A DNA stretch of 64,000 bases from Bacillota bacterium. GTDB lineage: Bacteria > Bacillota_I > Bacilli_A > RF39 > UBA660. This document shows positions 1 through 64,000 of this stretch, one piece after another; positions within the stretch are counted from its first letter, which is position 1, and every line of letters begins with the position of its first letter. The position numbers and the translations under genes were made by a program. The stretch is from the NCBI GenBank assembly GCA_015059485.1, contig SVAH01000001.1:1-64000 (forward strand). The letters are read 5' to 3'. Below the pieces are notes generated by a model, which searched no databases, was not told where the DNA came from, and was given only the letters and a program-made list of their open reading frames with translations.

Positions 1-35
1 AGTCTATCTCGTAACTTAATTATAATACAATTTTA

Positions 36-102
36 TAAAAAAGAAAAGACTGTTTTTATTTGTCAACAGTCTGAAAGTTCTAATTTATTAGAACTTTTTT
101 AT
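36..102. terminator. Two adjacent hairpins downstream of tRNA-Ser
   Basis: Read on the minus strand, AGACTGTT/AACAGTCT (47-54 and 65-72) is followed by a U-rich run (complement of the A run at 36-46), a good intrinsic terminator for the tRNA-Ser transcript. A second hairpin, AGTTCTAA/TTAGAACT (76-83 and 88-95), is followed by T residues on the plus strand and could end a plus-strand gene lying left of the window. Positions 1-35 show nothing else. Confidence 0.7.
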
Positions 103-112
103 TTAAATTAAA

Positions 113-203
113 TGGCGGAGTAGGAGAGATTCGAACTCTCGCGCCAGTTGCCCGACCTACACCCTTAGCAGGGGCGCCTCTTCAACCTCTTGAGTACTAC
201 TCC
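113..203 (-). tRNA. tRNA-Ser (anticodon GCU), CCA encoded
   Basis: On the minus strand the acceptor arm GGAGTAG pairs with CTACTCC. The anticodon loop CTGCTAA gives GCU (reads AGC/AGU). A long variable arm typical of a class II tRNA follows, then a T arm with GTTCGAATC. The 3' end G-CCA is encoded. The length of 91 nt fits a serine tRNA. An intrinsic terminator lies just downstream. Confidence 0.95.
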
Positions 204-270
204 AAACCAAGATCACAAATAAAGTTTACAATAATTTTTTGATTTAGTCAATACAAAAAGATGATTTTCA

Positions 271-1143
271 TCATCCTAATGTAACATTTCTAATATTTTC
301 TAAGAAGTTTTCCATTATTGAAAAATATGTTTCTTTATTATTAACATTTTCATCTGTTAGTGTATTCATAGTGTTTACTTCAATTACTTTTACATCGTAG
401 TTATCAATTAAATCTTTTACTAAATCACTTTTTTCTTCATCTGATCTAACAAATATAGAAGTATACTTTTTGCTTTTAAAATTACCTTTAATAGTTGCTA
501 GATTATTAGTACTCAAATTTTCTTCATCTTCTAAAGATATAACTTTAAACCCATAGTTTTCTAAAAATTTAAATACATTAGAAGAAACAATTAATTCATT
601 ACTATTTTTATTTGAACTTGAAGCAATTGTTCTTAATTCAGCATCCATTATTGATAACTGTTCTTCTAAAACATTATAATTTTTTTCAATAGTTTCAACT
701 AAATATTTATTTTCAATAATGTCAATCAGATTATTTTTAGTAGTAGATGCAAGCATTAAGTAATTAGCAGGTGATAACCATAATTCTTCAATTCCATTCT
801 TATATTTTAGACCATAAGCAACATCCAATATTTTTAAATCTTTATTCTTATTTAAAAAATTCTTGGCAATTTCTTTTTCTTGTGATAATCCATTATATAC
901 AAATATATTCGCTTTACTATATTCATCTATCTGTTTATTGTTTAATTTATAATTAGTAACATCACTTCCATTAGGGTAGATACTGCTAATTTGTGAATTT
1001 TCACCATATAACGTTTCTACTATGTATGTAATAGGGTATACAGTAGTATATATCTTAGCTCCATCTAAATCATCTTTTTTTAAACATCCTGTAGATGAAA
1101 ATAACGTTAGTAATAAAACTAAAATTGATAAAGTTTTTTTCAT
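271..1143 (-). CDS. ZnuA/TroA-like substrate-binding lipoprotein with degenerate metal site
   Basis: 290 residues. The N-terminus is a lipoprotein signal peptide ending in the lipobox STGC, so the mature protein should be anchored outside the membrane. The fold signature of cluster A-I metal-binding proteins (ZnuA, TroA, MntC) is visible: TTVYPITYIVETLYG near residue 33, NIFVYNGLSQE, and the ELWLSPANYLMLA segment near residue 120. In family members the first segment is normally followed by a metal-binding His (PHxYE) and the WLSP block is preceded by another (HxWLSP). Here these read SDVTNYKL and EELWLSP, so both His are missing. It may therefore bind another ligand or no metal. No ABC ATPase or permease is adjacent. 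The next gene on this strand, yidD, lies 2 bp upstream, so the two are probably cotranscribed. Confidence 0.75.
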   Translation of the reverse strand: MKKTLSILVLLLTLFSSTGCLKKDDLDGAKIYTTVYPITYIVETLYGENSQISSIYPNGSDVTNYKLNNKQIDEYSKANIFVYNGLSQEKEIAKNFLNKNKDLKILDVAYGLKYKNGIEELWLSPANYLMLASTTKNNLIDIIENKYLVETIEKNYNVLEEQLSIMDAELRTIASSSNKNSNELIVSSNVFKFLENYGFKVISLEDEENLSTNNLATIKGNFKSKKYTSIFVRSDEEKSDLVKDLIDNYDVKVIEVNTMNTLTDENVNNKETYFSIMENFLENIRNVTLG

Positions 1144-1145
1144 TT

Positions 1146-1370
1146 TTATTTCTCCTTTTCTTTCTTTTTTACAGGGTCATAACCATAGTCGCCTTTAGGC
1201 CTACATCTTTTTAGACGTTTAATTCCCATTTTTATACCTTTGTATGTACCATATTCATTAATAGCATCAATCATATATTGACTACAAGTTGGTGTGAACC
1301 TACACATCTTATGAGAAGTTAAAGGCACTACCTGATAACATCTAATCAAAAATATTATTAAATGTTTCAT
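1146..1370 (-). CDS. yidD: Membrane protein insertion efficiency factor YidD
   Basis: 74 residues, usual length for the family. It has the hallmark CRFTPTCSQY motif after a short amphipathic N-terminal segment, followed by G-x-x-x-G-I-x-R-x-x-R-C-x-P residues. YidD proteins sit at the inner face of the membrane and assist the YidC insertase. In many bacteria the gene lies in the rpmH-rnpA-yidC block, but here it stands apart, upstream of the ZnuA-like lipoprotein gene on the same strand with 2 bp between them. A divergent promoter region separates it from the plus-strand gene at 1525. Confidence 0.93.
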   Translation of the reverse strand: MKHLIIFLIRCYQVVPLTSHKMCRFTPTCSQYMIDAINEYGTYKGIKMGIKRLKRCRPKGDYGYDPVKKKEKEK

Positions 1371-1433
1371 TCTATCACCTATAAAACATTTTACTACATA
1401 TTTTTTATGTTGTAAAAAGAAATTGTTAAAAAG

Positions 1434-1462
1434 TTGAAAGTTTCTTTAAAATATGCTATTAT
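1434..1462 (+). promoter_or_regulatory. Sigma-A-type promoter for the gene at 1525
   Basis: TTGAAA (1434-1439), a 17-nt spacer and TATTAT (1457-1462) sit about 60 bp ahead of the start at 1525. The ribosome binding site AGAGGGG lies 7-8 nt before the ATG. Confidence 0.6.
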
Positions 1463-1524
1463 ACGTACCATATATTAAATGAAAGAAACATATAATATTA
1501 ATAATTTGAAACAGAGGGGTTAAT

Positions 1525-2628
1525 ATGATAGAACATGAAACATGGTACAATAAACTTTGGTTAACTTTAGAATGGCAAGTGCAAAATCCAGATAAATCTT
1601 TATCTTCAGATGTTGTTTATAAAGATGTTAAAATTGGATCTTTTTATAAACTTGTTAGAAATATATATTTTAATGGTAGTAAAAAAAGTGATGGTAAAAT
1701 ATATTATTATGGAAATGTATTAACGAGTGAACAGCAAAAAATGTTAGAAGAATCAAAGATATTTGAACATTCTAAAAATGTGAAATTTGAAAAAGAATAT
1801 AAAAGTCTTTTAGAATATGCATTGAATAATAAAACATTACATGGATATGAAAGTTCTTGGTTAAAAAAAATAAGAAAAATTTATAATAATGGGAATTTAA
1901 TGGATAATGGTAGTATAGTTCTTGATGAAAAAAATATGCTTTTAAAATATCAAGTAGAAAAGTTAGAAAAATTAAATTGTTATCTCGATGATTTTTATAC
2001 TTTTAATGATAGTACATGGGATAGAAATTTTAATATATTATTTAAATATTTAGATATATATGGTTCTTTTCCAACTGGACATATGAAATATGAAGGCGTA
2101 GATATAGTTTATTGGAGCTATCTTCAAAGAACAATTTATTTTAATGGTATTGAAGATGAATATGGTAATATAGTTTTAAAAACAAGTGGAAGAGAAAGAA
2201 CTCTTACTAAAAGACAAATATTAAAATTAAAAGGAATTGGTCTATTTGATAAAGCTAAAAAATCTAAAATTGATAGAAATGATTTATGGAACGATTTATA
2301 TATTAAGTTATGCCTAAGATTAAAAGAAGATAGTTCATTAATTAATAGAGAAAAAAAAGAAACAGATACAGTACAAGATAAATATTTATTAGATTGGCTT
2401 TATGCTCAAAGAATAATCTTTAAATTTGGCAAAGTTTTACCGAATGGTGATATAAAATATAATTCAAGTATACTTTCAAAAGAACAAATTGTGTCATTAG
2501 AAGAATTAGGAATAAAATGGTATTTAGATGATGAATTATTTGAAAGAATAACTATTACGCCTAATAATCAATACCAATTAAAAAGGGAATTGATTAATAG
2601 ATTATGTTTTGATGATAAAATGATGTAA
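1525..2628 (+). CDS. Helicase-associated-domain repeat protein without a helicase
   Basis: 367 residues. I see about four repeats resembling the helicase-associated domain found at the C-termini of some DEAD/DEAH-like proteins in Bacillota. Each has a W at its start, a central W-(I/L)-x-x-x-R-x-I-Y/F-x-x-G block, and a closing L-(T/S)-x-x-Q-x-x-x-L-x-x-L-G segment. The best copies start near residues 167 (TWDRNFNILFKYLDIYG) and 252 (DLWNDLYIKLCLRLKED). The second copy contains SSWLKKIRKIYNNG. No ATPase motifs are present. The repeats are inferred to bind nucleic acid, but this is not shown by the sequence. It is monocistronic: it has its own promoter and a strong terminator 1 bp after the stop. 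Confidence 0.6.
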   Translation: MIEHETWYNKLWLTLEWQVQNPDKSLSSDVVYKDVKIGSFYKLVRNIYFNGSKKSDGKIYYYGNVLTSEQQKMLEESKIFEHSKNVKFEKEYKSLLEYALNNKTLHGYESSWLKKIRKIYNNGNLMDNGSIVLDEKNMLLKYQVEKLEKLNCYLDDFYTFNDSTWDRNFNILFKYLDIYGSFPTGHMKYEGVDIVYWSYLQRTIYFNGIEDEYGNIVLKTSGRERTLTKRQILKLKGIGLFDKAKKSKIDRNDLWNDLYIKLCLRLKEDSSLINREKKETDTVQDKYLLDWLYAQRIIFKFGKVLPNGDIKYNSSILSKEQIVSLEELGIKWYLDDELFERITITPNNQYQLKRELINRLCFDDKMM

Positions 2629-2657
2629 ACATACTAAAATATAGTATGTTTTTTCTT
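2629..2657 (+). terminator. Intrinsic terminator after the helicase-associated-repeat gene
   Basis: ACATACTA and TAGTATGT form an 8-bp stem with a short loop, followed by a T run. Confidence 0.85.
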
Positions 2658-2707
2658 GTTATAAATAAAAAATAATGATATTATTATAACAATAGAAGGG
2701 TGATAGT

Positions 2708-3007
2708 ATGAAAGAAGAAAAAAATATTGAAAAAAAAGAAAAAAAAATTAGCTTATTTAGTTTTGCAATTGTATTAATAGGGTTATTTGTGGTAATTGTT
2801 TTTTTACTACTAATGAGTTCTAGTAAAACAAATTTTGATATTGTGAAAGATGGTAAAGAACCATCTGGATATAAAGAAAAAATTGAATATAAGAAAGATG
2901 ATAAAGAAGTTATTTATTATGAATATACTATATATAAAATAGAGGTTATCAAAGATAAAGAACAAATTAGTTATACTTTAAAACCATTTTTTTCAAAAAA
3001 TTATTAA
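2708..3007 (+). CDS. Small single-pass membrane protein, unknown function
   Basis: 99 residues. A lysine-rich cytoplasmic N-terminus (about 17 residues) is followed by one hydrophobic helix near residues 18-40 (LFSFAIVLIGLFVVIVFLLL) and a charged 60-residue exterior part rich in Lys, Glu and Tyr. By the positive-inside rule the C-terminal part faces out. The ribosome binding site AGAAGGGTG precedes the ATG by a normal distance. I recognise no domain. It ends in convergence with the ZIP transporter gene, and the sequence at the junction (AATTTAGCC..GGCTAAAT, 3008-3028) can form a shared terminator stem. Confidence 0.65.
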   Translation: MKEEKNIEKKEKKISLFSFAIVLIGLFVVIVFLLLMSSSKTNFDIVKDGKEPSGYKEKIEYKKDDKEVIYYEYTIYKIEVIKDKEQISYTLKPFFSKNY

Positions 3008-3012
3008 AAAAT

Positions 3013-3801
3013 TTAGCCTAAGGCTAAATCTAAAATCATCATGATTGTAAAACCTAATAAAGTAAAGAGGGACATAACCTCTTTTTTTATGTTAGATTGA
3101 CTTTCAGGAATTAACTCCTCAACCACAACATAAATCATGGCACCAGCTGCAAATGATAGTAAAAATGGCAATAAAAATCTGACCTTTAATACTAATATCG
3201 CACCTATAACTCCAAAAATTGGTTCAACAATACCACTAAGTTGTCCTAGAAAGAAAGCTTTTTTTCTAGAATATCCATCACGTCTTAGAGGTAGAGAAAT
3301 AGCAGCACCTTCTGGGAAGTTTTGTATACCGATTCCAAGAGCTAACATCCATGCGGATATAATGGTCGCACTATTAAGATCATAAAATAAAGATCCAAAT
3401 GCTACACCGATAGCAGCACCTTCTGGAATATTGTGTAAGCTAATAGAAAAAATTAGCATTAGGGTTCTTTTATTTTTATTTGTGTTATTTTTTAGTATCT
3501 TAGAAAAGAGTTTGTCACAAATAAATAGAAATATACCTCCACTTAAAAATCCAATAGATAAAACAATAAAAGGTACCATTTTTAAATCATCGGCCATACT
3601 TATTGCAGGCATAATAAGTGAAAAAAATGATGCAGCAATCATAATACCAGCGGCACAACTTAACATTGCATCCATAAAATTTTTGTTTAGTTTTTTTATA
3701 AATAATACAATACTTGCGCCTAGAGCTGTAACAAAATAGGTAAATAACGTAGCAATTAAAGCTTGATATGTATAACTTAAGTTAAATATTTTATTAATCA
3801 T
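3013..3801 (-). CDS. ZIP-family divalent metal transporter (ZupT/GufA-like)
   Basis: 262 residues with about eight hydrophobic segments. The two conserved metal-path motifs of the family are present: HNIPEGAAIGVAFG near residue 127 and QNFPEGAAISLPL near residue 160, where the second has Gln in place of the usual His. ZIP proteins move zinc, iron or manganese into the cytoplasm. The ATG at 3801 is preceded by a good AGGAGG. The CRP/FNR-type regulator gene lies 41 bp upstream on the same strand, so the two may share a transcript and regulation. Confidence 0.88.
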   Translation of the reverse strand: MINKIFNLSYTYQALIATLFTYFVTALGASIVLFIKKLNKNFMDAMLSCAAGIMIAASFFSLIMPAISMADDLKMVPFIVLSIGFLSGGIFLFICDKLFSKILKNNTNKNKRTLMLIFSISLHNIPEGAAIGVAFGSLFYDLNSATIISAWMLALGIGIQNFPEGAAISLPLRRDGYSRKKAFFLGQLSGIVEPIFGVIGAILVLKVRFLLPFLLSFAAGAMIYVVVEELIPESQSNIKKEVMSLFTLLGFTIMMILDLALG

Positions 3802-3842
3802 AAAAACCTCCTACACTAAGGTATTTTATGATTAAATTGAAT

Positions 3843-4481
3843 TTAAGTGATTAAAAAAAATAATATCATGTCTTGTTTTACTCTTTTTATTAATTTATCA
3901 TTTTCCATTTTTTTTAGCTCTCTCATCAAGTTAGCACGATCTATACATAAGTATTCGGCTAAGTTAGAGTATGAATATGGAATATGAACTTTATTTGTTT
4001 CACTAACTGATAATGTTTTTAAATAGGCTATAATCTTATCACGAGTTGTTTTCCTTGATAATATATCAACTCTTTTTGATAGAAGAGTACTTCTTTCTAT
4101 AAGTAATTCTGATATTCTAGAAACTAGTTTTTGATGGTGTTCGCAGTTTCTAGCACAACTTTTGATTATATAATCGTATGTTAATATTATGATGGATGAA
4201 TCAATACTACTAATAGCATATGTGAAATCATTGCCATAGTAAGTTAGCTGTTCTGCAAAAATAGAATTTGGAAGTAGTTTTTCAAGAATAGTTCTATTAC
4301 CTAATTCATCTTCCCTTATAACATCAATCTCACCACGAATTACTATTCCAACAACTTTATTATTAGTGCCAAATTCTGTAACCTTTGCACCTTGTTTATA
4401 GTTTCCAATGAAGGCATTGGCACACTTTGAAATATCGTTTACAAGTTCTTGACTATTACTTATTTTTTTAAAATTTCCCAT
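3843..4481 (-). CDS. CRP/FNR-family transcriptional regulator
   Basis: 212 residues. The N-terminal part is a cyclic-nucleotide-binding-like beta barrel (VVGIVIRGEIDVIREDELGN, then ILEKLLPNSIFAEQL). A dimerisation helix runs around residues 115-145. The C-terminal winged helix has YSYSNLAEYLCIDRANLMRELKKM, the typical recognition-helix region. It lacks the four N-terminal cysteines of E. coli FNR. Two cysteines (SCARNC) sit at the start of the dimerisation helix. Ligand unknown. It faces nrdD across a perfect palindrome at 4531-4554 that is a likely binding site, which suggests anaerobic or redox control of ribonucleotide reduction and autoregulation. Confidence 0.87.
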   Translation of the reverse strand: MGNFKKISNSQELVNDISKCANAFIGNYKQGAKVTEFGTNNKVVGIVIRGEIDVIREDELGNRTILEKLLPNSIFAEQLTYYGNDFTYAISSIDSSIIILTYDYIIKSCARNCEHHQKLVSRISELLIERSTLLSKRVDILSRKTTRDKIIAYLKTLSVSETNKVHIPYSYSNLAEYLCIDRANLMRELKKMENDKLIKRVKQDMILFFLIT

Positions 4482-4530
4482 AAATAAAGGCCTCCTAAAC
4501 TAGTTATAAAAATATTTTAGCAAATTTTTA

Positions 4531-4554
4531 ATAGTGTTGCAAATGCAACACTAT
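4531..4554. promoter_or_regulatory. Palindromic operator between the CRP/FNR gene and nrdD
   Basis: ATAGTGTTGC-AAAT-GCAACACTAT is a perfect 10-bp-arm inverted repeat. On the minus strand its right half supplies a -35 TTGCAA, 17 nt before TAAAAT with an extended TGC, that is, the regulator's own promoter. On the plus strand an extended -10 (TGCTAAAAT, 4571-4579) lies so that the palindrome centre is about 43 nt upstream of the expected start, close to the class II activator position. This fits autorepression together with activation of nrdD. Confidence 0.65.
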
Positions 4555-4579
4555 AAATGATAATGTTATGTGCTAAAAT

Positions 4580-4702
4580 CACACTATAAGAAAAAGGTAG
4601 AGAGAGGAAAGTGGTTTAATGGGTGGTGACTCGATATACTCCTAAAACAGGAGAAAAAGAAAAAATAATTAATAAAAAATAAGTGTGGAGGAAATTAGAA
4701 AG
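4580..4702 (+). other. Untranslated leader of the nrdD operon
   Basis: About 115 nt between the inferred transcription start and the nrdD start. It contains the stem CTCCT/AGGAG (around 4638-4653) and a purine-rich stretch, but I cannot match it to a known riboswitch. No reading frame is evident. Confidence 0.35.
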
Positions 4703-6883
4703 ATGGCAAAAAAAGAAGTAAAAACAGTAAAGCTTGATAATATAGCTGAGGGGGCAATAGTTGAGTTAAAAATCATAAAGAGAAATGGAAATAAACAAGA
4801 TTTTGATCCAGAAAAAATTAAAATTGCAATTAGAAAAAGTGCCGAAAGAGTAATGGTAACATTAACTCCTGAGGCTGAAGAAGAAGTTGTACAACTAGTT
4901 TTAGATTATTTAGATAATCAAACTGGCGATGCAGATGTTCAAGAAATTCATAATTGCGTAGAAGCAGCACTTGAAAAAGTTAATCCTTTAGTAGCTAAAA
5001 GTTATCGTGAATACAGAAATTATAAAAAAGATTTCGTTCATATTTTAGATAAAGTATATAAAAAAGCACAAGCTATTAGTTATATAGGAGATAAAGAAAA
5101 TTCAAATACTGATAGTGCACTTGTATCTACTCAAAGAAGTTTAGTATATAATCATTTAAATAAAGAACTATATCAAAAATTTTTCTTAACTCCTGGTGAA
5201 GTAGAAGCATGTGAAGATGGATATATTTATGTTCATGATATGAGTGCTAGACGTGACACAATGAACTGTTGCTTATGTGATGTTGGTAGTGTTATGAAAG
5301 ATGGCTTTGAAATGGGTAATCTTTGGTATAACGAGCCTAAAACACTTGATACAGCATTTGATGTTATGGGAGATGTAATAATAAATACTGCTGCAATGCA
5401 ATATGGTGGTTTTACAGTTCCTGAAGTTGATACAATTTTAGCGCCATATGCTGAAAAAAGTTATAAAAAATTTTATGATGAATACTTAGAAATTAAACCG
5501 GGTGCAGAAGAAGAAGCAAAAGATTATGCTTGGAAGAAAACAAAAAGAGAATGTGAACAAGGATATCAAGGTATTGAATATAAACTTAACAGTATAGGTT
5601 CATCTCGTGGAGACTATCCATTCGTAACATTTACATTTGGTATAAATACTACTAAATTTGGTCAAATGATTAATCAAACAATTTTAGAAACACATGCTAA
5701 AGGACAAGGTAAAAAAGGAAGAAAGAAACCTACATTATTCCCTAAATTAGTATTTTTATATGATAAAGATTTACATGGAAAAGATAAAGAATTAAGAGAT
5801 GTATTCTTATCTGCTATTGAATGTAGCCAAAAAACTATGTATCCTGATTACTTATCATTAACTGGTGAAGGGTATGTATGTGAAATGTACAAAAAATATA
5901 AGAAAGTAATTTCTCCGATGGGATGCCGTGCATTCTTATCACCATATTATGAACGTGGTGGAATGGAACCAGCAGATGAAAAAGATGTTCCAGTATTCAT
6001 CGGAAGATTTAATATTGGTGCAATATCTCTACATTTACCAATGATTTTAGCAAAAGCACGTGAAGAACAAAAAGATTTCTATGAAGTATTGGATTATTAT
6101 ATGGAAATGATTAGAAAAATACATATTCGTACATATAAATATTTAGCAAAGAAAAAAGCTAGTACAAATCCAATTGCATATTGTGAAGGCGGATTCTATA
6201 AAGGTCATTTAAAACCATCTGATTGTATAGAACCAGTATTAAAAGCATCTACAGCTTCATTTGGAATTACAGCTTTAAATGAATTACAACAATTATATAA
6301 TGGTAAATCTTTAGTTGAAGATGGAGAATTTGCACTAGAAGTAATGAAATATATTAATTGTAAAATTAACGAATTTAAAAAAGAAGATAATATAATGTAT
6401 GCTATTTATGGTACACCTGCAGAAAATTTATGTGGACTACAAATAGAACAATTTAGAAAAAAATATGGAATTGTTAAAGGTGTTTCTGAACGTGAATATG
6501 TTTCAAATAGCTTCCACTGTGGTGTTTGGGAAGATATTAATGGAATTCAAAAACAAGATTTAGAAGGAAGATTCTGGGATTATTTCCGTGGAGGAAGAAT
6601 TCAATATGTAAGATATAACCTAAATTATAATAAAAAAGCTATGATTACATATATTGAAAGAGCTATGGAAAAAGGATTCTATGAAGGAGTAAATTTATCT
6701 CTTGCATATTGTAATGAATGTGGACATGAAGAATTAGATATGGATAAATGTCCTAAATGTGGAAGTGAAGATTTAACTAAAATTGATAGAATGAATGGTT
6801 ATCTTTCATATTCTAGAGTACATGGAGACACTAGATTAAATAGAGCGAAAATGGTTGAAATTTCAGAAAGGAAATCTATGTAA
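4703..6883 (+). CDS. nrdD: Anaerobic (class III) ribonucleoside-triphosphate reductase NrdD
   Basis: 726 residues from the ATG at 4703. That start is chosen because GGAGG lies 11 nt before it. An in-frame GTG at 4685 has no such site. The enzyme reduces ribonucleoside triphosphates to deoxyribonucleotides using a glycyl radical. An ATP-cone regulatory domain occupies roughly residues 20-110 (EFKIIKRNGNKQDFDPEKI-like start). Candidate catalytic cysteines are in NCCLCD (about 188) and MGCRAF (about 406). The zinc site is CNECG...CPKCG (about 672-690). The glycyl-radical loop is RMNGYLSYSR near residue 700. It overlaps nrdG by one base, so the two are translationally coupled. The operator upstream suggests control by the CRP/FNR regulator. 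It is the only ribonucleotide reductase in view. Confidence 0.96.
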   Translation: MAKKEVKTVKLDNIAEGAIVELKIIKRNGNKQDFDPEKIKIAIRKSAERVMVTLTPEAEEEVVQLVLDYLDNQTGDADVQEIHNCVEAALEKVNPLVAKSYREYRNYKKDFVHILDKVYKKAQAISYIGDKENSNTDSALVSTQRSLVYNHLNKELYQKFFLTPGEVEACEDGYIYVHDMSARRDTMNCCLCDVGSVMKDGFEMGNLWYNEPKTLDTAFDVMGDVIINTAAMQYGGFTVPEVDTILAPYAEKSYKKFYDEYLEIKPGAEEEAKDYAWKKTKRECEQGYQGIEYKLNSIGSSRGDYPFVTFTFGINTTKFGQMINQTILETHAKGQGKKGRKKPTLFPKLVFLYDKDLHGKDKELRDVFLSAIECSQKTMYPDYLSLTGEGYVCEMYKKYKKVISPMGCRAFLSPYYERGGMEPADEKDVPVFIGRFNIGAISLHLPMILAKAREEQKDFYEVLDYYMEMIRKIHIRTYKYLAKKKASTNPIAYCEGGFYKGHLKPSDCIEPVLKASTASFGITALNELQQLYNGKSLVEDGEFALEVMKYINCKINEFKKEDNIMYAIYGTPAENLCGLQIEQFRKKYGIVKGVSEREYVSNSFHCGVWEDINGIQKQDLEGRFWDYFRGGRIQYVRYNLNYNKKAMITYIERAMEKGFYEGVNLSLAYCNECGHEELDMDKCPKCGSEDLTKIDRMNGYLSYSRVHGDTRLNRAKMVEISERKSM

Positions 6884-7410
6884 TGAAGTATCACAATATA
6901 ACGAAAGCAGATATGTTAAATGGTGAAGGATTAAGAGTGGTATTATGGGTTAGTGGATGTTCTCACCACTGCCCAGCATGCCAAAATGCATTCACATGGG
7001 ATGAAAATGATGGTGTTAATTTTGATGATGACGCTATTAATGAAATTTATAAAGAATTAGAGGCTGATTGGTGCAATGGAATAACACTATCTGGAGGAGA
7101 TCCATTATTCTTAAAAAATAGAAAAACAATTAGAGATTTAGTTATAAATATTAGAACTCGTTATCCAGAAAAAACAATATGGAGTTATACAGGATATACA
7201 TGGGAAGAGTTAATGGAACAACTTCCTAATGATGAATATTTAAAAGATATATTAGAAAATATTGATGTACTTGCTGAAGGTAGATTTGTACTTTCTCTTG
7301 CATCTGTAGCTACACACTATGTTGGGTCAACTAATCAAAGAATTATAGATGTTCCAAAAAGTTTGAAAAAAGATAAAATAGTTATTTATAAAGAAAAGGA
7401 AGATATTTAA
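6883..7410 (+). CDS. nrdG: Anaerobic ribonucleotide reductase activating enzyme NrdG
   Basis: 175 residues. Radical-SAM activase that generates the glycyl radical on NrdD. The cluster motif CSHHCPAC (CxxxCxxC spacing, residues 26-33) follows the usual N-terminal block GEGLRVVLWVSG, and the SAM-contact stretch ITLSGGDPLF is present near residue 65. The length is normal for the family. Its ATG overlaps the nrdD stop and its stop overlaps the dut start by one base, giving a tightly coupled nrdD-nrdG-dut operon for dNTP supply. Confidence 0.95.
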   Translation: MKYHNITKADMLNGEGLRVVLWVSGCSHHCPACQNAFTWDENDGVNFDDDAINEIYKELEADWCNGITLSGGDPLFLKNRKTIRDLVINIRTRYPEKTIWSYTGYTWEELMEQLPNDEYLKDILENIDVLAEGRFVLSLASVATHYVGSTNQRIIDVPKSLKKDKIVIYKEKEDI

Positions 7411-7847
7411 TGAAATTAGACATAAAAAAATTAAATGATAATGCAATAATTCCAACATTTGGAACTGAATATTCAGCTGGTGCAGATTTATACGCTTGTA
7501 TTGATGAAGCGGTAGTTATTAAACCAGGTGAAACTAAATTAATACCTACTGGACTTTCAATGGCTATTCCAGAAGGATATGGTGGATTTATATATGCGAG
7601 ATCAGGTCTTGCGTCTAAAAGAGGTCTTGCACCAGCTAATAAGGTAGGTGTAGTGGATGCAGACTACAGAGGAGAAGTAATGGTTGCTTTATATAACCAA
7701 TCTAGTGAAGAACAAACAGTTGATGTAAATGAAAGAATTGCTCAACTAGTAATAGCCCCATTCTTAAAAGTAGAATTTAATGAAGTTGATGAATTAAATG
7801 AAACAGTTAGAGGAACTGGTGGCTTTGGTTCAACAGGAACAAAATAG
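7410..7847 (+). CDS. dut: dUTP diphosphatase (trimeric type)
   Basis: 145 residues. It hydrolyses dUTP to dUMP and pyrophosphate, preventing uracil incorporation and feeding thymidylate synthesis. All five trimeric dUTPase motifs can be read: AGADLYA (motif 1), YARSGLASKRG (2), GVVDADYRGEV (3), RIAQLVI (4) and the C-terminal RGTGGFGSTG (5). The start overlaps the nrdG stop. Placement in the ribonucleotide reductase operon ties dUTP clean-up to anaerobic dNTP production. Confidence 0.96.
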   Translation: MKLDIKKLNDNAIIPTFGTEYSAGADLYACIDEAVVIKPGETKLIPTGLSMAIPEGYGGFIYARSGLASKRGLAPANKVGVVDADYRGEVMVALYNQSSEEQTVDVNERIAQLVIAPFLKVEFNEVDELNETVRGTGGFGSTGTK

Positions 7848-7854
7848 TAATAGA

Positions 7855-7884
7855 GGAATTTATCTTTATGATAAGTTCTTTTTC
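7855..7884 (+). terminator. Terminator of the nrdDG-dut operon
   Basis: GAATTTATC and GATAAGTTC pair (one G-U) around a 5-nt loop and are followed by TTTTTCTTTT. Confidence 0.75.
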
Positions 7885-7927
7885 TTTTGCTAATATTTTG
7901 ATAAACTATATGTAGTGGGTGATTTTA

Positions 7928-9514
7928 ATGATAAGATTAAGACAAATAAAAATAGCTGCTATAAAAAATGATATGAATGAGTTGTTAGAAAAAGTATCTA
8001 AAGAACTTAGAATAAATAAAAAAAACATTACAAGTTATAAAATATCAAAAAAATCTTTAGATGCCAGAAATAAACCTAAGTTGTATTTTATTTATGAAAT
8101 AGATGTTGAAGTAAAAAATGAAGATGATATCTTAAAAAAAATAAATAATAAAGATATTTTTAAATCTCCTAAAGAAGAATATGAATTTATACCAAGTGGT
8201 AATATATTATTAAAACAAAGACCAATTATTGTTGGTAGTGGACCAGCAGGTTTATTTTGTGCTTATATGTTATCTAAATATGGGTTTAAACCAATTATTA
8301 TAGAACGAGGAAAAAAAGTTGGAGAAAGAGTTATAGACATTGAAACTTTTTGGAAAAATAACAAATTAAACGAAGAGTCAAATGTTTTATTTGGAGAAGG
8401 GGGAGCTGGAACATTTTCTGATGGTAAATTAAATACAATGGTTAAAGATAAAAGATTTATGCAAAAGAAAATATTTGAAATATTTATTGAAAACGGTGCT
8501 AAAGAAGAAATAATGTATGATTATAAGCCCCATATTGGTACGGATATATTAAGAACTGTTGTAAAAAATATGCGTAATAAAATTATTGATATGGGTGGAG
8601 AATTTAGATTTGAAACAAAATTAACAAATATTAAATATGAAAATAATAAATTAAAATCTATAGAATTAAATAATGAAGAAATATTGGATACAGATATTTT
8701 AGTACTTGCAATAGGTCATTCTGCTCGTGATACATTTAAAATGTTATATGAAAATAAATTAAGTATGGATTCTAAACCTTTTGCAGTTGGAATTCGTATT
8801 CAACATAAACAAAAAGATATAAATAAAGCACAACTTGGAACAGAAGATGTAAAAACAATTGGAGCAATGAATTATAAATTAACTTATAAAGCAAAAAATG
8901 AAAGAGGGGTATACACATTTTGTATGTGTCCAGGAGGTTATGTTGTAAATTCTTCAAGTGAAAAGGGATATTTATGTATAAATGGAATGAGTAATTATAA
9001 AAGAGAAAGCGATAATGCTAATAGCGCAATTATTGTTACTATAAATAAAAATGATTTTGGAGATAATCCACTAGATGGAATAAAATATCAAAGAGAACTT
9101 GAAAAAAGAGCTTATGATATAGGTAATGGATTAATACCTACTCAAAAATATATAGATTATAAAAATAATGTAGCGTCACTTAATTTGGGAAATATTAAGC
9201 CAATATTTAAAGGAAATTATACATTAACAAATATTAATGATATATTTCCAGAACATATAAACGAATCATTAAAAGAAGCGATAGATTATTTTTCAAATAA
9301 AATAGAAGGCTATAATAATGATGATGTATTAATTAGTGCAGTTGAGTCTAGAACTTCATCACCTGTTAAAATAATTAGAGATGAAAACTTAGAATCTAAT
9401 ATTTTAGGAATTTATCCATGTGGTGAAGGAGCTGGTTATGCTGGTGGCATAACATCAGCCGCTATGGATGGACTAAGAGTTTTTGAAAGTATTGCTTCTA
9501 AATATAAAATGTGA
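7928..9514 (+). CDS. COG2509-type FAD-dependent dehydrogenase
   Basis: 528 residues from ATG 7928, preceded by GTGGGTGA. A ~95-residue N-terminal ferredoxin-like domain (RLRQIKIAAIKNDMNELLEKV) precedes a Rossmann FAD-binding start IIVGSGPAGLF near residue 100. Further along are VLFGEGGAGTFSDGKLNT, a second nucleotide-contact region VLAIGHSARDTF, and the C-terminal flavin motif CGEGAGYAGGITSAAMDG. This layout is that of the widespread but uncharacterised COG2509 family of cytosolic flavoproteins. Substrate unknown. It lies between the nrd operon and a gene of unknown function 28 bp downstream that may be cotranscribed. Confidence 0.88.
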   Translation: MIRLRQIKIAAIKNDMNELLEKVSKELRINKKNITSYKISKKSLDARNKPKLYFIYEIDVEVKNEDDILKKINNKDIFKSPKEEYEFIPSGNILLKQRPIIVGSGPAGLFCAYMLSKYGFKPIIIERGKKVGERVIDIETFWKNNKLNEESNVLFGEGGAGTFSDGKLNTMVKDKRFMQKKIFEIFIENGAKEEIMYDYKPHIGTDILRTVVKNMRNKIIDMGGEFRFETKLTNIKYENNKLKSIELNNEEILDTDILVLAIGHSARDTFKMLYENKLSMDSKPFAVGIRIQHKQKDINKAQLGTEDVKTIGAMNYKLTYKAKNERGVYTFCMCPGGYVVNSSSEKGYLCINGMSNYKRESDNANSAIIVTINKNDFGDNPLDGIKYQRELEKRAYDIGNGLIPTQKYIDYKNNVASLNLGNIKPIFKGNYTLTNINDIFPEHINESLKEAIDYFSNKIEGYNNDDVLISAVESRTSSPVKIIRDENLESNILGIYPCGEGAGYAGGITSAAMDGLRVFESIASKYKM

Positions 9515-9542
9515 TAATATACCAAACACGAGGTGAAAAAAA

Positions 9543-10043
9543 GTGATAGTATATAAAAAAATAACTCCTGAAGAAGTAACTAATTTATGTAAAACTGGTA
9601 AATTAGATGAAGAAAGTGGAAATATAAAATTTTATGATTATAGCTTTTTAGCAACTATAATGAATAAAACGCATTATGGTATAAATAATAATAGTAATAT
9701 GTTTATGATATGTGATATACCAGATGAAATTATAAAAAATTATCAATCTTACGTATTTTGTGATGCGAGAGATTTACAAATTAATTATTTAAGTTGTATA
9801 CCAATTCCAGAATATAATTTACCTAGAAATTTATTTAATACTGATTATATTATTGAGATAAATCCAAATATTTCATATAAATATAGTAATGATATAGAAT
9901 TACAAAAATACTTGGTATTATTCGAAAAAACTTATAGATTATTTAATAATTTGGATGATGTAGTAGAATTTTTTTACAGCAATAATAAAAATGAACTTAT
10001 AGATTTATCAGAAGTAGAAAGAAAAAGAAAAGGTGTGAGTTAA
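9543..10043 (+). CDS. Protein of unknown function
   Basis: 166 residues, starting at GTG 9543, which is preceded by GAGGTGAAAA. The protein is soluble, rich in Asn, Tyr and Ile, with no signal peptide or membrane segment. I recognise no motif. It follows the COG2509 flavoprotein by 28 bp without an intervening terminator and so may belong to its transcript. The gene's last codons form the left arm of a bidirectional terminator shared with the phosphomutase gene on the other strand. Confidence 0.6.
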   Translation: MIVYKKITPEEVTNLCKTGKLDEESGNIKFYDYSFLATIMNKTHYGINNNSNMFMICDIPDEIIKNYQSYVFCDARDLQINYLSCIPIPEYNLPRNLFNTDYIIEINPNISYKYSNDIELQKYLVLFEKTYRLFNNLDDVVEFFYSNNKNELIDLSEVERKRKGVS

Positions 10044-10058
10044 TCACACCTTTTTAAT
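10029..10058. terminator. Bidirectional terminator between convergent genes
   Basis: AAAAGGTGTGA and TCACACCTTTT make an 11-bp stem with A- and T-rich flanks, usable on both strands. Confidence 0.85.
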
Positions 10059-11412
10059 TATTATATGTATTTACTAAATCCATAAATTCTTCTTCTATTT
10101 TCTTTAATTCCTTTTCACTAGTTGCTTCAAATCTAATTGTTAGATTAGGACCAGTATTACTTGCTCTAACAAGTGCCCAACCATTTTCAAAAGTAACTCT
10201 AACACCATCAATATCTAATATATTATAACTTTTTTCTTTACAGTATTCTTTAACTTTTTCTACGATTTCAAATTTTTTTTCATCAGTAGTTTTAACTTTT
10301 ATTTCTGGAGTAGAATAGTATTTATTAATACCTTTTAATAAATCGGATACACTTTCATTGCAATTCGTTAAAATTTCAATTAATCTAAGTGATGCATAAA
10401 TAGCACTTCCAAATTCCATTCCTCTATCATTGAAGAAGACATGTCCGGAATATTCACCACCAAATTCTAAATTATTTGATACAACACCATATTCAGTAAA
10501 TGAAGCACCAGTTCTATAACAGAAAGGTTCTCCTCCAAGTTTTATTATTTCATCTTCAAGTGATTTAGAACATTTAACGTCATATAAATATTTTTTACAT
10601 TCAGAAGTTTTAATTAAACTTCTAATAATCATAATCATAAATTTATCAGTAGGTATCCATTTACCTTTTTCATCTATAACACCAATTCTGTCACCATCAC
10701 CATCATAACCAATACCTAAATCAGCTTTGTTATCTAAAACTGCTTGTTTTAGCATTTCCATATTTTCTTCCACTGCTGGATCTGGATGATGATTAGGGAA
10801 TGTGCCGTCTGATTCATCACAAATATATATTGGTTCAATAGAGTCAAACATTTCAATTATCTTTTTTATTATTATACTAGTAGTACCATTTCCTGGATCA
10901 AATACAACTTTTACTTTTCTTTCACCTAAAAAAGTATTCTTTTTAATCCATGAAAGATATTCATCTTCAATATTCATAAGTATTTCTTCACCGGCACCTT
11001 CTAAAAATTCGCCTTTAAAAGTATAATCAGTAAATTCTTTAATCATATTTCCTCGAGCATTTGCAACTAAATCAAATGAAAATTTAAATCCATTATCATC
11101 TTTAGGATTATGACTTGCTGTAACCATAATTCCTGGGAAGTTAGCTGATTTTCTCGAAAAATAATGCATAGGAGTAGTAACTAAACCATAAAACATTATA
11201 TTACATCCGGATTTTTTTAGTCCTCTAATTAGTTCTTTCACTAAACTTTCCGAAGAAAGTCTATTATCATGTCCAACAACACAAGTATCAATATTATATT
11301 TTTCTCTTAAAAAACTTCCATAACTTCTACCAACAGTGTATGCAAGTTCTTCATTTATTTCGCCAGGATATATACCTCTTATATCATATTCTCTAAATAC
11401 ATTTCTGTTCAT
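10054..11412 (-). CDS. Phosphomannomutase/phosphoglucomutase (alpha-D-phosphohexomutase)
   Basis: 452 residues from ATG 11412. An upstream in-frame GTG at 11421 sits too close to the AGAGGA ribosome binding site. The enzyme interconverts hexose 1- and 6-phosphates for envelope sugar precursors. The N-terminal substrate block REYDIRGIYPGE, the phosphoserine loop TASHNPKDDNG near residue 97, the metal-binding loop DGDGDRIG near residue 225, the sugar-recognition loop GGEYSGHVFF near residue 315, and the C-terminal phosphate-binding RASNTGPNLTIRFEA are all intact. It is monocistronic and divergently placed from the gene at 11548. Confidence 0.92.
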   Translation of the reverse strand: MNRNVFREYDIRGIYPGEINEELAYTVGRSYGSFLREKYNIDTCVVGHDNRLSSESLVKELIRGLKKSGCNIMFYGLVTTPMHYFSRKSANFPGIMVTASHNPKDDNGFKFSFDLVANARGNMIKEFTDYTFKGEFLEGAGEEILMNIEDEYLSWIKKNTFLGERKVKVVFDPGNGTTSIIIKKIIEMFDSIEPIYICDESDGTFPNHHPDPAVEENMEMLKQAVLDNKADLGIGYDGDGDRIGVIDEKGKWIPTDKFMIMIIRSLIKTSECKKYLYDVKCSKSLEDEIIKLGGEPFCYRTGASFTEYGVVSNNLEFGGEYSGHVFFNDRGMEFGSAIYASLRLIEILTNCNESVSDLLKGINKYYSTPEIKVKTTDEKKFEIVEKVKEYCKEKSYNILDIDGVRVTFENGWALVRASNTGPNLTIRFEATSEKELKKIEEEFMDLVNTYNN

Positions 11413-11547
11413 AATTATCACATCCTCTAGTTAATTATATCATCTAATAAAAGTTATACCAAAAAAAATATCAATTTAGTGTAAAGTTTAAGTATATACT
11501 AGAAAAAAATAAAAAAAAGTAGTATCATTATTATAGTAGGTGATGAT

Positions 11548-12222
11548 ATGGAATATATAAAACAATTTTATGATGAAAAAAATATTGATTATATTAAAAG
11601 AATATATGATAATATCATAAAAAAATCTGTAACATCTGCAGTAATTAACATAAATGAAAAAAAGCATGAATTAAATTTAAATGAGGAATTTGAATTAAAA
11701 ATAAAAAAAGTTGTATTTTTATCAGGAATGATTGCACTAGGAGTAATGTCTGTGAATGCATCGAGAAAACTTTCAAATCCGATATTTAGAAGCAATGTGG
11801 AGAAAAGTACTCAAGATGAGAAAAATGATGTTTTAACAGATAAAATAAATCAAGCTCTTTCTACAACAGAACCTAATAACGAAAAAAGCAGTACAAAGAA
11901 TAATCAAGAAAGTTTAGCTGAACAAACAGTTAATCATCAAACAGCGCCAAATACAGATATAATTGGTTTTGCTAAATTGATAGTGTCATCAGAAGATGGA
12001 ATGAATGGAGATTTGTATAATTTTTATTTGAATCATTCTCAGGATACATTTAATAAATTAATAGAATCTATTATTTTTATAGATCCTACTATTGATGATA
12101 ATGTTGTAAAAGACTTTGATGGATATTTAAAAATGAAAGGATTTAATTCGATAGAGGAATGGGTAGAATTTTCAAAAAATGAGGTTAAAAAGAAAAATGA
12201 AGGAGTAGGATTATCGATATGA
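11548..12222 (+). CDS. Membrane-anchored protein of unknown function
   Basis: 224 residues. An N-terminal ~50-residue charged segment is followed by one hydrophobic helix (VVFLSGMIALGVMSVNA, about 55-72), a low-complexity Ser/Thr/Asn/Gln-rich linker (about 85-135) and a C-terminal globular part rich in acidic residues. The topology suggests an internal N-terminus and an extracytoplasmic C-terminal region. No known domain recognised. The stop overlaps the next gene by 4 bp (ATGA), so the two are coupled. Confidence 0.6.
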   Translation: MEYIKQFYDEKNIDYIKRIYDNIIKKSVTSAVININEKKHELNLNEEFELKIKKVVFLSGMIALGVMSVNASRKLSNPIFRSNVEKSTQDEKNDVLTDKINQALSTTEPNNEKSSTKNNQESLAEQTVNHQTAPNTDIIGFAKLIVSSEDGMNGDLYNFYLNHSQDTFNKLIESIIFIDPTIDDNVVKDFDGYLKMKGFNSIEEWVEFSKNEVKKKNEGVGLSI

Positions 12223-12425
12223 TAACGCTTGAAGATAATAAAAAATACTATATATCTAAAGAAATAGAAAATGATAATGTAACATATGTATATTTGACTA
12301 ATCTTGAAGATGTAACTGATTTTTGTATTAGAAAAAAAGATGGCTCAAAAGAAAACTTGATTGGATTAGAAAACGAAGAAGAGGTAAAAAAAGCATTAGA
12401 TTTATACAAAGAAAGTTTTAATTAA
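12219..12425 (+). CDS. Small protein of unknown function
   Basis: 68 residues, acidic, starting in a 4-bp overlap with the preceding gene. The pattern MITLEDNKKYYISKEI...VTYVYLTNLEDVTDFCIRK suggests a small beta-rich fold like those of other short conserved Bacillota proteins. I cannot name the family. The end of the gene overlaps its terminator stem. Confidence 0.55.
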   Translation: MITLEDNKKYYISKEIENDNVTYVYLTNLEDVTDFCIRKKDGSKENLIGLENEEEVKKALDLYKESFN

Positions 12426-12446
12426 TATGCTAATTAAAACTTTTTA
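12413..12446 (+). terminator. Intrinsic terminator overlapping the 3' end of the 12219 gene
   Basis: AAGTTTTAATTA and TAATTAAAACTT pair over 12 bp with a 6-nt loop, then TTT. Confidence 0.75.
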
Positions 12447-12511
12447 TATTAATAAAATAGTTCTGATATTATCTCTAAATTATATTAGATAATAAAGTTT
12501 CTTAAAACAAC

Positions 12512-12539
12512 TTGACATAAAAATAAATTAAGCTATAAT
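12512..12539 (+). promoter_or_regulatory. Promoter of the T-box/ileS unit
   Basis: Consensus TTGACA (12512-12517), 16-nt spacer, consensus TATAAT (12534-12539), directly ahead of the T-box leader. Confidence 0.85.
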
Positions 12540-12545
12540 AAATAT

Positions 12546-12770
12546 AGAAATCGTTGATCAAGACAAGTTTAATATATGATATTTAAAAGAGAGTTAGTTA
12601 ATTTGGTGAAAGACTAATAAAATTAGTATATTAAATATCACTTGAGAGTGAATTTCTGAAAAATTTAGTAGGAAGTTCCGTTTAGCTTACGTTACAAGCA
12701 AATTAAGTATAAAAAAGGATGGTACCGCACATGTTGCTCCTTAGTGGGAATAATATGTGTGGTTTTATTT
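12546..12770 (+). promoter_or_regulatory. T-box riboswitch, isoleucine-type
   Basis: The leader ends in the T-box core TGGTACCGC at 12720-12728. Its 3' part (CCGCACAT at about 12725) can pair with ATGTGTGG before a TTTTATTTT run (to about 12769), forming the terminator that competes with the antiterminator. Upstream is a long stem I (about 12560-12660) with an internal ATC triplet at 12637-12639 in the position expected for the specifier, which reads as an Ile codon. The isoleucyl-tRNA synthetase gene two genes downstream agrees with this. Uncharged tRNA-Ile should favour readthrough. Confidence 0.9.
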
Positions 12771-12781
12771 TGGGAGGTAAA

Positions 12782-13393
12782 ATGGAAGAGATAAATAAAG
12801 CAAAAGAGGAATTAAAAAAAACAACTGAATCATTACAATATTTTTATGATCCAAGAATTATTAAATATTTAAATTCGCTTCTTGATTTACAAAAATCAAT
12901 ATTAGATGATGATGTTCTAAAAAGGAATGAACTGGAGATACTTGCATCAACTGGTTTATTTAGAAAAATTGTTAAATATAATTTATATTATGGATTAATA
13001 GAATGTTACAAAAGGAAAGCAAGTAAAGAAAAAATGCTTAATTTACTTAAAATAGAAGAAATACCTTGCGATGAATATTCTGCAAGTAATATGGGAATAT
13101 ATTTGAAAACTAGTGATGACGATAGTTATTATAAATTAGTAGACTTTAAAAAAGAAAAAGATATTGATTTTAAACCAGATCATATTGATGTTACCATCAA
13201 TAACGGACTTCCTGATATAAATAAAAATGATATATATGGAAGTTTTGCAAGATATTTTATTGATAAAGCAGGTTTATATTATAGAGATTTTCAAGTAACA
13301 AATATCGAAGAAGATAAATCTAAAGTTAGAGTGCTAACTAAAAATTATGATAAAATTAATATTAATTTAAAAATAAATAAATATGACGTTTGA
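12782..13393 (+). CDS. Unknown protein between T-box and ileS
   Basis: 203 residues from ATG 12782 with GGGAGGTAAA just upstream. A longer frame starting at the T-box core itself (12719) is not credible because it runs through the regulatory RNA. The N-terminal third looks helical (EEINKAKEELKKTTESLQYF). The rest is mixed, with no signal peptide or known motif. It shares the isoleucine-responsive leader with ileS, and its stop overlaps the upstream region of ileS. Co-regulation with a tRNA synthetase suggests a role linked to translation or Ile supply, but that is inference. Confidence 0.6.
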   Translation: MEEINKAKEELKKTTESLQYFYDPRIIKYLNSLLDLQKSILDDDVLKRNELEILASTGLFRKIVKYNLYYGLIECYKRKASKEKMLNLLKIEEIPCDEYSASNMGIYLKTSDDDSYYKLVDFKKEKDIDFKPDHIDVTINNGLPDINKNDIYGSFARYFIDKAGLYYRDFQVTNIEEDKSKVRVLTKNYDKININLKINKYDV

Positions 13394-13409
13394 GAAAGGA
13401 TATGATAAT

Positions 13410-16400
13410 ATGAAAAATTTTAAAGAATTAGATAAAAGAAATGTGCATGAAGTTGAAACAGATATCTTAAATAAATGGAAGAAAGAAGATATATTAAATA
13501 AGACTATTGAAAATAGAAAAGGAAAAGATAATTGGGTATTCTATGATGGACCAGCAACTGCAAATGGTATGCCAGGTCTTCATCATATGGTAGCTAAATT
13601 TTTAAAAGATTCATTTTGCAAATATAAAACAATGACTGGCTCTCGTGTTTTACGTAAGGTTGGATGGGATACTCACGGATTACCAGTTGAGGTTAATGTA
13701 GAAAAAAAATTAGGTTTTACTGGTAAAGCAGATATTGAAAAATATGGTATAAAGGAGTTTAATAAGTTATGTAAAGAAACTGTATGGGATAATGAAGCAG
13801 CATTTAGAAAATTAACTGATGAAATGGGTCAATTTATTGATCTTGATAATAGATATATAACTTATGACAATGATTATATTGAGACAGAATGGTATATTTT
13901 AAAGAAATTTTTTGATGAAGGTTTATTTTATGAAGGAGTAAAAATCATGCCTTGGTGTCCAAGATGTGGAACTGGACTTGCTTCTCATGAAGTAGCACAA
14001 GGTTATAAAGAAATCGATGCTAATACTGTAATTGTTCCGTTTAAGAAAAGTGATGAAGATGCATACTTCTTAGTATGGACAACAACACCATGGACTTTAA
14101 TATCTAATGTCGCATTATGTGTTAATCCAAATGAAGAATATGTTAAAGTTGAATCAATGGGTTATAAATTTATTTTAGCTAAAGCACTTGCTACTTCTGT
14201 TTTAGGTGATGATTACAAGGTTTTAGAAACATATAAAGGTAAAGATCTAGAAAATATTAAATATGATCAATTAATACCATCAGATATAAAAATAACAGGT
14301 AACGCATTTATAGTTACATGTGATAACTATGTAACTATGTCTGATGGTACTGGTATAGTACATATTGCTCCAGCATTTGGTGAAGATGATGCTAAAGTTG
14401 GTAAAAACTATAAATTAGCATATGTAAATCCAGTTGGAGAAGATGCATGCTATACAGAAGGATTATGGAAGGGTATGAACATCTTTGAAGCAGATTTAGA
14501 AGTAATTAAATGGCTAAAAGAGAATGATAAACTATTTAAAAAACAAAAAATAAAACATGATTATCCTCATTGTTGGAGATGTGATTCTCCGCTTGTATAT
14601 TACTCAAGGCCTTCTTATTATCTAGAAGTAACTAAAATAAAAGATAAAATTATTGAAGAAAATAAAAAAGTTAACTGGTACCCATCATTTGTAGGCGAAA
14701 AAAGATTTGGAAATTGGTTAGAAAATATGAATGACTGGGCTATTTCAAGAAATAGATATTGGGGGACTCCACTTCCATTATGGAGATGTTCTTGTGGTCA
14801 TATGGAAATGATTGGATCACGTGAAGAGTTATCTCAAAAAGCAGAAGAGAGTGTTGATCCAAAAACTATAGATTTACATAGACCATATGTAGATGAAATT
14901 CATATTAAATGTCCAGAATGTGGTAAATCTATGACTCGTGATTTATCAGTAATCGATTGTTGGTTTGATTCTGGGGCAATGCCATTTAGTCAATACCATT
15001 ATCCATTTGAAAATAAAGAGTTATGGGAAAGTCAATATCCAGCAAATTTTATTGCTGAAGGAATAGATCAAACAAGAGGTTGGTTCTATTCGTTATTAGT
15101 TATTGGTGTATTTATGACTGGGAAAAGTCCATATAAAAATGTTTTGGTAAATGAGTTATTACTTGATAAAAATGGTCAAAAGATGCATAAATCTAAAGGC
15201 AATGCTGTTGAACCATTTACAATAATGCATAAATATGGTGCTGATGCAGTAAGATGGTATCTTGCATATGTATCTCCTACATGGACACCACTTAAATTTG
15301 ATGAAGAAGGTATAAAAGAAGTTCATTCTAAATTCTTTAATCCTTTAAAGAACACTTATTCATTCTTTTCTATGTATGCTAATACAGATAATATAAATAT
15401 TTTAGAATGTAATATTGAAGTTAAAGATAGAGAAGAAATAGATAAATGGTTATTATCTAGATACAATACACTTGTAAAAAATGTAACAGAATCTTATGAA
15501 AAATTTGATTTAAATGAAGTAGTAAGGACAATAACTAACTTTGTATCAGAAGATTTATCTAACTGGTATATAAGACGTAATAGAAATAGGTTCTGGGCAT
15601 CAGAATTAGATAGTTCTAAGAAAAGTGTGTATATGACTACTTATGAAGTATTATGTGGCTTATGTAAATTATGTGCACCAATTATTCCATATACAACTGA
15701 AGAAATATTTACAAAGTTGACTGGTGAAGATTCTGTACATTTATGTGACTTTCCAGAATGTGACGAATCACTAATAGATAAAGAACTAGAAACTAAGATG
15801 GATCTTGTTAGAAGTTTAATATCTATTGGTAGATATGTTAGAGAAGAAGCTAAGATAAAGGTAAGACAACCACTTAATAATGCATTTGTTGATGGTAAAA
15901 ATGAAAAGTTACTTGAAGATTTAATTCCAGAAATAAAAGAAGAATTAAATATAAAAAATATAACATTTGTTGCAGATTTAAATGAATATATGAATTTATC
16001 AGTAAAACCTAATTTTAAGAGTGTTGGTAAGGTTTTTGGACCACTAATAAAAGAATTCCAATCTAAGTTAGAAGAATTATCTAGTGATGATATTAATAAA
16101 TTACAAAATAATGAAACAATCATAATGAACATTGGTGGGGAAGATAAAGAAATAAATTCTGATATGATTGAAATTAGAATATCATCTAAAGAAGGATTTA
16201 ATGTTGGTATGGAAAATAATAACTTTATTATTCTTGATACTACATTAACTGATGATTTAATTTTAGAGGGTATTGCAAGAGAAATTGTATCTAAAGTACA
16301 ACAACTTCGTAAGAATAGAGACTTTAATGTAGTAGATAGAATTAAACTATATTATTGTGGAGATGAAGATATAGATAGATGTGTAAATAGCTTTAGCGAA

Positions 16401-16514
16401 TATATTAAAAAAGAAACATTATCTCTTGAAATAACTAAGAAAGATAATTTAGAAGAAAAATATGATTTAAATGGTCATGAATGTTATATAGATGTAGAAA
16501 GAGTAGAAAAATAA
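13410..16514 (+). CDS. ileS: Isoleucyl-tRNA synthetase, eukaryotic-like (IleRS2) type
   Basis: 1034 residues from ATG 13410, chosen because AAAGGA lies about 9 nt upstream. An earlier in-frame ATG (13383) overlaps the previous gene. It charges tRNA-Ile. The class I HIGH region reads PATANGMPGLHHM (about residue 50), followed by GWDTHGLPVEVNVEKKLG. The KMSKS loop is KMHKSKGNAVEP (about 592). The CP1 editing domain contains WTTTPWTL and GTGIVHIAPAFGEDD. Length, the EVNVEKKLG block and the absence of a C-terminal zinc finger place it with the long IleRS2 enzymes, which as a class are poorly inhibited by mupirocin. It is under the T-box leader. Confidence 0.95.
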   Translation: MKNFKELDKRNVHEVETDILNKWKKEDILNKTIENRKGKDNWVFYDGPATANGMPGLHHMVAKFLKDSFCKYKTMTGSRVLRKVGWDTHGLPVEVNVEKKLGFTGKADIEKYGIKEFNKLCKETVWDNEAAFRKLTDEMGQFIDLDNRYITYDNDYIETEWYILKKFFDEGLFYEGVKIMPWCPRCGTGLASHEVAQGYKEIDANTVIVPFKKSDEDAYFLVWTTTPWTLISNVALCVNPNEEYVKVESMGYKFILAKALATSVLGDDYKVLETYKGKDLENIKYDQLIPSDIKITGNAFIVTCDNYVTMSDGTGIVHIAPAFGEDDAKVGKNYKLAYVNPVGEDACYTEGLWKGMNIFEADLEVIKWLKENDKLFKKQKIKHDYPHCWRCDSPLVYYSRPSYYLEVTKIKDKIIEENKKVNWYPSFVGEKRFGNWLENMNDWAISRNRYWGTPLPLWRCSCGHMEMIGSREELSQKAEESVDPKTIDLHRPYVDEIHIKCPECGKSMTRDLSVIDCWFDSGAMPFSQYHYPFENKELWESQYPANFIAEGIDQTRGWFYSLLVIGVFMTGKSPYKNVLVNELLLDKNGQKMHKSKGNAVEPFTIMHKYGADAVRWYLAYVSPTWTPLKFDEEGIKEVHSKFFNPLKNTYSFFSMYANTDNINILECNIEVKDREEIDKWLLSRYNTLVKNVTESYEKFDLNEVVRTITNFVSEDLSNWYIRRNRNRFWASELDSSKKSVYMTTYEVLCGLCKLCAPIIPYTTEEIFTKLTGEDSVHLCDFPECDESLIDKELETKMDLVRSLISIGRYVREEAKIKVRQPLNNAFVDGKNEKLLEDLIPEIKEELNIKNITFVADLNEYMNLSVKPNFKSVGKVFGPLIKEFQSKLEELSSDDINKLQNNETIIMNIGGEDKEINSDMIEIRISSKEGFNVGMENNNFIILDTTLTDDLILEGIAREIVSKVQQLRKNRDFNVVDRIKLYYCGDEDIDRCVNSFSEYIKKETLSLEITKKDNLEEKYDLNGHECYIDVERVEK

Positions 16515-16530
16515 TTTCTACTTTTTTTTA
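16502..16530 (+). terminator. ileS terminator
   Basis: GTAGAAA and TTTCTAC pair with a 5-nt loop, overlapping the stop codon and followed by eight T residues. Confidence 0.85.
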
Positions 16531-16582
16531 TGATAAAAATATTGTATAATAATAACATAGTATAGGAATTAGGGTGATACAA

Positions 16583-17752
16583 ATGAAAATTTTATGTATG
16601 GGGCAAATTATTTATGATTATAGTTTACCTATTGATGGTTTTCCACTTGAAGGCTTAAAATATAATTTGAAAGAAAAAATAGAATGTAGTGGTGGTGGAG
16701 CTTGTAATTCTTCTTTTTTGCTTGCAAAATGGAACGAAGATGTTCATCTATCAGCTGCAGTTGGGGGAGATGAATTAGGAACTAAAATTAGAAAAAATAT
16801 GGAAGAAGCTGGTATTAATGTTAGTAATGTTGAAACTGTATTCGAAGCAAAAACTCCAATTGAATTTATTTTAATAAATAAAAATACTGGTAATAAAACT
16901 GTTTTTTCTATAAATGAATCAACTCCACATGTAAAAAAATATGAATTAGATTTTGTGCCAGATATAATTCTACTTGATGGATATGAATATACATCAGCAA
17001 TTAGTGTTGTTAATAGATTTCCAAATGCAACAGTAATTCTTGATGCATCAATTCAAGAAAGATCAACAGTAGAAATGTTAAATTATGCAAAATACATAAT
17101 AGCAAGTCAAGGATTTGCAGAAGAATTTACTGGAATAAAAGCGGATTTTAATAATCCAACAACCCTTCTAGAAATGTATAAAAAATTTGCAATTAAATAT
17201 CCTAATAATAATATAATAGTAACCTTAAAAGATCATGGAGCAATGTATCTTGATGGTAACCAAATAAAAGTAATGCCAGGAATAAATGTAGATAAAATAG
17301 TTGATAACACAGGCGCAGGCGATATCTTTAGAGCAGCTTTTGCGTGTTGTATTTCTAGAGGATATGATATGGATAAAACAATAAGAATTGCCAATATAGC
17401 TGCAGGATTATCTTTATCGAAACTTGGTGCTAAAAATTCTATTCCATTATTTAGCGACGTTGCTGCTATTTATGAATCTAAATTTGGACCATTGGATGGA
17501 AATTCTAATACAACTTTACAAACTGTTTCAGAAAATGCAAATGACGTTCAAAATACACAGGTAAATGAAGAACCACAAGAAGAAATAAAAGAACATCAAG
17601 TACAATCAGCAAATACTGATAATCAAGTAAATATGAATAATGATTTAAATGAATATGAAGAACCTAATCCATTAGATCAAGTAACAGTACCAGATATTGA
17701 TTTCCAAGCTATGCCACAACAAAACGATGATTCAAATGATGGCACTTTCTAA
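16583..17752 (+). CDS. PfkB-family carbohydrate/nucleoside kinase with a disordered C-terminal tail
   Basis: 389 residues from ATG 16583, preceded by AGGGTGAT. It begins with KILCMGQIIYDYSLPIDGFP and a GGGACNSS ribokinase signature 1 near residue 38. Signature 2 is DNTGAGDIFRAAF (about 247-259), with the catalytic Asp and anion hole. The fold ends around residue 300. About 85 further residues are rich in Asn, Gln, Glu and Asp, lack hydrophobic character and look disordered, which is unusual for this family. Substrate not predictable. The 3' end overlaps the smr gene in another frame. Confidence 0.85.
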   Translation: MKILCMGQIIYDYSLPIDGFPLEGLKYNLKEKIECSGGGACNSSFLLAKWNEDVHLSAAVGGDELGTKIRKNMEEAGINVSNVETVFEAKTPIEFILINKNTGNKTVFSINESTPHVKKYELDFVPDIILLDGYEYTSAISVVNRFPNATVILDASIQERSTVEMLNYAKYIIASQGFAEEFTGIKADFNNPTTLLEMYKKFAIKYPNNNIIVTLKDHGAMYLDGNQIKVMPGINVDKIVDNTGAGDIFRAAFACCISRGYDMDKTIRIANIAAGLSLSKLGAKNSIPLFSDVAAIYESKFGPLDGNSNTTLQTVSENANDVQNTQVNEEPQEEIKEHQVQSANTDNQVNMNNDLNEYEEPNPLDQVTVPDIDFQAMPQQNDDSNDGTF

Positions 17753-17996
17753 ATATCCTAAGATTGATGTTCATGGAGAAACTACTGATACAGTAGTTTT
17801 TGTTGTTAATGATTTTATAAATGATTGCTATAAAATGAAAGAAGAGTATGTGGTGATAATTCATGGAAAAGGTACAGGAATATTAAGAAAAAAAATCCAT
17901 GAAATATTAAAAAATAATAAATTAGTCGAATTTTACGAATTAGATGTCATGAATTTAGGTCAAACAATAATAAAATTAAATAAAAGAAAGTGTTAA
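17736..17996 (+). CDS. Stand-alone Smr-domain protein
   Basis: About 86 residues. The start is ambiguous among ATG codons at 17727, 17736 and 17739, all inside the end of the pfkB-like gene and none with a clear ribosome binding site, so translational coupling is likely. The two Smr motifs are present: DVHGET near the N-terminus and the nuclease/binding loop IIHGKGTGILR in the middle. Smr domains occur at the C-terminus of MutS2 and alone, and cut or bind branched DNA or RNA, including mRNA on collided ribosomes. Its target here is unknown. Confidence 0.85.
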   Translation: MMALSKYPKIDVHGETTDTVVFVVNDFINDCYKMKEEYVVIIHGKGTGILRKKIHEILKNNKLVEFYELDVMNLGQTIIKLNKRKC

Positions 17997-18026
17997 ATGA
18001 ATTAAAATTTAACACTTTCTTTTACT
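17983..18026 (+). terminator. smr terminator
   Basis: A 16-bp stem (AAAGAAAGTGTTAAAT / ATTTAACACTTTCTTT, 17983-18022) followed by T residues. It overlaps the end of the gene. Confidence 0.88.
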
Positions 18027-18041
18027 ACTATTTTCTAAAAT

Positions 18042-18153
18042 TTGACATTTTTTGCAAAAAGTGCTAAAATGTAATCATACAAAAAGAAAAAATGCAATAG
18101 TGAGTGTCATGACTAGACATAAATTTGACATTTTTGTGGTAATATGGTATAAT
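18042..18153 (+). promoter_or_regulatory. Two tandem promoters ahead of the gene at 18187
   Basis: TTGACA (18042-18047), 17 nt, TAAAAT (18065-18070), and TTGACA (18125-18130), 17 nt, TATAAT (18148-18153). Both sit in a repeated AAATTTGACATTTTT-like context. The second is close to consensus and the gene should be well expressed. Confidence 0.7.
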
Positions 18154-18186
18154 GATATTATCAGGAACATATAAGGGGGATTTGGT

Positions 18187-18609
18187 ATGAAAGGGTATGT
18201 TTTAGATTATATTGATGAAAATGAGTATCGTAAATTAGAAAGAGCATTAAAAAAATATAATATGATTGCTTTTAAAAAATTAAACTTTACTTATTATCCA
18301 GCGCTTAGAAATGGTGAATTTTTAGGAGAATTGGTATCTCAAAATAAAAAAGCTGGAACTGAAAGTTATGAATTAAGATTACCAAGTGATAAAATGTTTG
18401 CTGCAGTTCATGGTGAAGTAAAATTACATTATACTGTATATAAAAAAGAAGAAACAGTAGTGTTAGATAAAATTACACCAGCAGAAATTTTACTTGAAGG
18501 TCATATGTCAGAACTTTCAACATATAAAGGAATCATGATTTCAAAAGCTAATGCATCTAAAGATAAATTTAAAATAGATTTACTTAATATGTTACAAGAT
18601 AATAAATAA
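18187..18609 (+). CDS. Protein of unknown function, strongly promoted
   Basis: 140 residues, soluble, mixed charge, no signal peptide. Recognisable patches are MKGYVLDYIDENEYRKLERALKK at the start and a central ELRLPSDKMFAAVHGEVKLHYTVYKKE that looks like beta strands. I cannot assign a family. Two tandem consensus-like promoters and a strong AAGGGGG ribosome binding site suggest high expression. A terminator follows immediately, so it is monocistronic. Confidence 0.65.
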   Translation: MKGYVLDYIDENEYRKLERALKKYNMIAFKKLNFTYYPALRNGEFLGELVSQNKKAGTESYELRLPSDKMFAAVHGEVKLHYTVYKKEETVVLDKITPAEILLEGHMSELSTYKGIMISKANASKDKFKIDLLNMLQDNK

Positions 18610-18610
18610 T

Positions 18611-18636
18611 TCTGGTTCTAACAAACCAGTTTTTTG
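18611..18636 (+). terminator. Terminator after the 18187 gene
   Basis: CTGGTT and AACCAG stem with a 6-nt loop, then six T residues. Confidence 0.85.
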
Positions 18637-18659
18637 AACTTATATTAAGGGGGAGTTAC

Positions 18660-19013
18660 ATGAAAATATCTGAAATTAATAATATATATTATGTTAGTGG
18701 ATGTATTAATGAATTTGGTAATTATGTAGCAAATAATGAAGTAATTACTTTGATTGCTGAATGTAGAGAGGAAAATCTTTCAGGGTTTAGTTATTATGCG
18801 TTTTATATGATAAATATGGTTACTAATGAGCACATAAATATAGATGCAATTAGAGTGAATAATTTAATGGATATGATTGAAAATCCAGCAATAGTAGTCC
18901 AGAAGTTAACAAATAAAGAATTAGAAAAACGTAGGGCATATTTTTTAACATTATTAGAAAATGCTGAAATTATAAACGAAAGTAAGAGAAATTATGACAG
19001 AAGAAATAAATAA
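18660..19013 (+). CDS. Protein of unknown function
   Basis: 117 residues with AAGGGGGAG before the ATG. Soluble, no recognised domain; the middle (SGFSYYAFYMINMVTNEHINIDAIRVNNLMDMI) looks mixed alpha/beta. It overlaps the start of the next gene by 20 bp, so the two are an operon and probably functionally linked. Confidence 0.6.
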   Translation: MKISEINNIYYVSGCINEFGNYVANNEVITLIAECREENLSGFSYYAFYMINMVTNEHINIDAIRVNNLMDMIENPAIVVQKLTNKELEKRRAYFLTLLENAEIINESKRNYDRRNK

Positions 19014-20592
19014 AATAATTAAAGAGGTAAATAGTAAAAAGGGTTGGACTTTAAATAAAAAAATTAGATATATATATATTGAACTAGGCAAAATAGTTCA
19101 TTTGAATTATAAATTTTTCTATTCACTTTATCAATTATTAGATGCTGATACAAAATATACTGTTGATGAGTTAAAAGATATCTATGAAAATACCAGACCA
19201 ACATATTATGCAATATGTAAAGATTTAGCATATATGTTAAAAAAGATATTTGATGGATGTAATATAGAATCAGAAATTAGAGATACTTGTGAGCAAGATA
19301 CTTATAAATTAGATGGAAAAGAATTTGCTGCTAGACATTATTTTATATGTGTTACTGGTGATAGTAATAAGAAATATTTTTTAACGCTTGCCCTTGATTT
19401 ACCATTTATTCAGATGGGAATGGAAACGGAACATTTTGGAACAAATATAGTATATAAAAATTATTCAGGAGTACAAGTATATAATGGAAAACAAATTCAT
19501 AATATTGTTATGCCTAAATCAGAAATTAAAAAACTAGATTTAGAATTAGGATATTTACAAAAGAATGAAGTTGGGAATCTTGATTATTATAACTATTCTT
19601 TTAGACTTTTAAAGGATAATTGCAAGAATTATAAAAATTATATAGAATGTTTAAATAGTTCTTTGAATAATGAATTATATTCTATGGTAGTGTCTATTCT
19701 TAGCGAAGATAATAGTTCGTTGACTTTTAATGCTAAAAATATAAATGAATTTAAATGGGATTGTTTAAAGATAAAAATATCTCTACTAATAAGAGATAAA
19801 ATTTTAAAATCAATAGATATCAAATTAGAGGAGAAAATATCAAATAAATTAGAAGAATTATTAAGCAAAGAAGATTTTAAAAAGTTTTTTGAAATATTAA
19901 CCCATTTATTAAAGAAAAATTATAAGAAAAATAATAAGGGTGGAGAATTTAGTTTGTTTGTTCTTACAACAAACGCTTCTAAACTATTCGAAGTAATTGA
20001 TAAAATAAAAAAATATAATTATGAAAAATTTGATAAAAAAGAATTTGATAAATTAAAAAAATTATTTCAATTATATTTAAATAAAATGACAACTGTATTT
20101 ATTGAGGAAGACATGCAACCAACACATGATGGATATATTTCTAATGAATATATATTCAATAAAATTAAAGTAGTATTTCCATTAATATTTGATTTTAATA
20201 ACAATACAAGATTTACTGATTTAGAAATAGGTGAAAAAAAGGAAATAATATCTAGAATTATGAATTCAATATTTCCTGAACTTTCTTATGATAAATATTG
20301 TAATAAAAAGGTGGAAAATCCAGTAGAAAACAGAATAAAAACATGTATGATTTATGATAAATTAGAAAAAGAATATAAACTTCTAATAAATATTGAAGTT
20401 TATAATGCGGAAAATAATAAAGTATTAATTTATAATTTTAATAATGGGAAAAATTATTTTGAAAGCATAGATGAGGAATTATCTATATTAGATATGTTAT
20501 CAAAAGAAAGATATTTATTCTTAAGCAAATCACTTGAAATACGTGCACAAGAAAATATTGAAAGTAAAAAAGCAAGAAAAAAAGCGAAGTAA
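18994..20592 (+). CDS. Large protein with transglutaminase-like Cys-His-Asp landmarks
   Basis: 532 residues starting inside the previous gene. In the N-terminal part, TYYAICKDLAYMLKKIFDGC (about 69-88), then AARHYFICVTG (about 111-121), then FLTLALDLPFIQMG (about 129-142) give Cys, His and Asp in the order and spacing seen in transglutaminase/papain-like folds. The family assignment rests on those landmarks only. The C-terminal ~330 residues are Lys/Asn/Leu-rich and helical, with no known domain. There is no signal peptide, so it acts inside the cell or is exported by an unknown route. A bidirectional terminator ends the operon. Confidence 0.5.
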   Translation: MTEEINKIIKEVNSKKGWTLNKKIRYIYIELGKIVHLNYKFFYSLYQLLDADTKYTVDELKDIYENTRPTYYAICKDLAYMLKKIFDGCNIESEIRDTCEQDTYKLDGKEFAARHYFICVTGDSNKKYFLTLALDLPFIQMGMETEHFGTNIVYKNYSGVQVYNGKQIHNIVMPKSEIKKLDLELGYLQKNEVGNLDYYNYSFRLLKDNCKNYKNYIECLNSSLNNELYSMVVSILSEDNSSLTFNAKNINEFKWDCLKIKISLLIRDKILKSIDIKLEEKISNKLEELLSKEDFKKFFEILTHLLKKNYKKNNKGGEFSLFVLTTNASKLFEVIDKIKKYNYEKFDKKEFDKLKKLFQLYLNKMTTVFIEEDMQPTHDGYISNEYIFNKIKVVFPLIFDFNNNTRFTDLEIGEKKEIISRIMNSIFPELSYDKYCNKKVENPVENRIKTCMIYDKLEKEYKLLINIEVYNAENNKVLIYNFNNGKNYFESIDEELSILDMLSKERYLFLSKSLEIRAQENIESKKARKKAK

Positions 20593-20608
20593 TTAATCTT
20601 CGCTTTTT
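20580..20608. terminator. Bidirectional terminator between the 18994 gene and the HIT gene
   Basis: AAAGCGAAG and CTTCGCTTT pair over 9 bp with A/T-rich flanks on both sides. It contains the end of both convergent genes. Confidence 0.85.
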
Positions 20609-20967
20609 AGTATTTCATAAACTTCGTCAACTGATTTTTCAGGTTTCATTTTAACAATGAAATTTGGGAGTAAATGAATATGAACATGTTTTACAATTTG
20701 ACTTTCTCCATAATTCATTGATATTGTCATTGCATTAACATTTAATTTTTTCATTAGTTTATCTGTCATTTCTCTTTTTATTTTTTCAATATGAAGTATT
20801 ATTTCATCATCTAATTCTTTAAAATCAGTATAGTGTTTTTTAGGAACAATTAAACAGTGTCCATCTATATTGGGATTTATATCCATAAAAACAATCGCTT
20901 TGTCATCTTCATATATTTTTTTACTTGGTATTTCACCATTTATAATTTTACAAAAAATACAATCCAT
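20593..20967 (-). CDS. HIT-family nucleotide hydrolase/transferase
   Basis: 124 residues. The histidine triad HVHIHLLP is near residue 95, and the N-terminal CIFCKIINGEIPSKKIYED matches the HIT start, with two cysteines that often contribute to a zinc site. These cytosolic enzymes hydrolyse nucleoside phosphoramidates and related adducts. Length slightly shorter than the usual 130-140. It is monocistronic, with a terminator shared with the convergent upstream operon. Confidence 0.93.
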   Translation of the reverse strand: MDCIFCKIINGEIPSKKIYEDDKAIVFMDINPNIDGHCLIVPKKHYTDFKELDDEIILHIEKIKREMTDKLMKKLNVNAMTISMNYGESQIVKHVHIHLLPNFIVKMKPEKSVDEVYEILKSED

Positions 20968-21054
20968 TTATAACCATCTCCTATATAAAATATATCATAA
21001 ATTTTAGAACTTTAAAAGTTTGTTTTGCATACATTGTATTAGGAGGCGTTAATA

Positions 21055-21570
21055 ATGGCTAATTATAAAGAAATAGTAACAAAGGCAGTTGTTGGTAAAG
21101 CTAAAAAGACAAGTATTGATAGTTTTACAGTTGAAACAAATGAAATTCCTAATACAGTATTAGGTTGTTGGATAATAAACAATACTTTTAATGGAGTTAA
21201 TAATAACGGTGAGGTTTATATAAATGGTGGGTATGACATAAATGTATGGTATTCGTATGATAATGATACTAAAACAGGTGTTAGCACTAAAACATATAAT
21301 TATTCTGATAAAATAAATGTTAATTTGAAAGAAAAATCTCAAAATAATGAGATAATAGTAAGGAGTTTAAAACAACCAACTGTTAATGATGTTAAAATTG
21401 AAAATAATATTGTTAAGGTAACAGTAGAAAAAGAACTTGCAGTTGAAGTAGTTGGTGATACTAAAATAAGAGTAAGTATAGAAGATATGGAAGATGATTA
21501 TGATATAGTAGATGATAACGATTTAACAGATGAAGTCATAGAACAGATAGATGAAGAATATTTAAAATAA
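21055..21570 (+). CDS. cotE: Outer spore coat protein CotE family
   Basis: 171 residues. The N-terminal part reads YKEIVTKAVVGKAKK, then LGCWIINNTFNG, YINGGYDINVWYSYDNDTKT, and later VRSLKQPTV and VEVVGDTKIRVSIEDMED. This order matches B. subtilis CotE, the morphogenetic protein that attaches the outer coat. The C-terminus is acidic, as in CotE. The ribosome binding site AGGAGG precedes the ATG. It implies that the organism or its lineage sporulates. No other spore gene is seen in the window. A terminator follows, so it is transcribed alone. Confidence 0.88.
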   Translation: MANYKEIVTKAVVGKAKKTSIDSFTVETNEIPNTVLGCWIINNTFNGVNNNGEVYINGGYDINVWYSYDNDTKTGVSTKTYNYSDKINVNLKEKSQNNEIIVRSLKQPTVNDVKIENNIVKVTVEKELAVEVVGDTKIRVSIEDMEDDYDIVDDNDLTDEVIEQIDEEYLK

Positions 21571-21600
21571 AAATCATGACGAAAGTTATGATTTTTATTT
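21569..21600 (+). terminator. cotE terminator
   Basis: AAAATCAT and ATGATTTT pair around a 10-nt loop and a T-rich tail follows. An ATG inside it (21576) opens a longer rlmN frame that I reject. Confidence 0.8.
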
Positions 21601-21638
21601 ATTTATATGATATAATATTGATAATCGCAGGTGATAAA

Positions 21639-22661
21639 GTGAAAAATATTTATAGTTATACAAAAGAAGAGTTAGAAAATTATTTTGAATGCATAAATGA
21701 AAAAAAGTTTAAAGCAACACAGGTATATGATTGGCTATATATAAAAAGAGAAAATAATGTAGATAATTGGACTAATTTAAAAAAAGAAATAAGAGATAAA
21801 ATAAAAGAAAATTTTGAATTTCAAAATATAAAAATAATAAAAGTTGAGAGTGATGAACTCGCTCGCAAATATTTGTTTGAACTTGTTGATGGCGAAAGAA
21901 TTGAAGCTGTACTAATGTATCATGATTATGGTAATTCAATTTGTGTTTCTTCTCAAGTTGGATGTAATATGGGATGTAAGTTTTGTGAAAGTGGTAGACT
22001 TAAAAAAGTTAGAAACTTAGAAACTTATGAGATGGTCGAACAAATTTTAATGGTAGAAAAAGATATAAAAACAAGGATTTCTTCTGTTGTAATAATGGGG
22101 ATTGGAGAACCTTTTGATAACTATGATAATGTAATGAACTTTATAAAAATAATAAATGATCCTAAGGGTATAGCAATAGGAGCACGACATATAACAGTAT
22201 CTACTAGTGGAATAATTCCAAAAATATATGAATTTATGAAGTTTCCTCTTCAAGTTAATTTGGCAATTTCACTACATGCATCTAATAATGAGATTAGAAG
22301 TAACATAATGAGTGTAAATAAAGCGTATAGTTTAAATGATTTATTACAAGCAATTAGGGATTATATTGAATTTACTAATAGACGAGTGACTATAGAATAT
22401 GTTATGCTAAATAATGTAAATGATTCACTAGATAATGCTGAGGAGTTAGCAGAATTATTAAAAGGAATGAATGTTTATGTTAATTTAATTCCATATAATG
22501 AAACGAATCATATAGAATTTAAAAGAAGCAGTAAAAATCAAATAATGAGATTTTATGATTTACTAAAACAACATGGAATTAATGTTACTATTAGAAAAGA
22601 GTTTGGCGGTAAAATCTCCGCGGCTTGTGGTCAATTAAGGAGCAAAGAGGTGAAAAAATGA
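21639..22661 (+). CDS. rlmN: Dual-specificity 23S rRNA/tRNA adenine C2-methyltransferase RlmN
   Basis: 340 residues from GTG 21639, preceded by AGGTGATAAA. The upstream ATG at 21576 lies in the cotE terminator. It is a radical-SAM enzyme methylating A2503 of 23S rRNA and A37 of some tRNAs. The cluster motif CNMGCKFC is near residue 108. The methyl-carrying cysteine pair corresponds to the C-terminal AACGQLR and an internal Cys. GIGEPFDNYDNV and SLHASNNEIR are further conserved blocks. It is first in rlmN-prpC-prkC-rsgA-rpe, the order known from Bacillus, and overlaps prpC by 4 bp. Confidence 0.95.
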   Translation: MKNIYSYTKEELENYFECINEKKFKATQVYDWLYIKRENNVDNWTNLKKEIRDKIKENFEFQNIKIIKVESDELARKYLFELVDGERIEAVLMYHDYGNSICVSSQVGCNMGCKFCESGRLKKVRNLETYEMVEQILMVEKDIKTRISSVVIMGIGEPFDNYDNVMNFIKIINDPKGIAIGARHITVSTSGIIPKIYEFMKFPLQVNLAISLHASNNEIRSNIMSVNKAYSLNDLLQAIRDYIEFTNRRVTIEYVMLNNVNDSLDNAEELAELLKGMNVYVNLIPYNETNHIEFKRSSKNQIMRFYDLLKQHGINVTIRKEFGGKISAACGQLRSKEVKK

Positions 22662-23422
22662 AAGCATGTTACATGACAGATGCAGGACGTGTGCGCAGTC
22701 ATAATGAAGACAGTGTTACAATATTAAAAAATACAAGTGGTGAATATCTTTTGATCGTGGCTGACGGCATGGGAGGACATCGTGCTGGAGAAGTTGCTTC
22801 ATCAATGGTAGTTACACATTTTGGTAAAAGGTTCGCAAAGTTAAGCAGTGTAGGTTCAAAAAGTGATGCTGTAAATTGGCTTCGCGATAATATAGCTGAG
22901 GTTAATGAAAGCATTTTAAAGTATGCAGATGAAAATCCTAATTCAAAAGGTTTAGGAACAACTGCTGTAATTGCTCTTTTAACAGATGATTATTTGATAT
23001 TTGCAAATATTGGAGATTCATCTGGTTATGTTATGAAAAATGGGGAACTTCATAAAGTTACACATGATCATACATTAGTTAATCTTTTAGTTCAATCTGG
23101 TGACATAACAGAAGAAGAGGCTAAATATCATCCTAAAAAAAATGTACTAATGAAAGCACTAGGGGCAGCAGAAAAAGTAGAACCAGATATTTTTGATGTG
23201 GATACAGAAGTTGAAGCGATACTTTTATGTAGTGATGGACTTACTACAATGCTTAATAATGAACAAATTAATCATGTTTTGATAGATAATGAATTAACTA
23301 TAGAACAAAGAGTATCTAAGTTAATAAAGAAATGCAATGTACGTGGTGGTACAGATAATATTTCAATAGCATATTTAGAAATGAATGATTCAGATAGTTT
23401 AGAAAGTGGTGAAGAAAAGTGA
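22658..23422 (+). CDS. prpC: PP2C-type Ser/Thr protein phosphatase PrpC/Stp
   Basis: 254 residues from ATG 22658, with AGAGGTGAAAA upstream. It dephosphorylates substrates of the partner kinase PrkC. Metal-binding PP2C motifs are clear: TDAGRVRSHNEDS at the start, VADGMGGHRAGEVAS near residue 35, ANIGDSSGYV near 113, LLCSDGLTTML near 189 and GGTDNISIAYLEM near the end. It overlaps rlmN by 4 bp and prkC by 4 bp, so all are translationally coupled. Confidence 0.95.
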   Translation: MKACYMTDAGRVRSHNEDSVTILKNTSGEYLLIVADGMGGHRAGEVASSMVVTHFGKRFAKLSSVGSKSDAVNWLRDNIAEVNESILKYADENPNSKGLGTTAVIALLTDDYLIFANIGDSSGYVMKNGELHKVTHDHTLVNLLVQSGDITEEEAKYHPKKNVLMKALGAAEKVEPDIFDVDTEVEAILLCSDGLTTMLNNEQINHVLIDNELTIEQRVSKLIKKCNVRGGTDNISIAYLEMNDSDSLESGEEK

Positions 23423-25185
23423 TAATGAAGGGGCAAAAGATTAGTGATCGTTATCAAATTATAAAATCAATTGGTGAAGGTGGAATGGCTAATGTTTATT
23501 TAGCTTATGATACTATATTAGATAGAAATGTAGCAGTTAAAGTATTACGTGGAGACCTTGCAACAGATGAAAAATTTGTTAGACGTTTTCAAAGGGAAGC
23601 ATTATCAGCGTCAAGTTTAAACCATCCAAATATTGTAGAAGTTTACGATGTTGGCGATGATAACGGTCAATATTATATCGTAATGGAATATATTGAAGGT
23701 AAACATTTAAAAGAATTAATCAAAAAACGTGGACATTTAACATTAACAGAGGTAGTTGATATAATGTTGCAAATAACTGATGGTATGAGTGTAGCGCATG
23801 ATAGCTATATAATACATAGAGATATTAAACCACAAAATATAATGATTCTTGAAAATGGACTTGTTAAGATAACAGACTTTGGTATTGCAATGGCTATGAA
23901 TGCAACACAACTTACTCAAACTAATTCAGTAATGGGCTCAGTTCATTATTTACCACCAGAACAGGCAAATGGTAAAGGAGCTTCTTTACAAAGTGATATA
24001 TATTCAATGGGTATATTAATGTACGAACTATTAACTGGTAAATTGCCATATAGAGGTGAAAATGCAGTAGAAATAGCGTTAAAACATTTGAAAGAACCAC
24101 TACCATCTATTAGAGAAGAAATTCCTAATATTCCTAATAGCATTGAAAATATAATAAAAAAAGCAACTGCCAAAAATATAAAAAATAGATATAATGATGC
24201 ACGTGAAATGCATGAAGACTTACTTACATGTTTAGACGATTCAAGATTAAAAGAGCCACCATATGATTTTAAATATTCCGAAAATAATTATGATGATACA
24301 AAAATGGTAAAAATAGTTAAAGATATGGGAGATTCTAAGAAAAAGAATAAAAAAGATTCAGAAGAAGATGCTATTGCAAAGCAAATTAATCCCGATGAAT
24401 TGAAAAAACAAAATAAATTAATAGTGTTCTTGGCATCAATTTTTACTGGACTTGTAGTTATTATTACATCTTTAGTAGTGCTTATACCGCTTATAAGTGG
24501 AGGAAAAGAAATCAAAGTTCCAGATGTTACCAATAAATCTGTAACTGAGGCAATTGATATATTACAAGATGCCGGATTTAAAGTTTCTGATGAACAAGAA
24601 GAAGTTTCTTCAACTGATGTAAAAGAAGGTAAAGTTGTTAAAACTAACCCAGCGGCTGAAAGTAAAAGAAATAAAGGAACAGAAATTACACTTTATGTAT
24701 CTGTTGGAGATAAAAAAATAGAAATAGAAGATTATAAAGGAAAAAATTATTTAGAAGTTCAAGGTGCTTTAAAAGCTTTAGGACTTACAGTTACAGTTGA
24801 AAAAAAAGAAGTAGAAAAACAAAATGATTATAAAGAAGGCGAAGTAATAGACCAAGATATTAAAGCTGGAGAAAAAGTTTCAGTTGGTACAAATATTGTT
24901 TTATATATTGCTGATATAGAAAGCGAATATCCAGATTTTACAGATGGAAGTTATTCAGTTGAAGAAGTTCAACAATTCTGCGATGAACATGGACTTACCT
25001 TAGAAGTACAAGAAGTATCAACTAGTGAACATAATGAAGGTGATATTTTCTATCAAAGTAGACCAGCCGGTTCAACAGTAGCAGCAAATGTTAAATTTAA
25101 AATAAAGGTTGCAAAAGCACCTGAGGTAGAAGAAGAACCAATAGAAGATTGCAGTGAAGAAGCAAAAGCAGAGGGATTGTGTTAA
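23419..25185 (+). CDS. prkC: PASTA-domain Ser/Thr protein kinase PrkC/StkP
   Basis: 588 residues from GTG 23419, which overlaps the prpC stop. ATG 23425 is an alternative. A kinase domain fills residues 1-270: glycine loop IGEGGMANVYLA, VAVKVLRG lysine, HRDIKPQNIM catalytic loop, DFGIAMAMNATQLT activation segment. A basic/acidic linker leads to a transmembrane helix near residues 335-358. Three extracellular PASTA repeats follow (VPDVTNKSVTEAIDILQDAG, then a block starting IEDYKGKNYLEVQ, then YPDFTDGSYSVEEVQQFC). They normally sense muropeptides or lipid II. The short Cys-containing acidic C-terminus is unusual. Confidence 0.95.
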   Translation: MIMKGQKISDRYQIIKSIGEGGMANVYLAYDTILDRNVAVKVLRGDLATDEKFVRRFQREALSASSLNHPNIVEVYDVGDDNGQYYIVMEYIEGKHLKELIKKRGHLTLTEVVDIMLQITDGMSVAHDSYIIHRDIKPQNIMILENGLVKITDFGIAMAMNATQLTQTNSVMGSVHYLPPEQANGKGASLQSDIYSMGILMYELLTGKLPYRGENAVEIALKHLKEPLPSIREEIPNIPNSIENIIKKATAKNIKNRYNDAREMHEDLLTCLDDSRLKEPPYDFKYSENNYDDTKMVKIVKDMGDSKKKNKKDSEEDAIAKQINPDELKKQNKLIVFLASIFTGLVVIITSLVVLIPLISGGKEIKVPDVTNKSVTEAIDILQDAGFKVSDEQEEVSSTDVKEGKVVKTNPAAESKRNKGTEITLYVSVGDKKIEIEDYKGKNYLEVQGALKALGLTVTVEKKEVEKQNDYKEGEVIDQDIKAGEKVSVGTNIVLYIADIESEYPDFTDGSYSVEEVQQFCDEHGLTLEVQEVSTSEHNEGDIFYQSRPAGSTVAANVKFKIKVAKAPEVEEEPIEDCSEEAKAEGLC

Positions 25186-25188
25186 TTA

Positions 25189-26013
25189 ATGGAAGGTCAA
25201 ATAGTAAAGATAATTAGTGATTTATATAGTGTAAAAATAGGAAAAGATATATATGAATGCAAAGCCAGAGGAAAATTTAGAAATGAAAGAATAACTCCAG
25301 TAGTTGGTGATAGATGCATTATTGATTGCAAAGAATCTGTAATAAATGAAATTCTGCCAAGGAAAAATTCAATGGAAAGACCTCTTATTGCTAATGTAGA
25401 TATAGCAGTTATAGTAACGAGTGTAAAAAAGCCAGACTTATCATTAAATTTACTAGATAAAATGATAAGTCTAGTTACTATAAATAATATACAACCAATT
25501 ATATGTTTTACAAAATTAGATTTAGCAAACAAAGAAGAATTAAAAGAAATAAAAAAATTAACAAAGTATTATAACTCTATTGGAATAAAAACAACAAATA
25601 ATATAAAATATAAAAAATTATGTAAAATGTTAAAGAAAAAGATAGTGGTGTTTACTGGACAAACTGGTGCGGGTAAAAGTTCACTTCTTAATAGAATTGA
25701 TAATAAATTGAATCTTAAGACTGATGAGATTAGTGAAGCATTAGGAAGAGGAAAACATACAACAAGACATGTAGAACTATTTGAAATAAAGAAAATGTTA
25801 ATAGCGGATACTCCAGGTTTTTCAGCTTTAGACTTTAGAGATATTTCAAAAGAAGCTATAAAAAATAGTTTTATAGAGTTTAAAAATAGTAATTGTAAAT
25901 TTAATGATTGTAATCATATAAATGAAAAAGAATGTGAAGTAAAAGAAAAAGTAAAAAATAATATTATTTTAAAATCGCGTTATGATAATTATATAAATTT
26001 TGTATCTAAATAA
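25189..26013 (+). CDS. rsgA: Ribosome small-subunit GTPase A (RsgA/CpgA)
   Basis: 274 residues, slightly short for the family (about 290-300). It is a circularly permuted GTPase that checks late 30S assembly. An N-terminal OB fold (EGQIVKIISDLYSVKIGKDIYECKARGKFR) is followed by G4 FTKLD, G1 GQTGAGKSSLLNRI, switch region RGKHTTRHVEL, and G3 DTPGFSAL. The zinc finger is CKFNDCNHINEKEC near residue 235. It lies 3 bp after prkC and 11 bp before rpe, in the conserved Bacillus-type operon. Confidence 0.95.
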   Translation: MEGQIVKIISDLYSVKIGKDIYECKARGKFRNERITPVVGDRCIIDCKESVINEILPRKNSMERPLIANVDIAVIVTSVKKPDLSLNLLDKMISLVTINNIQPIICFTKLDLANKEELKEIKKLTKYYNSIGIKTTNNIKYKKLCKMLKKKIVVFTGQTGAGKSSLLNRIDNKLNLKTDEISEALGRGKHTTRHVELFEIKKMLIADTPGFSALDFRDISKEAIKNSFIEFKNSNCKFNDCNHINEKECEVKEKVKNNIILKSRYDNYINFVSK

Positions 26014-26024
26014 GGAGGCATATT

Positions 26025-26672
26025 ATGAAAATATCTGTATCATATTTAAGTAGTATATTTGATAAAAAGAGTACTATTAATTTGATTGATAATTCAAATG
26101 CTGATTACATACATGTAGATTTGATGGACGGAAAGTTTGTTCCAAAAAATAATTTTAATGTAAGAGAAGTTATAAATGATTTAAAAGATACTAATAAACC
26201 TTTAGATATTCATTTAATGACTTTTGAACCTGAAAAATATGTTGATGAATTATCAACTTTAAATCCTGCTCGCATAACATTTCATTTAGAAAGTAATACT
26301 AATATAGAAAAAACTATAAAATTAATTAAATCTAAAGGTATAGAAGTTGGAATAGCAATTAAACCTAATACAGATATTATGTATTTAGATAATTATTTAA
26401 ATGATATTGATATAATTTTAGTTATGTCAGTAGAACCTGGAGCTGGCGGACAAAGATTTATGTTTGATATGATTGATAAAATAGAAGACTTAAATGATTT
26501 AAGATACAATAAAAATTATCTTTACAAAATAAGTGTAGATGGTGGTATAAATGAATATACAGCACTTAAATGTCATAAAGCAGGCGCAGATATTGTTGTA
26601 AGTGGTTCCTATGTATGTCACCACGAGAATTTTAATGCGCAAATTAATAATTTAAAAAGAATTACAAAATAA
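26025..26672 (+). CDS. rpe: Ribulose-phosphate 3-epimerase
   Basis: 215 residues, TIM barrel. It interconverts ribulose 5-phosphate and xylulose 5-phosphate in the pentose phosphate pathway. Motifs: HVDLMDGKFVPK near residue 30, DIHLMTFEPEKY near 65, VMSVEPGAGGQRF near 132, and ISVDGGINEYTA near 168, supplying metal-binding His/Asp and phosphate-binding Gly residues. The first strand lacks the usual ISPSxL, reading ISVSYLSSI. AAGGAGG precedes the start. Last gene of the rlmN operon. Confidence 0.92.
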   Translation: MKISVSYLSSIFDKKSTINLIDNSNADYIHVDLMDGKFVPKNNFNVREVINDLKDTNKPLDIHLMTFEPEKYVDELSTLNPARITFHLESNTNIEKTIKLIKSKGIEVGIAIKPNTDIMYLDNYLNDIDIILVMSVEPGAGGQRFMFDMIDKIEDLNDLRYNKNYLYKISVDGGINEYTALKCHKAGADIVVSGSYVCHHENFNAQINNLKRITK

Positions 26673-26702
26673 AAAAGTTCTATAAATTAGAACTTTTTTT
26701 AA
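26672..26702. terminator. Terminator after rpe
   Basis: AAAGTTCTA and TAGAACTTT hairpin followed by T residues. It overlaps the 3' end of the convergent VanY-type gene. Confidence 0.85.
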
Positions 26703-27613
26703 TCTTCATATTCACTTGATATTCCAAAGTATTCTTCTAAAGATAACCAATCACCATTATTATATAATTTAGTTGCAAGCTCTTTACCAACATATCTTAA
26801 GTGCCATGATTCATATTTATAGCCAGTATAGTTTTGTTTTCCTTTTGGAAATCTTATTATAAATCCATAAAGGTATGCATTTTCATTTACCCATTTACCT
26901 TCATTAGTATTTGCAAATGAATCACTAATAGAATTTAAATCAAAGCATAATCCTGATTGATGTTCTGAATGCCCAGGTCTTGCAGAGTAAGTATCGGCAG
27001 CATTTTTACCATCTCTTGCCACATATCTATTATAAATAGTTTTTTGAGAAGAATAAGGCCTATAACCAGATTGTATATAAATATTTAATCCAATAGCTGA
27101 AGCATCTCTTTTCATATCATTAAAAGCATTATAAGCAACTTCATTAATACAACTATTACATGTATTCGTTTTATTTGCTGCATCAGCATGAGCATTTTTA
27201 GGATAATAATCTTCAGGTAATCCATATGATTTATTTACTATCATTATTCCATCAATGTATGTTATACCATTTCTTTTATAAATTGTATATCCTTTATCAG
27301 ATGTTCCAATCACTTCTTTTTCTCCATCAGTTTCATTTAATGGAGGGTAGTCATCAATAGCTTTATTACTTTTTATAGCATTCTCCTTTTCTTTATTTTC
27401 TTCATCAACTTTCTTTTTTTCTTCCTCTTGTTTTTTTAACTCTTCATCTTTCTTCTTTTCAGCAGCTTTTTTTCTTTTTTCTTTTAAAACTTCTTGTCTT
27501 TTCTGTTCTTCTTTATCTTTTAGATTTTGTCTATAAATAGAGTATGTGATAATACTTGATATAGTTAATAAAACTATAACTAAGCATACTATTAATATTT
27601 TTTTCTTTTTCAT
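26699..27613 (-). CDS. VanY-like D-alanyl-D-alanine carboxypeptidase (M15B), membrane anchored
   Basis: 304 residues. A hydrophobic N-terminal helix (about 5-25) is followed by an extremely Lys/Glu-rich segment (about 30-85) that should form a coiled coil or spacer. The catalytic domain follows, with IQSGYRPYSSQ, the zinc-binding RPGHSEHQSGLCFDL (His and Asp) and ESWHLRYVG (second His). These enzymes trim the last D-Ala from peptidoglycan stems outside the cell. A small membrane-protein gene lies 15 bp upstream on the same strand. Confidence 0.9.
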   Translation of the reverse strand: MKKKKILIVCLVIVLLTISSIITYSIYRQNLKDKEEQKRQEVLKEKRKKAAEKKKDEELKKQEEEKKKVDEENKEKENAIKSNKAIDDYPPLNETDGEKEVIGTSDKGYTIYKRNGITYIDGIMIVNKSYGLPEDYYPKNAHADAANKTNTCNSCINEVAYNAFNDMKRDASAIGLNIYIQSGYRPYSSQKTIYNRYVARDGKNAADTYSARPGHSEHQSGLCFDLNSISDSFANTNEGKWVNENAYLYGFIIRFPKGKQNYTGYKYESWHLRYVGKELATKLYNNGDWLSLEEYFGISSEYED

Positions 27614-27628
27614 TATTCAACTTCTTTC

Positions 27629-27982
27629 TTATATTGATAGTATAAATATTATAACACAAATATAAATAAGTGAGATAATTGGAGCAATAAAAAAATTTTT
27701 TATATAAACTTTAGGTGAATTTTTAAAATTATCTTTTACATCAAAAAACGTAATAACTATTAAAATTATATTAATTAGAACACCAATTAATGCAAATATA
27801 ATAGATTTTAAGTCGATGGCAAAAACCGCAATTACACTAAAAAACAAGATAGGCATGGAAATAGCAAATACTGGGTGATAATGAATCTCTCCCAATTTAT
27901 ATTTTTTCTCTATTATTAAAGAAGTAATTATAGTAGTTAGAAATATAACTAATACAACTATAGATTTAATGTCGCTAAACAT
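27629..27982 (-). CDS. Small four-helix membrane protein, unknown function
   Basis: 117 residues with four predicted transmembrane helices (about 5-24, 37-56, 60-82 and 94-116) and almost no loops. No motif recognised. AAGGATTG precedes the ATG. It lies just upstream of the VanY-type gene on the same strand and is likely cotranscribed, perhaps acting with it in the envelope. About 140 bp upstream of it, up to tRNA-Gln, contain only A/T-rich promoter-like sequence. Confidence 0.6.
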   Translation of the reverse strand: MFSDIKSIVVLVIFLTTIITSLIIEKKYKLGEIHYHPVFAISMPILFFSVIAVFAIDLKSIIFALIGVLINIILIVITFFDVKDNFKNSPKVYIKNFFIAPIISLIYICVIIFILSI

Positions 27983-28125
27983 ATTTTATCAATCCTTTCT
28001 AATAAAATGATATCTTATATTTTTTAGATAATCAATATTAAAAATGTAAGAATTGTAAACTATTAATTAGAAATTTAGCTATTTTTATGATTTTTTATTA
28101 ATTTTATAGTATAATACATATGGAA

Positions 28126-28202
28126 TTGCCCAGTAGCCAAGCGGTAAGGCATCGGACTCTGGATCCGACATTTCATAGGTTCGAATCCTATCTGGGCAAC
28201 CA
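28126..28202 (+). tRNA. tRNA-Gln (anticodon CUG), CCA encoded
   Basis: Acceptor TTGCCCA pairs with TGGGCAA. The anticodon stem TCGGA/TCCGA closes the loop CTCTGGA, anticodon CUG, reading CAG. The T arm is AGGTTCGAATCCT and CCA is encoded. A TATAAT-like box lies about 15 bp upstream. The gltX start is 22 bp downstream, so the tRNA and the synthetase may be on one transcript. Confidence 0.93.
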
Positions 28203-28224
28203 ATTATTTTAAAAGGGTGATATT

Positions 28225-29874
28225 ATGACAAATAAAGATTTAGCTAATCTTATATTTCCAAATATTGATAAAGATATAGCTTATTATGAAAATTTATATA
28301 AACCAAGAGATTTAAAAGAAGGAGAAAAAGTAACTAGATTTGCTCCATCTCCAACTGGATATATGCATCTTGGAGGATTTTATCAAGCAATTATTGATTT
28401 TATGCTTGTTAAAAATTCAGGAGGCACTTTTTATTTAAGAAATGAAGATACTGATCAACAAAGAGAAGTCGAAGGTGCAACAAAGTTAATAATGGATACT
28501 TTAAATCATTATGGAATAGTTCCAAATGAGTATGAATATAATGGTGAAACTGTTGGAAATTATGGCCCATATATTCAAAGTGAACGAAAAGAAATATATC
28601 ATGCATTTATAAAACATTTAATCGAAATTGGAAGAGCATACCCTTGCTTTTGTACTAAAGAAGAACTTGAAGAATTAAGAGGAAGACAAGAAGCACGTAA
28701 ATTCCGTACAGGTTATTATGGAAAATGGGCAAAATGTAGAATACTTCCAATTGAAGAACAAATTAAAAGAATTGAAGAAGGATGCGAATATGTTATAAGA
28801 TTTAGATCTAATGGTAACTTTGATCGTAAATTTAGATTTGAAGATTTAGTTAAAGGTAAATTGGATTTACCAGAAAATGATGAAGATTTTGTAATCATGA
28901 AATCTAATGATAAGCTTCCAACATATCATTTTGCACACATTGTAGATGATCATTTAATGCATACAACACATGTAGTTCGAGGAGAGGAGTGGCTATCTTC
29001 TTTACCTAAACATTTGGAATTGTTTAGAGCTTTTGAATTTAAGGCACCTAAATATGTACATACACCTCTTTTGGTAAAAAAAGAAGGAAATGGAGTAAGA
29101 AAGATATCAAAAAGAAAAGATCCAGAAGCATCAATGACTTATTATAAAGAAAAAGGTTATCCAACACTTGCAGTTATTGAATCATTAATGACAATAATTA
29201 ATTCAAATTATGAAATGTGGCATGATCAAAATCCAGATAAAAATTTTACTGATTTTGAATATAGTCCTAAAAAGATGTCAGCATCTGGAGCATTCTATGA
29301 CCTTGAAAAATTAGATAATATATCAAGAAATGTTATTTCTAAAATGAAAGCAACAGAAGTATATGATGAATTATTAGAATGGACTAAAGAATATGATGAA
29401 GAATTCTACAAATTATTAGCTGACAATAAAGAATATTCAATAAATTTATTTAATATAGAAAGAGAACAAAAGAAACCAAGAAAAGATTTTGTTAATTACT
29501 CAACTATTAAAGATAATGTTTGGTACATGTATAAAGAATTATTTGATAAAAAAGAAAAAGAATATGATTTTAAAAACATAACAGATAAAGAAGAAATAAA
29601 AAATATTTGTAATACATATATTGAAAAATATTATGATATAAATGATGATAAAGATACTTGGTTTAACAAAGTAAAAGAATTATGTGATGAACTTGGATAT
29701 GCATCTGATATGAAAGCATATAAAGAAAATCCAGATAATTTTAAAGGGAATGTTGCTGATGTATCAACTGCTATAAGAGTTGCTGTTACTACTAGTTCAA
29801 TGACTCCAGATTTATATGAAATATTAAAACTACTTGGAGTAGAAGAAATAAAAAGAAGAATTGAATTAATATAA
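28225..29874 (+). CDS. gltX: Glutamyl-tRNA synthetase (class I), probably non-discriminating or Gln-linked
   Basis: 549 residues, a little longer than typical GluRS (about 480-500). The HIGH-type signature is RFAPSPTGYMHLGG (about 39-52), the specificity region includes YLRNEDTDQQREVEGA, and HVVRGEEWLSSLPKHLELF precedes the KMSKS-type loop KISKRKDPEAS (about 294). It joins glutamate to tRNA-Glu and, in bacteria without GlnRS, also to tRNA-Gln for later amidation by GatCAB. It is directly flanked by tRNA-Gln(CUG) and tRNA-Glu(CUC), both carrying C34. The ATG is preceded by AAAGGGTGAT. Confidence 0.92.
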   Translation: MTNKDLANLIFPNIDKDIAYYENLYKPRDLKEGEKVTRFAPSPTGYMHLGGFYQAIIDFMLVKNSGGTFYLRNEDTDQQREVEGATKLIMDTLNHYGIVPNEYEYNGETVGNYGPYIQSERKEIYHAFIKHLIEIGRAYPCFCTKEELEELRGRQEARKFRTGYYGKWAKCRILPIEEQIKRIEEGCEYVIRFRSNGNFDRKFRFEDLVKGKLDLPENDEDFVIMKSNDKLPTYHFAHIVDDHLMHTTHVVRGEEWLSSLPKHLELFRAFEFKAPKYVHTPLLVKKEGNGVRKISKRKDPEASMTYYKEKGYPTLAVIESLMTIINSNYEMWHDQNPDKNFTDFEYSPKKMSASGAFYDLEKLDNISRNVISKMKATEVYDELLEWTKEYDEEFYKLLADNKEYSINLFNIEREQKKPRKDFVNYSTIKDNVWYMYKELFDKKEKEYDFKNITDKEEIKNICNTYIEKYYDINDDKDTWFNKVKELCDELGYASDMKAYKENPDNFKGNVADVSTAIRVAVTTSSMTPDLYEILKLLGVEEIKRRIELI

Positions 29875-29889
29875 TATATATGTTAAAAT

Positions 29890-29916
29890 AATAATGTCTT
29901 AGAAAAAGACATTATT
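29890..29916 (+). terminator. Hairpin between gltX and tRNA-Glu
   Basis: AATAATGTCTT and AAGACATTATT pair over 11 bp. The following T content is modest, so termination may be partial. Confidence 0.55.
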
Positions 29917-29922
29917 ATATTT

Positions 29923-29999
29923 GGCCTGTTGGTGAAGTGGTTTAACACATAGCCCTCTCAAGGCTACATTCATGGGTTCGAAACCCATACAGGTCACCA
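29923..29999 (+). tRNA. tRNA-Glu (anticodon CUC), CCA encoded
   Basis: GGCCTGT pairs with ACAGGTC. The anticodon stem TAGCC/GGCTA closes the loop CTCTCAA, anticodon CUC, reading GAG. The T arm is GGGTTCGAAACCC and A-CCA is encoded. It lies about 50 bp after gltX, behind a hairpin. Confidence 0.92.
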
Positions 30000-30009
30000 T
30001 AAAGCAATT

Positions 30010-30032
30010 AACCCTTATATAAGGGTTTTTAT
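30010..30032 (+). terminator. tRNA-Glu terminator
   Basis: AACCCTTAT and ATAAGGGTT followed by TTTTATT. Confidence 0.75.
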
Positions 30033-30072
30033 TATGTCATTAAAAAACTATAAAAAAATGTAAAAAATGCTT

Positions 30073-30093
30073 ACACAAAAATTTTTTTTGTGT
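30073..30093. promoter_or_regulatory. Inverted repeat upstream of the MATE gene
   Basis: ACACAAAAA and TTTTTGTGT form a perfect 9-bp-arm repeat immediately ahead of a -10-like TTAATATGAT. It may be an operator for a repressor of the transporter gene. It lacks the T tail expected of a terminator. Confidence 0.4.
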
Positions 30094-30132
30094 TAATATG
30101 ATTAAGGCTTATAAAAAAAGGAGAAATATATT

Positions 30133-32088
30133 ATGGGAAATATTGATTTAGGAAAAGAAAAAATAAATAAATTATTATTAACATTTTCTATACCATGTGT
30201 AATAAGTATGTTAATTAATTCTATTTATAATATTGTTGATCAAATATTTATTGGAAAAGGAGTTGGAACGCTTGGAAATGCCGCAACTAATGTTATATTT
30301 CCACTTGTAATAGTTTTTAATGCTATAGCAAGTTTAGTCGGAAATGGAGCAGCAGCAAATATGTCACTTAAACTTGGTGAAAATAAGAAAAATGAAGCAT
30401 CAAAAGGCGTAGGTCAAGCTTTGCTAATCATAATTTTAGTATCACTTGTTTTAGGATTAATATCGTTTTTTGCAATGCCAAAGTTAGTCTTGTTATTTGG
30501 ATGTACTAAAAATGTATATGATTATGCTTTAGAATATGGAAGAATAATTTCTGTTGGAGCACCATTTATGATTATTTATTCAGCACTTTCTAATATTATA
30601 AGAGCTGATGGCTCACCAAAGTATTCAATGATAATGTTAGTTGTTGGAGCAATAATAAATATTATATTAGATCCAATATTTATATTTGTATTTAATAAAG
30701 GAGTAGCAGGTGGTGCTATAGCCACTGTAATTGGCCAATTTGTTTCGTTTATACTAGCTATATTATATATAAAGAAATTTAAGTCAGTTAAAATTTCCAA
30801 AAAAACTATGAAATTAGATAAAGATGTATTTAGAGTACTTGGACTTGGACTTTCATCTTTTATAACTCAATGTACAGTACTTATATTATTTGTATTTATG
30901 AATAATATGATGACAAAATTAGGAGCTAACTCTAAATATGGTGCTGATATTCCTTTATCTGTATATGGCGTAATTTCTAAGATAAATAGTATTTATATAT
31001 CACTAGTTTTAGGAGTTTCCATTGGAGCACAACCAATAATTGGTTTTAACTATGGTGCTGGTAATAAAGAAAGAGTAAAAGAAATACTTAGAAAAGTACT
31101 TACAGTTAATCTAATAATAGGAATACTTTTTAATTTAGTATTTATTTTCTTCCCAGAAAGATTAGTTGGAATATTTATTAAGAAATCTGATCCAAGTTAC
31201 AAATTATTTATGGAATTTGCAGTGTTTATGTGTCATTCATTTTATTTAATAATGGGATTAAATGCTTTAGAAATGACAGGAAGTATATCAATTCAATCTC
31301 TTGGAAAAGTAAAAAAAGCAACAGCATTTTCTTTTATTAGACAAATAATATTATTAATACCTATATCTCTTCTTTTATCATTAGTATTTAATAAAGGAAT
31401 ATACGGTATTGCTTATGCTGGATGTATTTCTGATGGAATATGTTTTATTATTGCACTATTTATGATAGGCTCTGAATATAGAAGTTTAGGAAAGAAAGAT
31501 TATACTAGTGAAGAAGAAAGTAAAATTAAAAATAATAGCTATGATGGAAAACATATAGTTGTTACAATATCACGTGAATATGCATCAGGAGGAAGATATG
31601 TTGGTAAATTACTTGCAGATACTCTTGGAATTAACTTCTATGATAAAGAACTAATTGAACTTGCGGCAAACGAATCAGGACTTTCTAAAAAATATATTGA
31701 AGAAACAGATGAAGAGTCAAGAAAGACTGAAAATGATGATAGAATATTTATTGCAGAATCTAAAGTGATAAAAAAACTAGCTAAGAATGAATCATGTGTA
31801 ATTGTTGGAAGATGTGCTGATTATATACTAAAAGATAATAAAGATGTTATAAAAGTATTTTTATATTCTGATGAAGAAAGCAAAGTAAATAGAGCAGTTA
31901 AGTACTATGGATTAGATAAAAAAAATGCCTTAAAACAAATTAATAAAATTAATAAGGAAAGAGAAAAACATTATAAATTCTACACTAATAGAAATTGGAA
32001 AGATTTTAGTAATTATGATTTAATTATTAATGTTGATGCTAAAGGAGTAGAAAATACAGCATTATATATTAAAGAATATTTAAAATAA
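30133..32088 (+). CDS. MATE-family transporter fused to a cytidylate-kinase-like domain
   Basis: 651 residues. Residues 1 to about 455 form a twelve-helix MATE antiporter (KLLLTFSIPCVISMLINSIY at the start, DPIFIFVFNKGVAGGAIAT in the middle, and a second half beginning near VLGLGLSSFITQ). Such proteins export drugs or metabolites using a Na+ or H+ gradient. From about residue 473 a soluble domain follows: IVVTISREYASGGRYVGKLLA, then INFYDKELIELAAN, CVIVGRCADYIL and a helical end. This resembles the cytidylate-kinase-like family with a modified P-loop (SGGRxxxxxLA). It is therefore a fusion of membrane transporter and cytoplasmic nucleotide-binding domain. GGAG precedes the ATG. Confidence 0.88.
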   Translation: MGNIDLGKEKINKLLLTFSIPCVISMLINSIYNIVDQIFIGKGVGTLGNAATNVIFPLVIVFNAIASLVGNGAAANMSLKLGENKKNEASKGVGQALLIIILVSLVLGLISFFAMPKLVLLFGCTKNVYDYALEYGRIISVGAPFMIIYSALSNIIRADGSPKYSMIMLVVGAIINIILDPIFIFVFNKGVAGGAIATVIGQFVSFILAILYIKKFKSVKISKKTMKLDKDVFRVLGLGLSSFITQCTVLILFVFMNNMMTKLGANSKYGADIPLSVYGVISKINSIYISLVLGVSIGAQPIIGFNYGAGNKERVKEILRKVLTVNLIIGILFNLVFIFFPERLVGIFIKKSDPSYKLFMEFAVFMCHSFYLIMGLNALEMTGSISIQSLGKVKKATAFSFIRQIILLIPISLLLSLVFNKGIYGIAYAGCISDGICFIIALFMIGSEYRSLGKKDYTSEEESKIKNNSYDGKHIVVTISREYASGGRYVGKLLADTLGINFYDKELIELAANESGLSKKYIEETDEESRKTENDDRIFIAESKVIKKLAKNESCVIVGRCADYILKDNKDVIKVFLYSDEESKVNRAVKYYGLDKKNALKQINKINKEREKHYKFYTNRNWKDFSNYDLIINVDAKGVENTALYIKEYLK

Positions 32089-32180
32089 ATATCTAATGAA
32101 AGTTAGATTTATGGCGCTAAAAATTATAAAATACTTTTATAAATAAGTATGTTTTTCATAAATGCTTAATTAAATTTTAT

Positions 32181-32208
32181 AAAAAAGAGATGCACAATCT
32201 CTTTTTTA
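32181..32208 (+). terminator. Terminator downstream of the MATE-fusion gene
   Basis: AAAAAAGAGAT and ATCTCTTTTTT form an 11-bp stem with a T-rich right arm. Confidence 0.8.
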
Positions 32209-32273
32209 TATGTTATTATATTTATAATAGTAGACAAAGTGATACATACGAAAATATATGATGTATTAAATAT

Positions 32274-32561
32274 GATGAAGTCACTCATAATGCTGTATAT
32301 ACTATTAAAGAAACAATTAATGAAGATATTAAATCGAAAATATAAGGTGAGGAATGTAAATGTCTATTTGTAAAAAGTATAACTAAGTATTATTTAGTAT
32401 TATTAGATGATAATAAAAAAGCTGATTTTAAATATTTAGAAAATAAAAAAATACTAATGCATACTGATACAAATACAAAGACTATATTGCTTGAATATAT
32501 TGATTTAATAAAAATAATTAATTATTTAAATCACAAATATATGTTATTTTATGGAGGTAAT
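32274..32561 (+). pseudogene. Possible gene remnant upstream of the DUF1846 gene
   Basis: About 95 codons read in one frame from GAT 32274, broken by a single TAA at 32343-32345, and continue into the DUF1846 frame. The residues look protein-like (DEVTHNAVYTIKETINEDIK, later LLDDNKKADFKYLENKKI). No start codon with a ribosome binding site serves it. It could be a decayed small gene or non-coding sequence that happens to be open. I recognise no family. Confidence 0.3.
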
Positions 32562-34016
32562 ATGAAGAAAGGTTTTGATAACAAAAAGTATGTAAAAGTA
32601 CAAAGTGAAAAAATTAAAGAAAGATTCAAACTATTTGATAAGGTTTATTTAGAAATTGGAGGAAAACTATTTGATGATTCACACGCATCAAGAGTACTTC
32701 CAGGTTTTGAGTCAGATGCTAAAATCAATATGTTTAAAGAATTAAAAAAAGATTTAGAAATAATATTTTGTATTAATGCGAATGATATTGAAAGAAATAA
32801 AATACGTGGTGAATATGGAATAACATATGATAACGAAATTCTTAAATTAATAAGCAATTCAAAGAAAATGGGATTTTCGGTTAATAGTGTAGTTGTTACA
32901 CTTTATAATGATCAAGTAAGAGTAGACAAATTTATTAATAAATTAAATAGAAATGGTATAAAAACATATATTCATAGATTTACTAAAGGATATCCCACTG
33001 ATGTAGATACAATAGTAAGTGAAGAAGGATATGGTAAAAATCCTTATATTGAAACAACTAAGAAATTGGTATTAGTAAATGCACCAGGGCCTGGAAGTGG
33101 AAAACTTGCAACTTGTTTATCACAAATTTATCACGAAAATAAAAGAGGAGTAAAAGCAGGATATGCAAAATTTGAAACATTCCCTGTATGGAATTTACCT
33201 CTTAAACACCCTGTTAACTTGGCATATGAAGCAGCAACAGCAGATCTTAATGATGTAAATATGATAGATCCGTTTCATCTTGAAACATATGGAAAAACAG
33301 CAATTAACTATAATAGGGATATAGAAATGTTTCCAGTTTTAAAAAATATACTTACTAAATTATGTGGAAAGGATATATATAATTCTCCAACTGATATGGG
33401 AGTTAATATGGTAGGCTTTTGTATATCAGATAATGATATAGTAGAAGAAGCAGCAAAAAAAGAAATTGTTAGAAGATATTATAATGAAAAGAATAACTAT
33501 AAGTTGGGTCTTTGTGGAGAAGAAAATTTTAATAAAATTAAAATGTTAATGAATGAACTTGGTATAGATGAATATTATCTTGATGTAATTAAACCCGCAT
33601 TAGATAAAAAAGAAAAGACAAATTCTCCAGCAATTGCATTAAAAGTTAATAAAAAAATAATAACTGGTAGACAAACAGAACTTTTAACTCCGGCTGGTAG
33701 TGTAGTGTTAAATGCTATTAAATATTTAAGCAAATTACCAGATGATTTATACTTGTTATCTCCTAGTGTTTTAGAACCAGTATTAAAATTGAAAAAGGAA
33801 ATGAATAGTGGCACTAGATTAACGTTGCCTGAAGTACTTACAGCATTAAGCATTTGTTCTGTTACAAATGATATGGCAAAAAAAGCATTATCTTGTTTAA
33901 AGAAGTTAAATGGTAGTGAAGCACATGCTACATATATCGTATCATCTGAAGATAAGAATACTTTGAAAAAGTTAAAAATAAATTTAACTTGTGAAAGTGA
34001 ATACATAGATGATTAA
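32562..34016 (+). CDS. DUF1846 (UPF0371) family protein
   Basis: 484 residues from ATG 32562, chosen because GGAGGTAAT precedes it. A longer in-frame start at 32457 has none. The sequence begins KKGFDNKKYVKVQSEKIKERF, with DKVYLEIGGKLFDDSHASRVLPGF and LVNAPGPGSGKLATCLSQIYHE (a P-loop-like GPGSGK, about residue 180). These are the defining blocks of the DUF1846 family, found in many Bacillota and of unsettled function. The protein is soluble and monocistronic. Confidence 0.9.
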   Translation: MKKGFDNKKYVKVQSEKIKERFKLFDKVYLEIGGKLFDDSHASRVLPGFESDAKINMFKELKKDLEIIFCINANDIERNKIRGEYGITYDNEILKLISNSKKMGFSVNSVVVTLYNDQVRVDKFINKLNRNGIKTYIHRFTKGYPTDVDTIVSEEGYGKNPYIETTKKLVLVNAPGPGSGKLATCLSQIYHENKRGVKAGYAKFETFPVWNLPLKHPVNLAYEAATADLNDVNMIDPFHLETYGKTAINYNRDIEMFPVLKNILTKLCGKDIYNSPTDMGVNMVGFCISDNDIVEEAAKKEIVRRYYNEKNNYKLGLCGEENFNKIKMLMNELGIDEYYLDVIKPALDKKEKTNSPAIALKVNKKIITGRQTELLTPAGSVVLNAIKYLSKLPDDLYLLSPSVLEPVLKLKKEMNSGTRLTLPEVLTALSICSVTNDMAKKALSCLKKLNGSEAHATYIVSSEDKNTLKKLKINLTCESEYIDD

Positions 34017-34087
34017 TTAATAATTTGCAAACATAAAATAATGTGATATAGTAGATATGTAATGTTTAAAGAAAGGATGGGTTAAGA

Positions 34088-34735
34088 ATGAGAAAAACAT
34101 TAAAAATAGGATTAGCATCTCTTTTAGTTGCAGCTTGTCTATTTACAGTAACAGGATGTGATAAAAAAGATGAAAAAGTCGAAAAGAAAGACAGTAATAA
34201 TACTGTTGAAATTTCAAATATTAATGGAAAGGGTACAATAACATTAAGTGTTCCAAAAAATGATGAAGGAAAAGCTAAATATGAATTTACTACTGAAAAA
34301 CCAGAAGGAATTTCAAAGTCTGGAACATTTTATTTAGTTACAGATAAAGCTATGATTGCATTTTTAACATCTGGATTGAGTTATAATACATCAAAAGATT
34401 ATAAAGCAAAATATGGTGATAAAAAAGCAACATTTGATGGTTATCTAGAATTTATTGAAGACAAAGACTTATTTGATAAATCTTATCTTCCAGGTCTAGA
34501 ACAATTCAAAATTAATGATAGAAAAGCTTTAAGATATTATAATAGAAGTGGAAGTTCAAATGCTTATAAATATTTTGGATACTTTTATATGGTAGCAGCA
34601 GATGATATTTACACAGGTTCTAAATTAGAATTAGTTGTAAACTATAAAGACGAAGAAAAACCTAAAGAAGCTAAAGAATTAGATAAAGAAACTTTAGATA
34701 TTATTAAATCATTAAAATTACAAGCAAATAGCTAA
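34088..34735 (+). CDS. Lipoprotein of unknown function
   Basis: 215 residues. Signal peptide with lipobox VTGC at residues 21-24, then a charged linker and a beta-rich domain beginning ISNINGKGTITLSVPKNDEGKAKYEFTTEKPEG. The opening of the domain (GTI-x-(L/F)-x-V-x2-(D/E)) resembles the lipoprotein at 55208 (EGTIIFNVKEDTDYKIST), so they look like distant paralogues. The next gene is another lipoprotein 26 bp downstream, giving a lipoprotein pair. AAAGGATGGG is the ribosome binding site. Confidence 0.75.
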   Translation: MRKTLKIGLASLLVAACLFTVTGCDKKDEKVEKKDSNNTVEISNINGKGTITLSVPKNDEGKAKYEFTTEKPEGISKSGTFYLVTDKAMIAFLTSGLSYNTSKDYKAKYGDKKATFDGYLEFIEDKDLFDKSYLPGLEQFKINDRKALRYYNRSGSSNAYKYFGYFYMVAADDIYTGSKLELVVNYKDEEKPKEAKELDKETLDIIKSLKLQANS

Positions 34736-34761
34736 ACAAAAAAGAAAGTGAGATCTTAATA

Positions 34762-35409
34762 ATGAATAAAAATAAAAGTGCATTTCTTGCATTCTTACTT
34801 GCATTAGGACTATTTACTTTAGTCGGATGTGGAAAAGATGAAAAGAAAAAAGAAGAACCTAAGAAAGAAGAAAAAGTTAAAGAAGTTGTTTCAGAAAAAT
34901 TTGATGCTACAAAATATACTAAACCAGTAGAAAAATATACATTAACATCTACAAATAAAAAAGCATCAATTGATGTTGCTTATGCAAAAGAATCTGGATA
35001 TACAGCTGATACATCAAAAGCAACTTATAGATTAATTTTAGAAAATGCAAAAGATACATCAAAAACTGAAGTACAATTTTTCAATACTAAATTAGAATCT
35101 AGTAAAGCAGTTGCTAAAAAAGAAGAAAAAGACTTTGATTCTAGTAAAATCAAAAATTATGCTAAATTAACTTATGATGGTAAAGAAGGATGGGAAGTAT
35201 ATCGTACTACATCTGATGGAAAAATCATTAGTTATGAAGCACAACTTTTCTTAGGTGAAGCTGATAAAGACGGAATGACTAGTGCTGCTAAAATAACAGT
35301 TACAGTTAATTCGACTACTGATGAAGGAAAGAAATTCGATTTTGAAAAATATGTTAAATCAGATGATTTCCAATACTTACTATATTCAATTGCTTTAAAA
35401 AATAATTAA
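34762..35409 (+). CDS. Lipoprotein of unknown function
   Basis: 215 residues, the same length as its upstream neighbour. The signal peptide ends in lipobox LVGC, followed by a Lys/Glu-rich linker (KDEKKKEEPKKEEKVKEVV) and a soluble domain with TLTSTNKKASIDVAYAKESG and YDGKEGWEVYRTTSDGK. Similar size, position and overall plan suggest an old duplication with the 34088 gene, although identity is low. Anchored on the outer face of the membrane. A terminator follows the gene. Confidence 0.72.
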   Translation: MNKNKSAFLAFLLALGLFTLVGCGKDEKKKEEPKKEEKVKEVVSEKFDATKYTKPVEKYTLTSTNKKASIDVAYAKESGYTADTSKATYRLILENAKDTSKTEVQFFNTKLESSKAVAKKEEKDFDSSKIKNYAKLTYDGKEGWEVYRTTSDGKIISYEAQLFLGEADKDGMTSAAKITVTVNSTTDEGKKFDFEKYVKSDDFQYLLYSIALKNN

Positions 35410-35410
35410 T

Positions 35411-35442
35411 TAGAACTCTAATATAAGAGTTCTTTTCTTTTT
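35411..35442 (+). terminator. Terminator of the lipoprotein pair
   Basis: AGAACTCT and AGAGTTCT stem, 6-nt loop, then TTTTCTTTTTT. Confidence 0.85.
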
Positions 35443-35496
35443 TATTTATAGATGATATAATTCAGTTAATAATAAGTATAAAAGAAGTGAGTAGTA

Positions 35497-36888
35497 ATGA
35501 AAAGAAAATTAATAATAATTGTTATAAGCATATTCTTAATATTAATATCACTACCAATAATTTATGGTTATAAGCAACTTAATAAAATAAATGTAAAACT
35601 TAATGGTAACAAAAATATTACCGTTAAAATTTTTAGTGAGTATAAAGACGAAAGTATAATTGTTTTAAAAAATAATAAAGATCTTAATAAGAAAAAATAT
35701 AAATTAAAAGTTAAAAATAATATAAATTATGATAAAATTGGTAAATATCAAATAGAATATATAGTTACTTACCATAAAAAAGAATATATTTTAAAAAGAA
35801 ACATTAATGTTGTAGATGATATAAAACCCACTATTATAGTAAATGTAGATGAACTACATAAAAATTATTGTAAAAAAGATTTTAAAGAAAAATTAGAAGT
35901 AAAAGCATTAGATAATTATGACGGAGATATAACTGAAAGTCTTGAAAAAGAAGAACTAGAAGATAAAATTATTTATAAAGTAAAAGATTCTAGTGGAAAT
36001 GAAGATTTAAAAGAAGTAAAAATTATATATGATGAAAAGCCTAAAAATAAATTTAAATTAAATGGTAACAATAAAGTTTCAATTCTTTTAAATTCAAATT
36101 ATGAAGAAAAGGGAGCATCTTATACAGATGGATGTGGTAATAAAATAGATAAAGAAATAAAAATAACTGGAGAAGTAGATACATCTAAAACAGGAAATTA
36201 TATTATTACGTATGAAGTAGATGGACAAAAACTTATAAGAAATGTAAATGTATATGAAGTAACATATTCTCCTAAAACTATTTATTTAACATTTGATGAT
36301 GGACCTGGTGCTACTACAAAAAGAGTACTAGATATATTAGATAAATATAATGTCAAAGCAACATTTTTTGTAACTAATCAATTTCCAAATTATTCATATT
36401 TAATTTCAGAAGAATATAATAGAGGGCATAAAATAGCTGTTCACACATATAGTCATAATTATAATATATATACTGATTTACAAACTTATATAAATGATTT
36501 TAATGCTATGAATGAAATAATAAAAGAACAAACTGGTTCTTATAGTAATTTATTTAGATTTCCAGGAGGATCTTCTAATACTGTAAGCAAAAATTATAAA
36601 GCTGGTGTTGTTTCAGAAATAGCAAGTGAAATGACAAGTAAAGGATACATTTATTTTGATTGGAATTTAAGCAGTGGTGATGCTTCTGGAGCAGGCTCTA
36701 ATAAAATATATAATAATGTAGTTAATGGAGTAAATAGCTGTAATAATTGTGTAATACTTATGCATGATATAAAAAGCACTACAACAAATGCACTTGATGA
36801 TATATTGAATAACTTAACAAAAAGAGGTTATACATTTAAAACACTAGATGAAAACAGTCCAACAATGCATCATAGAATTAATAATTAA
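35497..36888 (+). CDS. Polysaccharide deacetylase with Ig-like domains, membrane anchored
   Basis: 463 residues. One N-terminal membrane helix (about 5-24), then about three beta-sandwich repeats. The second (VVDDIKPTIIVNVDELHKNYCKKD...DNYDGDITESL) is DUF5011-like and the third starts FKLNGNNKVSILLNSNYEEKG. The C-terminal NodB domain, from about residue 262, has TFDDGPGATTKRVLDIL (motif 1), HKIAVHTYSHNY (zinc-binding His pair), RFPGGSSN (motif 3), WNLSSGDASG, and LMHDIKSTT (motif 5). It probably removes acetyl groups from peptidoglycan or another surface glycan. Confidence 0.92.
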   Translation: MKRKLIIIVISIFLILISLPIIYGYKQLNKINVKLNGNKNITVKIFSEYKDESIIVLKNNKDLNKKKYKLKVKNNINYDKIGKYQIEYIVTYHKKEYILKRNINVVDDIKPTIIVNVDELHKNYCKKDFKEKLEVKALDNYDGDITESLEKEELEDKIIYKVKDSSGNEDLKEVKIIYDEKPKNKFKLNGNNKVSILLNSNYEEKGASYTDGCGNKIDKEIKITGEVDTSKTGNYIITYEVDGQKLIRNVNVYEVTYSPKTIYLTFDDGPGATTKRVLDILDKYNVKATFFVTNQFPNYSYLISEEYNRGHKIAVHTYSHNYNIYTDLQTYINDFNAMNEIIKEQTGSYSNLFRFPGGSSNTVSKNYKAGVVSEIASEMTSKGYIYFDWNLSSGDASGAGSNKIYNNVVNGVNSCNNCVILMHDIKSTTTNALDDILNNLTKRGYTFKTLDENSPTMHHRINN

Positions 36889-36917
36889 TTGACAAAAAGT
36901 TCTTTTGGTGCTAGTAT
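36889..36917 (+). promoter_or_regulatory. Promoter for the gene at 36946
   Basis: TTGACA (36889-36894), 17 nt, TAGTAT (36912-36917), starting directly after the deacetylase stop codon. Confidence 0.75.
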
Positions 36918-36945
36918 ATTTGATATAAAAAAAGGGGGATATAAT

Positions 36946-37800
36946 ATGATAAGTAGAAAAGAATTGCAATATGTTGATGTATGGGCTAATAGAACACCGA
37001 TGCCGGGTTATGATCATTCAATTTTAGTTTTAGAAGAAATTAAAAGTGCGGTAGAACTTTATAATGAAGTGTATAAAGAAAAAGAATTTACAATTACTTT
37101 AAGTAATTCTGAAGAAATAACATTTGAAATATTGAGTAAAAATTTATGTCACATGCTAGGTATAGACCATAAAAATATTATTAATGAATATTTTAAAGAT
37201 TATCGTCAAGAAGTATTTGGAAGTGATGAAGCCCTATCAAGTTTTGAATTATTACAAGCAATAGTAGAAAACATGGAAAAAGTAGCACAACTTGATAATG
37301 ATGAAAATAATAAAGCTAAAGCTATAAATTATTATAAGTCGGCTGTTAAATGTGCAATATTTAATAGCTTTAGTGATTTTGGAAAATTTAATTTTGCAAC
37401 TATTAATTATAATGGCATATATGAAGAAAGAGATTATACTAATTTTAAATATTTATTTGTCCCTAGTAATGAACTTTTAGCACCATATTTTATGATGGGG
37501 ATAGATAAAGATGAAAGTACTGATAGTCATTATGTTACGACATTAATGGCACCAACTAATCCAAAAGATTACTTTAATAAACAAGAAGTATTAATTCCAA
37601 CACAAATTTTTATTTCTACGGCTGATAGTTTAACAAAATTAGTTGCAACTCCAGAAGAAAAAATTCAACTATTAACTATGTATTCAAATATTGTTAACAA
37701 GTATGGTATAGAAAATAGAATTAATATTTATGGTGATTATGCAGCTATGCTCAATGATTTAACAAATAGAAAAAGTTTAAAGAAAACAAGAAATAGTTGA
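36946..37800 (+). CDS. Unknown protein, possibly with a PBECR4-like nuclease-type domain
   Basis: 284 residues from ATG 36946, preceded by AAAGGGGGAT. The TTG at 36889 that opens a longer frame is part of the promoter. A middle block TITLSNSEEITFEILSKNLCHMLGIDH recalls the start of phage-related PBECR4-type domains, where a Leu-x-His-Leu-x-Gly-Ile pattern follows a beta hairpin. This is a weak resemblance. The second half (NFATINYNGIYEERDYTNFKYLFVPSNE) is also compatible with that fold. No secretion signal. The gene ends in a terminator that overlaps a new promoter. Confidence 0.5.
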   Translation: MISRKELQYVDVWANRTPMPGYDHSILVLEEIKSAVELYNEVYKEKEFTITLSNSEEITFEILSKNLCHMLGIDHKNIINEYFKDYRQEVFGSDEALSSFELLQAIVENMEKVAQLDNDENNKAKAINYYKSAVKCAIFNSFSDFGKFNFATINYNGIYEERDYTNFKYLFVPSNELLAPYFMMGIDKDESTDSHYVTTLMAPTNPKDYFNKQEVLIPTQIFISTADSLTKLVATPEEKIQLLTMYSNIVNKYGIENRINIYGDYAAMLNDLTNRKSLKKTRNS

Positions 37801-37841
37801 CAAAAAAGTCAATGTCATATATAATGATGTTGACTTTTTTA
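37797..37841 (+). promoter_or_regulatory. Overlapping promoter and terminator hairpin
   Basis: TTGACA (37797-37802), 17 nt, TATAAT (37820-37825) is a near-perfect promoter that starts in the stop codon of the preceding gene. The same bases form a hairpin (37804-37817 with 37825-37838) plus T run that terminates the preceding transcript. Confidence 0.75.
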
Positions 37842-37996
37842 TGAGAAATTATATTTGTTGTGTACCCATGCTACATGAAAATGTGGTTTTTTGTCTTGTA
37901 AGAAAGGAGGAAAATACTAAACTACTAATTATGTAAAAAAGATACATAGCAAATATGTATCTTTTAAAATGTCAATTTTTTTATAGGAGGAAGTAT
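37842..37996 (+). other. Leader of the ABC exporter operon, with an internal hairpin
   Basis: About 150 nt of leader. It contains an AAAGGAGG not followed by a usable gene start and a hairpin AAAAGATACAT/ATGTATCTTTT (37937-37965) just before the ribosome binding site of the ABC gene. This could attenuate transcription. I cannot match it to a named riboswitch. Confidence 0.4.
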
Positions 37997-38980
37997 ATGA
38001 GTTATATCAATGTAAAAAACTTAAATAAGACATTTAAAGTATTACAACGTGATAGTGGTTTAAAGAAAGCTTTCCGCTCCTTATTTAAAAGAGATTACAA
38101 ATATATTAATGCAGTAGATAATATTTCTTTTGAAATTGATGAAGGTGAAATTGTAGCTTACATTGGCCCAAATGGAGCTGGTAAGAGTACAACGATTAAA
38201 ATGCTAACTGGCATATTAAAGCCAGATAGTGGAGAAATTAGTGTAGATGGGTTTAATCCATTTACAGATAGAAAGAAATACGTAAAGAATATAGGTGTAG
38301 TATTTGGACAAAAATCTCAATTATGGTGGGATTTACCAGTAATAGAATCTTTTCTATTATTAAAAGATATTTATGGTTTATCTGATTATGAATATAATGA
38401 AAGTTTTAATCAATTAAAAAAATTATTAGATTTAGAAAATATCTTATCTACACCAGTAAGACAATTAAGTTTAGGAACAAGAATGCGCTGCGAAATTGCC
38501 GCATCATTACTTCATAATCCAAAAATTTTATTTCTTGATGAACCAACAATTGGACTAGATGCAGTATCCAAAGTAAGTGTAAGAAAATTCATTAAAGAAA
38601 TAAATAAAAAAAGAAAAGTTACCATTATTCTTACAAGTCATGACATGGCTGATATTGAAGCATTAACAAATAGATTAATAGTAATAGGCCATGGTAAAAA
38701 ACTATATGATGGTACACTTAATGGCATTAAAAAGAAATTTACAAGCAATAAAAAATTAGAAATAATATTTGATAAATTAAACGATATACCAAATATTAAA
38801 AATACTAAAATAATAAAAAAAGAAAAAAATAGAATAATACTTGAAGTTGATACTAAAGAGGTGAGTATATCAAGTGTAGTAAAAAAATATACTAATGAAT
38901 GTGAAATAAAAGATATAAATGTTTATGATGAAGATATAGATAATATTATAGTTAAACTATATCAGGAGTTAAATCTATGA
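37997..38980 (+). CDS. ABC transporter ATP-binding protein (COG4586 type)
   Basis: 327 residues from ATG 37997 (GGAGGAAGT upstream). Walker A GPNGAGKSTT near residue 62, Q-loop GQKSQLWWDLPV, signature LSLGTRMRCE (an atypical form of LSGGQ), Walker B ILFLDEPTIGLDA, H-loop SHDMADIE. The WWDLP after the Q loop and the RxxFKRDYK N-terminal region are typical of the COG4586 subfamily, which pairs with COG4587 and COG3694 permeases. Substrate unknown. It overlaps the first permease by 4 bp. Confidence 0.92.
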   Translation: MSYINVKNLNKTFKVLQRDSGLKKAFRSLFKRDYKYINAVDNISFEIDEGEIVAYIGPNGAGKSTTIKMLTGILKPDSGEISVDGFNPFTDRKKYVKNIGVVFGQKSQLWWDLPVIESFLLLKDIYGLSDYEYNESFNQLKKLLDLENILSTPVRQLSLGTRMRCEIAASLLHNPKILFLDEPTIGLDAVSKVSVRKFIKEINKKRKVTIILTSHDMADIEALTNRLIVIGHGKKLYDGTLNGIKKKFTSNKKLEIIFDKLNDIPNIKNTKIIKKEKNRIILEVDTKEVSISSVVKKYTNECEIKDINVYDEDIDNIIVKLYQELNL

Positions 38981-39777
38981 AAAAATATTTTTCATACTTT
39001 AAAGCAGAACTTATGGCTGGTATTCAATATAGAGGAGCAGCAATTTCTGGTTTAACTACTCAATTCTTTTGGGGAATAATATTAATATTTGTTTATAAAG
39101 CTTTTTATGATTATACTAGTATACGCTCAATAAACTATAAAGAATTAGTTAGTTATGTGTGGTTAAATCAAGCATTCTTTTGCATAATTTATATTAATAA
39201 GACTGATAGTGGTATTACAAATGCAATATTAGATGGAACAGTAGCTTATGAACTATTAAGGCCATACAATGTATTTACTTGGTGGTTTTCAAAATTAATA
39301 TCTAAGAGATATTCTATGGTAATTTTAAGATGTATTCCAATTCTTATTGTATCACCAATAATATGGTCACCATATAATTTAAGTGGTCCAAAATCGGTAG
39401 CTAGTTTCTTACTTTTTGTATTAGCATTATTTTTAGGAAGTATAATAGTTAGTTTAATCAATGTGCTAATAAGAAGTATTGCATTTTATACCCATCAAGA
39501 TAAAGGAATTACTAGTATTATTACAAGAGTAGCAGACTTTTTATCTGGATTTTTCTTACCAATACCTCTTTTACCAGATTTACTAATAAAAATAACAAAA
39601 TATCTTCCATTTAGATTAATAGGTGATCTTCCATTTAGAATATATTCAGGTAATATTAATATAACAACTGCTACTTATGATATTACTCTTCAAGTTATAT
39701 GGATAATACTCCTTGTAATAATTGGAAATATAGTCCTTTTAAATTCATTAAAGAAAGTATCTATTCAAGGAGGTTAA
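38977..39777 (+). CDS. ABC-2 type permease (COG4587 type)
   Basis: 266 residues with six hydrophobic helices. The N-terminus KYFSYFKAELMAGIQYRGAAISGLTTQFFWG is typical of this exporter permease group. It starts in a 4-bp overlap with the ATPase gene and ends 1 bp before the second permease. The three genes should form a heterodimeric exporter. No substrate can be inferred from sequence alone. Confidence 0.88.
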   Translation: MKKYFSYFKAELMAGIQYRGAAISGLTTQFFWGIILIFVYKAFYDYTSIRSINYKELVSYVWLNQAFFCIIYINKTDSGITNAILDGTVAYELLRPYNVFTWWFSKLISKRYSMVILRCIPILIVSPIIWSPYNLSGPKSVASFLLFVLALFLGSIIVSLINVLIRSIAFYTHQDKGITSIITRVADFLSGFFLPIPLLPDLLIKITKYLPFRLIGDLPFRIYSGNINITTATYDITLQVIWIILLVIIGNIVLLNSLKKVSIQGG

Positions 39778-39778
39778 T

Positions 39779-40555
39779 ATGAAACTAATAAAAAATTATT
39801 TATCCATGTATTTAAAAATACTATTTGAATACAAAGCAAACTTTATAATATCTTTTATATCACAAATGTTTTCACTATTTTTAGAACTTTATACAGTATT
39901 TTGTTTATTTAACAAATTTTCATTCTTTAAAGTATATAATAGATATGAATTATTACTAGGTTTTTCAATTATATGGTTTGGAATGTCATTTGCAGAACAA
40001 TTTGGTAGAGGCTTTGATCATTTTGATAATCTTATTAGAAAAGGTAATTTTGATCTATTACTTATAAGACCAAGAAATATTTATTTACAAATTTTTGGAA
40101 GTGATATGTCATATGAAAAATCTGGAAGAGTAATAGTTGCATCTTTTATATTTATATATAGTTTAACCAAAGTAATAACTAGTTTTAATATTTTAAAATT
40201 ATTACTTATATTTAATGTAGTAATAGCCTCAGTAATAATATACATGTCTTTATTTATAGCTAGTGCATCATTTTGTTTTATAACAGTTGAAGGCTTAGAA
40301 TTTGTTAATATATTTACTAATGGCAGTAAACAAGTTGGACAATATCCAATGGGTATATATAATAAAACTATTAGAAGAATTTTTACATTTATTATACCAA
40401 TATGTCTAGTTAATTATTACCCATTAAAATATCTTAATGGATCTACTAATTCAATATATTATGTTTTTATGCCTCTTTTATGTTTTATTATGTTATTCAT
40501 TAGTATATTAATATTCAATTTTTCAATGAAAAAATATTGTAGTACAGGTTCTTAA
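39779..40555 (+). CDS. ABC-2 type permease (COG3694 type)
   Basis: 258 residues with six predicted helices, N-terminus YLSMYLKILFEYKANFIISFISQMF. It carries the QFGRGFDHFDNLIRKGNFDLLLIRPRN block that is characteristic of the second permease in these systems. AAGGAGG overlaps the end of the upstream gene. An intrinsic terminator lies about 30 bp downstream. Confidence 0.88.
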   Translation: MKLIKNYLSMYLKILFEYKANFIISFISQMFSLFLELYTVFCLFNKFSFFKVYNRYELLLGFSIIWFGMSFAEQFGRGFDHFDNLIRKGNFDLLLIRPRNIYLQIFGSDMSYEKSGRVIVASFIFIYSLTKVITSFNILKLLLIFNVVIASVIIYMSLFIASASFCFITVEGLEFVNIFTNGSKQVGQYPMGIYNKTIRRIFTFIIPICLVNYYPLKYLNGSTNSIYYVFMPLLCFIMLFISILIFNFSMKKYCSTGS

Positions 40556-40582
40556 AATTTATCATCATAAAATATTAATAAA

Positions 40583-40609
40583 AATTCTGAAATTTTCAGA
40601 ATTTTTTTG
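40583..40609 (+). terminator. Terminator of the ABC exporter operon
   Basis: ATTCTGAAA and TTTCAGAAT hairpin followed by seven T residues. Confidence 0.88.
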
Positions 40610-40648
40610 TCGTATTAGTTCTAGTTTTGTCTTCAGTTGTCGAAAGCA

Positions 40649-40676
40649 TTGAAAATAAAAAAAGAATATCTATAAT
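40649..40676 (+). promoter_or_regulatory. Promoter of the small hydrophobic peptide gene
   Basis: TTGAAA (40649-40654), 16 nt, TATAAT (40671-40676). The expected transcript starts near 40683 and has a roughly 90-nt leader. Confidence 0.65.
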
Positions 40677-40771
40677 AGATAACTTGAGAAACAGAGAAAA
40701 AGATGTTTACCGTCTAACCTTGGAGAATTACTTGGGGGTTTTGGTTACAGAATATGAAAGGCGGTAATTTT

Positions 40772-40852
40772 ATGAAGAAAGATACAAAAGACACAACACT
40801 TTATAAAATAATTTTTATTTTATTATACATAATTATAAGACTTCTTGGTTAA
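40772..40852 (+). CDS. Candidate type I toxin: 26-residue hydrophobic peptide
   Basis: 26 residues: a charged start MKKDTKDTT, then a single hydrophobic helix YKIIFILLYIIIRLL ending in Gly. The ribosome binding site AAAGGCGG is at normal distance. Part of it is paired: TTACCG (40707-40712) with CGGTAA (40762-40767), supported by the nested helix TAACC/GGTTA (40715-40719 and 40743-40747). A long leader that hides the ribosome binding site, a tiny membrane peptide and a convergent small RNA (40852-40942, minus) form the usual architecture of a type I toxin-antitoxin pair. No named family recognised. An in-frame ATG at 40754 lacks a ribosome binding site. Confidence 0.6.
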   Translation: MKKDTKDTTLYKIIFILLYIIIRLLG

Positions 40853-40942
40853 AATAAAAAACATCTTTCTCTAATCGAGTAAAGATGTTTACTCCCAACT
40901 GGTGGTAAATATCTATCCAAATTGGATATCTGTTTCTCACCT
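40852..40942 (-). ncRNA. Candidate antisense RNA (antitoxin) convergent to the small peptide gene
   Basis: A minus-strand promoter reads TTGTCA, 17 nt, TATCAT with an extended TGT (plus-strand positions 40977-40972 and 40954-40949). The transcript would run from about 40942 to a strong terminator, AAACATCTTT/AAAGATGTTT followed by TTTTTTATTTT, ending about 40852 beside the peptide stop codon. It could pair fully with a 3'-extended toxin mRNA. It also contains TTACCACC, nearly complementary to the toxin ribosome binding region GGCGGTAA. Both RNAs begin with GAGAAACAGA. Confidence 0.55.
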
Positions 40943-40970
40943 AATTAAATGATAACATAAAAATATATAC

Positions 40971-41000
40971 TTGACAAGTACACCTGGGGGGGGGTAAAAT
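40971..41000 (+). promoter_or_regulatory. Promoter with nine-G spacer tract (candidate phase-variable switch)
   Basis: TTGACA (40971-40976), 18-nt spacer ending in nine G (40986-40994), then TAAAAT (40995-41000). Losing one G would give the optimal 17-nt spacing, and gaining one would weaken it. The -35 box overlaps the -35 of the divergent antisense RNA within the palindrome ACTTGACAAGT. A G9 run is striking in such A/T-rich DNA. Confidence 0.75.
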
Positions 41001-41023
41001 AGACTTAGAATAGAGGAATGTAT

Positions 41024-41710
41024 ATGAAAAGAGTGTTTAAAAATCCAACAGTTATGTTTGTACTAGGAGCATTAATATTTTCAAGTATAAGTGTATATGC
41101 AGCAGGAAAGTATTATGCCAAAGATATAGAATATACACCTAAAAATTCCAGTTTTAATGTAGATAATATGGCTGATGCTTTAGATGCATTATATACAAAA
41201 GTAAAACCTGAATATACTGGAGCAACTGAAGTAACTCCAAGCCAATCTAGTCAAACTTTAAATACTAAAGATAAAGCGTTAACAAAGAATATAACAATAA
41301 ATCCAATACCAAATACATATAAAAATTTAACAACTCAAACAAATGCTACAGCTAGTGATATAGTAAGTGGTAAAACTGCTTATGATAATAATGGTAACTT
41401 AATAACTGGTAATTTTTCAGGTACTTGCGTTGAAGGCTCATTTGCATGTACAACATGTTCAACAACTGAAGGACAACAAATACTTGCTTTCAAACCATCG
41501 AAATTTGTTGTTTATGGAACAACAAACTATAAAATTATAATGTTTTATGACGAAAATTTTACTGGAAATAATTTTTGGGTGACACAATCAAATGGTAGCT
41601 ATAATTTTAATGCTCCAATATCTAAATTTATTAAAAATGATAAATTTATTATGAATAGTTCTAGTAGTGATTGGAATAATAAAACTATATATTACATAGC
41701 CTGTCGTTAA
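41024..41710 (+). CDS. Secreted surface protein with phage-tail-like repeat motifs
   Basis: 228 residues from ATG 41024 (GAGGA 6 nt upstream; ATG 41018 is too close). A signal peptide (KRVFKNPTVMFVLGALIFSS, cleavage near VYA) is followed by a spacer and the motif YTGATEVTPSQSSQTLNTKD...NITINPIP, seen in phage tail or baseplate decoration and bacterial surface proteins. Next is GKTAYDNNGNLITG, another such motif. The C-terminal part has three cysteines (CVEGSFACTTC) and a beta-rich domain. There is no LPXTG anchor. Its promoter carries the G9 tract, consistent with on/off switching of a surface molecule. Confidence 0.7.
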   Translation: MKRVFKNPTVMFVLGALIFSSISVYAAGKYYAKDIEYTPKNSSFNVDNMADALDALYTKVKPEYTGATEVTPSQSSQTLNTKDKALTKNITINPIPNTYKNLTTQTNATASDIVSGKTAYDNNGNLITGNFSGTCVEGSFACTTCSTTEGQQILAFKPSKFVVYGTTNYKIIMFYDENFTGNNFWVTQSNGSYNFNAPISKFIKNDKFIMNSSSSDWNNKTIYYIACR

Positions 41711-41736
41711 CTATTATATTAATCTTTATACTTTTT

Positions 41737-41762
41737 AAAGTAGACTTTTGTCTATTTTTTTT
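41737..41762 (+). terminator. Terminator after the surface-protein gene
   Basis: TAGAC and GTCTA stem with TTTT loop, followed by eight T residues. Confidence 0.75.
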
Positions 41763-41821
41763 CTATAATTAAATAGAGAGAGTTAATACATAATAGAGTT
41801 TACTTCAAGGATGTGAGTTTC

Positions 41822-42775
41822 ATGAAAAAAATAGATATACAAATAGAAGAATTGAATGATAATAATATTAAATATCGAATGAAATATTCTAAATTAGAAG
41901 ATGATGATTCTAAAAGTTATTATGCAAAAATGCTAAAAGATTTAAAAAAAATATATAATGGTAATCTAATTAATATGGATTACGAAGATATAACAGAATT
42001 TTTATTAGAGTTTAATAAACATAGTGATAAAAAGTTCTTATTTATTAAATTAGATAATAAAGTAATTGGCGAAGTATATTTATATGAATGTGATAATAAT
42101 ACGTACTTTAATATATTAATAGATACAGAGTATAGAAATAATGGATATGGTAAAAAAGCTATGAAAGCTTTATATGATTATGTTTTTTCAAAGAATTATA
42201 AGAAATTAGTTTTTGAAACTATGAGTGATTATGATGAAATAGCATCATTTTTTATAAAATGTGGTTTTATAGTAGAATGTGAATATGAGTCTGGTTATAG
42301 AATACTTATCTTTACTGATGATATGTATAATAGAATTACTATATCAAAACCAGATATTAAAGACAGATATGAATATTTTGAATATTTAAAAGAATATAAG
42401 AAAAGTAAACTACCAAAAAAATTTGATAAGTTAGTTAATAATAAGAACTATAGTTATTATTTTTATAAAAAAGATGAATATGTAATTGGATATGCTAAAG
42501 TAGCTAAAAAAAACAATAGATTATTTAATCCAATTTATATAGAAATACATCCTCAATATAGAAATGAAGGATATGGGACTAGATTTTTAAATGCGATTAT
42601 AAAAGAAAAATTAAGCGATGAGGAGATATGGGATTCATATGAACCTTTAAAAATTAAAGTGCACTATAAAAATATACCAGCAATTAAAATGTTAAGCAAA
42701 ACTACAAATAAAGTGATACCGGAATATGTATTCATGAATAAAATAGTTTTTGAATATGGAATCAATAATTATTAA
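41822..42775 (+). CDS. Tandem GNAT N-acetyltransferase
   Basis: 317 residues from ATG 41822 (AAGGA at suitable distance; the GTG at 41813 abuts it). Two GNAT cores: first IDTEYRNNGYGKKAMKALYDYV (about 100-125), with the acetyl-CoA pyrophosphate-binding R-x-x-x-G-Y-G, and second IHPQYRNEGYGTRFLNAII (about 245-265), also intact. Both copies keep the cofactor loop, so both may be active. Target unknown. addB starts 12 bp downstream with its own GGAGG, so it is probably the first gene of the addBA operon. Confidence 0.85.
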   Translation: MKKIDIQIEELNDNNIKYRMKYSKLEDDDSKSYYAKMLKDLKKIYNGNLINMDYEDITEFLLEFNKHSDKKFLFIKLDNKVIGEVYLYECDNNTYFNILIDTEYRNNGYGKKAMKALYDYVFSKNYKKLVFETMSDYDEIASFFIKCGFIVECEYESGYRILIFTDDMYNRITISKPDIKDRYEYFEYLKEYKKSKLPKKFDKLVNNKNYSYYFYKKDEYVIGYAKVAKKNNRLFNPIYIEIHPQYRNEGYGTRFLNAIIKEKLSDEEIWDSYEPLKIKVHYKNIPAIKMLSKTTNKVIPEYVFMNKIVFEYGINNY

Positions 42776-42787
42776 TGGAGGTAAAAA

Positions 42788-45118
42788 ATGGATTTTTTGA
42801 AGTATCTAGAAAACAATTCAATATTAATAATTCCATCTAATATAAAAACTAAAGTATTAGATTATATAGATGAAAATGACCTTTTATTAAATATTAAAAT
42901 TATGTCTTTTGATGACCTGAAAAAAGGATTATTATATAATTATGATGAAAAAAGTATACATAATGTTATGAAAAAATATAATATATCTTATTCAATAACT
43001 AAAGAATATTTAAATAATACTTATTATATTTTAGAAGATAGTTATGAAAGTGATAAATTAAATAAATTATTAGATATAAAAAAATACTTAATTGATAGTG
43101 ATTTATTAATAAAAGATGGTCTATTTATACATTTATTAAAGTCTAAAAATAAAATGTATGTATATGGATTTGATTATATAAACAAATTTAATGAGTATTT
43201 ACTTAATCTTGCATCAAAATATATAAGAATTGAAAAAATAGAGAAAGAAGAAAATGAATATGAACATGATTTCTATGAAGCAAAAAATATAGAAGAGGAA
43301 GTACTATTTGTTGCTTCTAAAATAGAAGACTTAATAGATAGTGGAGTATCTTTAAATAAAACTTATATTACGGGGGTAGATGAAAATTATAATTTTACTT
43401 TACGAAGAATATTCAATAGTTTAAATATCCCATATTATTCTAAAAATACTAGTAGTTTATATGATACTTCAATGGTTAAATATTTCTTTGATTTAAATTT
43501 ATCTAATATAGAAGATGCACTAGATATAATAAAAGAGAAGTATGATGTTGAAAACAATACAAATACTAATTCTATATATAATCAATTAATTAATTTGATT
43601 AATAAGTATTACTTTACAGATAATTATGAAGAAGTAAAAATGATGATGATAGAAGATTCTAAAACTATTAATCTTCCATCTATTCATATGACAAATGAAA
43701 TATTAAATACTAATCTTTTAGATAATGTATTTTTAGAAGATGAATATGTATTTTTAATGAATTTTAATATGGGAGTATTTCCATCAATAAAAAAAGATGA
43801 AGATTATATTAATGATTCAATTAAACCTAGTATATTAGAAACATCAAAAGAATTTAATAAAATTTCAAAAGAAATAGTTACTAAAGCTATAAAAAATATA
43901 AAGAATCTAACTATCAGTTATAAATTATCAACATTAACTTCAGATTGTTATAAATCAATTTTAGTAGATAATTCTAAAATAAAGAAAATAGATATTAATT
44001 ATAGTGAATATGATGACAATATTAATAAATTAATACTAGCTAACCATATAGATGAACTAATTAAGTTTAATGTTCAAAATGCTAATTTACCAATACTAAA
44101 TAATACTTATTCAATTGAATATAAAGATTATAATAATGAATATAGCGGGATTAAAAGCAATATATTACCAAATGTTTTTTCCTATTCGTCTATATCAAAA
44201 TATTATAAATGTCCATTTAATTATTACTGTAGTTTTATACTTAATTTAGACGAATTTAAAAAAACAAGAGATACTTTTATTGGTAGTGCATTTCATTATG
44301 TACTAGAGGTATGTCTTAAAAATGATAGTCTTAATGTAGATGATATATATGATGAGTATTATGAGAAAAATAAAGACGAATTAGATAATTCAGCATGTGA
44401 TTTATTCTTTATAAACAAAGTGAAAGAAGAGTTAAAAGTAATTGTTAATATTATAAAAGAGCAATATAAAAGTATTAGTGTTGATTTTAAAGAATTACCT
44501 GAATTAAAAGTAGAAAAAAGTACGCATGAACTTGGAATGAATACAAAGGTTAATGCAATTATAAAAGGTTTTGTAGATAAGTGTATTGTTATTGATAATG
44601 ATTGTATGATTATTGATTATAAAACAGGATCAAGTGATAAAATCAGAAGAGATTTATTTGAATATGGAATAGATATACAATTACCAATATATATGTATTT
44701 ATTAGAAGTTGATAACTCTTTAAATGTTGCAGGAATATATTTACAACATATACTTTCTGGTAATAATAAAAAGACTAAAAAAACTTTAGAAGAGACTAAA
44801 ATGGATGAATTAAAACTTGATGGATTGACTTCTAATGATAAAGTTATTACATCTAAGTTTTTTGATGAAAAAGATAGAAAAAATTCTTTAAAAAGATACT
44901 ATTCATTAGAGGAAAAAAATGATTTAAAAGAAATTGTTAAAAAAATAATTGAAAACTGTGTTAATGATGTATATGATGCTAAATTTGATATATCTCCAAT
45001 TAATATACCTGGTAAAGTTAATGGCTGTGATTACTGTAAATTTAGAGATGTTTGTTTTAGAACAAATAGCCAAATAAGATATATAGATCAAAATAAAGAA
45101 GGTGATATAAGTGAGTAG
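42788..45118 (+). CDS. addB: AddB-like nuclease subunit (short form)
   Basis: 776 residues, clearly shorter than B. subtilis AddB (about 1160). The C-terminal half carries the RecB-type nuclease: GSAFHYVLEVCL near residue 500, then IIKGFVDKCIVIDNDCMIIDYKTGSSDK (about 590-620) with the D...DYK active site. The iron-sulphur cysteines lie in YKCPFNYYC and CDYCKFRDVC near the end. I see no Walker A at the N-terminus, where the protein begins ILIIPSNIKTKVLDYI. It overlaps addA by 8 bp. Together they resect double-strand breaks for recombination. Confidence 0.88.
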   Translation: MDFLKYLENNSILIIPSNIKTKVLDYIDENDLLLNIKIMSFDDLKKGLLYNYDEKSIHNVMKKYNISYSITKEYLNNTYYILEDSYESDKLNKLLDIKKYLIDSDLLIKDGLFIHLLKSKNKMYVYGFDYINKFNEYLLNLASKYIRIEKIEKEENEYEHDFYEAKNIEEEVLFVASKIEDLIDSGVSLNKTYITGVDENYNFTLRRIFNSLNIPYYSKNTSSLYDTSMVKYFFDLNLSNIEDALDIIKEKYDVENNTNTNSIYNQLINLINKYYFTDNYEEVKMMMIEDSKTINLPSIHMTNEILNTNLLDNVFLEDEYVFLMNFNMGVFPSIKKDEDYINDSIKPSILETSKEFNKISKEIVTKAIKNIKNLTISYKLSTLTSDCYKSILVDNSKIKKIDINYSEYDDNINKLILANHIDELIKFNVQNANLPILNNTYSIEYKDYNNEYSGIKSNILPNVFSYSSISKYYKCPFNYYCSFILNLDEFKKTRDTFIGSAFHYVLEVCLKNDSLNVDDIYDEYYEKNKDELDNSACDLFFINKVKEELKVIVNIIKEQYKSISVDFKELPELKVEKSTHELGMNTKVNAIIKGFVDKCIVIDNDCMIIDYKTGSSDKIRRDLFEYGIDIQLPIYMYLLEVDNSLNVAGIYLQHILSGNNKKTKKTLEETKMDELKLDGLTSNDKVITSKFFDEKDRKNSLKRYYSLEEKNDLKEIVKKIIENCVNDVYDAKFDISPINIPGKVNGCDYCKFRDVCFRTNSQIRYIDQNKEGDISE

Positions 45119-48100
45119 TCCAACACCCAATCAACAAAGAGCGATAGATGAAAATGGTACAAATATAATAGTTTCTGCTGGTGCAGGGAGTGGTAAGACA
45201 TTTGTACTTAAAGAAAGAGTTTTAAAAACTGTAAAAAGTGGTGTTCCGATTGATAATTTAATAATATTAACATTCACAAATGCAGCAGCATTAGAAATGA
45301 AAAATAGAATAAGAAAAATACTTACACAAAATAAACTTAAAGATGCTGAAATAGTTGATTCTGCATATATTACCACTTTTGATTCGTTTGCCAACTCAAT
45401 AGTAAAAAAATATAATTACTTATTAGGTATGTCAAAAGATTTTACAATAATAGATTCTATAGTTGTAACAACAGAAATAAAAAAGATACTTGATGATATT
45501 TTAGAAGAAGAATACAAAAATAAAGAAGAAAAATTCACTAACTTTATTAACCATTTATGTTATAAAAAAGATGATACATTAAGAGATAGTTTAATTAAGT
45601 GTTATAGATCATTGCAAAACATAATTAATAGAAAAGAGTTTTTAAATACTTATTTAGATAAATATTATACCGATAGTTTCATAGAACAAAAACTAGATGA
45701 ATATGAAAATAATATTTTTGAGTTACTAGGAAAATTTAGAGAAATATTTGAATTAATAAATGAACATTGTACTGATGAAGAAGCAACTATAGAAAATGAA
45801 AAAACAAAAGAAATGATTGATAATATTTTATCTATAGATGACTTAATTATTAATTTTTCACAACTAAAAGTATCTAAAACAAAAAGAGTGTATGATGATG
45901 AATATCCTAATTTGAAAGATCAACTTGATGAGGTAAAGAAAAATATAACTAAGTATTTAGATTATACAAGAAATGACTTAAAAAGATATTATTTATCTAC
46001 TAAAGACGATGTTGAAGTAATAATTAATATCTTATTAAAATTAGATGAAAGATTAATGAAATTTAAAGATGAAAAAAATGCATATGAATTTATTGATATA
46101 GAATATAAAGCAATAGAGGTAGTAAAAAATAACAAGGATGTACAAGAAGAAATAAGAAATAGTACTTATGAAATAATGATTGATGAATATCAAGATACTA
46201 ATGACATACAAGAAGAATTTGTAAGTTTAATAGAAAATAATAATGTCTATATGGTTGGGGATGTCAAACAATCAATATATGGATTTAGAAATGCTAATCC
46301 ATATATATTTAAATCAAAGTATGATAAGTATGCTAAGAATGAAAATGGTACAAAAATAGATTTAGAAACCAACTTTAGATCAAGAAGAGAAGTTATAAAA
46401 TGTATAAATGATATATTTTCATATATTATGTATGATAATATTGGCGGAGCCAATTATAAGAAAGATCATATAATGGAATTTGGTAAAAAGTTCTATGATG
46501 AAAATAATGATAAAGATGTAGACTATAATGTAAGTTTATTAAATTATAAAAGAGAAAAAGAATTTAATTATTCAAAAGATGAAGTAGAAGCCTTTATAAT
46601 AGCGGATGATATAAAGAAAAAGATGGATGAAAAAAGACATGCATATCATGAAGTTGATGGTAAAGATGCATTTATTGATATTTCATATAAAGATTTTTGT
46701 ATTTTAGTTGATAAATCTACTAACTTTGAACTTATAAGAAAAATACTTGAAAGTAAAGGTATACCTGTATATATAGATAAGTCATTAAGTATTAAAGAAG
46801 ATGATGAAATATTTATTCTAAAAAATTTAATATCACTTCTTATATGTATAAAAAATCAAGATTTTAGTTATAAATTTAAACATGCTTATGCATCTATTTG
46901 TAGATCATATATTTATAGAGTAGATGACGATGAAATATACAATATATTTAAAAATAATAGCTTTGTAGATACTAAATTATTTCAAATATTAGAAGAAATA
47001 ACTAAATATATAGATGTAGTTTCTAATAAGGAATTACTATATATGTTAATAGATAAATTTGATTTTATAAATAAAACAATATTAGTCGGAGATGTAAATG
47101 CTAGAATTATAAAATTAGAATCATTTATTAATCAAGCAGATAGTTTAAATAAATTTGGAATGGATATTTATTCTTTAGAAAATCATTTTGAGAATATTTT
47201 ATCTTCAGATGATTCTGATATTCAAATCAATTCAATAAAAAGTGATATTGACGCAGTTAGAGTAATGACAATACATGGTTCTAAAGGACTTGAATTTAAT
47301 TATGTTTATATGCCTTATATGCAATCAAGATTTAAATTTAAAGAATCTGGATTAATATCATTAAATAAAGAACAGGGAATAATATCACCATTTTATGATG
47401 ATGGATTAGATAATACTTTTATGTATCATTTAAATAACTTAAATAGTATAAAAGAAACTATTTCAGAAAAAATTAGACTATTTTATGTTGCAATAACTAG
47501 AGCAAAAGAAAAATTTATAATGGTATCAGAATTCAACGAAAAAATAACAAATAATGTTAATTTAGATGAACATGATTTATTATCAGTTAAAAGTTTTGAA
47601 GATATAATTACGCTTTTAAAAAACTATTTAATGCCATATACAAAATATATTGATATAAATACTATAGAGATTGATAAAAATTACTTAAAATCAAAAAAAT
47701 TAGATTACAAAACTATGATTAATAAGACAACTGACAAAATAGAAACAAAAAAATTGAATATACATGCTGAAAAATTAGAAAATAAGCATTTTAGTAAAAC
47801 TATTAGCAGCATCATCAATTCAGAATTAAGAAATACATTAGATTTTGGTATTAAAATGCATTATTGTTTTGAGGTATATGATTTTAATAAAAATAATATT
47901 GATGAATTAGATATAGAAGATAAATGTAAAAAATGTATTAAAAACTTTTTAAAGCATGAAGAAGTTAAAAATATAAGTAGTGCTAAAGTATACAAAGAGC
48001 ATGAAATAAAATTTAATGATAATGGAAATATAATGCATGGTTTTATAGATTTATTAGTTGAGTATGATGATCATTTTGATATATTTGATTATAAATTATC

Positions 48101-48233
48101 TAATATTGATTCAGAGGAATATGAAAAACAATTAAATGGTTATAAAAAGTATATAGAAAATAAATATAAAAAGAACACTAATATATATTTATATTCAATA
48201 CATCAAGATATAGTAAAAAAAATAACAAAATAA
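45111..48233 (+). CDS. addA: ATP-dependent helicase/nuclease subunit A (AddA)
   Basis: 1040 residues from GTG 45111. UvrD-type helicase motifs: Q motif SPTPNQQRAID, Walker A SAGAGSGKTFVLKER, motif Ia TFTNAAALEMKNRI, motif II IDEYQDTND, motif III MVGDVKQSIYGFRNA, motif V TIHGSKGLEFNYV, motif VI RLFYVAITRAKEK. A C-terminal RecB-like nuclease domain has HGFIDLLVEYDDHFDIFDYKLS. It is slightly shorter than B. subtilis AddA. It pairs with the overlapping addB for break resection. Confidence 0.95.
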   Translation: MSSPTPNQQRAIDENGTNIIVSAGAGSGKTFVLKERVLKTVKSGVPIDNLIILTFTNAAALEMKNRIRKILTQNKLKDAEIVDSAYITTFDSFANSIVKKYNYLLGMSKDFTIIDSIVVTTEIKKILDDILEEEYKNKEEKFTNFINHLCYKKDDTLRDSLIKCYRSLQNIINRKEFLNTYLDKYYTDSFIEQKLDEYENNIFELLGKFREIFELINEHCTDEEATIENEKTKEMIDNILSIDDLIINFSQLKVSKTKRVYDDEYPNLKDQLDEVKKNITKYLDYTRNDLKRYYLSTKDDVEVIINILLKLDERLMKFKDEKNAYEFIDIEYKAIEVVKNNKDVQEEIRNSTYEIMIDEYQDTNDIQEEFVSLIENNNVYMVGDVKQSIYGFRNANPYIFKSKYDKYAKNENGTKIDLETNFRSRREVIKCINDIFSYIMYDNIGGANYKKDHIMEFGKKFYDENNDKDVDYNVSLLNYKREKEFNYSKDEVEAFIIADDIKKKMDEKRHAYHEVDGKDAFIDISYKDFCILVDKSTNFELIRKILESKGIPVYIDKSLSIKEDDEIFILKNLISLLICIKNQDFSYKFKHAYASICRSYIYRVDDDEIYNIFKNNSFVDTKLFQILEEITKYIDVVSNKELLYMLIDKFDFINKTILVGDVNARIIKLESFINQADSLNKFGMDIYSLENHFENILSSDDSDIQINSIKSDIDAVRVMTIHGSKGLEFNYVYMPYMQSRFKFKESGLISLNKEQGIISPFYDDGLDNTFMYHLNNLNSIKETISEKIRLFYVAITRAKEKFIMVSEFNEKITNNVNLDEHDLLSVKSFEDIITLLKNYLMPYTKYIDINTIEIDKNYLKSKKLDYKTMINKTTDKIETKKLNIHAEKLENKHFSKTISSIINSELRNTLDFGIKMHYCFEVYDFNKNNIDELDIEDKCKKCIKNFLKHEEVKNISSAKVYKEHEIKFNDNGNIMHGFIDLLVEYDDHFDIFDYKLSNIDSEEYEKQLNGYKKYIENKYKKNTNIYLYSIHQDIVKKITK

Positions 48234-48272
48234 AAATATAATGATATAATATAGAAAATAAGGAGGAAAAAT

Positions 48273-48773
48273 ATGACAATAAAATATGATAAAATAATGA
48301 GTTCAAAAAAAGATTTAGAAAGTATTGATAGAACAAATCCAGCAAATGTTGCAGCAGCATTAATTCATACTTTTCCAAATTATAAGAAAGATGATACATC
48401 TAACTTTTATGAAATGTTACAATTTTTAGTTGGGGAATATCAACCAATATCAGAAATGATGAAACAAAATATTAAAGATAGAATGATGCAAAATAATAAA
48501 ATAGACTTTATTGGTAAATCTTATTTTAAAGGTGCTATACCATCAAATGATTATACTCCAAGTGTTCCATATGAAATAGAAGTAATTGAAAATGATTATA
48601 GTGATGATGCTGAAGGATATAAAAGATTATTTTTAAAAAGTGGAGGTGCTGATAGTCCAAGACCAATTACATTAAGACTTGCAAAAGATGGTAATTATTA
48701 TGTTTGGAGTGATTCTTTCATTGGATTGCTTGCAGATATAAGAGGACTAGAATCAGAAAATCCTTGGGCGTAG
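48273..48773 (+). CDS. Conserved protein, DUF6935-like
   Basis: 166 residues with AAGGAGG upstream. The C-terminal block YKRLFLKSGGADSPRPITLRLAKD, a W-containing strand and a GLESENPWA ending recall small proteins annotated as DUF6935. The family name is from memory and uncertain. Predicted soluble, no signal peptide. It begins a run of four closely spaced genes (48273-50379). A TATAAT-like box lies in the 39 bp after addA. Confidence 0.6.
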   Translation: MTIKYDKIMSSKKDLESIDRTNPANVAAALIHTFPNYKKDDTSNFYEMLQFLVGEYQPISEMMKQNIKDRMMQNNKIDFIGKSYFKGAIPSNDYTPSVPYEIEVIENDYSDDAEGYKRLFLKSGGADSPRPITLRLAKDGNYYVWSDSFIGLLADIRGLESENPWA

Positions 48774-48777
48774 AGAT

Positions 48778-49284
48778 ATGAAAAAAATAGGATTATTATT
48801 AATATTTGCAGTACTAATAATTATTTTATTTTTTTCGTTTTTTAAATCAAATGGAAAAAATAAAGATAATAAACCAAAAAACAAAAAGATACAGAAAATA
48901 GAAAACATTAAATCAATGAATTTTTCTTATTCAACTAGTACTGAAAAAGATTCAAATGTTAGATATGAAATAATAAAAGAAAACGATAAATATTTTGCTA
49001 TAATAAAACTTAATAATATGCCTGATGAATCAGAAAAGAAAATAGAAATAGCAGAAAATTTTGTAAATAATGTAATTGAAATATTAAATAAATATAATGT
49101 ATATTCATGGAATAAATTTAATAAAAGTGATAGTAATGTGCTAGATGGAACAGGTTTCTATTTTTCACTTTTAATGGAAAATAATAAAACTATTAAAGCA
49201 TCTGGTTATGAAATATACCCTAAAAATTATGGGTATGTAAGAGGATCTTTAGATGAAATATTTGAAAATTTATATAATGAGTAG
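48778..49284 (+). CDS. Membrane-anchored protein of unknown function
   Basis: 168 residues. One N-terminal transmembrane helix (IGLLLIFAVLIIILFFSFF, about 4-22), a short Lys/Asn-rich linker, then a soluble exterior domain with MNFSYSTSTEKDSNVRYEII near residue 42 and IEILNKYNVYSWNKF near 100. No lipobox Cys. No named family recognised. It starts 4 bp after the preceding gene and 8 bp before the ASCH gene, so they are cotranscribed. Confidence 0.62.
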   Translation: MKKIGLLLIFAVLIIILFFSFFKSNGKNKDNKPKNKKIQKIENIKSMNFSYSTSTEKDSNVRYEIIKENDKYFAIIKLNNMPDESEKKIEIAENFVNNVIEILNKYNVYSWNKFNKSDSNVLDGTGFYFSLLMENNKTIKASGYEIYPKNYGYVRGSLDEIFENLYNE

Positions 49285-49292
49285 GTGACAAG

Positions 49293-49628
49293 ATGAAACA
49301 TGATATGAGGTTAAATGATGGTCCTTTTAAAAAAATAAAAGAAGGAACAAAGACTATAGAATTAAGATTATATGATGAAAAAAGACAATTGCTACATGAA
49401 AATGACTTAATACTTTTTAAAAATAGGACAACAGATGAAGAATTACTTGTAGAAATCATTAAATTACATAAGTATCCTTCATTTGAAGAATTATATAAAC
49501 ATTTTGATAAAATATCTATGGGGTATAGTGAAAATGAAGAAGCAAATCCTAAAGATATGGAAGAATACTATTCAATAGAAGAACAAGAAAAATATGGAGT
49601 AGTAGGAATAGAAATAAAAAAGAGGTAG
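49293..49628 (+). CDS. ASCH-domain protein
   Basis: 111 residues. The start MRLNDGPFKKIKEGTKTIELRLYDEKRQ is the characteristic ASCH block (I-x-x-G-x-K-T-(I/V)-E-x-R), and GVVGIEI closes the barrel. ASCH domains are small PUA-like folds thought to bind RNA; some hydrolyse modified cytidines. GAGTAGGTGAC provides the ribosome binding site. A member of the 48273-50379 cluster. Confidence 0.88.
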   Translation: MKHDMRLNDGPFKKIKEGTKTIELRLYDEKRQLLHENDLILFKNRTTDEELLVEIIKLHKYPSFEELYKHFDKISMGYSENEEANPKDMEEYYSIEEQEKYGVVGIEIKKR

Positions 49629-49632
49629 TAAT

Positions 49633-50379
49633 ATGAAAATTGGAATTATAACAGATATCCATAGTAATATAGATGCTTTAAATGCTGTATTAAATGAATT
49701 TGAAAAAGAAAAAGTTGATAAAATAATTTGTTGTGGAGATATTGTTGGAATGTCTCTATATCCAGAAGAATGCGTTCAGACATTAAAAAAATTACATGAT
49801 AAATTAATATGTGTATTAGGTAATCATGAAAAATATATAACAGATGGACTTCCTTTAGTGGTTCATGATGATAAGAGAAGTTTAAGTGAAGATGAAATTA
49901 ACAATCATAATTGGAATCACAAAAAATTAAGCGATGATTCTATAAAATATATAAAGAATTTAAAACTAACTGATACGCTTGATATTAATGGCAAAAAGGT
50001 ATTTATTGTACATTATCCAATGAATGAAGATAAATCTTATAAAAGAATAATAAAAGAACCAATAGCTGAAGAAATAGAAGAGTTATTTTCTTATGTAGAT
50101 GCAGATATATATCTATTTGGGCATACTCATAAATATAGCGTTAATAAAAAAGATGATAAGTGGTATATAAACCCTGGTTCACTTGGATGCCCTAAAAATA
50201 CAAATGCAGCCCTATGTGGTATTTTAGAAATTAATAATGATGAAATAAAATATAAAGAATTAGAAATTAAATATGATATAGATAATTGTATAAAAGAAAT
50301 AGAAGAAAGTACTATGCCGTTTAAAGAACATATAATAAGTATATTTTATAAAGCTAAAGAATATATGGAGGTATCATGA
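49633..50379 (+). CDS. Calcineurin-like metallophosphoesterase
   Basis: 248 residues. All metal-binding motifs of the YfcE/MJ0936-like branch: ITDIHSNIDAL (1), CCGDIVGM (2), VLGNHEKY (3), VHYPM (4), and FGHTHKY with YINPGSLGCP (5). Cytosolic, dependent on two metal ions, substrate undefined (phosphodiester or phosphomonoester). The stop overlaps the ABC ATPase start by 4 bp, so translation is coupled. Confidence 0.9.
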   Translation: MKIGIITDIHSNIDALNAVLNEFEKEKVDKIICCGDIVGMSLYPEECVQTLKKLHDKLICVLGNHEKYITDGLPLVVHDDKRSLSEDEINNHNWNHKKLSDDSIKYIKNLKLTDTLDINGKKVFIVHYPMNEDKSYKRIIKEPIAEEIEELFSYVDADIYLFGHTHKYSVNKKDDKWYINPGSLGCPKNTNAALCGILEINNDEIKYKELEIKYDIDNCIKEIEESTMPFKEHIISIFYKAKEYMEVS

Positions 50380-51314
50380 AAAATATAGTAGAAGTTAAAA
50401 ACTTAACAAAAGAATATAAAGAATTAAAAGCAATAGATAATTTATCATTTGAAATCAAAGAAGGTGAAATATTAGGACTTTTAGGACCTAATGGTAGTGG
50501 TAAGTCAACAACAATCAATTCAATATTATCACTGCTTACTATTAATAATGGAACAATAAAAATATTTGGCAAAGCAATGAAACCAAGTGCTTATGATATT
50601 AAGAAAAAAATTGGAGTAGTATTTCAAGATGTAGCAGTTTTTGATGAATTAACTGTAGAAGAAAATATAGATTACTTTTGTGGATTATATATAGAAGATA
50701 AAAAAATAAGAAAAGAGTATGTACAAGATGCAATAAAATTAGTTGGACTTGAAAATTTTAAAAAGTTTTATCCTAAACAATTATCAGGAGGTCTTCTTAG
50801 AAGACTAAATATAGCTTGTGGTATTGCACATAAACCTAAATTAATATTCTTAGATGAACCAACTGTAGCAGTAGATCCTCAAAGTAGAAATAATATTTTA
50901 GAAGGTATAAAAAAATTAAGAGATAATGGTGCTACCATTTGTTATACAACTCATTACATGGAAGAAGTAGAAATAATATGTGATAGAGTAATAATACTAG
51001 ATAAAGGAAAAATACTTGCAAGTGGAACACTTGATGAATTGAAAAAACTGGCTAATATAGAAGAAAAAGTAACAATTGAAATTAAAGATTTAAATGAAAA
51101 ATATGTTAATGAAATACTCTCTTTTAAAAATGTTGATTCAGTAGTATATAACAACAATGATCTAATTATTTCATATAAAAAAGGAAAAGATAATCTAACA
51201 GAAATAATTGAATATTTAAAATCAAAAAAATTAAAATATGATAATATTTTTTCACAAAGACCAACTCTTAATGATGTATTCCTAGAATTAACAGGAAAGG
51301 AGTTAAGAGATTAA
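50376..51314 (+). CDS. ABC transporter ATP-binding protein (drug/antibiotic exporter type)
   Basis: 312 residues. Walker A GPNGSGKSTT near residue 42, Q-loop VFQDVAVFDELT, signature LSGGLLRRLN, Walker B LIFLDEPTVAVDP, H-loop TTHYMEE. A C-terminal ~90-residue regulatory extension is typical of CcmA/YadG-type exporters. It shares one base with the downstream permease gene. With the two permeases it would form an ABC-2 exporter. Confidence 0.93.
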   Translation: MKNIVEVKNLTKEYKELKAIDNLSFEIKEGEILGLLGPNGSGKSTTINSILSLLTINNGTIKIFGKAMKPSAYDIKKKIGVVFQDVAVFDELTVEENIDYFCGLYIEDKKIRKEYVQDAIKLVGLENFKKFYPKQLSGGLLRRLNIACGIAHKPKLIFLDEPTVAVDPQSRNNILEGIKKLRDNGATICYTTHYMEEVEIICDRVIILDKGKILASGTLDELKKLANIEEKVTIEIKDLNEKYVNEILSFKNVDSVVYNNNDLIISYKKGKDNLTEIIEYLKSKKLKYDNIFSQRPTLNDVFLELTGKELRD

Positions 51315-52489
51315 TGTTCTTTCATAATTTAAAATATACATTAAAAACAATATTTAAAAATAAATTATTAATATTTTGGACATTTGCATTTCCAATTATT
51401 CTAGGGTTATTCTTTAATATGGCTTTTTCTGATATAGAAAGTGATGAAAAACTAAAAGTATTTGATATAGCAGTAGTTAATAATGAAAATTTTAAAAATA
51501 ATACATTATATAAAGAAATAATAGAAGAATTAAGTAGTGGAAAAGATAAAGTGTTTAATGTTAAATATACATCATTAGAAGATTCAGAAAACTTACTTAA
51601 AGATGATAAAATTGAAGGATATTTAAATTTTAAAAGTGATACTCCAAATATAATAGTAAAAAAATCTGGAATTAATCAGACTATACTAAAATCTGTTATA
51701 GAAGAAATTGAAATAAGAAAAAATGTACTTAATGATGTAGTAGAAAAACAAGTGAAAATTGAAATAGAGAGTGGAAATTACGATATAAATACTGAAGAAA
51801 TAGTTAATAATATATTAATAAGAATAGATGATGAAGTAGTTAAATTTAATAATAAATCTAATTCTAATTTAAGTTATATGACTATAGAATATTATACTTT
51901 AATAGCTATGGCTTGTATGTATAGTGCAATGATTGGATTAACCGCTATTAATCAGAGCTTACCTAACATGGGTTCTATTGGTAAACGCTCATCTATTACT
52001 CCAACTAAAAAGAGTGTAATAGTACTTTCTAAAGCAATTGGTTCATATATAATATCTACGCTTGGAATAGCATTATTAATACTATTTTTAAAATTTCTAT
52101 TAAAAATAGATTTTGGAAGCAAAATGCTGTATGTTGTAATATTGGCTTTAACAGGATCTTTAGCTGGAACTTCAATGGGAATATTAATATCTTCAATTAT
52201 TAAGGCTAAGGAGGGAACAAAAGTAGGTATAACAATTGCTGTATCTATGTTTTTATCAGTTTTATCAGGAATGATGGGTGTAACTTTAAAATATGTTATT
52301 GATAAAAATGTTCCAATAGTAAATTTGATTAATCCAAATAATATGATAACTGATGGATTTTATACATTATATTATTATGATACATTAAATAGATACTGGA
52401 TGAATATAGCAAGTCTTATAATATTTTCTTTTATATGTTTACTAATTTCTCTAATTAGTATTAGGAGGGATAAGTATGACAGTATTTAA
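51314..52489 (+). CDS. ABC-2 exporter permease
   Basis: 391 residues. One N-terminal helix (NKLLIFWTFAFPIILGLFFNMAF), a ~170-residue extracytoplasmic domain, then five C-terminal helices with the conserved LVNLINPNNMITDGF-type segment. This is the ABC2_membrane_3 layout. It starts in a 1-bp overlap with the ATPase gene and overlaps the second permease by 14 bp. Confidence 0.9.
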   Translation: MFFHNLKYTLKTIFKNKLLIFWTFAFPIILGLFFNMAFSDIESDEKLKVFDIAVVNNENFKNNTLYKEIIEELSSGKDKVFNVKYTSLEDSENLLKDDKIEGYLNFKSDTPNIIVKKSGINQTILKSVIEEIEIRKNVLNDVVEKQVKIEIESGNYDINTEEIVNNILIRIDDEVVKFNNKSNSNLSYMTIEYYTLIAMACMYSAMIGLTAINQSLPNMGSIGKRSSITPTKKSVIVLSKAIGSYIISTLGIALLILFLKFLLKIDFGSKMLYVVILALTGSLAGTSMGILISSIIKAKEGTKVGITIAVSMFLSVLSGMMGVTLKYVIDKNVPIVNLINPNNMITDGFYTLYYYDTLNRYWMNIASLIIFSFICLLISLISIRRDKYDSI

Positions 52490-53609
52490 AACAATATTAA
52501 AAATAATAAATAAACTAAAAGGAATGATAATATTATATACAGTTATGTTAGTATCTATAACTCTTTTAAATCAAACAAGCAATACAAACGTAACAAATTT
52601 TGAAGAATCAAAACCAGATATTTTAATAGTGAATAAAGATACTAATGACAAACTTACAAATGGTTTTATAAAATATTTAAAAAAACATTCAAATGTAAAA
52701 AAAATAAAAGAAGATAAAATAGATGATGCTATATTTTATAGAGATATAAATTATGTTGTTTATATACCAGATAGTTTTTCAAGTGATATACTAAATGGAA
52801 AGAAACCAATAATTGATTACAAAGCTAGTGGTGATTATTATTCTTCATATACACAAATGCTAATAGAAAAATATATAAAAATAGCTCTTATTTATAAAGA
52901 TTATTATAAAGATGATGAATTAGTAAACAAAATAAATAAAACAGTTGAAAGTAATATAAAAGTAGAGATGACAACTAAATTAGATACTAATGCACTAAAT
53001 ATAACAACAGTATTCTTTAACTTTTTAAATTATGCATTCTTAGCAGGATGTGTGTATTCAATAAGTATGGTACTATCTATATTAAAAGAAAAAAATGTAT
53101 ATAAAAGAACAATAATAAGTAGCTACAATTTTAAAAAATATAATAGTATAGTACTATTAACTAACTTTTTTGTAATATTTGCTATGTATATCATATATAT
53201 GATACTTAGTATAATATTATTTAAAAAAATAATGTTTACTACTAATGGTATTATGTTTATGATTAATTCATTTATATTTATGTTATGCGCTTTATCAATC
53301 GGCTTCTTAATTGGAAATATTACTCAAAATAAAAATGCTATAGGTGGTATAGTCAATGTAGTAGCTCTTGGTACATCATTCTTATGCGGTTGCTTTGTAC
53401 CAATTGAATATTTACCTGATTATGTAATAAATATTTCTAAAATATTACCAACACATTATTTTGTAATGAATAATGAATTAATTAAAACATTGGAAGTATT
53501 TGACTATAAGAATATAAAACCTTTAATCCAAAACTCTTTAGTTTTAATTGGTTTTACAATCGGTTTTATAATTTTAACTAAATTATTATCAAAAAAGAAA
53601 AATATTTAA
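52476..53609 (+). CDS. ABC-2 exporter permease
   Basis: 377 residues with the same plan as its partner: an N-terminal helix, a large exterior loop with SKPDILIVNKDTNDKLTNGFIKYL, and five C-terminal helices ending in GFTIGFIILTKLL. GCFVPIEYLPDYVINISKILPTHYFVMNNE is the typical post-helix signature of this permease class. TAGGAGGG precedes the ATG inside the upstream gene. The 90 bp after the stop contain no gene, then a terminator. Confidence 0.9.
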   Translation: MTVFKTILKIINKLKGMIILYTVMLVSITLLNQTSNTNVTNFEESKPDILIVNKDTNDKLTNGFIKYLKKHSNVKKIKEDKIDDAIFYRDINYVVYIPDSFSSDILNGKKPIIDYKASGDYYSSYTQMLIEKYIKIALIYKDYYKDDELVNKINKTVESNIKVEMTTKLDTNALNITTVFFNFLNYAFLAGCVYSISMVLSILKEKNVYKRTIISSYNFKKYNSIVLLTNFFVIFAMYIIYMILSIILFKKIMFTTNGIMFMINSFIFMLCALSIGFLIGNITQNKNAIGGIVNVVALGTSFLCGCFVPIEYLPDYVINISKILPTHYFVMNNELIKTLEVFDYKNIKPLIQNSLVLIGFTIGFIILTKLLSKKKNI

Positions 53610-53698
53610 GAGGAGATTAGATATAAAAAATAAGGAAAATATTTGATAATGAATCTGAATTAGAAAGCTTTTTAAAGATATACAAAACATTATGAATT

Positions 53699-53738
53699 GG
53701 ATAAAATATCATATTATGATATTTTATCCTTTTTTTAT
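53699..53738 (+). terminator. Terminator of the ABC-2 exporter operon
   Basis: GGATAAAATATCA and TGATATTTTATCC (13 bp) followed by a T run. Confidence 0.9.
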
Positions 53739-53816
53739 TATGTAAAGTAGATTAAATTGTGCTATGAATGGTTTTAGTAATATGTTAGAATATAGAAAGG
53801 AGTATGGAGTAATAAT

Positions 53817-54476
53817 ATGAAAACAAAAAATTTAAAAATTTCATTAATAATAAATTTGTTAATATTAGTATTAGTAACTTTGGGTACTATTTTTATGGTA
53901 ATAGGATTTAGTTTTATGGGCGGTACCCAAGTATTAACATCAACTGGTTTTTCACCACTTAAATATTATACTGTTGATTCTAATATTTTGGTTGGAATAG
54001 CGTCATTATTAATAGTTATATATGAATGTAGATTATCAAATAATAAAATTAAAGAAATACCTAAATTTATTTTTATATTAAAATATGTATCAACAGTAGC
54101 TGTTTGTCTTACTTTCTTAGTAACACTATTTTATTTAGCACCATTGTATGGAAATAAATTCTTGTTTCTGTATAAAAATTCTAATTTATTTTTTCATTTA
54201 CTAGTGCCAATATTAAGCTTTATATCATTTACTTTATATGAAAAAGCTAATTTAGAATTTAAACATACATTTTACGGAATATCTACAATGATATTATATG
54301 GAGTTTACTATGCAACAAACATTTTTATCCATCAAAAAAATGGAGTGGTTACAATTGAATATGATTGGTATAGTTTCGTTAAAGATGGTGTATCAAATAT
54401 ATTTATTGTGTTCCCAGTAATGATAATATTTACATATTTAATCTCAGTTATGATCTATAAATTAAATAAAAAGTAG
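53817..54476 (+). CDS. Polytopic membrane protein (Pr6Pr-like)
   Basis: 219 residues, six hydrophobic segments. The segment FSPLKYYTVDSNILVGIASLLIVIYE and later FYLAPLYG...LVPILSFISFTLYEKAN recall the Pr6Pr group of six-helix membrane proteins, in which YTxxSN and a D/E-containing last loop recur. Assignment is tentative. GAAAGGAGT is the ribosome binding site. Monocistronic, ending at a bidirectional terminator. Confidence 0.6.
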   Translation: MKTKNLKISLIINLLILVLVTLGTIFMVIGFSFMGGTQVLTSTGFSPLKYYTVDSNILVGIASLLIVIYECRLSNNKIKEIPKFIFILKYVSTVAVCLTFLVTLFYLAPLYGNKFLFLYKNSNLFFHLLVPILSFISFTLYEKANLEFKHTFYGISTMILYGVYYATNIFIHQKNGVVTIEYDWYSFVKDGVSNIFIVFPVMIIFTYLISVMIYKLNKK

Positions 54477-54495
54477 GGTAATTTCCTACTTTTAT
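54470..54495. terminator. Bidirectional terminator between convergent genes
   Basis: AAAGTAGG and CCTACTTT with a 7-nt loop. It contains the ends of both genes. Confidence 0.85.
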
Positions 54496-55142
54496 TCATT
54501 TATATATTTTGATAGTTTAAATGTAATTATTCTATATCCAATTCTATTAATATGAAGTCCATCAGTAGTATAATAATTAAATAATGTATCACTAAATATT
54601 TCAAGTGTATCGTACATGCCTATATATGTACATTTATTTTCATTACACATTTTTTGAATTAATTTGTTAATTTTTTTAATTCTCTTATTATTATCTTTTG
54701 TTAATAATGCATTGTTATAAACTTTATTATTCTTTTTATAATTTACCGGATATATAGATTCTACATATATTTTAGTTTTAGGTAATTCTTTTTTAATACT
54801 AGTTACTATTAATTCAATATTATTAGCTATATCTATATCAGATAAATTGCTATATATAATATCATTTGTTCCAATAAGTAAAAATATTTTATCTGGTTTA
54901 TATGTATAAACTCTATTATCTAAATCATTTAATATATCAGTAGTTAAATTACCACCAATACCACTGTTAATTATATTATGATTTGGAAAATATTTTTTTA
55001 AGTCATATCTTTCTGTGATTGAATCTCCTAAAAATAAAATTTTATCTTTATTTTCTTTATTAATGTTATATTTATATATTATAATTGGAACTGATATTAA
55101 TATAATCAAAATAATTAATATACATAATATTTTATTCTTCAT
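54492..55142 (-). CDS. SGNH/GDSL-family hydrolase, membrane anchored
   Basis: 216 residues. An N-terminal helix (ILCILIILIILISVPIIIY) anchors it, and the catalytic part faces out. Block I FLGDSITERYDL holds the nucleophile Ser, block II GIGGNLTTDIL the oxyanion Gly, block III LIGTNDI the Asn, and block V DGLHINRIGYR the Asp-x-x-His pair. Such enzymes remove acyl or acetyl groups from surface glycans or lipids. The adjacent lipoprotein gene is on the same strand 65 bp upstream with a terminator in between. Confidence 0.9.
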   Translation of the reverse strand: MKNKILCILIILIILISVPIIIYKYNINKENKDKILFLGDSITERYDLKKYFPNHNIINSGIGGNLTTDILNDLDNRVYTYKPDKIFLLIGTNDIIYSNLSDIDIANNIELIVTSIKKELPKTKIYVESIYPVNYKKNNKVYNNALLTKDNNKRIKKINKLIQKMCNENKCTYIGMYDTLEIFSDTLFNYYTTDGLHINRIGYRIITFKLSKYINE

Positions 55143-55177
55143 ATTATCACCATATTAATTATATCATATTGTCAAAA

Positions 55178-55204
55178 ATAAAAAGCACTTAATGTGCTTT
55201 TTAT
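55178..55204. terminator. Terminator between the lipoprotein and SGNH genes
   Basis: AAAAGCAC and GTGCTTTT stem with A/T-rich flanks, usable on both strands. It ends the minus-strand lipoprotein transcript. Confidence 0.8.
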
Positions 55205-55207
55205 AAA

Positions 55208-55738
55208 TTATTTTACAGCCTTAATACTTTTAATATTATTAAGAATGTCTTGAACTTCTTCATTTTTAATAGCAGCTTTAGCTGATTCTTCAGTATCTTT
55301 ATTACCACGAACTGTTAATATTAAATTATATTCTTTGCTATCACCACATGGAAGTTCAATTTCGTAGTACATATATGAACCATAGAAATATTGAATACCT
55401 TTTAAATCACCATATGTAACTTCTTTATATTCATCGTTGTCTTTACGTTTTTCTTTTAAAGTATTCCAATCGCCTTTATGGAAGTAACCAAAGTCATCGC
55501 TAAACTCAATACCAATCTTGAAATCTTTTCCAACTAAAGCAGCTTGTTCTCTAGAAGTTCTAAGGTCATCTTTATTAGTTGAAATTTTATAATCAGTATC
55601 TTCCTTTACATTGAAGATAATAGTTCCTTCTTTACCCTCAAACTTTAATTCCTTTCTTTTTGGCTCACATCCAGTAGCAGACAATAAAGTTACTGCAAGA
55701 AGTGCTACTAACAAAACACTTTTAAATCTTTTCATCAT
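55208..55738 (-). CDS. Lipoprotein of unknown function
   Basis: 176 residues. Lipobox SATGC after a standard signal peptide. The mature part begins ELKFEGKEGTIIFNVKEDTDYKISTNKDD, similar in plan to the lipoprotein at 34088, then ATYGDLKGIQYFYGSYMYYEIELPCG-like strands and an acidic end. Function unknown; anchored outside the membrane. GGAGAC precedes the ATG. The gene marks the left boundary of the cassette array, whose first recognisable piece begins about 60 bp to its right on the other strand. Confidence 0.72.
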   Translation of the reverse strand: MMKRFKSVLLVALLAVTLLSATGCEPKRKELKFEGKEGTIIFNVKEDTDYKISTNKDDLRTSREQAALVGKDFKIGIEFSDDFGYFHKGDWNTLKEKRKDNDEYKEVTYGDLKGIQYFYGSYMYYEIELPCGDSKEYNLILTVRGNKDTEESAKAAIKNEEVQDILNNIKSIKAVK

Positions 55739-55799
55739 AAGTCTCCTTTCAATATTAATTATATAATACTTTTATTTAAGAAACAAGTGATATGATACA

Positions 55800-55996
55800 A
55801 TGAATATTAAACATTTAGAGCAATGAAAGATGCTCAAGTTTTATTGATGAATTTATTAAATAAAAAAACTATATGACAAATCTAACATATTTGATTACGG
55901 TTTATAGTAACAATAAAAATGACTTGAAATTAGATAGAATTATACTAAATTTTATCTTTTTTATGTTATAATTTAATAAGAATGAAATTAATCCAA
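55800..55996 (+). repeat. Degenerate left edge of the cassette array
   Basis: No gene. The stretch GAGCAATGAAAGATGCTC-AAGTTTTATT (from about 55818) resembles the spacer of junction 2 (CAATGAGATCTTGC-AAGTTTTATT), so an eroded spacer seems present. A TGTTATAAT extended -10 box at about 55963-55971 could start a transcript just before the first short reading frame. Confidence 0.4.
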
Positions 55997-56078
55997 ATGA
56001 ATGAAAATAAAACTAATATAAACTGGTTGGTTTGTAATATGCATGCAGTCAAGACTAGGTAAAAAAGAGGTGTAAAAA
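55997..56078 (+). repeat. Array junction 0 (short form)
   Basis: The short frame at 55997-56062 starts MNENKTNINWLVCNMHAV and ends after 21 codons. It is followed by the fused site AGTCAAGACTAG (about 56050) and the ribosome binding site AAAGAGGTG of cassette gene 1. There is no spacer or promoter. The 5' flank ATCCAA before the ATG matches junctions 1, 2 and 7. Confidence 0.8.
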
Positions 56079-56525
56079 ATGATAAACCGTATAATAATGG
56101 AATTGTATGATGATTATTTAAATAATAATATTGAATCACTAATTGAATTTTCAAAAAAAACATTACCATCTGATGGAACTGATAAATTATTTATAGGATG
56201 TATGTTAATTATGTTTTCTAGAGCTAATGGGTTTAAATCAAGATATGATTGTAATAGAGAACAATTATTATCAATAGTATATGCAGTAAAAGAAAAAATA
56301 GGCGAGTCTAATTTATTAGAATTTTATATTGATAGATTAAATACTAAAAAAGGAATAAATAAATATTTTAATAATGTATTTAATGATGTTAATTTAGTAA
56401 AACATGCTGATTTGATAATTAAATATTTGGAACAATTTAAGCCAAGATTTATTGAAGATATAAAAAAATACGAAGATAAAATTGATGCATATATTAAAAA
56501 CAAAGGAGTTGATCCAAATGAATGA
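56079..56525 (+). CDS. Cassette gene 1: unknown protein
   Basis: 148 residues, helical and soluble, no known domain. Recognisable stretches: KLFIGCMLIMFSRANGFKS (about 45-63) and LIIKYLEQFKPRFIEDIKKYEDKID. AAAGAGGTG sits before the ATG. The last residues GVDPNE are encoded by the flanking junction sequence, not by an independent gene end: the stop TGA overlaps the ATG of the following short frame (56518). This implies that the original C-terminus was lost or altered on capture. Confidence 0.7.
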   Translation: MINRIIMELYDDYLNNNIESLIEFSKKTLPSDGTDKLFIGCMLIMFSRANGFKSRYDCNREQLLSIVYAVKEKIGESNLLEFYIDRLNTKKGINKYFNNVFNDVNLVKHADLIIKYLEQFKPRFIEDIKKYEDKIDAYIKNKGVDPNE

Positions 56526-56716
56526 AAATAAAACTAATATAAACTGGTTGAGAATAATTTAATTAAGAACATGTGGAAATCCTTATAAATAAAGTAGTTT
56601 TTCAAAAATAGATCTTGCATATTTTTAATAAAAGCAGTTAAAAATAAGTGATTTTTTGTTAAGAAGTTTCCAGGTGATTGCGGAAGTTAAGAACATATAA
56701 ATAAGAGGTGATAGTA
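56502..56716 (+). repeat. Array junction 1 (long form, spacer class I)
   Basis: Short frame 56518-56562, MNENKTNINWLRII. Site A AATTAAGAACAT (56561-56572); site B AGTTAAGAACAT (56685-56696). The spacer carries AATCCTTATAAA near A and the class I block GATCTTGCAT...GTTAAAA (promoter-like). AAGAGGTG leads to gene 2. Sites A and B share one word, different from other junctions. Confidence 0.85.
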
Positions 56717-56962
56717 ATGAAAAATGAGCAAGATAAAATAGTTAAAGCAAGAGAATTCTGTCAAAAAGTTAAAGAACTTGCAAAAGAATATAGTTTATCT
56801 TTCTTTGTTGTTACAGAGGGTGCAAGTGCAATAAGTAATAATGGGTGTGAAGCTGTAAAAAATGCTAGAGATAACCATATAAAATGGGAATTAGAACACG
56901 GTAGTGATCCTTACGAAGATTGGGATAAGGATAAAGGAGGCAATCCAAATGAACAAAAATAA
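56717..56962 (+). CDS. Cassette gene 2: small conserved Bacillota protein
   Basis: 81 residues from ATG 56717 (the GTG at 56708 is part of the ribosome binding site). The block AREFCQKVKELAKEYSLSFF followed by VVTEGASAISNNGCEAVKNARDNHIKWE matches a small family of hypothetical proteins common in Bacillota and their phages, of unknown function. The C-terminus GGNPNEQK is read from the junction sequence, as in genes 1, 5 and 6. Confidence 0.75.
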   Translation: MKNEQDKIVKAREFCQKVKELAKEYSLSFFVVTEGASAISNNGCEAVKNARDNHIKWELEHGSDPYEDWDKDKGGNPNEQK

Positions 56963-57174
56963 AACTAATATAAACTGGTTGGCTTGTATTTATGGCGACA
57001 ATCACTTAAATCCTTATAAAATGGAAATTTTTAAACAATGAGATCTTGCAAGTTTTATTAAAAAATGAAGAAAAAGCAAAAAAAATAGATTAAAATATGT
57101 CCATTTTTGAGAGAAATTAGGGTACTGGCTTGTAATATGTCGATAAATTTTAATGACAAAAAAGAGGTGATTAT
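56933..57174 (+). repeat. Array junction 2 (long form, spacer class I)
   Basis: Short frame 56949-57041, starting MNKNKTNINWLACIYGD and running to 30 residues. Site A GGCTTGTATTTATGGCGACA (56981-57000) is matched by site B GGCTTGTAATATGTCGATAA (57127-57146). Spacer with GATCTTGC and AATCCTTATAAAAT. AAAGAGGTG follows before gene 3. This A/B pair is the most divergent from the AGTC-type pairs, yet the two members agree with each other. Confidence 0.85.
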
Positions 57175-57681
57175 ATGATATCTTTAACTGAATATAAACA
57201 GTATCTGATCAGTGTTTGTCACTGGCCAATAGATCATGATATTGCTGAAATTGAGAAAAGAAAGAATATAATGAATAAGAGATATTCAGATGAATATTTA
57301 GAAAAAATCATTTCTGATACATATAGTTTTATATATGATGTTTTAGAATCTGAAACAATTAAAGATGGGTATTTTAAAAAAGCTGTTGATGATGATACAA
57401 CTTCATATATAGATTTGAATTTATCTGGTGGTGCGTGTTCGGACACTTTATTTGTTGATGATAGCACAGGAAGAATAATAAGTAATTATTTGATGCATCA
57501 AGTTTGGGGAAGAGATTTGATTATTTATATTAAATGTGATGAAATTGAAGATGATAGTGATGAAGATATTTTGAGTTTTTATTTTAGATATTATATTTAC
57601 ATACAAGGATTTCCTGAAAATATTGATAAAGTAAAAGAAAGTATTTTTGGAAAAAGTAAACAGTTAATAAAAAGGAGTTGA
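57175..57681 (+). CDS. Cassette gene 3: unknown acidic protein
   Basis: 168 residues. No family recognised. Features: SLTEYKQYLISVCHWPIDHDI at the start, a central TTSYIDLNLSGGACSDTLFVDD and an aromatic-rich FYFRYYIYIQGFPENIDKV near the end. Soluble, no signal. Size and acidity would suit an immunity-like or adaptor protein, which is speculation. The stop (57679-57681) lies in the ribosome binding site of the next short frame. Confidence 0.65.
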   Translation: MISLTEYKQYLISVCHWPIDHDIAEIEKRKNIMNKRYSDEYLEKIISDTYSFIYDVLESETIKDGYFKKAVDDDTTSYIDLNLSGGACSDTLFVDDSTGRIISNYLMHQVWGRDLIIYIKCDEIEDDSDEDILSFYFRYYIYIQGFPENIDKVKESIFGKSKQLIKRS

Positions 57682-57762
57682 TAGGGATGAATGAAAATAA
57701 AACTAACATAAATTGGTTGAGAACAATTTAGTCAAGACCAACAAAAATAGAGGTGATAAAAT
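57671..57762 (+). repeat. Array junction 3 (short form)
   Basis: Short frame 57687-57731, MNENKTNINWLRTI, preceded by GGAGTTGATAGGG. A single fused site AGTCAAGACCA (57730-57740) is followed within 12 bp by AGAGGTG and gene 4. No spacer or promoter, so gene 4 must be read from upstream. This is what deletion between A and B of a long junction would leave. Confidence 0.85.
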
Positions 57763-58437
57763 ATGAAATTAGTTACTTTTCAAACAATTGAAGCAGTTAA
57801 TGATTTATTTAAAAAAGGTTATTTAGAATGTAATAAAAATAAAATAAATTTAGAAAAATCTGGTCCAACTTATAAATGGGTTCTCAATAAAATGAATGAA
57901 AGGATACCTAATCCAAATAATGTAGATTATCCTTTATGGTGTTGGGTAAAATGTTATAATGGAATATGTCCACCTAAGAAAAAAGGAAAAAGAGTTGAAG
58001 GTTTTGATGTTAAAATAACATTTAATAAAAATGAAAAAGATGTTTTTATTACTGATTTTAGAAGATATTCATTTCTTTTAAAGAATACATATATTCCAAA
58101 TTCTTTAAAAGAAAAAGAGGAATTTGAAAAACTATTGCAAAAATATGATATAACAGCAGAAGAACTAAAAGCATATGTTAGACCTGACAAATATAAAAAT
58201 AATAGAACTGATAAAGAATATATTGATATATGTGATAAAATTAGAAAAACTTTTGATAGATGTATTACTAAAAATAGTGATGTGCTACAAGGATGTGTTT
58301 GGAGGATAAATCTTGATGAAGTAGAAAAAATAGAAATATTAAAAGATGATGGATATGTTTATGGATCTTTAAATTACATAAGAAGTAATGGAAAAAGAAT
58401 AGATTGGCAAAAAGACTATTATAAGTTATTAAAATAA
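57763..58437 (+). CDS. Cassette gene 4: DUF3841 protein
   Basis: 224 residues. The family pattern is clear: KLVTFQTIEAVNDLFKKGYL at the start, TYKWVLNKMNERI, then YPLWCWVKCYNG (P-x-W-x-W), VEGFDVKITFNKNEKDVFITDF, and a late Q-x-x-x-W-R-I (LQGCVWRINLDEV). DUF3841 proteins are single-domain, cytoplasmic and uncharacterised. Unlike genes 1, 2, 5 and 6, its stop precedes the junction flank. It lacks its own promoter. Confidence 0.85.
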   Translation: MKLVTFQTIEAVNDLFKKGYLECNKNKINLEKSGPTYKWVLNKMNERIPNPNNVDYPLWCWVKCYNGICPPKKKGKRVEGFDVKITFNKNEKDVFITDFRRYSFLLKNTYIPNSLKEKEEFEKLLQKYDITAEELKAYVRPDKYKNNRTDKEYIDICDKIRKTFDRCITKNSDVLQGCVWRINLDEVEKIEILKDDGYVYGSLNYIRSNGKRIDWQKDYYKLLK

Positions 58438-58669
58438 CGGAGTTGATAGGGATGAATGAACATAAAACTAATATAAACTGGTTGATAACAATTTAGTCTA
58501 ACTATACATGAAACTCCTATAAAATAAGGAAAAACTAATACTTAATAATTACATATTTTAATAAATAATTACTAAAAAATAATAAAAATGACCAAAATAA
58601 TATTAAAAATAACAAAGTATTTAATACTTGGTGTTTACAGTCTAACTTTTAATAAAAAGAGGTGAAATA
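58438..58669 (+). repeat. Array junction 4 (long form, spacer class II)
   Basis: Short frame 58452-58496, MNEHKTNINWLITI. Site A AGTCTAAC (58495-58502), site B AGTCTAAC (58639-58646), the latter in TTGGTGTTTACAGTCTAAC. The class II spacer has AACTCCTATAAAATAAGG, a promoter-like TTACAT plus A/T-rich -10 region, and the inverted repeat AAGTATT/AATACTT just before B. AAAGAGGTG precedes gene 5. Confidence 0.85.
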
Positions 58670-58984
58670 ATGAAAAAAGTAAATGTTACTAAGATATTAA
58701 TAATTATTTCAGTTATTATAATTGTTTTAGGGATAATAACAGGAATTGGAGTATCTAATTCTATTGATAATTCTATTCCTAAAGAAAGTATATATGTTGA
58801 TGGATCTGATTTTTCTGGTATAGTACAAATTGCTGGGATAATGGGTTCAAAGATGATAGGTACATTAATAGTATTTGGTAGTTTTGTTATAGATGCTTTT
58901 ATTTGGCTAATATATGGATTTATAATATTAATTATTAATATAGTTAAAAAAATAAAGAATAAGGGAGTTGATAGGGATGAATGA
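58670..58984 (+). CDS. Cassette gene 5: small membrane protein
   Basis: 104 residues. Helix 1 about residues 9-30 (ILIIISVIIIVLGIITGIGV), a short exterior loop with a Ser/Asp-rich stretch, then hydrophobic segments about 45-65 and 68-92 (GTLIVFGSFVIDAFIWLIYGFI). It ends KKIKNKGVDRDE; the last six residues come from the junction flank and are identical to those of gene 6. Function unknown. Its promoter is probably the one in junction 4. Confidence 0.68.
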   Translation: MKKVNVTKILIIISVIIIVLGIITGIGVSNSIDNSIPKESIYVDGSDFSGIVQIAGIMGSKMIGTLIVFGSFVIDAFIWLIYGFIILIINIVKKIKNKGVDRDE

Positions 58985-59205
58985 AAATAAAACTAATATA
59001 AATTGGTTGATTACAATTAATTTAAACCACTTTGGAACTTCTTGTAATATAAAGGAAAACTAGAAAATAGATCTTACATGTTTTGAATAAAAATATGTTA
59101 AAATAGATAAAAATTGGTCAAAAATGACTATTTTTAATACAAAATAGCGGAAGAATTAGTAAAGTGATTACAGAAGTTAAACCACTAGAAAACTGAGGTG
59201 AATAT
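58961..59205 (+). repeat. Array junction 5 (long form, spacer class I)
   Basis: Short frame 58977-59063, MNENKTNINWLITINLNHF and on to 28 residues. Site A ATTTAAACCACT (about 59020-59031) is matched by site B AGTTAAACCACT (59175-59186). Upstream parts also agree (TTGATTACA versus GTGATTACA). Spacer: ATCTTACAT, 19 nt, TAAAAT and a small AAATGACTATTT hairpin. GAGGTG leads into gene 6. Confidence 0.85.
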
Positions 59206-59619
59206 ATGGACTATATATTAGGATATGATTGTGATGGTAATGAAATATATGAATATAGAGTTTTACGTGCCATTTGGTCAAATGATATAGATATAAAGGA
59301 TTTAGAAGATGCTGATCCAAGACAATATTGTGCTATTGTAAGTGATGATGGAATTGCTTATGCAATTAGTGTTTATGATTGGTGGAATAGTGATTTAATC
59401 AGAAAAAAAGAAGAAATAAAAGAAACTGAAGAAATACCAATAGTTGTAAAGCCAATAAATGAAATGATAAATTATGAAGTTGCAACTTGTAGTGAAGGAG
59501 ATTTTTATTATAGTTTAAATCGTAATGAATTAAAGAAAAAGCTAAATGAAATCTTAAATAAAGGTCATAATAAAGTAAAAAAATTGGTAAATAATAAAGG
59601 AGTTGATAGGGATGAATAA
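59206..59619 (+). CDS. Cassette gene 6: unknown protein
   Basis: 137 residues. The N-terminal half (YILGYDCDGNEIYEYRVLRAIW, then DPRQYCAIVSDDGIAYAISVYDWW) seems a small alpha/beta domain. A Glu/Ile/Lys linker leads to a second part with VATCSEGDFYYSLNRNELKKKLNEIL. No family recognised. The C-terminus NNKGVDRDE is shared with gene 5 and derives from the junction. Soluble. Confidence 0.65.
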   Translation: MDYILGYDCDGNEIYEYRVLRAIWSNDIDIKDLEDADPRQYCAIVSDDGIAYAISVYDWWNSDLIRKKEEIKETEEIPIVVKPINEMINYEVATCSEGDFYYSLNRNELKKKLNEILNKGHNKVKKLVNNKGVDRDE

Positions 59620-59830
59620 AAATAAAACTAATATAAATTGGTTGATATTGATTTAGTCTAGCCATTCATAAAATTCCAATAAAATATGGGAAAAACAAGT
59701 ATATACTTGTTACATAATTTAATAAGAATCTGTAAAATAATAATAAAAATAGCTAAAAAAGTATCAAAAATGGCATAGCATTTGATACTTGGTATTGACG
59801 GTTAAACTTTTATAAAAAGAGGTGATATAA
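59596..59830 (+). repeat. Array junction 6 (long form, spacer class II)
   Basis: Short frame 59612-59656, MNKNKTNINWLILI. Site A AGTCTAGCC (59655-59663), with TTGATATTGATTT before it; site B GGTTAAACT (59800-59808), preceded by TTGGTATTGAC. Here the left parts of A and B agree but the AGTC parts do not. The spacer contains the palindrome ACAAGTATATACTTGT, promoter TTACAT-17-TAAAAT, and the 10-bp stem AAGTATCAAA/TTTGATACTT. Confidence 0.82.
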
Positions 59831-60352
59831 ATGAATTATACAATAGAAAAACTGAGTGTAGATAATGCACATGAATATGCATATGTTAATTCACGTGCAT
59901 GGCTAGAATCATATAAAGGCATAATTGACGATGAATATCTTGAAAAAATAAATACTGATGAGAGTATAAAAACTTTTACTGAAAAATTAAAAGGATATGT
60001 AGTTAATGATCCAGATTATTTCTTTTTGTTGAGAGTTGAAGGAAAACCTGCTGGAGTTCTATGCGTTAGAAATCCAAAGTATGAAGATTATCAAGATTGT
60101 GGTGAACTCGGTGCTATATATTTATTAAATGAAGCAAAGGGGAAAGGATATGGAAAAGTTCTTTTCAAATTTGCAAAAGAAGAATTAAAAAAGATGGGTT
60201 ATAAAAAGATGGTAAATGGTTGTATTGATGGAAATCCATCAAATGAATTTTATAAGCATATGGGTGGTAAGTTAGTAAAACAAATTTCATTTGTTGTTAA
60301 AAACTATGGACAAGAATTAACTGAAAATGTATATTATTATGAAAATATTTAA
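59831..60352 (+). CDS. Cassette gene 7: GNAT N-acetyltransferase
   Basis: 173 residues. GNAT landmarks: YTIEKLSVDNAHEYAYVNSRAW with SYKGIIDDEYLEKI (a RimI/YjaB-like N-terminus), beta4 GELGAIYLLNEAKGKGYGKVLF (about 98-118) with the acetyl-CoA loop KGKGYG, and PSNEFYKHMGGKLVKQISF at the end. Acceptor unknown; could acetylate a small molecule or antibiotic. It has its own promoter in junction 6. The stop precedes the junction flank. Confidence 0.9.
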   Translation: MNYTIEKLSVDNAHEYAYVNSRAWLESYKGIIDDEYLEKINTDESIKTFTEKLKGYVVNDPDYFFLLRVEGKPAGVLCVRNPKYEDYQDCGELGAIYLLNEAKGKGYGKVLFKFAKEELKKMGYKKMVNGCIDGNPSNEFYKHMGGKLVKQISFVVKNYGQELTENVYYYENI

Positions 60353-60441
60353 AGTAGTTGATCCAAATGAATGAAAATAAAACTAATATAAATTGGTTGA
60401 TAACAATTTAGTCAAGACCAGATAAAAATGAGGTGATTTAT
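60353..60441 (+). repeat. Array junction 7 (short form)
   Basis: Short frame 60367-60411, MNENKTNINWLITI, with GTTGATCCAA before the ATG. Single fused site AGTCAAGACCA (60410-60420), then GAGGTG and gene 8. No spacer or promoter, so genes 7 and 8 form one transcription unit. Confidence 0.85.
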
Positions 60442-61002
60442 ATGTCAAATATATATTTAAAGTTTCCAACAATAGATGATAAGGAAAAGTGGATTGAATA
60501 TTTAAAGGAATATCGTTTAGATAATCCTAAAGCTAAACCTTTAAGTTGTACTGAGGATATTAATTATGAGGAATGGCTTAATAAAATAACAAAAGAACAT
60601 AATGGTATAGATTTGGAAGAAGGTAGGGTACCATCATCTGTTTATTTTTTAATGAATGATGATAGAATTGTTGGTAATCTATCAATAAGACATAATATTG
60701 ATAATGAATTTCTTTCACGTATTGGTGGTCATATAGGATATGGCGTAAGGCCTAGTGAAAGAAGAAAAGGTTATGCTACAATAATGCTTAATTTAGCACT
60801 TGAAAAGTGTGATGAATTAGGATTAGAAAATGTACTTGTAACATGCAAAGAAGATAATATTGGTTCAGCTAAAACAATTGAAAATAATTGTGGTGTTTTA
60901 AAAGAAGTAATATTTGATTCACAAGAAAATTGTAAATTTAAAAAATATTGGATAAATATAAAAGAAGCATTGATTAAAAAAGAAGAAATCAGAAGGAGGT
61001 AA
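60442..61002 (+). CDS. Cassette gene 8: GNAT N-acetyltransferase
   Basis: 186 residues from ATG 60442 (GAGGTG upstream). NIYLKFPTIDDKEKWIEYLKEY at the start, NDDRIVGNLSIRHNIDNEF, then GGHIGYGVRPSERRKGYATIMLNLAL (about 96-121) with the R-R-K-G-Y-A cofactor loop, and CKEDNIGSAKTIENNCGVL before a terminal strand. It is a standard GNAT close to the group that acts on small molecules. It ends RRR at its own stop, which lies in the GGAGG of the next short frame. Confidence 0.9.
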   Translation: MSNIYLKFPTIDDKEKWIEYLKEYRLDNPKAKPLSCTEDINYEEWLNKITKEHNGIDLEEGRVPSSVYFLMNDDRIVGNLSIRHNIDNEFLSRIGGHIGYGVRPSERRKGYATIMLNLALEKCDELGLENVLVTCKEDNIGSAKTIENNCGVLKEVIFDSQENCKFKKYWINIKEALIKKEEIRRR

Positions 61003-61252
61003 TACTTATGAATAATGAAGAAAAAAATTTCCAAAAAACGAACATTAACTGGTTGATAACAATTTAGTCAAGACCAACTCCAAACAGTTATAAAATAAGG
61101 AAAAGCTCAAAAGCAGATCTTGCTTGTTTTATATAAAAATATGTTAAAATAGATAAATATTGATAAAGTATTAGTGAATTTAGACAAAAATTGTTTAGAA
61201 ATTGATATGGTGAGAACGGATAGTCAAGACCAGATGGAAGGAGAAGAAAACA
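60991..61252 (+). repeat. Array junction 8 (long form, spacer class I, divergent short frame)
   Basis: Short frame 61008-61067, MNNEEKNFQKTNINWLITI, longer and with different codons for KTNIN (ACG AAC ATT instead of ACT AAT ATA). Site A AGTCAAGACCA (61066-61076), site B AGTCAAGACCA (61222-61232), identical. Class I spacer with GATCTTGCTT, 19 nt, TAAAAT. AAGGAGAAG precedes gene 9. Confidence 0.87.
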
Positions 61253-61801
61253 ATGATTAAAGTTATAGCTTTTGATATGGTTGGCGTGTTAGTTAAAGAA
61301 AAGGCTAAAGCTCTAAATGATATTGAAGATAAAATAGAAAGAAAATTTGGTGATATTTTATCTGATCAAGATTTCATTAACGAATGTATGCCTATTATTA
61401 AAGATGAAAATATTATAATTAATACTGCAAAGGATATATGCAATAAATTATATGAGATAAAAGACTATAATATTTTTAAAAATATAAAAAAAATGTATCC
61501 AAATATTAAAATATGTATAGCAACTAATCATGTATCTTATATAAACGAATTTATTAGTAATAATATGGATATAAGTAATGTGGATAATATATTTATATCT
61601 GCAGAAATAAACAAGGTAAAACCTAACAAAGATTTTTTTCTTTATATATTAAATCATTATAATATAAATCCTAGTGAATTATTATTCCTAGATGATAGTG
61701 ATAGAAATATTATAGGGGCATCTAACTTAGGCATTAATTCTATTAAAGTCAATAAAGAAACTAGCATGCTAACCGAAATAGAAAATATTATTAAAAAGTA
61801 G
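61253..61801 (+). CDS. Cassette gene 9: HAD-superfamily hydrolase
   Basis: 182 residues. Motif I IAFDMVGVLVKE keeps the nucleophile Asp but has Val where the general acid/base Asp (DxD) is usual, as in some YihX-like members with a changed second position. Motif II CIATNH, motif III Lys in NKVKPNKDFF, motif IV FLDDSDRNIIGA. A helical cap lies between residues 18 and 85. Probably a phosphatase or phosphatase-like protein; the altered motif I may reduce activity. Confidence 0.88.
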   Translation: MIKVIAFDMVGVLVKEKAKALNDIEDKIERKFGDILSDQDFINECMPIIKDENIIINTAKDICNKLYEIKDYNIFKNIKKMYPNIKICIATNHVSYINEFISNNMDISNVDNIFISAEINKVKPNKDFFLYILNHYNINPSELLFLDDSDRNIIGASNLGINSIKVNKETSMLTEIENIIKK

Positions 61802-62031
61802 GTGAAAAATCATGAATAATGAAAATAAAACTAATATAAATTGGTTGGTGTTTATTTAGTCTAGCCATTCGTGAAACTCCTATAAAATAAAGGTAAAATG
61901 AATATTTAGTAATTACATATTTTAATAAATAATTACTAAAAAATATTAAAAATAGATAAAAAATAACAAAAATAGTAAAGTATTTGATACTTGGTGTTTA
62001 CAGTCTAACTTTTGATAAAAGAGGTGAAATA
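61802..62031 (+). repeat. Array junction 9 (long form, spacer class II)
   Basis: Short frame 61812-61859, MNNENKTNINWLVFI. Site A AGTCTAGCC (61858-61866) with TTGGTGTTTATTT before it; site B AGTCTAAC (62002-62009) preceded by TTGGTGTTTAC, so the pair agrees over most of its length. Class II spacer nearly identical to junction 4, with AACTCCTATAAAATAAAGG, TTACAT and AAGTAT/ATACTT. Confidence 0.85.
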
Positions 62032-62637
62032 ATGAAAGATTATTTTAAAGAAGATGAATATTGGAAAGAACATATTAATAAAGCTTTAGAAGAAGATTTA
62101 TGGATTAATAGTTATAAAGATTGTTTAAATGGTGGTCTTTGTCTAGATTTGGGTTGTGGAATAGGTCAATTTTCTAAATGGTTTATGGAAAATGGTTATG
62201 AAGTTATTTCATCTGATATTTCTAAAATTGCTTTAGAAAAAGTTAAAGAATTTAATAGTAATGTAGTTAATGTAGATATGAGAGAAAAACTACCATTTGA
62301 AGATAATAAGTTTGATGTAGTTTTTGCTAATTTATCTATTCATTATTTTTCTGATTCTGACACTAAAAGTTTAATGAATGAAATTAAAAGAATATTAAAA
62401 AAAGATGGTTTATTTATAGGTAGTGTTAATGGTATTCAGGGATTAGAAAAAATAAAAGAAACAGCAAAAAAATTAGATTATCATTACTATTATAATAAAG
62501 ATAAATATATAAGATTATTTGATGTAGAAGATGTAAAAAAATATTTAAATATATTTGATATAATAAAAATAGATGAAAGAGAAACTGTAAGATTTGATCA
62601 TAAGAAAAATTATATAATTTTTATAGCAAAAAAGTAG
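62032..62637 (+). CDS. Cassette gene 10: class I SAM-dependent methyltransferase
   Basis: 201 residues from ATG 62032 (GAGGTG upstream; the frame extended to 61984 runs through site B). Motif I LCLDLGCGIGQFSKWF (about 42-57), motif post-I EVISSDIS, motif II FDVVFANLSIHYFSD, motif III LKKDGLFIGSVNG. This is the methyltransferase 11/25 fold; the substrate could be a small molecule or protein. Small size suits a single-domain enzyme without a specificity domain. Confidence 0.9.
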   Translation: MKDYFKEDEYWKEHINKALEEDLWINSYKDCLNGGLCLDLGCGIGQFSKWFMENGYEVISSDISKIALEKVKEFNSNVVNVDMREKLPFEDNKFDVVFANLSIHYFSDSDTKSLMNEIKRILKKDGLFIGSVNGIQGLEKIKETAKKLDYHYYYNKDKYIRLFDVEDVKKYLNIFDIIKIDERETVRFDHKKNYIIFIAKK

Positions 62638-62879
62638 GTGAAAAAGTATGAATAATGAAGAAAAAAACTTACAAAAAACAAACATTAACTGGTTGATATT
62701 GATTTAGTCTAGCCATTCATTAAACTCCTATAAAATAAGGAAAAACAAGTATATGCTTGTTACATATTTAAATATAAATATATAAAATGATAATAAAAAT
62801 AACTAAAAAAGTATCAAAAATATCATAGTATTTTATACTTGGTATTGACGGTTAAACTATTATAAAAAGAGGTGCAAAT
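62638..62879 (+). repeat. Array junction 10 (long form, spacer class II, divergent short frame)
   Basis: Short frame 62648-62707, MNNEEKNLQKTNINWLILI, again the longer variant (compare junction 8). Site A AGTCTAGCC (62706-62714), site B GGTTAAACT (62850-62858), with the same left-half agreement as junction 6. Spacer with TTACAT-17-TAAAAT promoter and AAGTAT...ATACTT hairpin. Confidence 0.85.
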
Positions 62880-63422
62880 ATGGATAATACAAAAACTTTA
62901 GAAACAGAAAGATTAATACTTAGAAAATTTACTATTGAAGATGCAGAAGGAATGTTTAATAATTGGGCAACTGATTCAGAAACAAATAAATTCTTATCAT
63001 GGCCGCTTCATAATAATGTGGATGAAACAAGGACAGTTATTAGCAAATGGATATCAAATTATGAAAATGGTTCATATAACTGGATTGTTGAAACTAAAGA
63101 TACACGTGAAGTAATTGGAAGTATTTGTGAAGAAGGTAAAAGTGTTAAACACAAAACAATTTCATTAGGATATTGTTATGGTTCTAAATATTGGAATAAA
63201 GGATATGCATCAGAAGTGTTAAGAAGAGTAATTGAATATCTACTAACTGAACAAGATTTTTATTTAGTTGAAGCAAATCATAGATCTTCAAATCCAGCAA
63301 GTGGTAGAGTTATGGAAAAAGCTGGTATGAAATATGATGGAACACTAAGAGAAAGAAGAATAAATCCTGATGGAACACGTGCTGATATGATTTATTATTC
63401 TATTACTAAAAATGAATTATAA
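62880..63422 (+). CDS. Cassette gene 11: GNAT acetyltransferase of the RimJ/RimL type
   Basis: 180 residues. LETERLILRKFTIEDAEGMFNNWATD is the RimJ/RimL start, followed by WIVETKDTREVIGSICEEG, SLGYCYGSKYWNKGYASEVLRRVIEYL (about 99-125, with K-G-Y-A cofactor loop) and HRSSNPASGRVMEKAGMKYDGTLRERR. In this branch substrates include ribosomal protein N-termini and small molecules. Its own promoter lies in junction 10. Confidence 0.93.
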   Translation: MDNTKTLETERLILRKFTIEDAEGMFNNWATDSETNKFLSWPLHNNVDETRTVISKWISNYENGSYNWIVETKDTREVIGSICEEGKSVKHKTISLGYCYGSKYWNKGYASEVLRRVIEYLLTEQDFYLVEANHRSSNPASGRVMEKAGMKYDGTLRERRINPDGTRADMIYYSITKNEL

Positions 63423-63678
63423 TTAAAGGAGATGACTCTCATGAATGAAAATAAAACTAATATAAATTGGTTGATTACGATTTATCCAAGAATAGGAGAA
63501 AACCTAGGTAAAATAAGGAACTGTGAGAGTTAACATCTTGCATGCTTAACTTAAAAATATGATAAAATATAAAAAAATTAACAAAAAATGACTATTTTTA
63601 ATGCAAAATAGTAGAGGAATTAGTAAGGTAATTACGCCACCTAATAATACGAAATAATTTGAACACAGAGGTGATAGT
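63423..63678 (+). repeat. Array junction 11 (long form, spacer class I)
   Basis: Short frame 63441-63533, MNENKTNINWLITIYPRI and on to 30 residues, preceded by AAAGGAGATGACTCTC. Site A contains TTGATTACGATTTATCC; site B GTAATTACGCCACCTAATA (about 63628-63646), matched in the left part. Spacer: ATCTTGCAT, 19 nt, TAAAAT and AAATGACTATTT. GAGGTG leads into gene 12. Confidence 0.82.
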
Positions 63679-64000
63679 ATGTATGGAGCTATAGTTGGAG
63701 ATTTAGCGGGTAGTATATATGAATTTGATCAATTAAAAAAAATTCATAGAGTACAAATGAATAATTTAATTGAAGATAATGCTTTCTATAGTGATGATAC
63801 TATTTTAACTATTGCTACACTGGATGCGATACTTAATAATAAAGATTATGATTATTATTTACGAAAATACATACAAGAATATAGTGAGTATAAACCTGAT
63901 TTTAATCCGTATTTTAAATCATCTTTTTCACCTAACTTGATAAAGTGGAGTAAATCAAATGCAATTGGTAATAGTCATGGTAATGGAACTATGATGAGAA
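63679..64000 (+). CDS. Cassette gene 12: ADP-ribosylglycohydrolase, cut by the window edge
   Basis: 107 codons visible, no stop before position 64000. MYGAIVGDLAGSIYEF is the first conserved block of the DraG/ARH family. AFYSDDTILTIATLDAILN supplies the metal-binding S/T-D-D motif, and GNSHGNGTMMR is the next family block. It would remove ADP-ribose from proteins, nucleic acid or small molecules. The usual length is about 250-300 residues, so more than half is missing. Next to many acetyltransferases it fits a stress or modification-reversal cargo. Confidence 0.92.
   Translation, partial: MYGAIVGDLAGSIYEFDQLKKIHRVQMNNLIEDNAFYSDDTILTIATLDAILNNKDYDYYLRKYIQEYSEYKPDFNPYFKSSFSPNLIKWSKSNAIGNSHGNGTMMR

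Follow-up and report, generated by a model that had tools for sequence, protein, structure and literature searches.

The window analysed here, a 64,000-nucleotide stretch of DNA, carries a long run of guanines between the two boxes of a recognisable promoter. On the forward strand, a −35 element TTGACA (40971–40976) is followed by the nine bases AGTACACCT, a tract of nine G (40986–40994), proposed as a slippage site, and a −10 element TAAAAT (40995–41000), giving the order TTGACA-AGTACACCT-G9-TAAAAT and a spacer of 18 nt. Re-reading of the coordinates confirmed an earlier note on this DNA, which had placed nine consecutive G between TTGACA and TAAAAT at this distance. A homopolymer located between recognisable −35 and −10 boxes is one of the defining features of a porA-type switch. 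The −35 element is identical across the 11 G-tract copies of the genome, and the −10 elements of the paralogous copies, whose tracts range from G7 to G11, all read TAAAAT or TATAAT. A ribosome-binding site AGAGG lies downstream (41012–41016, forward strand), and the stretch AATAGAGGAATGTATATG around it is conserved among the aligned copies.

The tract stands out against the composition of the window, which has a GC content of 25%. G runs elsewhere reach at most five and C runs at most four, so the earlier description of poly-G as otherwise absent from the window holds. A run of G8 or longer occurs at this single site, against an expectation of 0.02 from dinucleotide shuffles.

The gene behind this promoter (41018–41710, forward strand) encodes a 230-residue protein, predicted to be a surface protein, in which a conserved leader with a signal peptide precedes a variable C-terminal domain. 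Translation likelier starts at the ATG at 41024, given the position of AGAGG at 41012–41016. The leader of the open reading frame is signal-peptide-like, as had been proposed. Alignment of ten products revealed the shared leader SISVYAA.KYYASDITYK..TLD.ALDTLYT followed by divergent remainders, and this leader is present in all full-length paralogues of the genome. The family comprises about 16 members there (16 matches in a profile search), including three genes whose tracts are interrupted. Residues 133–230 (41414–41707, forward strand), the region in which the paralogues differ, are predicted by AlphaFold2 to form a β-sandwich domain (pLDDT about 80 for the domain alone).

Searches of the genome's proteins against Pfam and PHROGs returned nothing convincing, with the PHROG matches falling mostly over a linker or coiled-coil region, and fold searches of the PDB with the C-terminal domain gave no match at E ≤ 0.001. 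A viral structure library yielded a weak top match, a DUF7483 phage protein (E 2.4e-3, probability 1.00). The phage-tail or adhesin-like motifs suggested earlier thus find no counterpart in Pfam, and it is the predicted β-sandwich with its weak structural match to a phage protein that hints at a phage-tail likeness. A phage-borne system was considered and is unlikely (eight IMG/VR matches). Beyond this genome, the protein family has only weak matches among the 97 others searched from the same GTDB family, and a protein-alignment scan of genome contigs gave zero confirmed relatives.

Upstream of the G-tract promoter lies a conserved block that resembles a toxin-antitoxin module. It contains a small hydrophobic open reading frame, MKKDTKDTTLYKIIFILLYIIIRLLG (40772–40852, forward strand), which sits behind a good ribosome-binding site and is a candidate type I toxin; similar frames of 26–28 residues occur upstream of six other copies. 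A candidate convergent antisense RNA (40855–40942, ends approximate, reverse strand) terminates in a hairpin at 40860–40889 with a T run and has a predicted fold of −26.1 kcal/mol. Its putative promoter, TTGTCA-17-TATCAT (40949–40977, reverse strand), diverges from the G-tract promoter, and this pattern is found at seven places in the genome, with zero for the reversed control. The seven module loci are the window copy (40772–40977) and those upstream of L028:12172, L031, L032, L034, L088 and L099. In five of them, the window and four others, the −35 boxes of the two promoters (TTGTCA for the antisense RNA, TTGACA for the surface gene) overlap, and in the remaining two a 10-nt insertion separates them. 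The peptides have no match in NCBIfam and the antisense RNA belongs to no Rfam family; an Rfam search of the window and loci returned tRNAs only. Type I modules of the Fst/par kind combine a small hydrophobic peptide gene, a convergent antisense RNA and a shared terminator region. The module at these seven loci, as read from its sequence, is alike in anatomy. A coupling between the surface switch and the toxin is speculation.

The window tract is one of a set distributed across the genome. A pattern search of both strands of the draft assembly (1.41 Mb, 35 contigs, 74% complete) identified eleven G runs at least seven bases long, and all eleven lie inside −35/−10 spacers upstream of paralogous signal-peptide genes. 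Their lengths are 7, 7, 9, 11 and, in seven cases, 10. Ten of the eleven precede a complete paralogous reading frame, and the remaining gene, on contig C19, is truncated by the contig end just past its start codon. The end of contig C5 breaks off a twelfth tract, while contig C8 opens with a matching TAAAAT and gene start. Three further paralogues are preceded by interrupted tracts, GGGAGTGGG, GGTGGGGTGG and GTGGGGGCAG, the last of which belongs to a dead gene with an in-frame stop. On contig C31, a paralogue is preceded by a different promoter, TTGACAAT-G10-TAGCATGA-TATAAT, in which G10 lies close to the −35 element; apparently this is an independent origin of the same device within the same gene family. 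The tracts are non-random and concentrated at candidate switchable genes, as reflected both in the eleven of eleven here and in the counts across the GTDB family against zero controls.

Several contigs begin or end at such sites. The end of C5 and the starts of C8, C12 and C19 all lie at a G tract or within about 60 bases of one, and the draft genome probably under-represents G-tract loci. The idea that these breaks prove length heterogeneity was rejected: the start of C12 has 77 bp in common with the window copy, so that the break fits a repeat as its cause.

Tract lengths differ between copies with the same surroundings. Within the window genome, six AGTACACCT...TAAAAT copies with identical flanks carry G10 five times and G9 once, which amounts to modest variation inside this genome. 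A wider survey covered 124 listed promoters from 37 genomes, including 13 within-genome groups of identical-flank copies. The commonest tract was 9–10 G, and 33 of 54 identical-flank pairs within one genome differed in the number of G, a variation between paralogues rather than between cells. In one genome, for example, TTGACAAGACCCGTC is followed by G9, G10 or G11 and then TATTAT. Across relatives, tracts range from 7 to 16 G, with lengths read from draft assemblies, in which long tracts may be off by one. The length differences among paralogues may be old. The tract begins anywhere from 0 to 10 nt past the −35 element, and the shared feature is therefore spacing, not a fixed motif.

The spacing itself departs from that of ordinary promoters. 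In the window genome, ordinary TTGACA..TATAAT pairs peak at 17 nt (15 of 30), whereas the spacers of G-tract promoters in this genome and its relatives peak at 19 nt, followed by 18 and 20. The earlier note had assigned strong expression to a 17-nt spacer and weak expression to one of 19. As G-tract spacers cluster at 18–20 nt, and as porA is expressed more highly with 11G than with 10G or 9G, this assignment is not established and is better treated as a hypothesis. One possibility is that the majority state captured in the assembly is mostly weak and that losing a G raises expression; the other is that G-rich spacers have a longer optimum.

The same arrangement recurs widely among relatives. 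Within the same GTDB family, 97 of 386 genomes carry the pattern TTGACA-(0–12)-G7-(0–12)-TANNAT, as do 55 of 150 genera; the reversed pattern, used as a control, gave 0 in every genome. A single genome holds up to 47 matches, overlapping matches being tallied separately. Across the class, an eight-G version matches 26 of 247 genomes, again with a control of 0. A scan of GTDB r220 with one genome per species returned at least 119 stretches. Most of those listed belong to uncultured Bacilli and Clostridia of the gut, and further ones come from Saccharibacteria, Candidatus Ancillula, Streptobacillus, Helicobacter and Treponema. TTGACA..G9..TATAAT was seen in Streptobacillus notomytis (twice in one stretch), a Helicobacter, Treponema ruminis and a Saccharibacteria genome (L158, L169, L142 and L102).

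This distribution does not follow a gene family. A family carrying the mechanism across genera was considered and rejected, the window protein family being nearly confined to the window genome. The genes downstream of G-tract promoters are unrelated between genera and mostly encode predicted surface proteins. An N-terminal hydrophobic segment is found in 71 of 81 downstream proteins from other genera, compared with 19 of 51 window open reading frames of at least 150 residues (Fisher p about 2e-9). Their Pfam domains include Gp10_C baseplate domains (7), BspA leucine-rich repeats (5), prepilin motifs (4), camelysin-like domains of the camelysin/TasA-like type (3) and UDP-galactopyranose mutase (2), together with bacterial sugar transferase, TupA-like ATP-grasp and IspD-type cytidylyltransferase domains. 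Leaders thus point to a surface location for most products by prediction, with glycan-synthesis genes among the remainder. Genes that are unrelated but linked by theme to the surface or the cell envelope have thus acquired one and the same promoter device. At six loci (L066, L268, L271, L270, L062 and L070), all in other genera, the genes behind G-tract promoters encode a small protein that by eye is YukD/EsaB-like, a TupA-like ATP-grasp protein, a sugar transferase, UDP-galactopyranose mutase and an IspD-type cytidylyltransferase.

Phase variation by slippage within the spacer tract, as proposed in the earlier note, is the best reading of these observations, given the location of all eleven tracts, the differing G numbers of identical-flank copies and the recurrence in 97 of 386 genomes. 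We put the probability at roughly 87% that slippage in promoter spacers phase-varies the surface repertoire gene by gene, as in Neisseria porA. The G9 tract would serve as a hypermutable spacer within a promoter of the sigma-70/sigma-A type. Gain or loss of G by replication slippage would shift both the distance and the rotation between the −35 and −10 elements, and this altered geometry would turn transcription of the downstream surface-protein gene up or down. With at least eleven such switches before scattered paralogues, a clonal population could comprise many combinations of displayed surface proteins. The mechanism presumes that length changes at a high rate within one lineage, that spacing sets expression and that the products reside at the cell surface, all of which we infer. 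The benefit would presumably be evasion of phage or host antibody, or altered adhesion.

The tract might instead be a fixed promoter feature, such as a regulator site or a DNA-shape element, whose length changes infrequently. This alternative draws on the orientation of the tracts, in which G is always on the coding strand: a poly-C version of the pattern gave one match in 117 genomes (G000–G116), where the poly-G version gave 148, a figure summed by hand in which some tracts are counted more than once. Such strict preference is not required by slippage alone, and it may owe something to G residues adjoining the −10 element or to the behaviour of G-rich non-template DNA. The clustering of spacers at 18–20 nt likewise suggests a constrained length. 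However, a binding site would be expected to keep both its position and its length, and here the tract moves by up to 10 nt, spans 7 to 16 G and is unequal in copies with identical flanks; nor would a regulator site need an uninterrupted homopolymer. A moving tract with such length differences is what one would expect if slippage occurs and selection acts on spacing, and not what a fixed binding site would produce, which leaves the fixed feature improbable. The strict coding-strand preference is in itself a new and testable fact.

The tracts could also be relics, multiplied together with the gene family and carried along without switching. Segmental duplication is certain from the upstream blocks common to many copies, and decay is visible in some tracts and in one broken gene. 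Yet pure G runs of this length, if unselected, should decay fast at 25% GC, and duplication does not account for the independent tract in the C31 promoter or for the unrelated genes of other genera that gained the same arrangement; we regard this explanation as very improbable. Least probable of all, to the point of being barely credible, is that the tracts are assembly artefacts. Such sequence data are known to be weak at homopolymers (PMC4235727), and contig ends often fall at or near tracts (C5, C8, C12 and C19), so the exact number of G may be unreliable. The tracts themselves, however, are read through at 11 loci here and at hundreds in independent genomes, in the same promoter context and with controls of 0.

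Spacer slippage as the preferred reading has precedents. In N. meningitidis porA, a poly-G tract between the −35 and −10 elements has been experimentally shown to act as a phase switch, with expression in the order 11G > 10G > 9G, 11G being the longest tract tested (PMC3639595). Both systems place a coding-strand poly-G of about 9–11 G in the promoter spacer of a surface protein. Whereas porA is a single gene of an unrelated organism encoding an unrelated protein, about a dozen paralogues each have their own tract here. The closest repertoire is that of spma in Mycoplasma agalactiae, a low-GC relative in the broad sense, whose poly-G tracts reach 13 G and number eight in strain 5632; its transcription control is described as unknown, and the role of the tract was left open (PMC2824730). 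There, too, poly-G lies 5′ of each gene of a surface family with a homologous leader. However, the spma genes are clustered and their tract was not placed in a −35/−10 spacer, in contrast to the scattered genes and explicit spacer position observed here. In the hif fimbriae of Haemophilus influenzae, a change in repeat number alters −35/−10 spacing (PMC3899988), but the repeat is a TA dinucleotide in one divergent promoter rather than poly-G in many. A report on Bifidobacterium breve describes ON/OFF slippage of a pilus, a surface-structure switch in a gut commensal (PMC9187656), which concerns another organism and another surface structure. The mechanism is already known; a literature search that covered few subscription papers returned no account of this system or of its deployment across the genome in this lineage.

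What is known of phase variation through slippage in promoter spacers comes mainly from cultured pathogens, and the present case concerns an uncultured lineage. Its scale is notable, with about a dozen switches in one genome and the device present in roughly one in four of the family genomes sampled. If the reading is correct, the population of one strain would be a mix of surface types, with consequences for phage resistance, host recognition and the reading of draft genomes of these bacteria. The natural promoter variants are also available for testing the effects of spacer length and G-rich spacers on transcription. A more far-reaching version, which we consider doubtful, would see a general surface-variation system across this family of uncultured bacteria with small genomes, in which one unrelated gene after another has recruited a poly-G spacer, the G invariably on the coding strand and the optimum shifted to about 19 nt. 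Some of its switches would share a −35 element with the antisense promoter of the toxin-antitoxin-like module, so that switching could alter toxin balance.

The repertoire of the window genome also includes a copy outside this arrangement. A family member on contig C9 (L098, about 652–1176) has neither the start of the leader nor a promoter and is possibly a silent cassette. It sits after a terminator and the repeat GTCRTATTAGTTCTAGTTTTGTC, which also occurs in the window at 40610–40632.

Follow-up and report, generated by a model that had tools for sequence, protein, structure and literature searches.

A tandem array of single-gene cassettes upstream of rbgA and its probable assembly by site-specific insertion

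The window (the whole stretch of 64,000 nucleotides that was analysed) ends in twelve single-gene cassette ORFs at 56079-64000, all on the + strand. The region probably arose by successive site-specific insertions into the rbgA 5' end, in which the cassettes are minimal elements whose ends are of the type seen in an integrative conjugative element (ICE). The cassettes were most likely inserted by cognate pairs of large serine recombinases (LSRs) acting in trans. Coordinates are given in Table 1, with C4 marking positions counted on the contig.

The original prediction described at least twelve same-strand cassettes with a common junction, and the array was found to continue past position 64000 to C4:70409, with 18 junctions in total. 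The usual leader ahead of each cargo ORF is ATG AAT GAA AAT AAA ACT AAT ATA AAY TGG TTG or a variant of it; the J9 and J11 leaders are longer and end in KTNINWL. The shared ribosome site that had been predicted before the cargo genes was present as GAGGTG in 11 of the 12 window cassettes, the exception being J9 (GGAAGGAGAAG). Nine junctions are long, with a spacer of 120-200 nt (J2, 3, 5, 6, 7, 9, 10, 11 and 12), and three are short (J1, J4 and J8), the left end measuring ~190 bp in the long form and ~45 bp in the short form. The nine spacers match the predicted eight or nine promoter-bearing ones, their elements being promoter-like in sequence. In long junctions a type-specific 6-mer with an 8-10 nt arm recurs in direct orientation immediately before the cargo ribosome site (site R), so that L and R form a direct repeat. 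When AAAACTAATATAAAYTGGTTG was searched with up to 2 mismatches, 15 matches were obtained in the 1.41 Mb genome, all on the + strand and all within C4:56009-69149, while the reversed control gave 0 matches. The junction is thus not a repeat dispersed genome-wide.

Table 1. Features of the cassette array and its downstream region, in window coordinates unless marked C4.
Feature	Position	Strand	Remarks
-10 element TATAAT, extended TATGTTATAAT	55967..55972	+	ahead of first leader; presumably the native rbgA promoter
J1, short	55997..56078	+	leader MNENKTNINWL; TG crossover 56024-56025; GTTTGT..GTCAAGAC; RBS
Cassette 1 ORF, 148 aa	56079..56525	+	no Pfam match; first cassette also in another genus (G327)
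J2, long	56518..56716	+	type TTAAGAACA; TG 56545-56546
Cassette 2 ORF, 81 aa	56717..56962	+	G034: 94% nt identical cassette, short junction
J3, long	56949..57174	+	type GCTTGT; TG 56976-56977; R site CTG|GCTTGTAATATG ~57127-57142
Cassette 3 ORF, 168 aa	57175..57681	+	G334: 98% nt identical, first cassette, without spacer
J4, short	57687..57762	+	type AGAACA..GTCAAGACC; TG 57714-57715
Cassette 4 ORF, DUF3841	57763..58437	+	PF12952, 75 bits
J5, long	58452..58669	+	L ATAACA..GTCTAACT / R GTGTTT..GTCTAACT; TG 58479-58480
Cassette 5 ORF, 104 aa, hydrophobic	58670..58984	+	no Pfam match; stop codon inside leader module (..KGVDRDE*)
J6, long	58977..59205	+	type ATTACA..TTAAACC; TG 59004-59005
Cassette 6 ORF, 137 aa	59206..59619	+	gene also in G232, G376, G315; left-end type differs in G232
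J7, long	59612..59830	+	type ATATTG..GTCTAGCC; TG 59639-59640
Cassette 7 ORF, GNAT acetyltransferase	59831..60352	+	
J8, short	60367..60441	+	type ATAACA..GTCAAGACC; TG 60394-60395
Cassette 8 ORF, GNAT acetyltransferase	60442..61002	+	
J9, long	61008..61252	+	type ATAACA..GTCAAGACC; longer leader MNNEEKNFQKTNINWL; TG 61050-61051
Cassette 9 ORF, HAD hydrolase	61253..61801	+	
J10, long	61812..62031	+	type GTGTTT..GTCTAGCC; TG 61842-61843
Cassette 10 ORF, SAM methyltransferase	62032..62637	+	
J11, long	62648..62879	+	type ATATTG..GTCTAGCC; TG 62690-62691
Cassette 11 ORF, GNAT acetyltransferase	62880..63422	+	G013 (another genus): 96% nt identical, different left end
J12, long	63441..63678	+	type ATTACG..CCAAGAATAGG; TG 63468-63469
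Cassette 12 ORF, ADP-ribosylglycohydrolase PF03747	63679..64000 in window, ends C4:64443	+	
ICE	C4:70.6-105 kb		downstream of array
LSR pair	C4:105807-109045		downstream of array
rbgA	C4:109091-109975		downstream of array

The cargo had been correctly annotated from the start (GNATs, HAD, methyltransferase, ADP-ribosylglycohydrolase, DUF3841). No recombinase or transfer-gene domains were found in the 17 cassettes of the window's own genome, and a recombinase was absent from the 25 most frequent Pfam families among 108 cassette proteins. The junctions were present in 195 of 386 genomes of the family, representing 101 of 150 genera (all genomes compared were MAGs). Cassette content and order differ between relatives, so the fixed gene order that would have argued against mobile cassettes was not seen; single cassettes recur in different genera and positions, some of them near-identical (96-98% at the DNA level). 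For cassette 3, the similarity between the copies in the window's genome (G000) and in G334 stops precisely at two points, CTG|GCTTGT and the leader TG.

The short coding start that recurs in the junctions is the rbgA (ylqF) N-terminus; rbgA is an essential gene and encodes a ribosome biogenesis GTPase. The protein reads MNENKTNINW|L in cassettes and MNENKTNINW|YPGHMAKTKR where an array ends in rbgA. The window's genome has a single rbgA at C4:109091 (TIGR03596, 323 bits), 53 kb downstream, past the array and the ICE. Among 55 array loci, rbgA follows the array on the same strand in 22, the sequence ends within 4 kb of the last junction in a further 25, and no rbgA lies in reach in 8. An empty site with the same upstream flank (an SGNH hydrolase 5' of the array) was not found in relatives in a comparison that did not take the loci singly. 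No excision product, circle or same-strain empty site was seen either. An ordinary, immobile operon with a regulatory leader peptide and attenuator for each gene would fit the leaders, each a short translated frame that has an RBS of its own, as well as the promoter-like elements in the spacers. This explanation is scarcely credible, as the leader joins rbgA in frame in relatives, and relatives show no relation in the content or order of their genes, while single cassettes recur among them. RNA folding of the spacers gave no common fold, the folds differing from type to type.

The base at each position was compared with the junction end type in 161 junctions from relatives. The first base to the right of TG was tied to end type (z = 13.0), whereas to the left of TG the link did not exceed z = 2.5, and TG itself was invariant in 160 of the 161. 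Such a break in linkage places the exchange at this dinucleotide, as expected for a serine recombinase, and the exchange point would then be the TG of the Trp codon in INW. On the rbgA side, copies of one ICE from different hosts are identical up to and including AACTG and differ by host from there on. A simple palindrome test of attB placed the best symmetry centre 4 bp to the right of TG.

The original prediction was right that the window holds no integrase. A recombinase sought beside the array was found outside the window, on the adjacent ICE, whose last two genes encode LSRs, adjacent to each other and directly before rbgA, 35-39 kb past the array end. Both LSRs scored above cut-off for the Resolvase, Recombinase and Zn-ribbon domains (PF00239, PF07508, PF13408), with the catalytic Ser and with intact motifs (YTRRS/YLRLS and SRLGRN), and the 2-bp crossover of this class corresponds to the invariant TG at the linkage break. 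In 13 relatives the same pair occurs in the same order, ending 46-68 bp before the rbgA ATG, and G114 carries a tandem ICE-ICE at rbgA.

We also considered an integron-like system in which a tyrosine recombinase, either host Xer or IntI-like, acts on the L and R sites. The mixed single-gene cargo is compatible with this, the L sites allow a reading as two inverted 11-bp arms flanking 6 bp, several genomes have a Xer gene near rbgA (rbgA-topA-xer), and streptococcal tyrosine integrases target the rbgA 5' end (PMC4701971, PMC8571831). It is nonetheless very unlikely. The three PF00589 matches in the window's genome all lie away from the array, with none inside or beside it; PF00589 positions in 20 array genomes showed no link with the array; and G216 has an array and zero PF00589 matches, on which grounds a tyrosine recombinase was rejected as the driver. 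The crossover is a 2-bp TG rather than a 6-8 bp overlap, the rbgA junction holds LSR pairs and not tyrosine recombinases, and there is no conserved attC-type folding. A Dif/Xer-like reading of the L sites, whose arms fit loosely, was abandoned once the LSR pair and the break at TG had been found.

The left ends of ICEs have an L-spacer-R organisation like that of the cassettes, with types in common. In a comparison of four ICEs, end types differed between ICEs with related VirB4 (92% and 71% identity) but different LSRs (54% and 73%), and were shared where the LSRs were 98% identical. For the LSR-pair ICEs of G126, G330, G177, G111 and G071, left ends were not found within the stretches examined. 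L-R covariation, with one representative for each of 19 types, exceeded 20000 permutations, unevenly, 9 of the 19 types ranking first or second. The end type of the resident LSR pair is GGAAAT..GCAACA, which none of the 12 window cassettes has; this pair may thus not be the one that mobilizes them.

That mismatch would also fit an alternative with the same origin but an array that site-specific recombination no longer moves, in which the cassettes are CIMEs left over from earlier insertions and their shuffling, gain and loss occur by homologous recombination between junctions. The junctions have 40-190 bp of similar sequence in common. Some ORFs are 96-98% nt identical with flanks swapped at the RBS and stop codon, which the TG crossover does not explain, and these swaps, together with junctions of mixed L and R types (e.g. 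L059:5362 and L061:14274), resemble short-homology exchange. The single-TG linkage break over 161 junctions requires a site-specific step in the history, and 16 of the 17 own-genome cassettes each carry a single clean gene and not a truncated ICE gene; we regard the immobile array as improbable.

In the preferred reading, insertion by LSR pairs, each insert would consist of a left end followed by a right end made up of a ribosome site and a substitute N-terminus for rbgA (M..KTNINW). By entering at the TG within the Trp codon of INW, an insert would part the old N-terminus from rbgA and bring a new one, keeping rbgA intact and leaving a fresh attB beside it for the next insert; the candidate attB is MNENKTNINWYPGHM. 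The largest insert would be the ICE ending in the LSR pair directly before rbgA, and the single-gene cassettes would be minimal cis-mobilizable elements with ICE-type ends, one gene and no recombinase. As read from the sequence, rbgA is the end point, the LSR pair adjoins it, ICE and cassettes have the same end organisation and types, linkage breaks exactly at TG, and cassettes are common to different genera. From these we infer that LSRs catalyse the insertion, that the intermediates are circular, that cassettes are mobilized in trans and that the array grows at its rbgA end.

The classic platform for stacking single-gene cassettes at a fixed site is the integron, and the integron comparison made in the original prediction stood in part. 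Integrons and these arrays have in common directly repeated sites, units of one gene each, a uniform orientation, mixed cargo and a promoter before the first cassette. As had been noted, attC organisation is lacking, the L and R copies being direct repeats, and there is no IntI; the site forms part of a coding gene, the rbgA N-terminus, located at the rbgA 5' end with the LSR pair of an ICE outside the window, each unit brings a new gene start, and long units have their own promoter-like element. SCC/SCCmec elements have adjacent large serine recombinases (CcrA and CcrB), one fixed chromosomal site and tandem composite islands. The two adjacent LSRs, fixed site and tandem stacking are similar here; however, the LSRs score far below the CcrB (92-94 bits, cut-off 900) and CcrA (56-69, cut-off 700) NCBIfam cut-offs, the target is the rbgA 5' end and not the rlmH 3' end, and the units are single genes. 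TnpX/TndX-type LSRs (Tn4451, Tn5397) act singly, whereas those found here are paired and target rbgA, although LSR2 matches the TnpX catalytic-domain structure (2mhc, E = 2.6e-24).

The mechanism is closer to accretion of cis-mobilizable elements beside an ICE than to an integron. In CIME/ICE accretion, recombinase-less att-bounded units are stacked beside an ICE at one gene and growth occurs by insertion at the att site holding the target gene end (PMC5704250). Here too, the units lack recombinase and transfer genes and are bounded by ICE-type att sites with the same target, and arrays and ICEs both end in rbgA. The CIMEs known so far, for which Streptococcus is the example, are described as having decayed from ICEs or IMEs (PMC5704250), whereas the arrays here, of up to ~17 units, are made of clean cassettes with one gene each, apparently assembled by serine recombinases. 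Streptococcal ICEs such as Tn5253 insert in the rbgA 5' end (PMC8571831, PMC4701971) and likewise leave rbgA with a complete coding sequence whose N-terminus comes from the element, but they use tyrosine integrases (PMC4701971), no single-gene arrays are reported there, and the host clade is another. A literature search of open-licence papers found no description of such a system, in agreement with the earlier statement that none with this layout was known.

There is an even chance that the 5' end of rbgA serves throughout the family as a permanent capture site, a serine-recombinase counterpart of the integron in which start-restoring single-gene cassettes with about a dozen interchangeable end types are taken in, stacked and shuffled by the LSR pairs of co-resident or passing ICEs. 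The arrays, present in about half of the genomes sampled from a large uncultured family of gut Bacilli, look like another answer to the same problem, one that relies on unrelated recombinases and targets a coding sequence. The formation and movement of single-gene cassettes has long been an open question for integrons, and can be addressed here at a defined position, the rbgA codon TGG, with the LSR pair as candidate enzymes. New LSR pairs whose attachment sites are mapped may also come from this family.

Viral spread was rejected, as the four leader matches on viral contigs were chance matches antisense to phage genes. Further along the array, the leader variant MDNKTNINWL occurs at C4:66290, 68440 and 70360, with the same -10 element ahead of each.

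The twelve single-gene cassettes, all running in one direction, that the original prediction had read from the sequence are present from 55997 to the end of the window, where 3 junctions are short and 9 are long (with spacer). Nor is the junction motif a dispersed repeat, since all 15 copies in the genome (a MAG of 1.41 Mb, 74% complete) lay on one strand at C4:56009-69149 of the window's contig (the window being C4:1-64000), and the reversed control gave 0. The array extends past the window to C4:70409 and comprises 18 junctions with 17 cassettes in total. One gene is carried by each of 16 cassettes and two by the remaining one. The cargo classes are mixed, with GNATs, HAD, methyltransferases, S51 peptidase, NUDIX, HD, RhuM and numerous unknowns.

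Judged from its sequence, the repeated junction is the start of rbgA (ylqF), the ribosome biogenesis GTPase gene. In relatives, the final leader copy is not MNENKTNINWL but MNENKTNINWYPGHMAKTKR, which is the N-terminus of rbgA/ylqF. The gene was found downstream on the same strand in 22 of 55 array loci, in 25 the sequence stopped no more than 4 kb past the last junction, and in 8 no rbgA was within reach. A junction sequence model matched 195 of 386 genomes and 101 of 150 genera of the same family, and 98 of 288 in an order-wide sample at E 1e-7. In G514, from another family of the class, a single cassette lies directly before rbgA (contig C12, L214:9024-9943), and the neighbourhood order is rbgA, rnhB, topA, trmFO, xer (gene names by inspection). 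Junctions were also observed in G601 (contig C26, L213); these are two genomes from other families of the class.

In the window's own genome (G000), an integrative conjugative element (ICE) lies between the array and the sole rbgA. Its genes include a ParB-like protein, pilin-like, sortase, VirB4, relaxase (MobL) and VirD4 (CD1115 family) genes and a type I restriction system, and two large serine recombinase (LSR) genes stand at its end. Array, ICE and rbgA follow in that order, so a 53 kb insert splits the rbgA promoter and first codons (55.97 kb) from the remainder of the gene; a new N-terminus, MSNTNENQSVAKTNINW, and promoter-like sequence are supplied by the ICE. At C4:94168-102600 (L018), type I restriction-modification genes are accompanied by several specificity-like ORFs that point both ways, with a separate tyrosine integrase (C4:100475, minus strand) in their midst. 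This layout suggests specificity-gene switching.

Features of the rbgA locus and the array in the window's own genome
Feature	Position	Detail
LSR gene 1 at ICE end	C4:105807-107507	overlaps LSR gene 2
LSR gene 2 at ICE end	C4:107477-109045	end lies 46 bp upstream of the rbgA ATG
rbgA, sole copy	C4:109091-109975	TIGR03596 323 bits, cut-off 208
Two-gene cassette	C4:64.5-66.2 kb	HTH regulator and CAAX-protease-like gene

Orthologous LSR pairs, with their order kept, were found at no fewer than 17 loci of the family. The rbgA start lay 46-68 bp past the second LSR in 13 of the fetched LSR-pair loci; two others (L166, L176) reached the contig end after the pair, and in L163 the pair runs into a broken rbgA start. 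Genome G114 (contig C10; L167, L168) carries tandem ICEs at rbgA, each with its own LSR pair at its end, so that one pair is followed by a second ICE; the second has the end type ATTACG..AGTAACT. Both LSR proteins have all three LSR domains with intact catalytic motifs and are akin to CcrA/CcrB, but score far under the CcrA/CcrB cut-offs; the second matches the TnpX structure. Genome G216 (93% complete) holds a three-junction array and gave zero tyrosine recombinase matches.

At each junction, the sequence left of the exchange point is the upstream leader, and that to the right is the end type of the downstream insert. Mutual information between base and type (161 junctions, 14 types) gave z = 13.0 at the first base past a TG that is invariant in 160 of 161 junctions, and z ≤ 2.5 at positions left of it, despite variation there (the base directly before TG is C in 103 and T in 58). 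On the rbgA side, one ICE in different hosts is identical through AACTG and host-specific beyond. The break in linkage and the AACTG boundary thus place the crossover at the 2-bp TG in a Trp codon. A 2-bp crossover is the format expected of serine recombinases. In a palindrome test of attB, symmetry was not centred on TG.

Roughly 14-19 discrete left-end types were distinguished, each consisting of a 6-mer and an arm of 8-10 nt (site L, right of TG). In long junctions, the 6-mer and arm of the type recur ~150 bp on as site R, immediately upstream of the cargo RBS, and with one representative per type, own L-R pairs exceeded all 20000 permutations. The left ends of ICEs are built like those of cassettes, in the order L-spacer-R, after which come a terminator and the first gene of the ICE. 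Compared with the G000 ICE, VirB4 was 92% (G114) and 71% (G361) identical and the LSRs 54% and 73%, respectively, and end types differed, whereas G000 and G376, with LSRs 98% identical, had one common end type. The end type thus appears to track the LSR pair despite related backbones, on the basis of four ICEs. That of the resident G000 pair differs from the types of the window cassettes, so other enzymes than this pair may have inserted them.

Many of the 176 cassette ORFs compared were found again in other genera and at other positions, which points to movement of cassettes between genomes. Window cassette 3 has a counterpart of 98% nucleotide identity in G334, which is the first of its array and lacks a spacer; the left break falls precisely at CTG|GCTTGT and the right one at the leader TG. 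ORFs 96-98% identical in nucleotides across genera were L066:8593 and L076:13460, L067:9178 and L149:9953, and window 62880 and L071:9722; for the first two of these pairs, the modules on either side were exchanged, with breaks at the RBS and the stop codon, which the proposed crossover at TG does not account for. The short form was commoner in first cassettes (11 short, 7 long) than among internal cassettes, of which 13 were short and 89 long (Fisher p 3e-5); some of the position assignments are rough because contigs break within arrays.

Target, adjoining enzymes, crossover base, common ends and recurrence provide the basis, shown at the sequence level, of a model in which a cognate LSR pair would insert a cassette or ICE, in circular form, at the TG of the rbgA start. 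Every insert would bring a functional rbgA start at its end, which would keep the gene alive and regenerate the site beside it. The ICE beside rbgA is probably the newest insert. Inner cassettes would be driven by spacer promoters and the first by that of rbgA. This could explain why the first cassette can do without its spacer, which would be lost through recombination between L and R.

Streptococcal ICEs, including Tn5253, also target the rbgA 5' end and restore the gene, but use tyrosine integrases (PMC8571831, PMC4701971) in place of the LSR pairs found here. Accretion of CIMEs (recombinase-less elements bounded by att sites) has been described, and IMEs with site-specific serine recombinases are reported to interrupt genes that are dispensable (PMC5704250). 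The present system resembles the former in its type of accretion, apparently by serine recombinases, and integrons in its single-gene grain; single-gene cassette arrays of such kind were not described in the open-licence papers searched.

The cargo ORFs at window 56525, 58984 and 59619 and at L016:15124 take their stop codon from the leader module (..KGVDPNE*, ..KGVDRDE*) and so end inside it, which puts the cassette joint right where the gene ends. Three G000 right ends (C4:66200, 68340 and 70260; L016:12200, 14340 and 16260) have a terminator and promoter before the leader MDNKTNINWL, and carry, beside an R-like site, a piece of rbgA in inverted orientation: GCCATATGACCAGG, which is rbgA CCTGGTCATATGGC in reverse complement. 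Similar pieces occur in L068. A small protein of ~170 aa with no assigned function, MSDLSKIILGTGNYY..., is a cassette in three genera (L064, L066, L076), with different left-end types.
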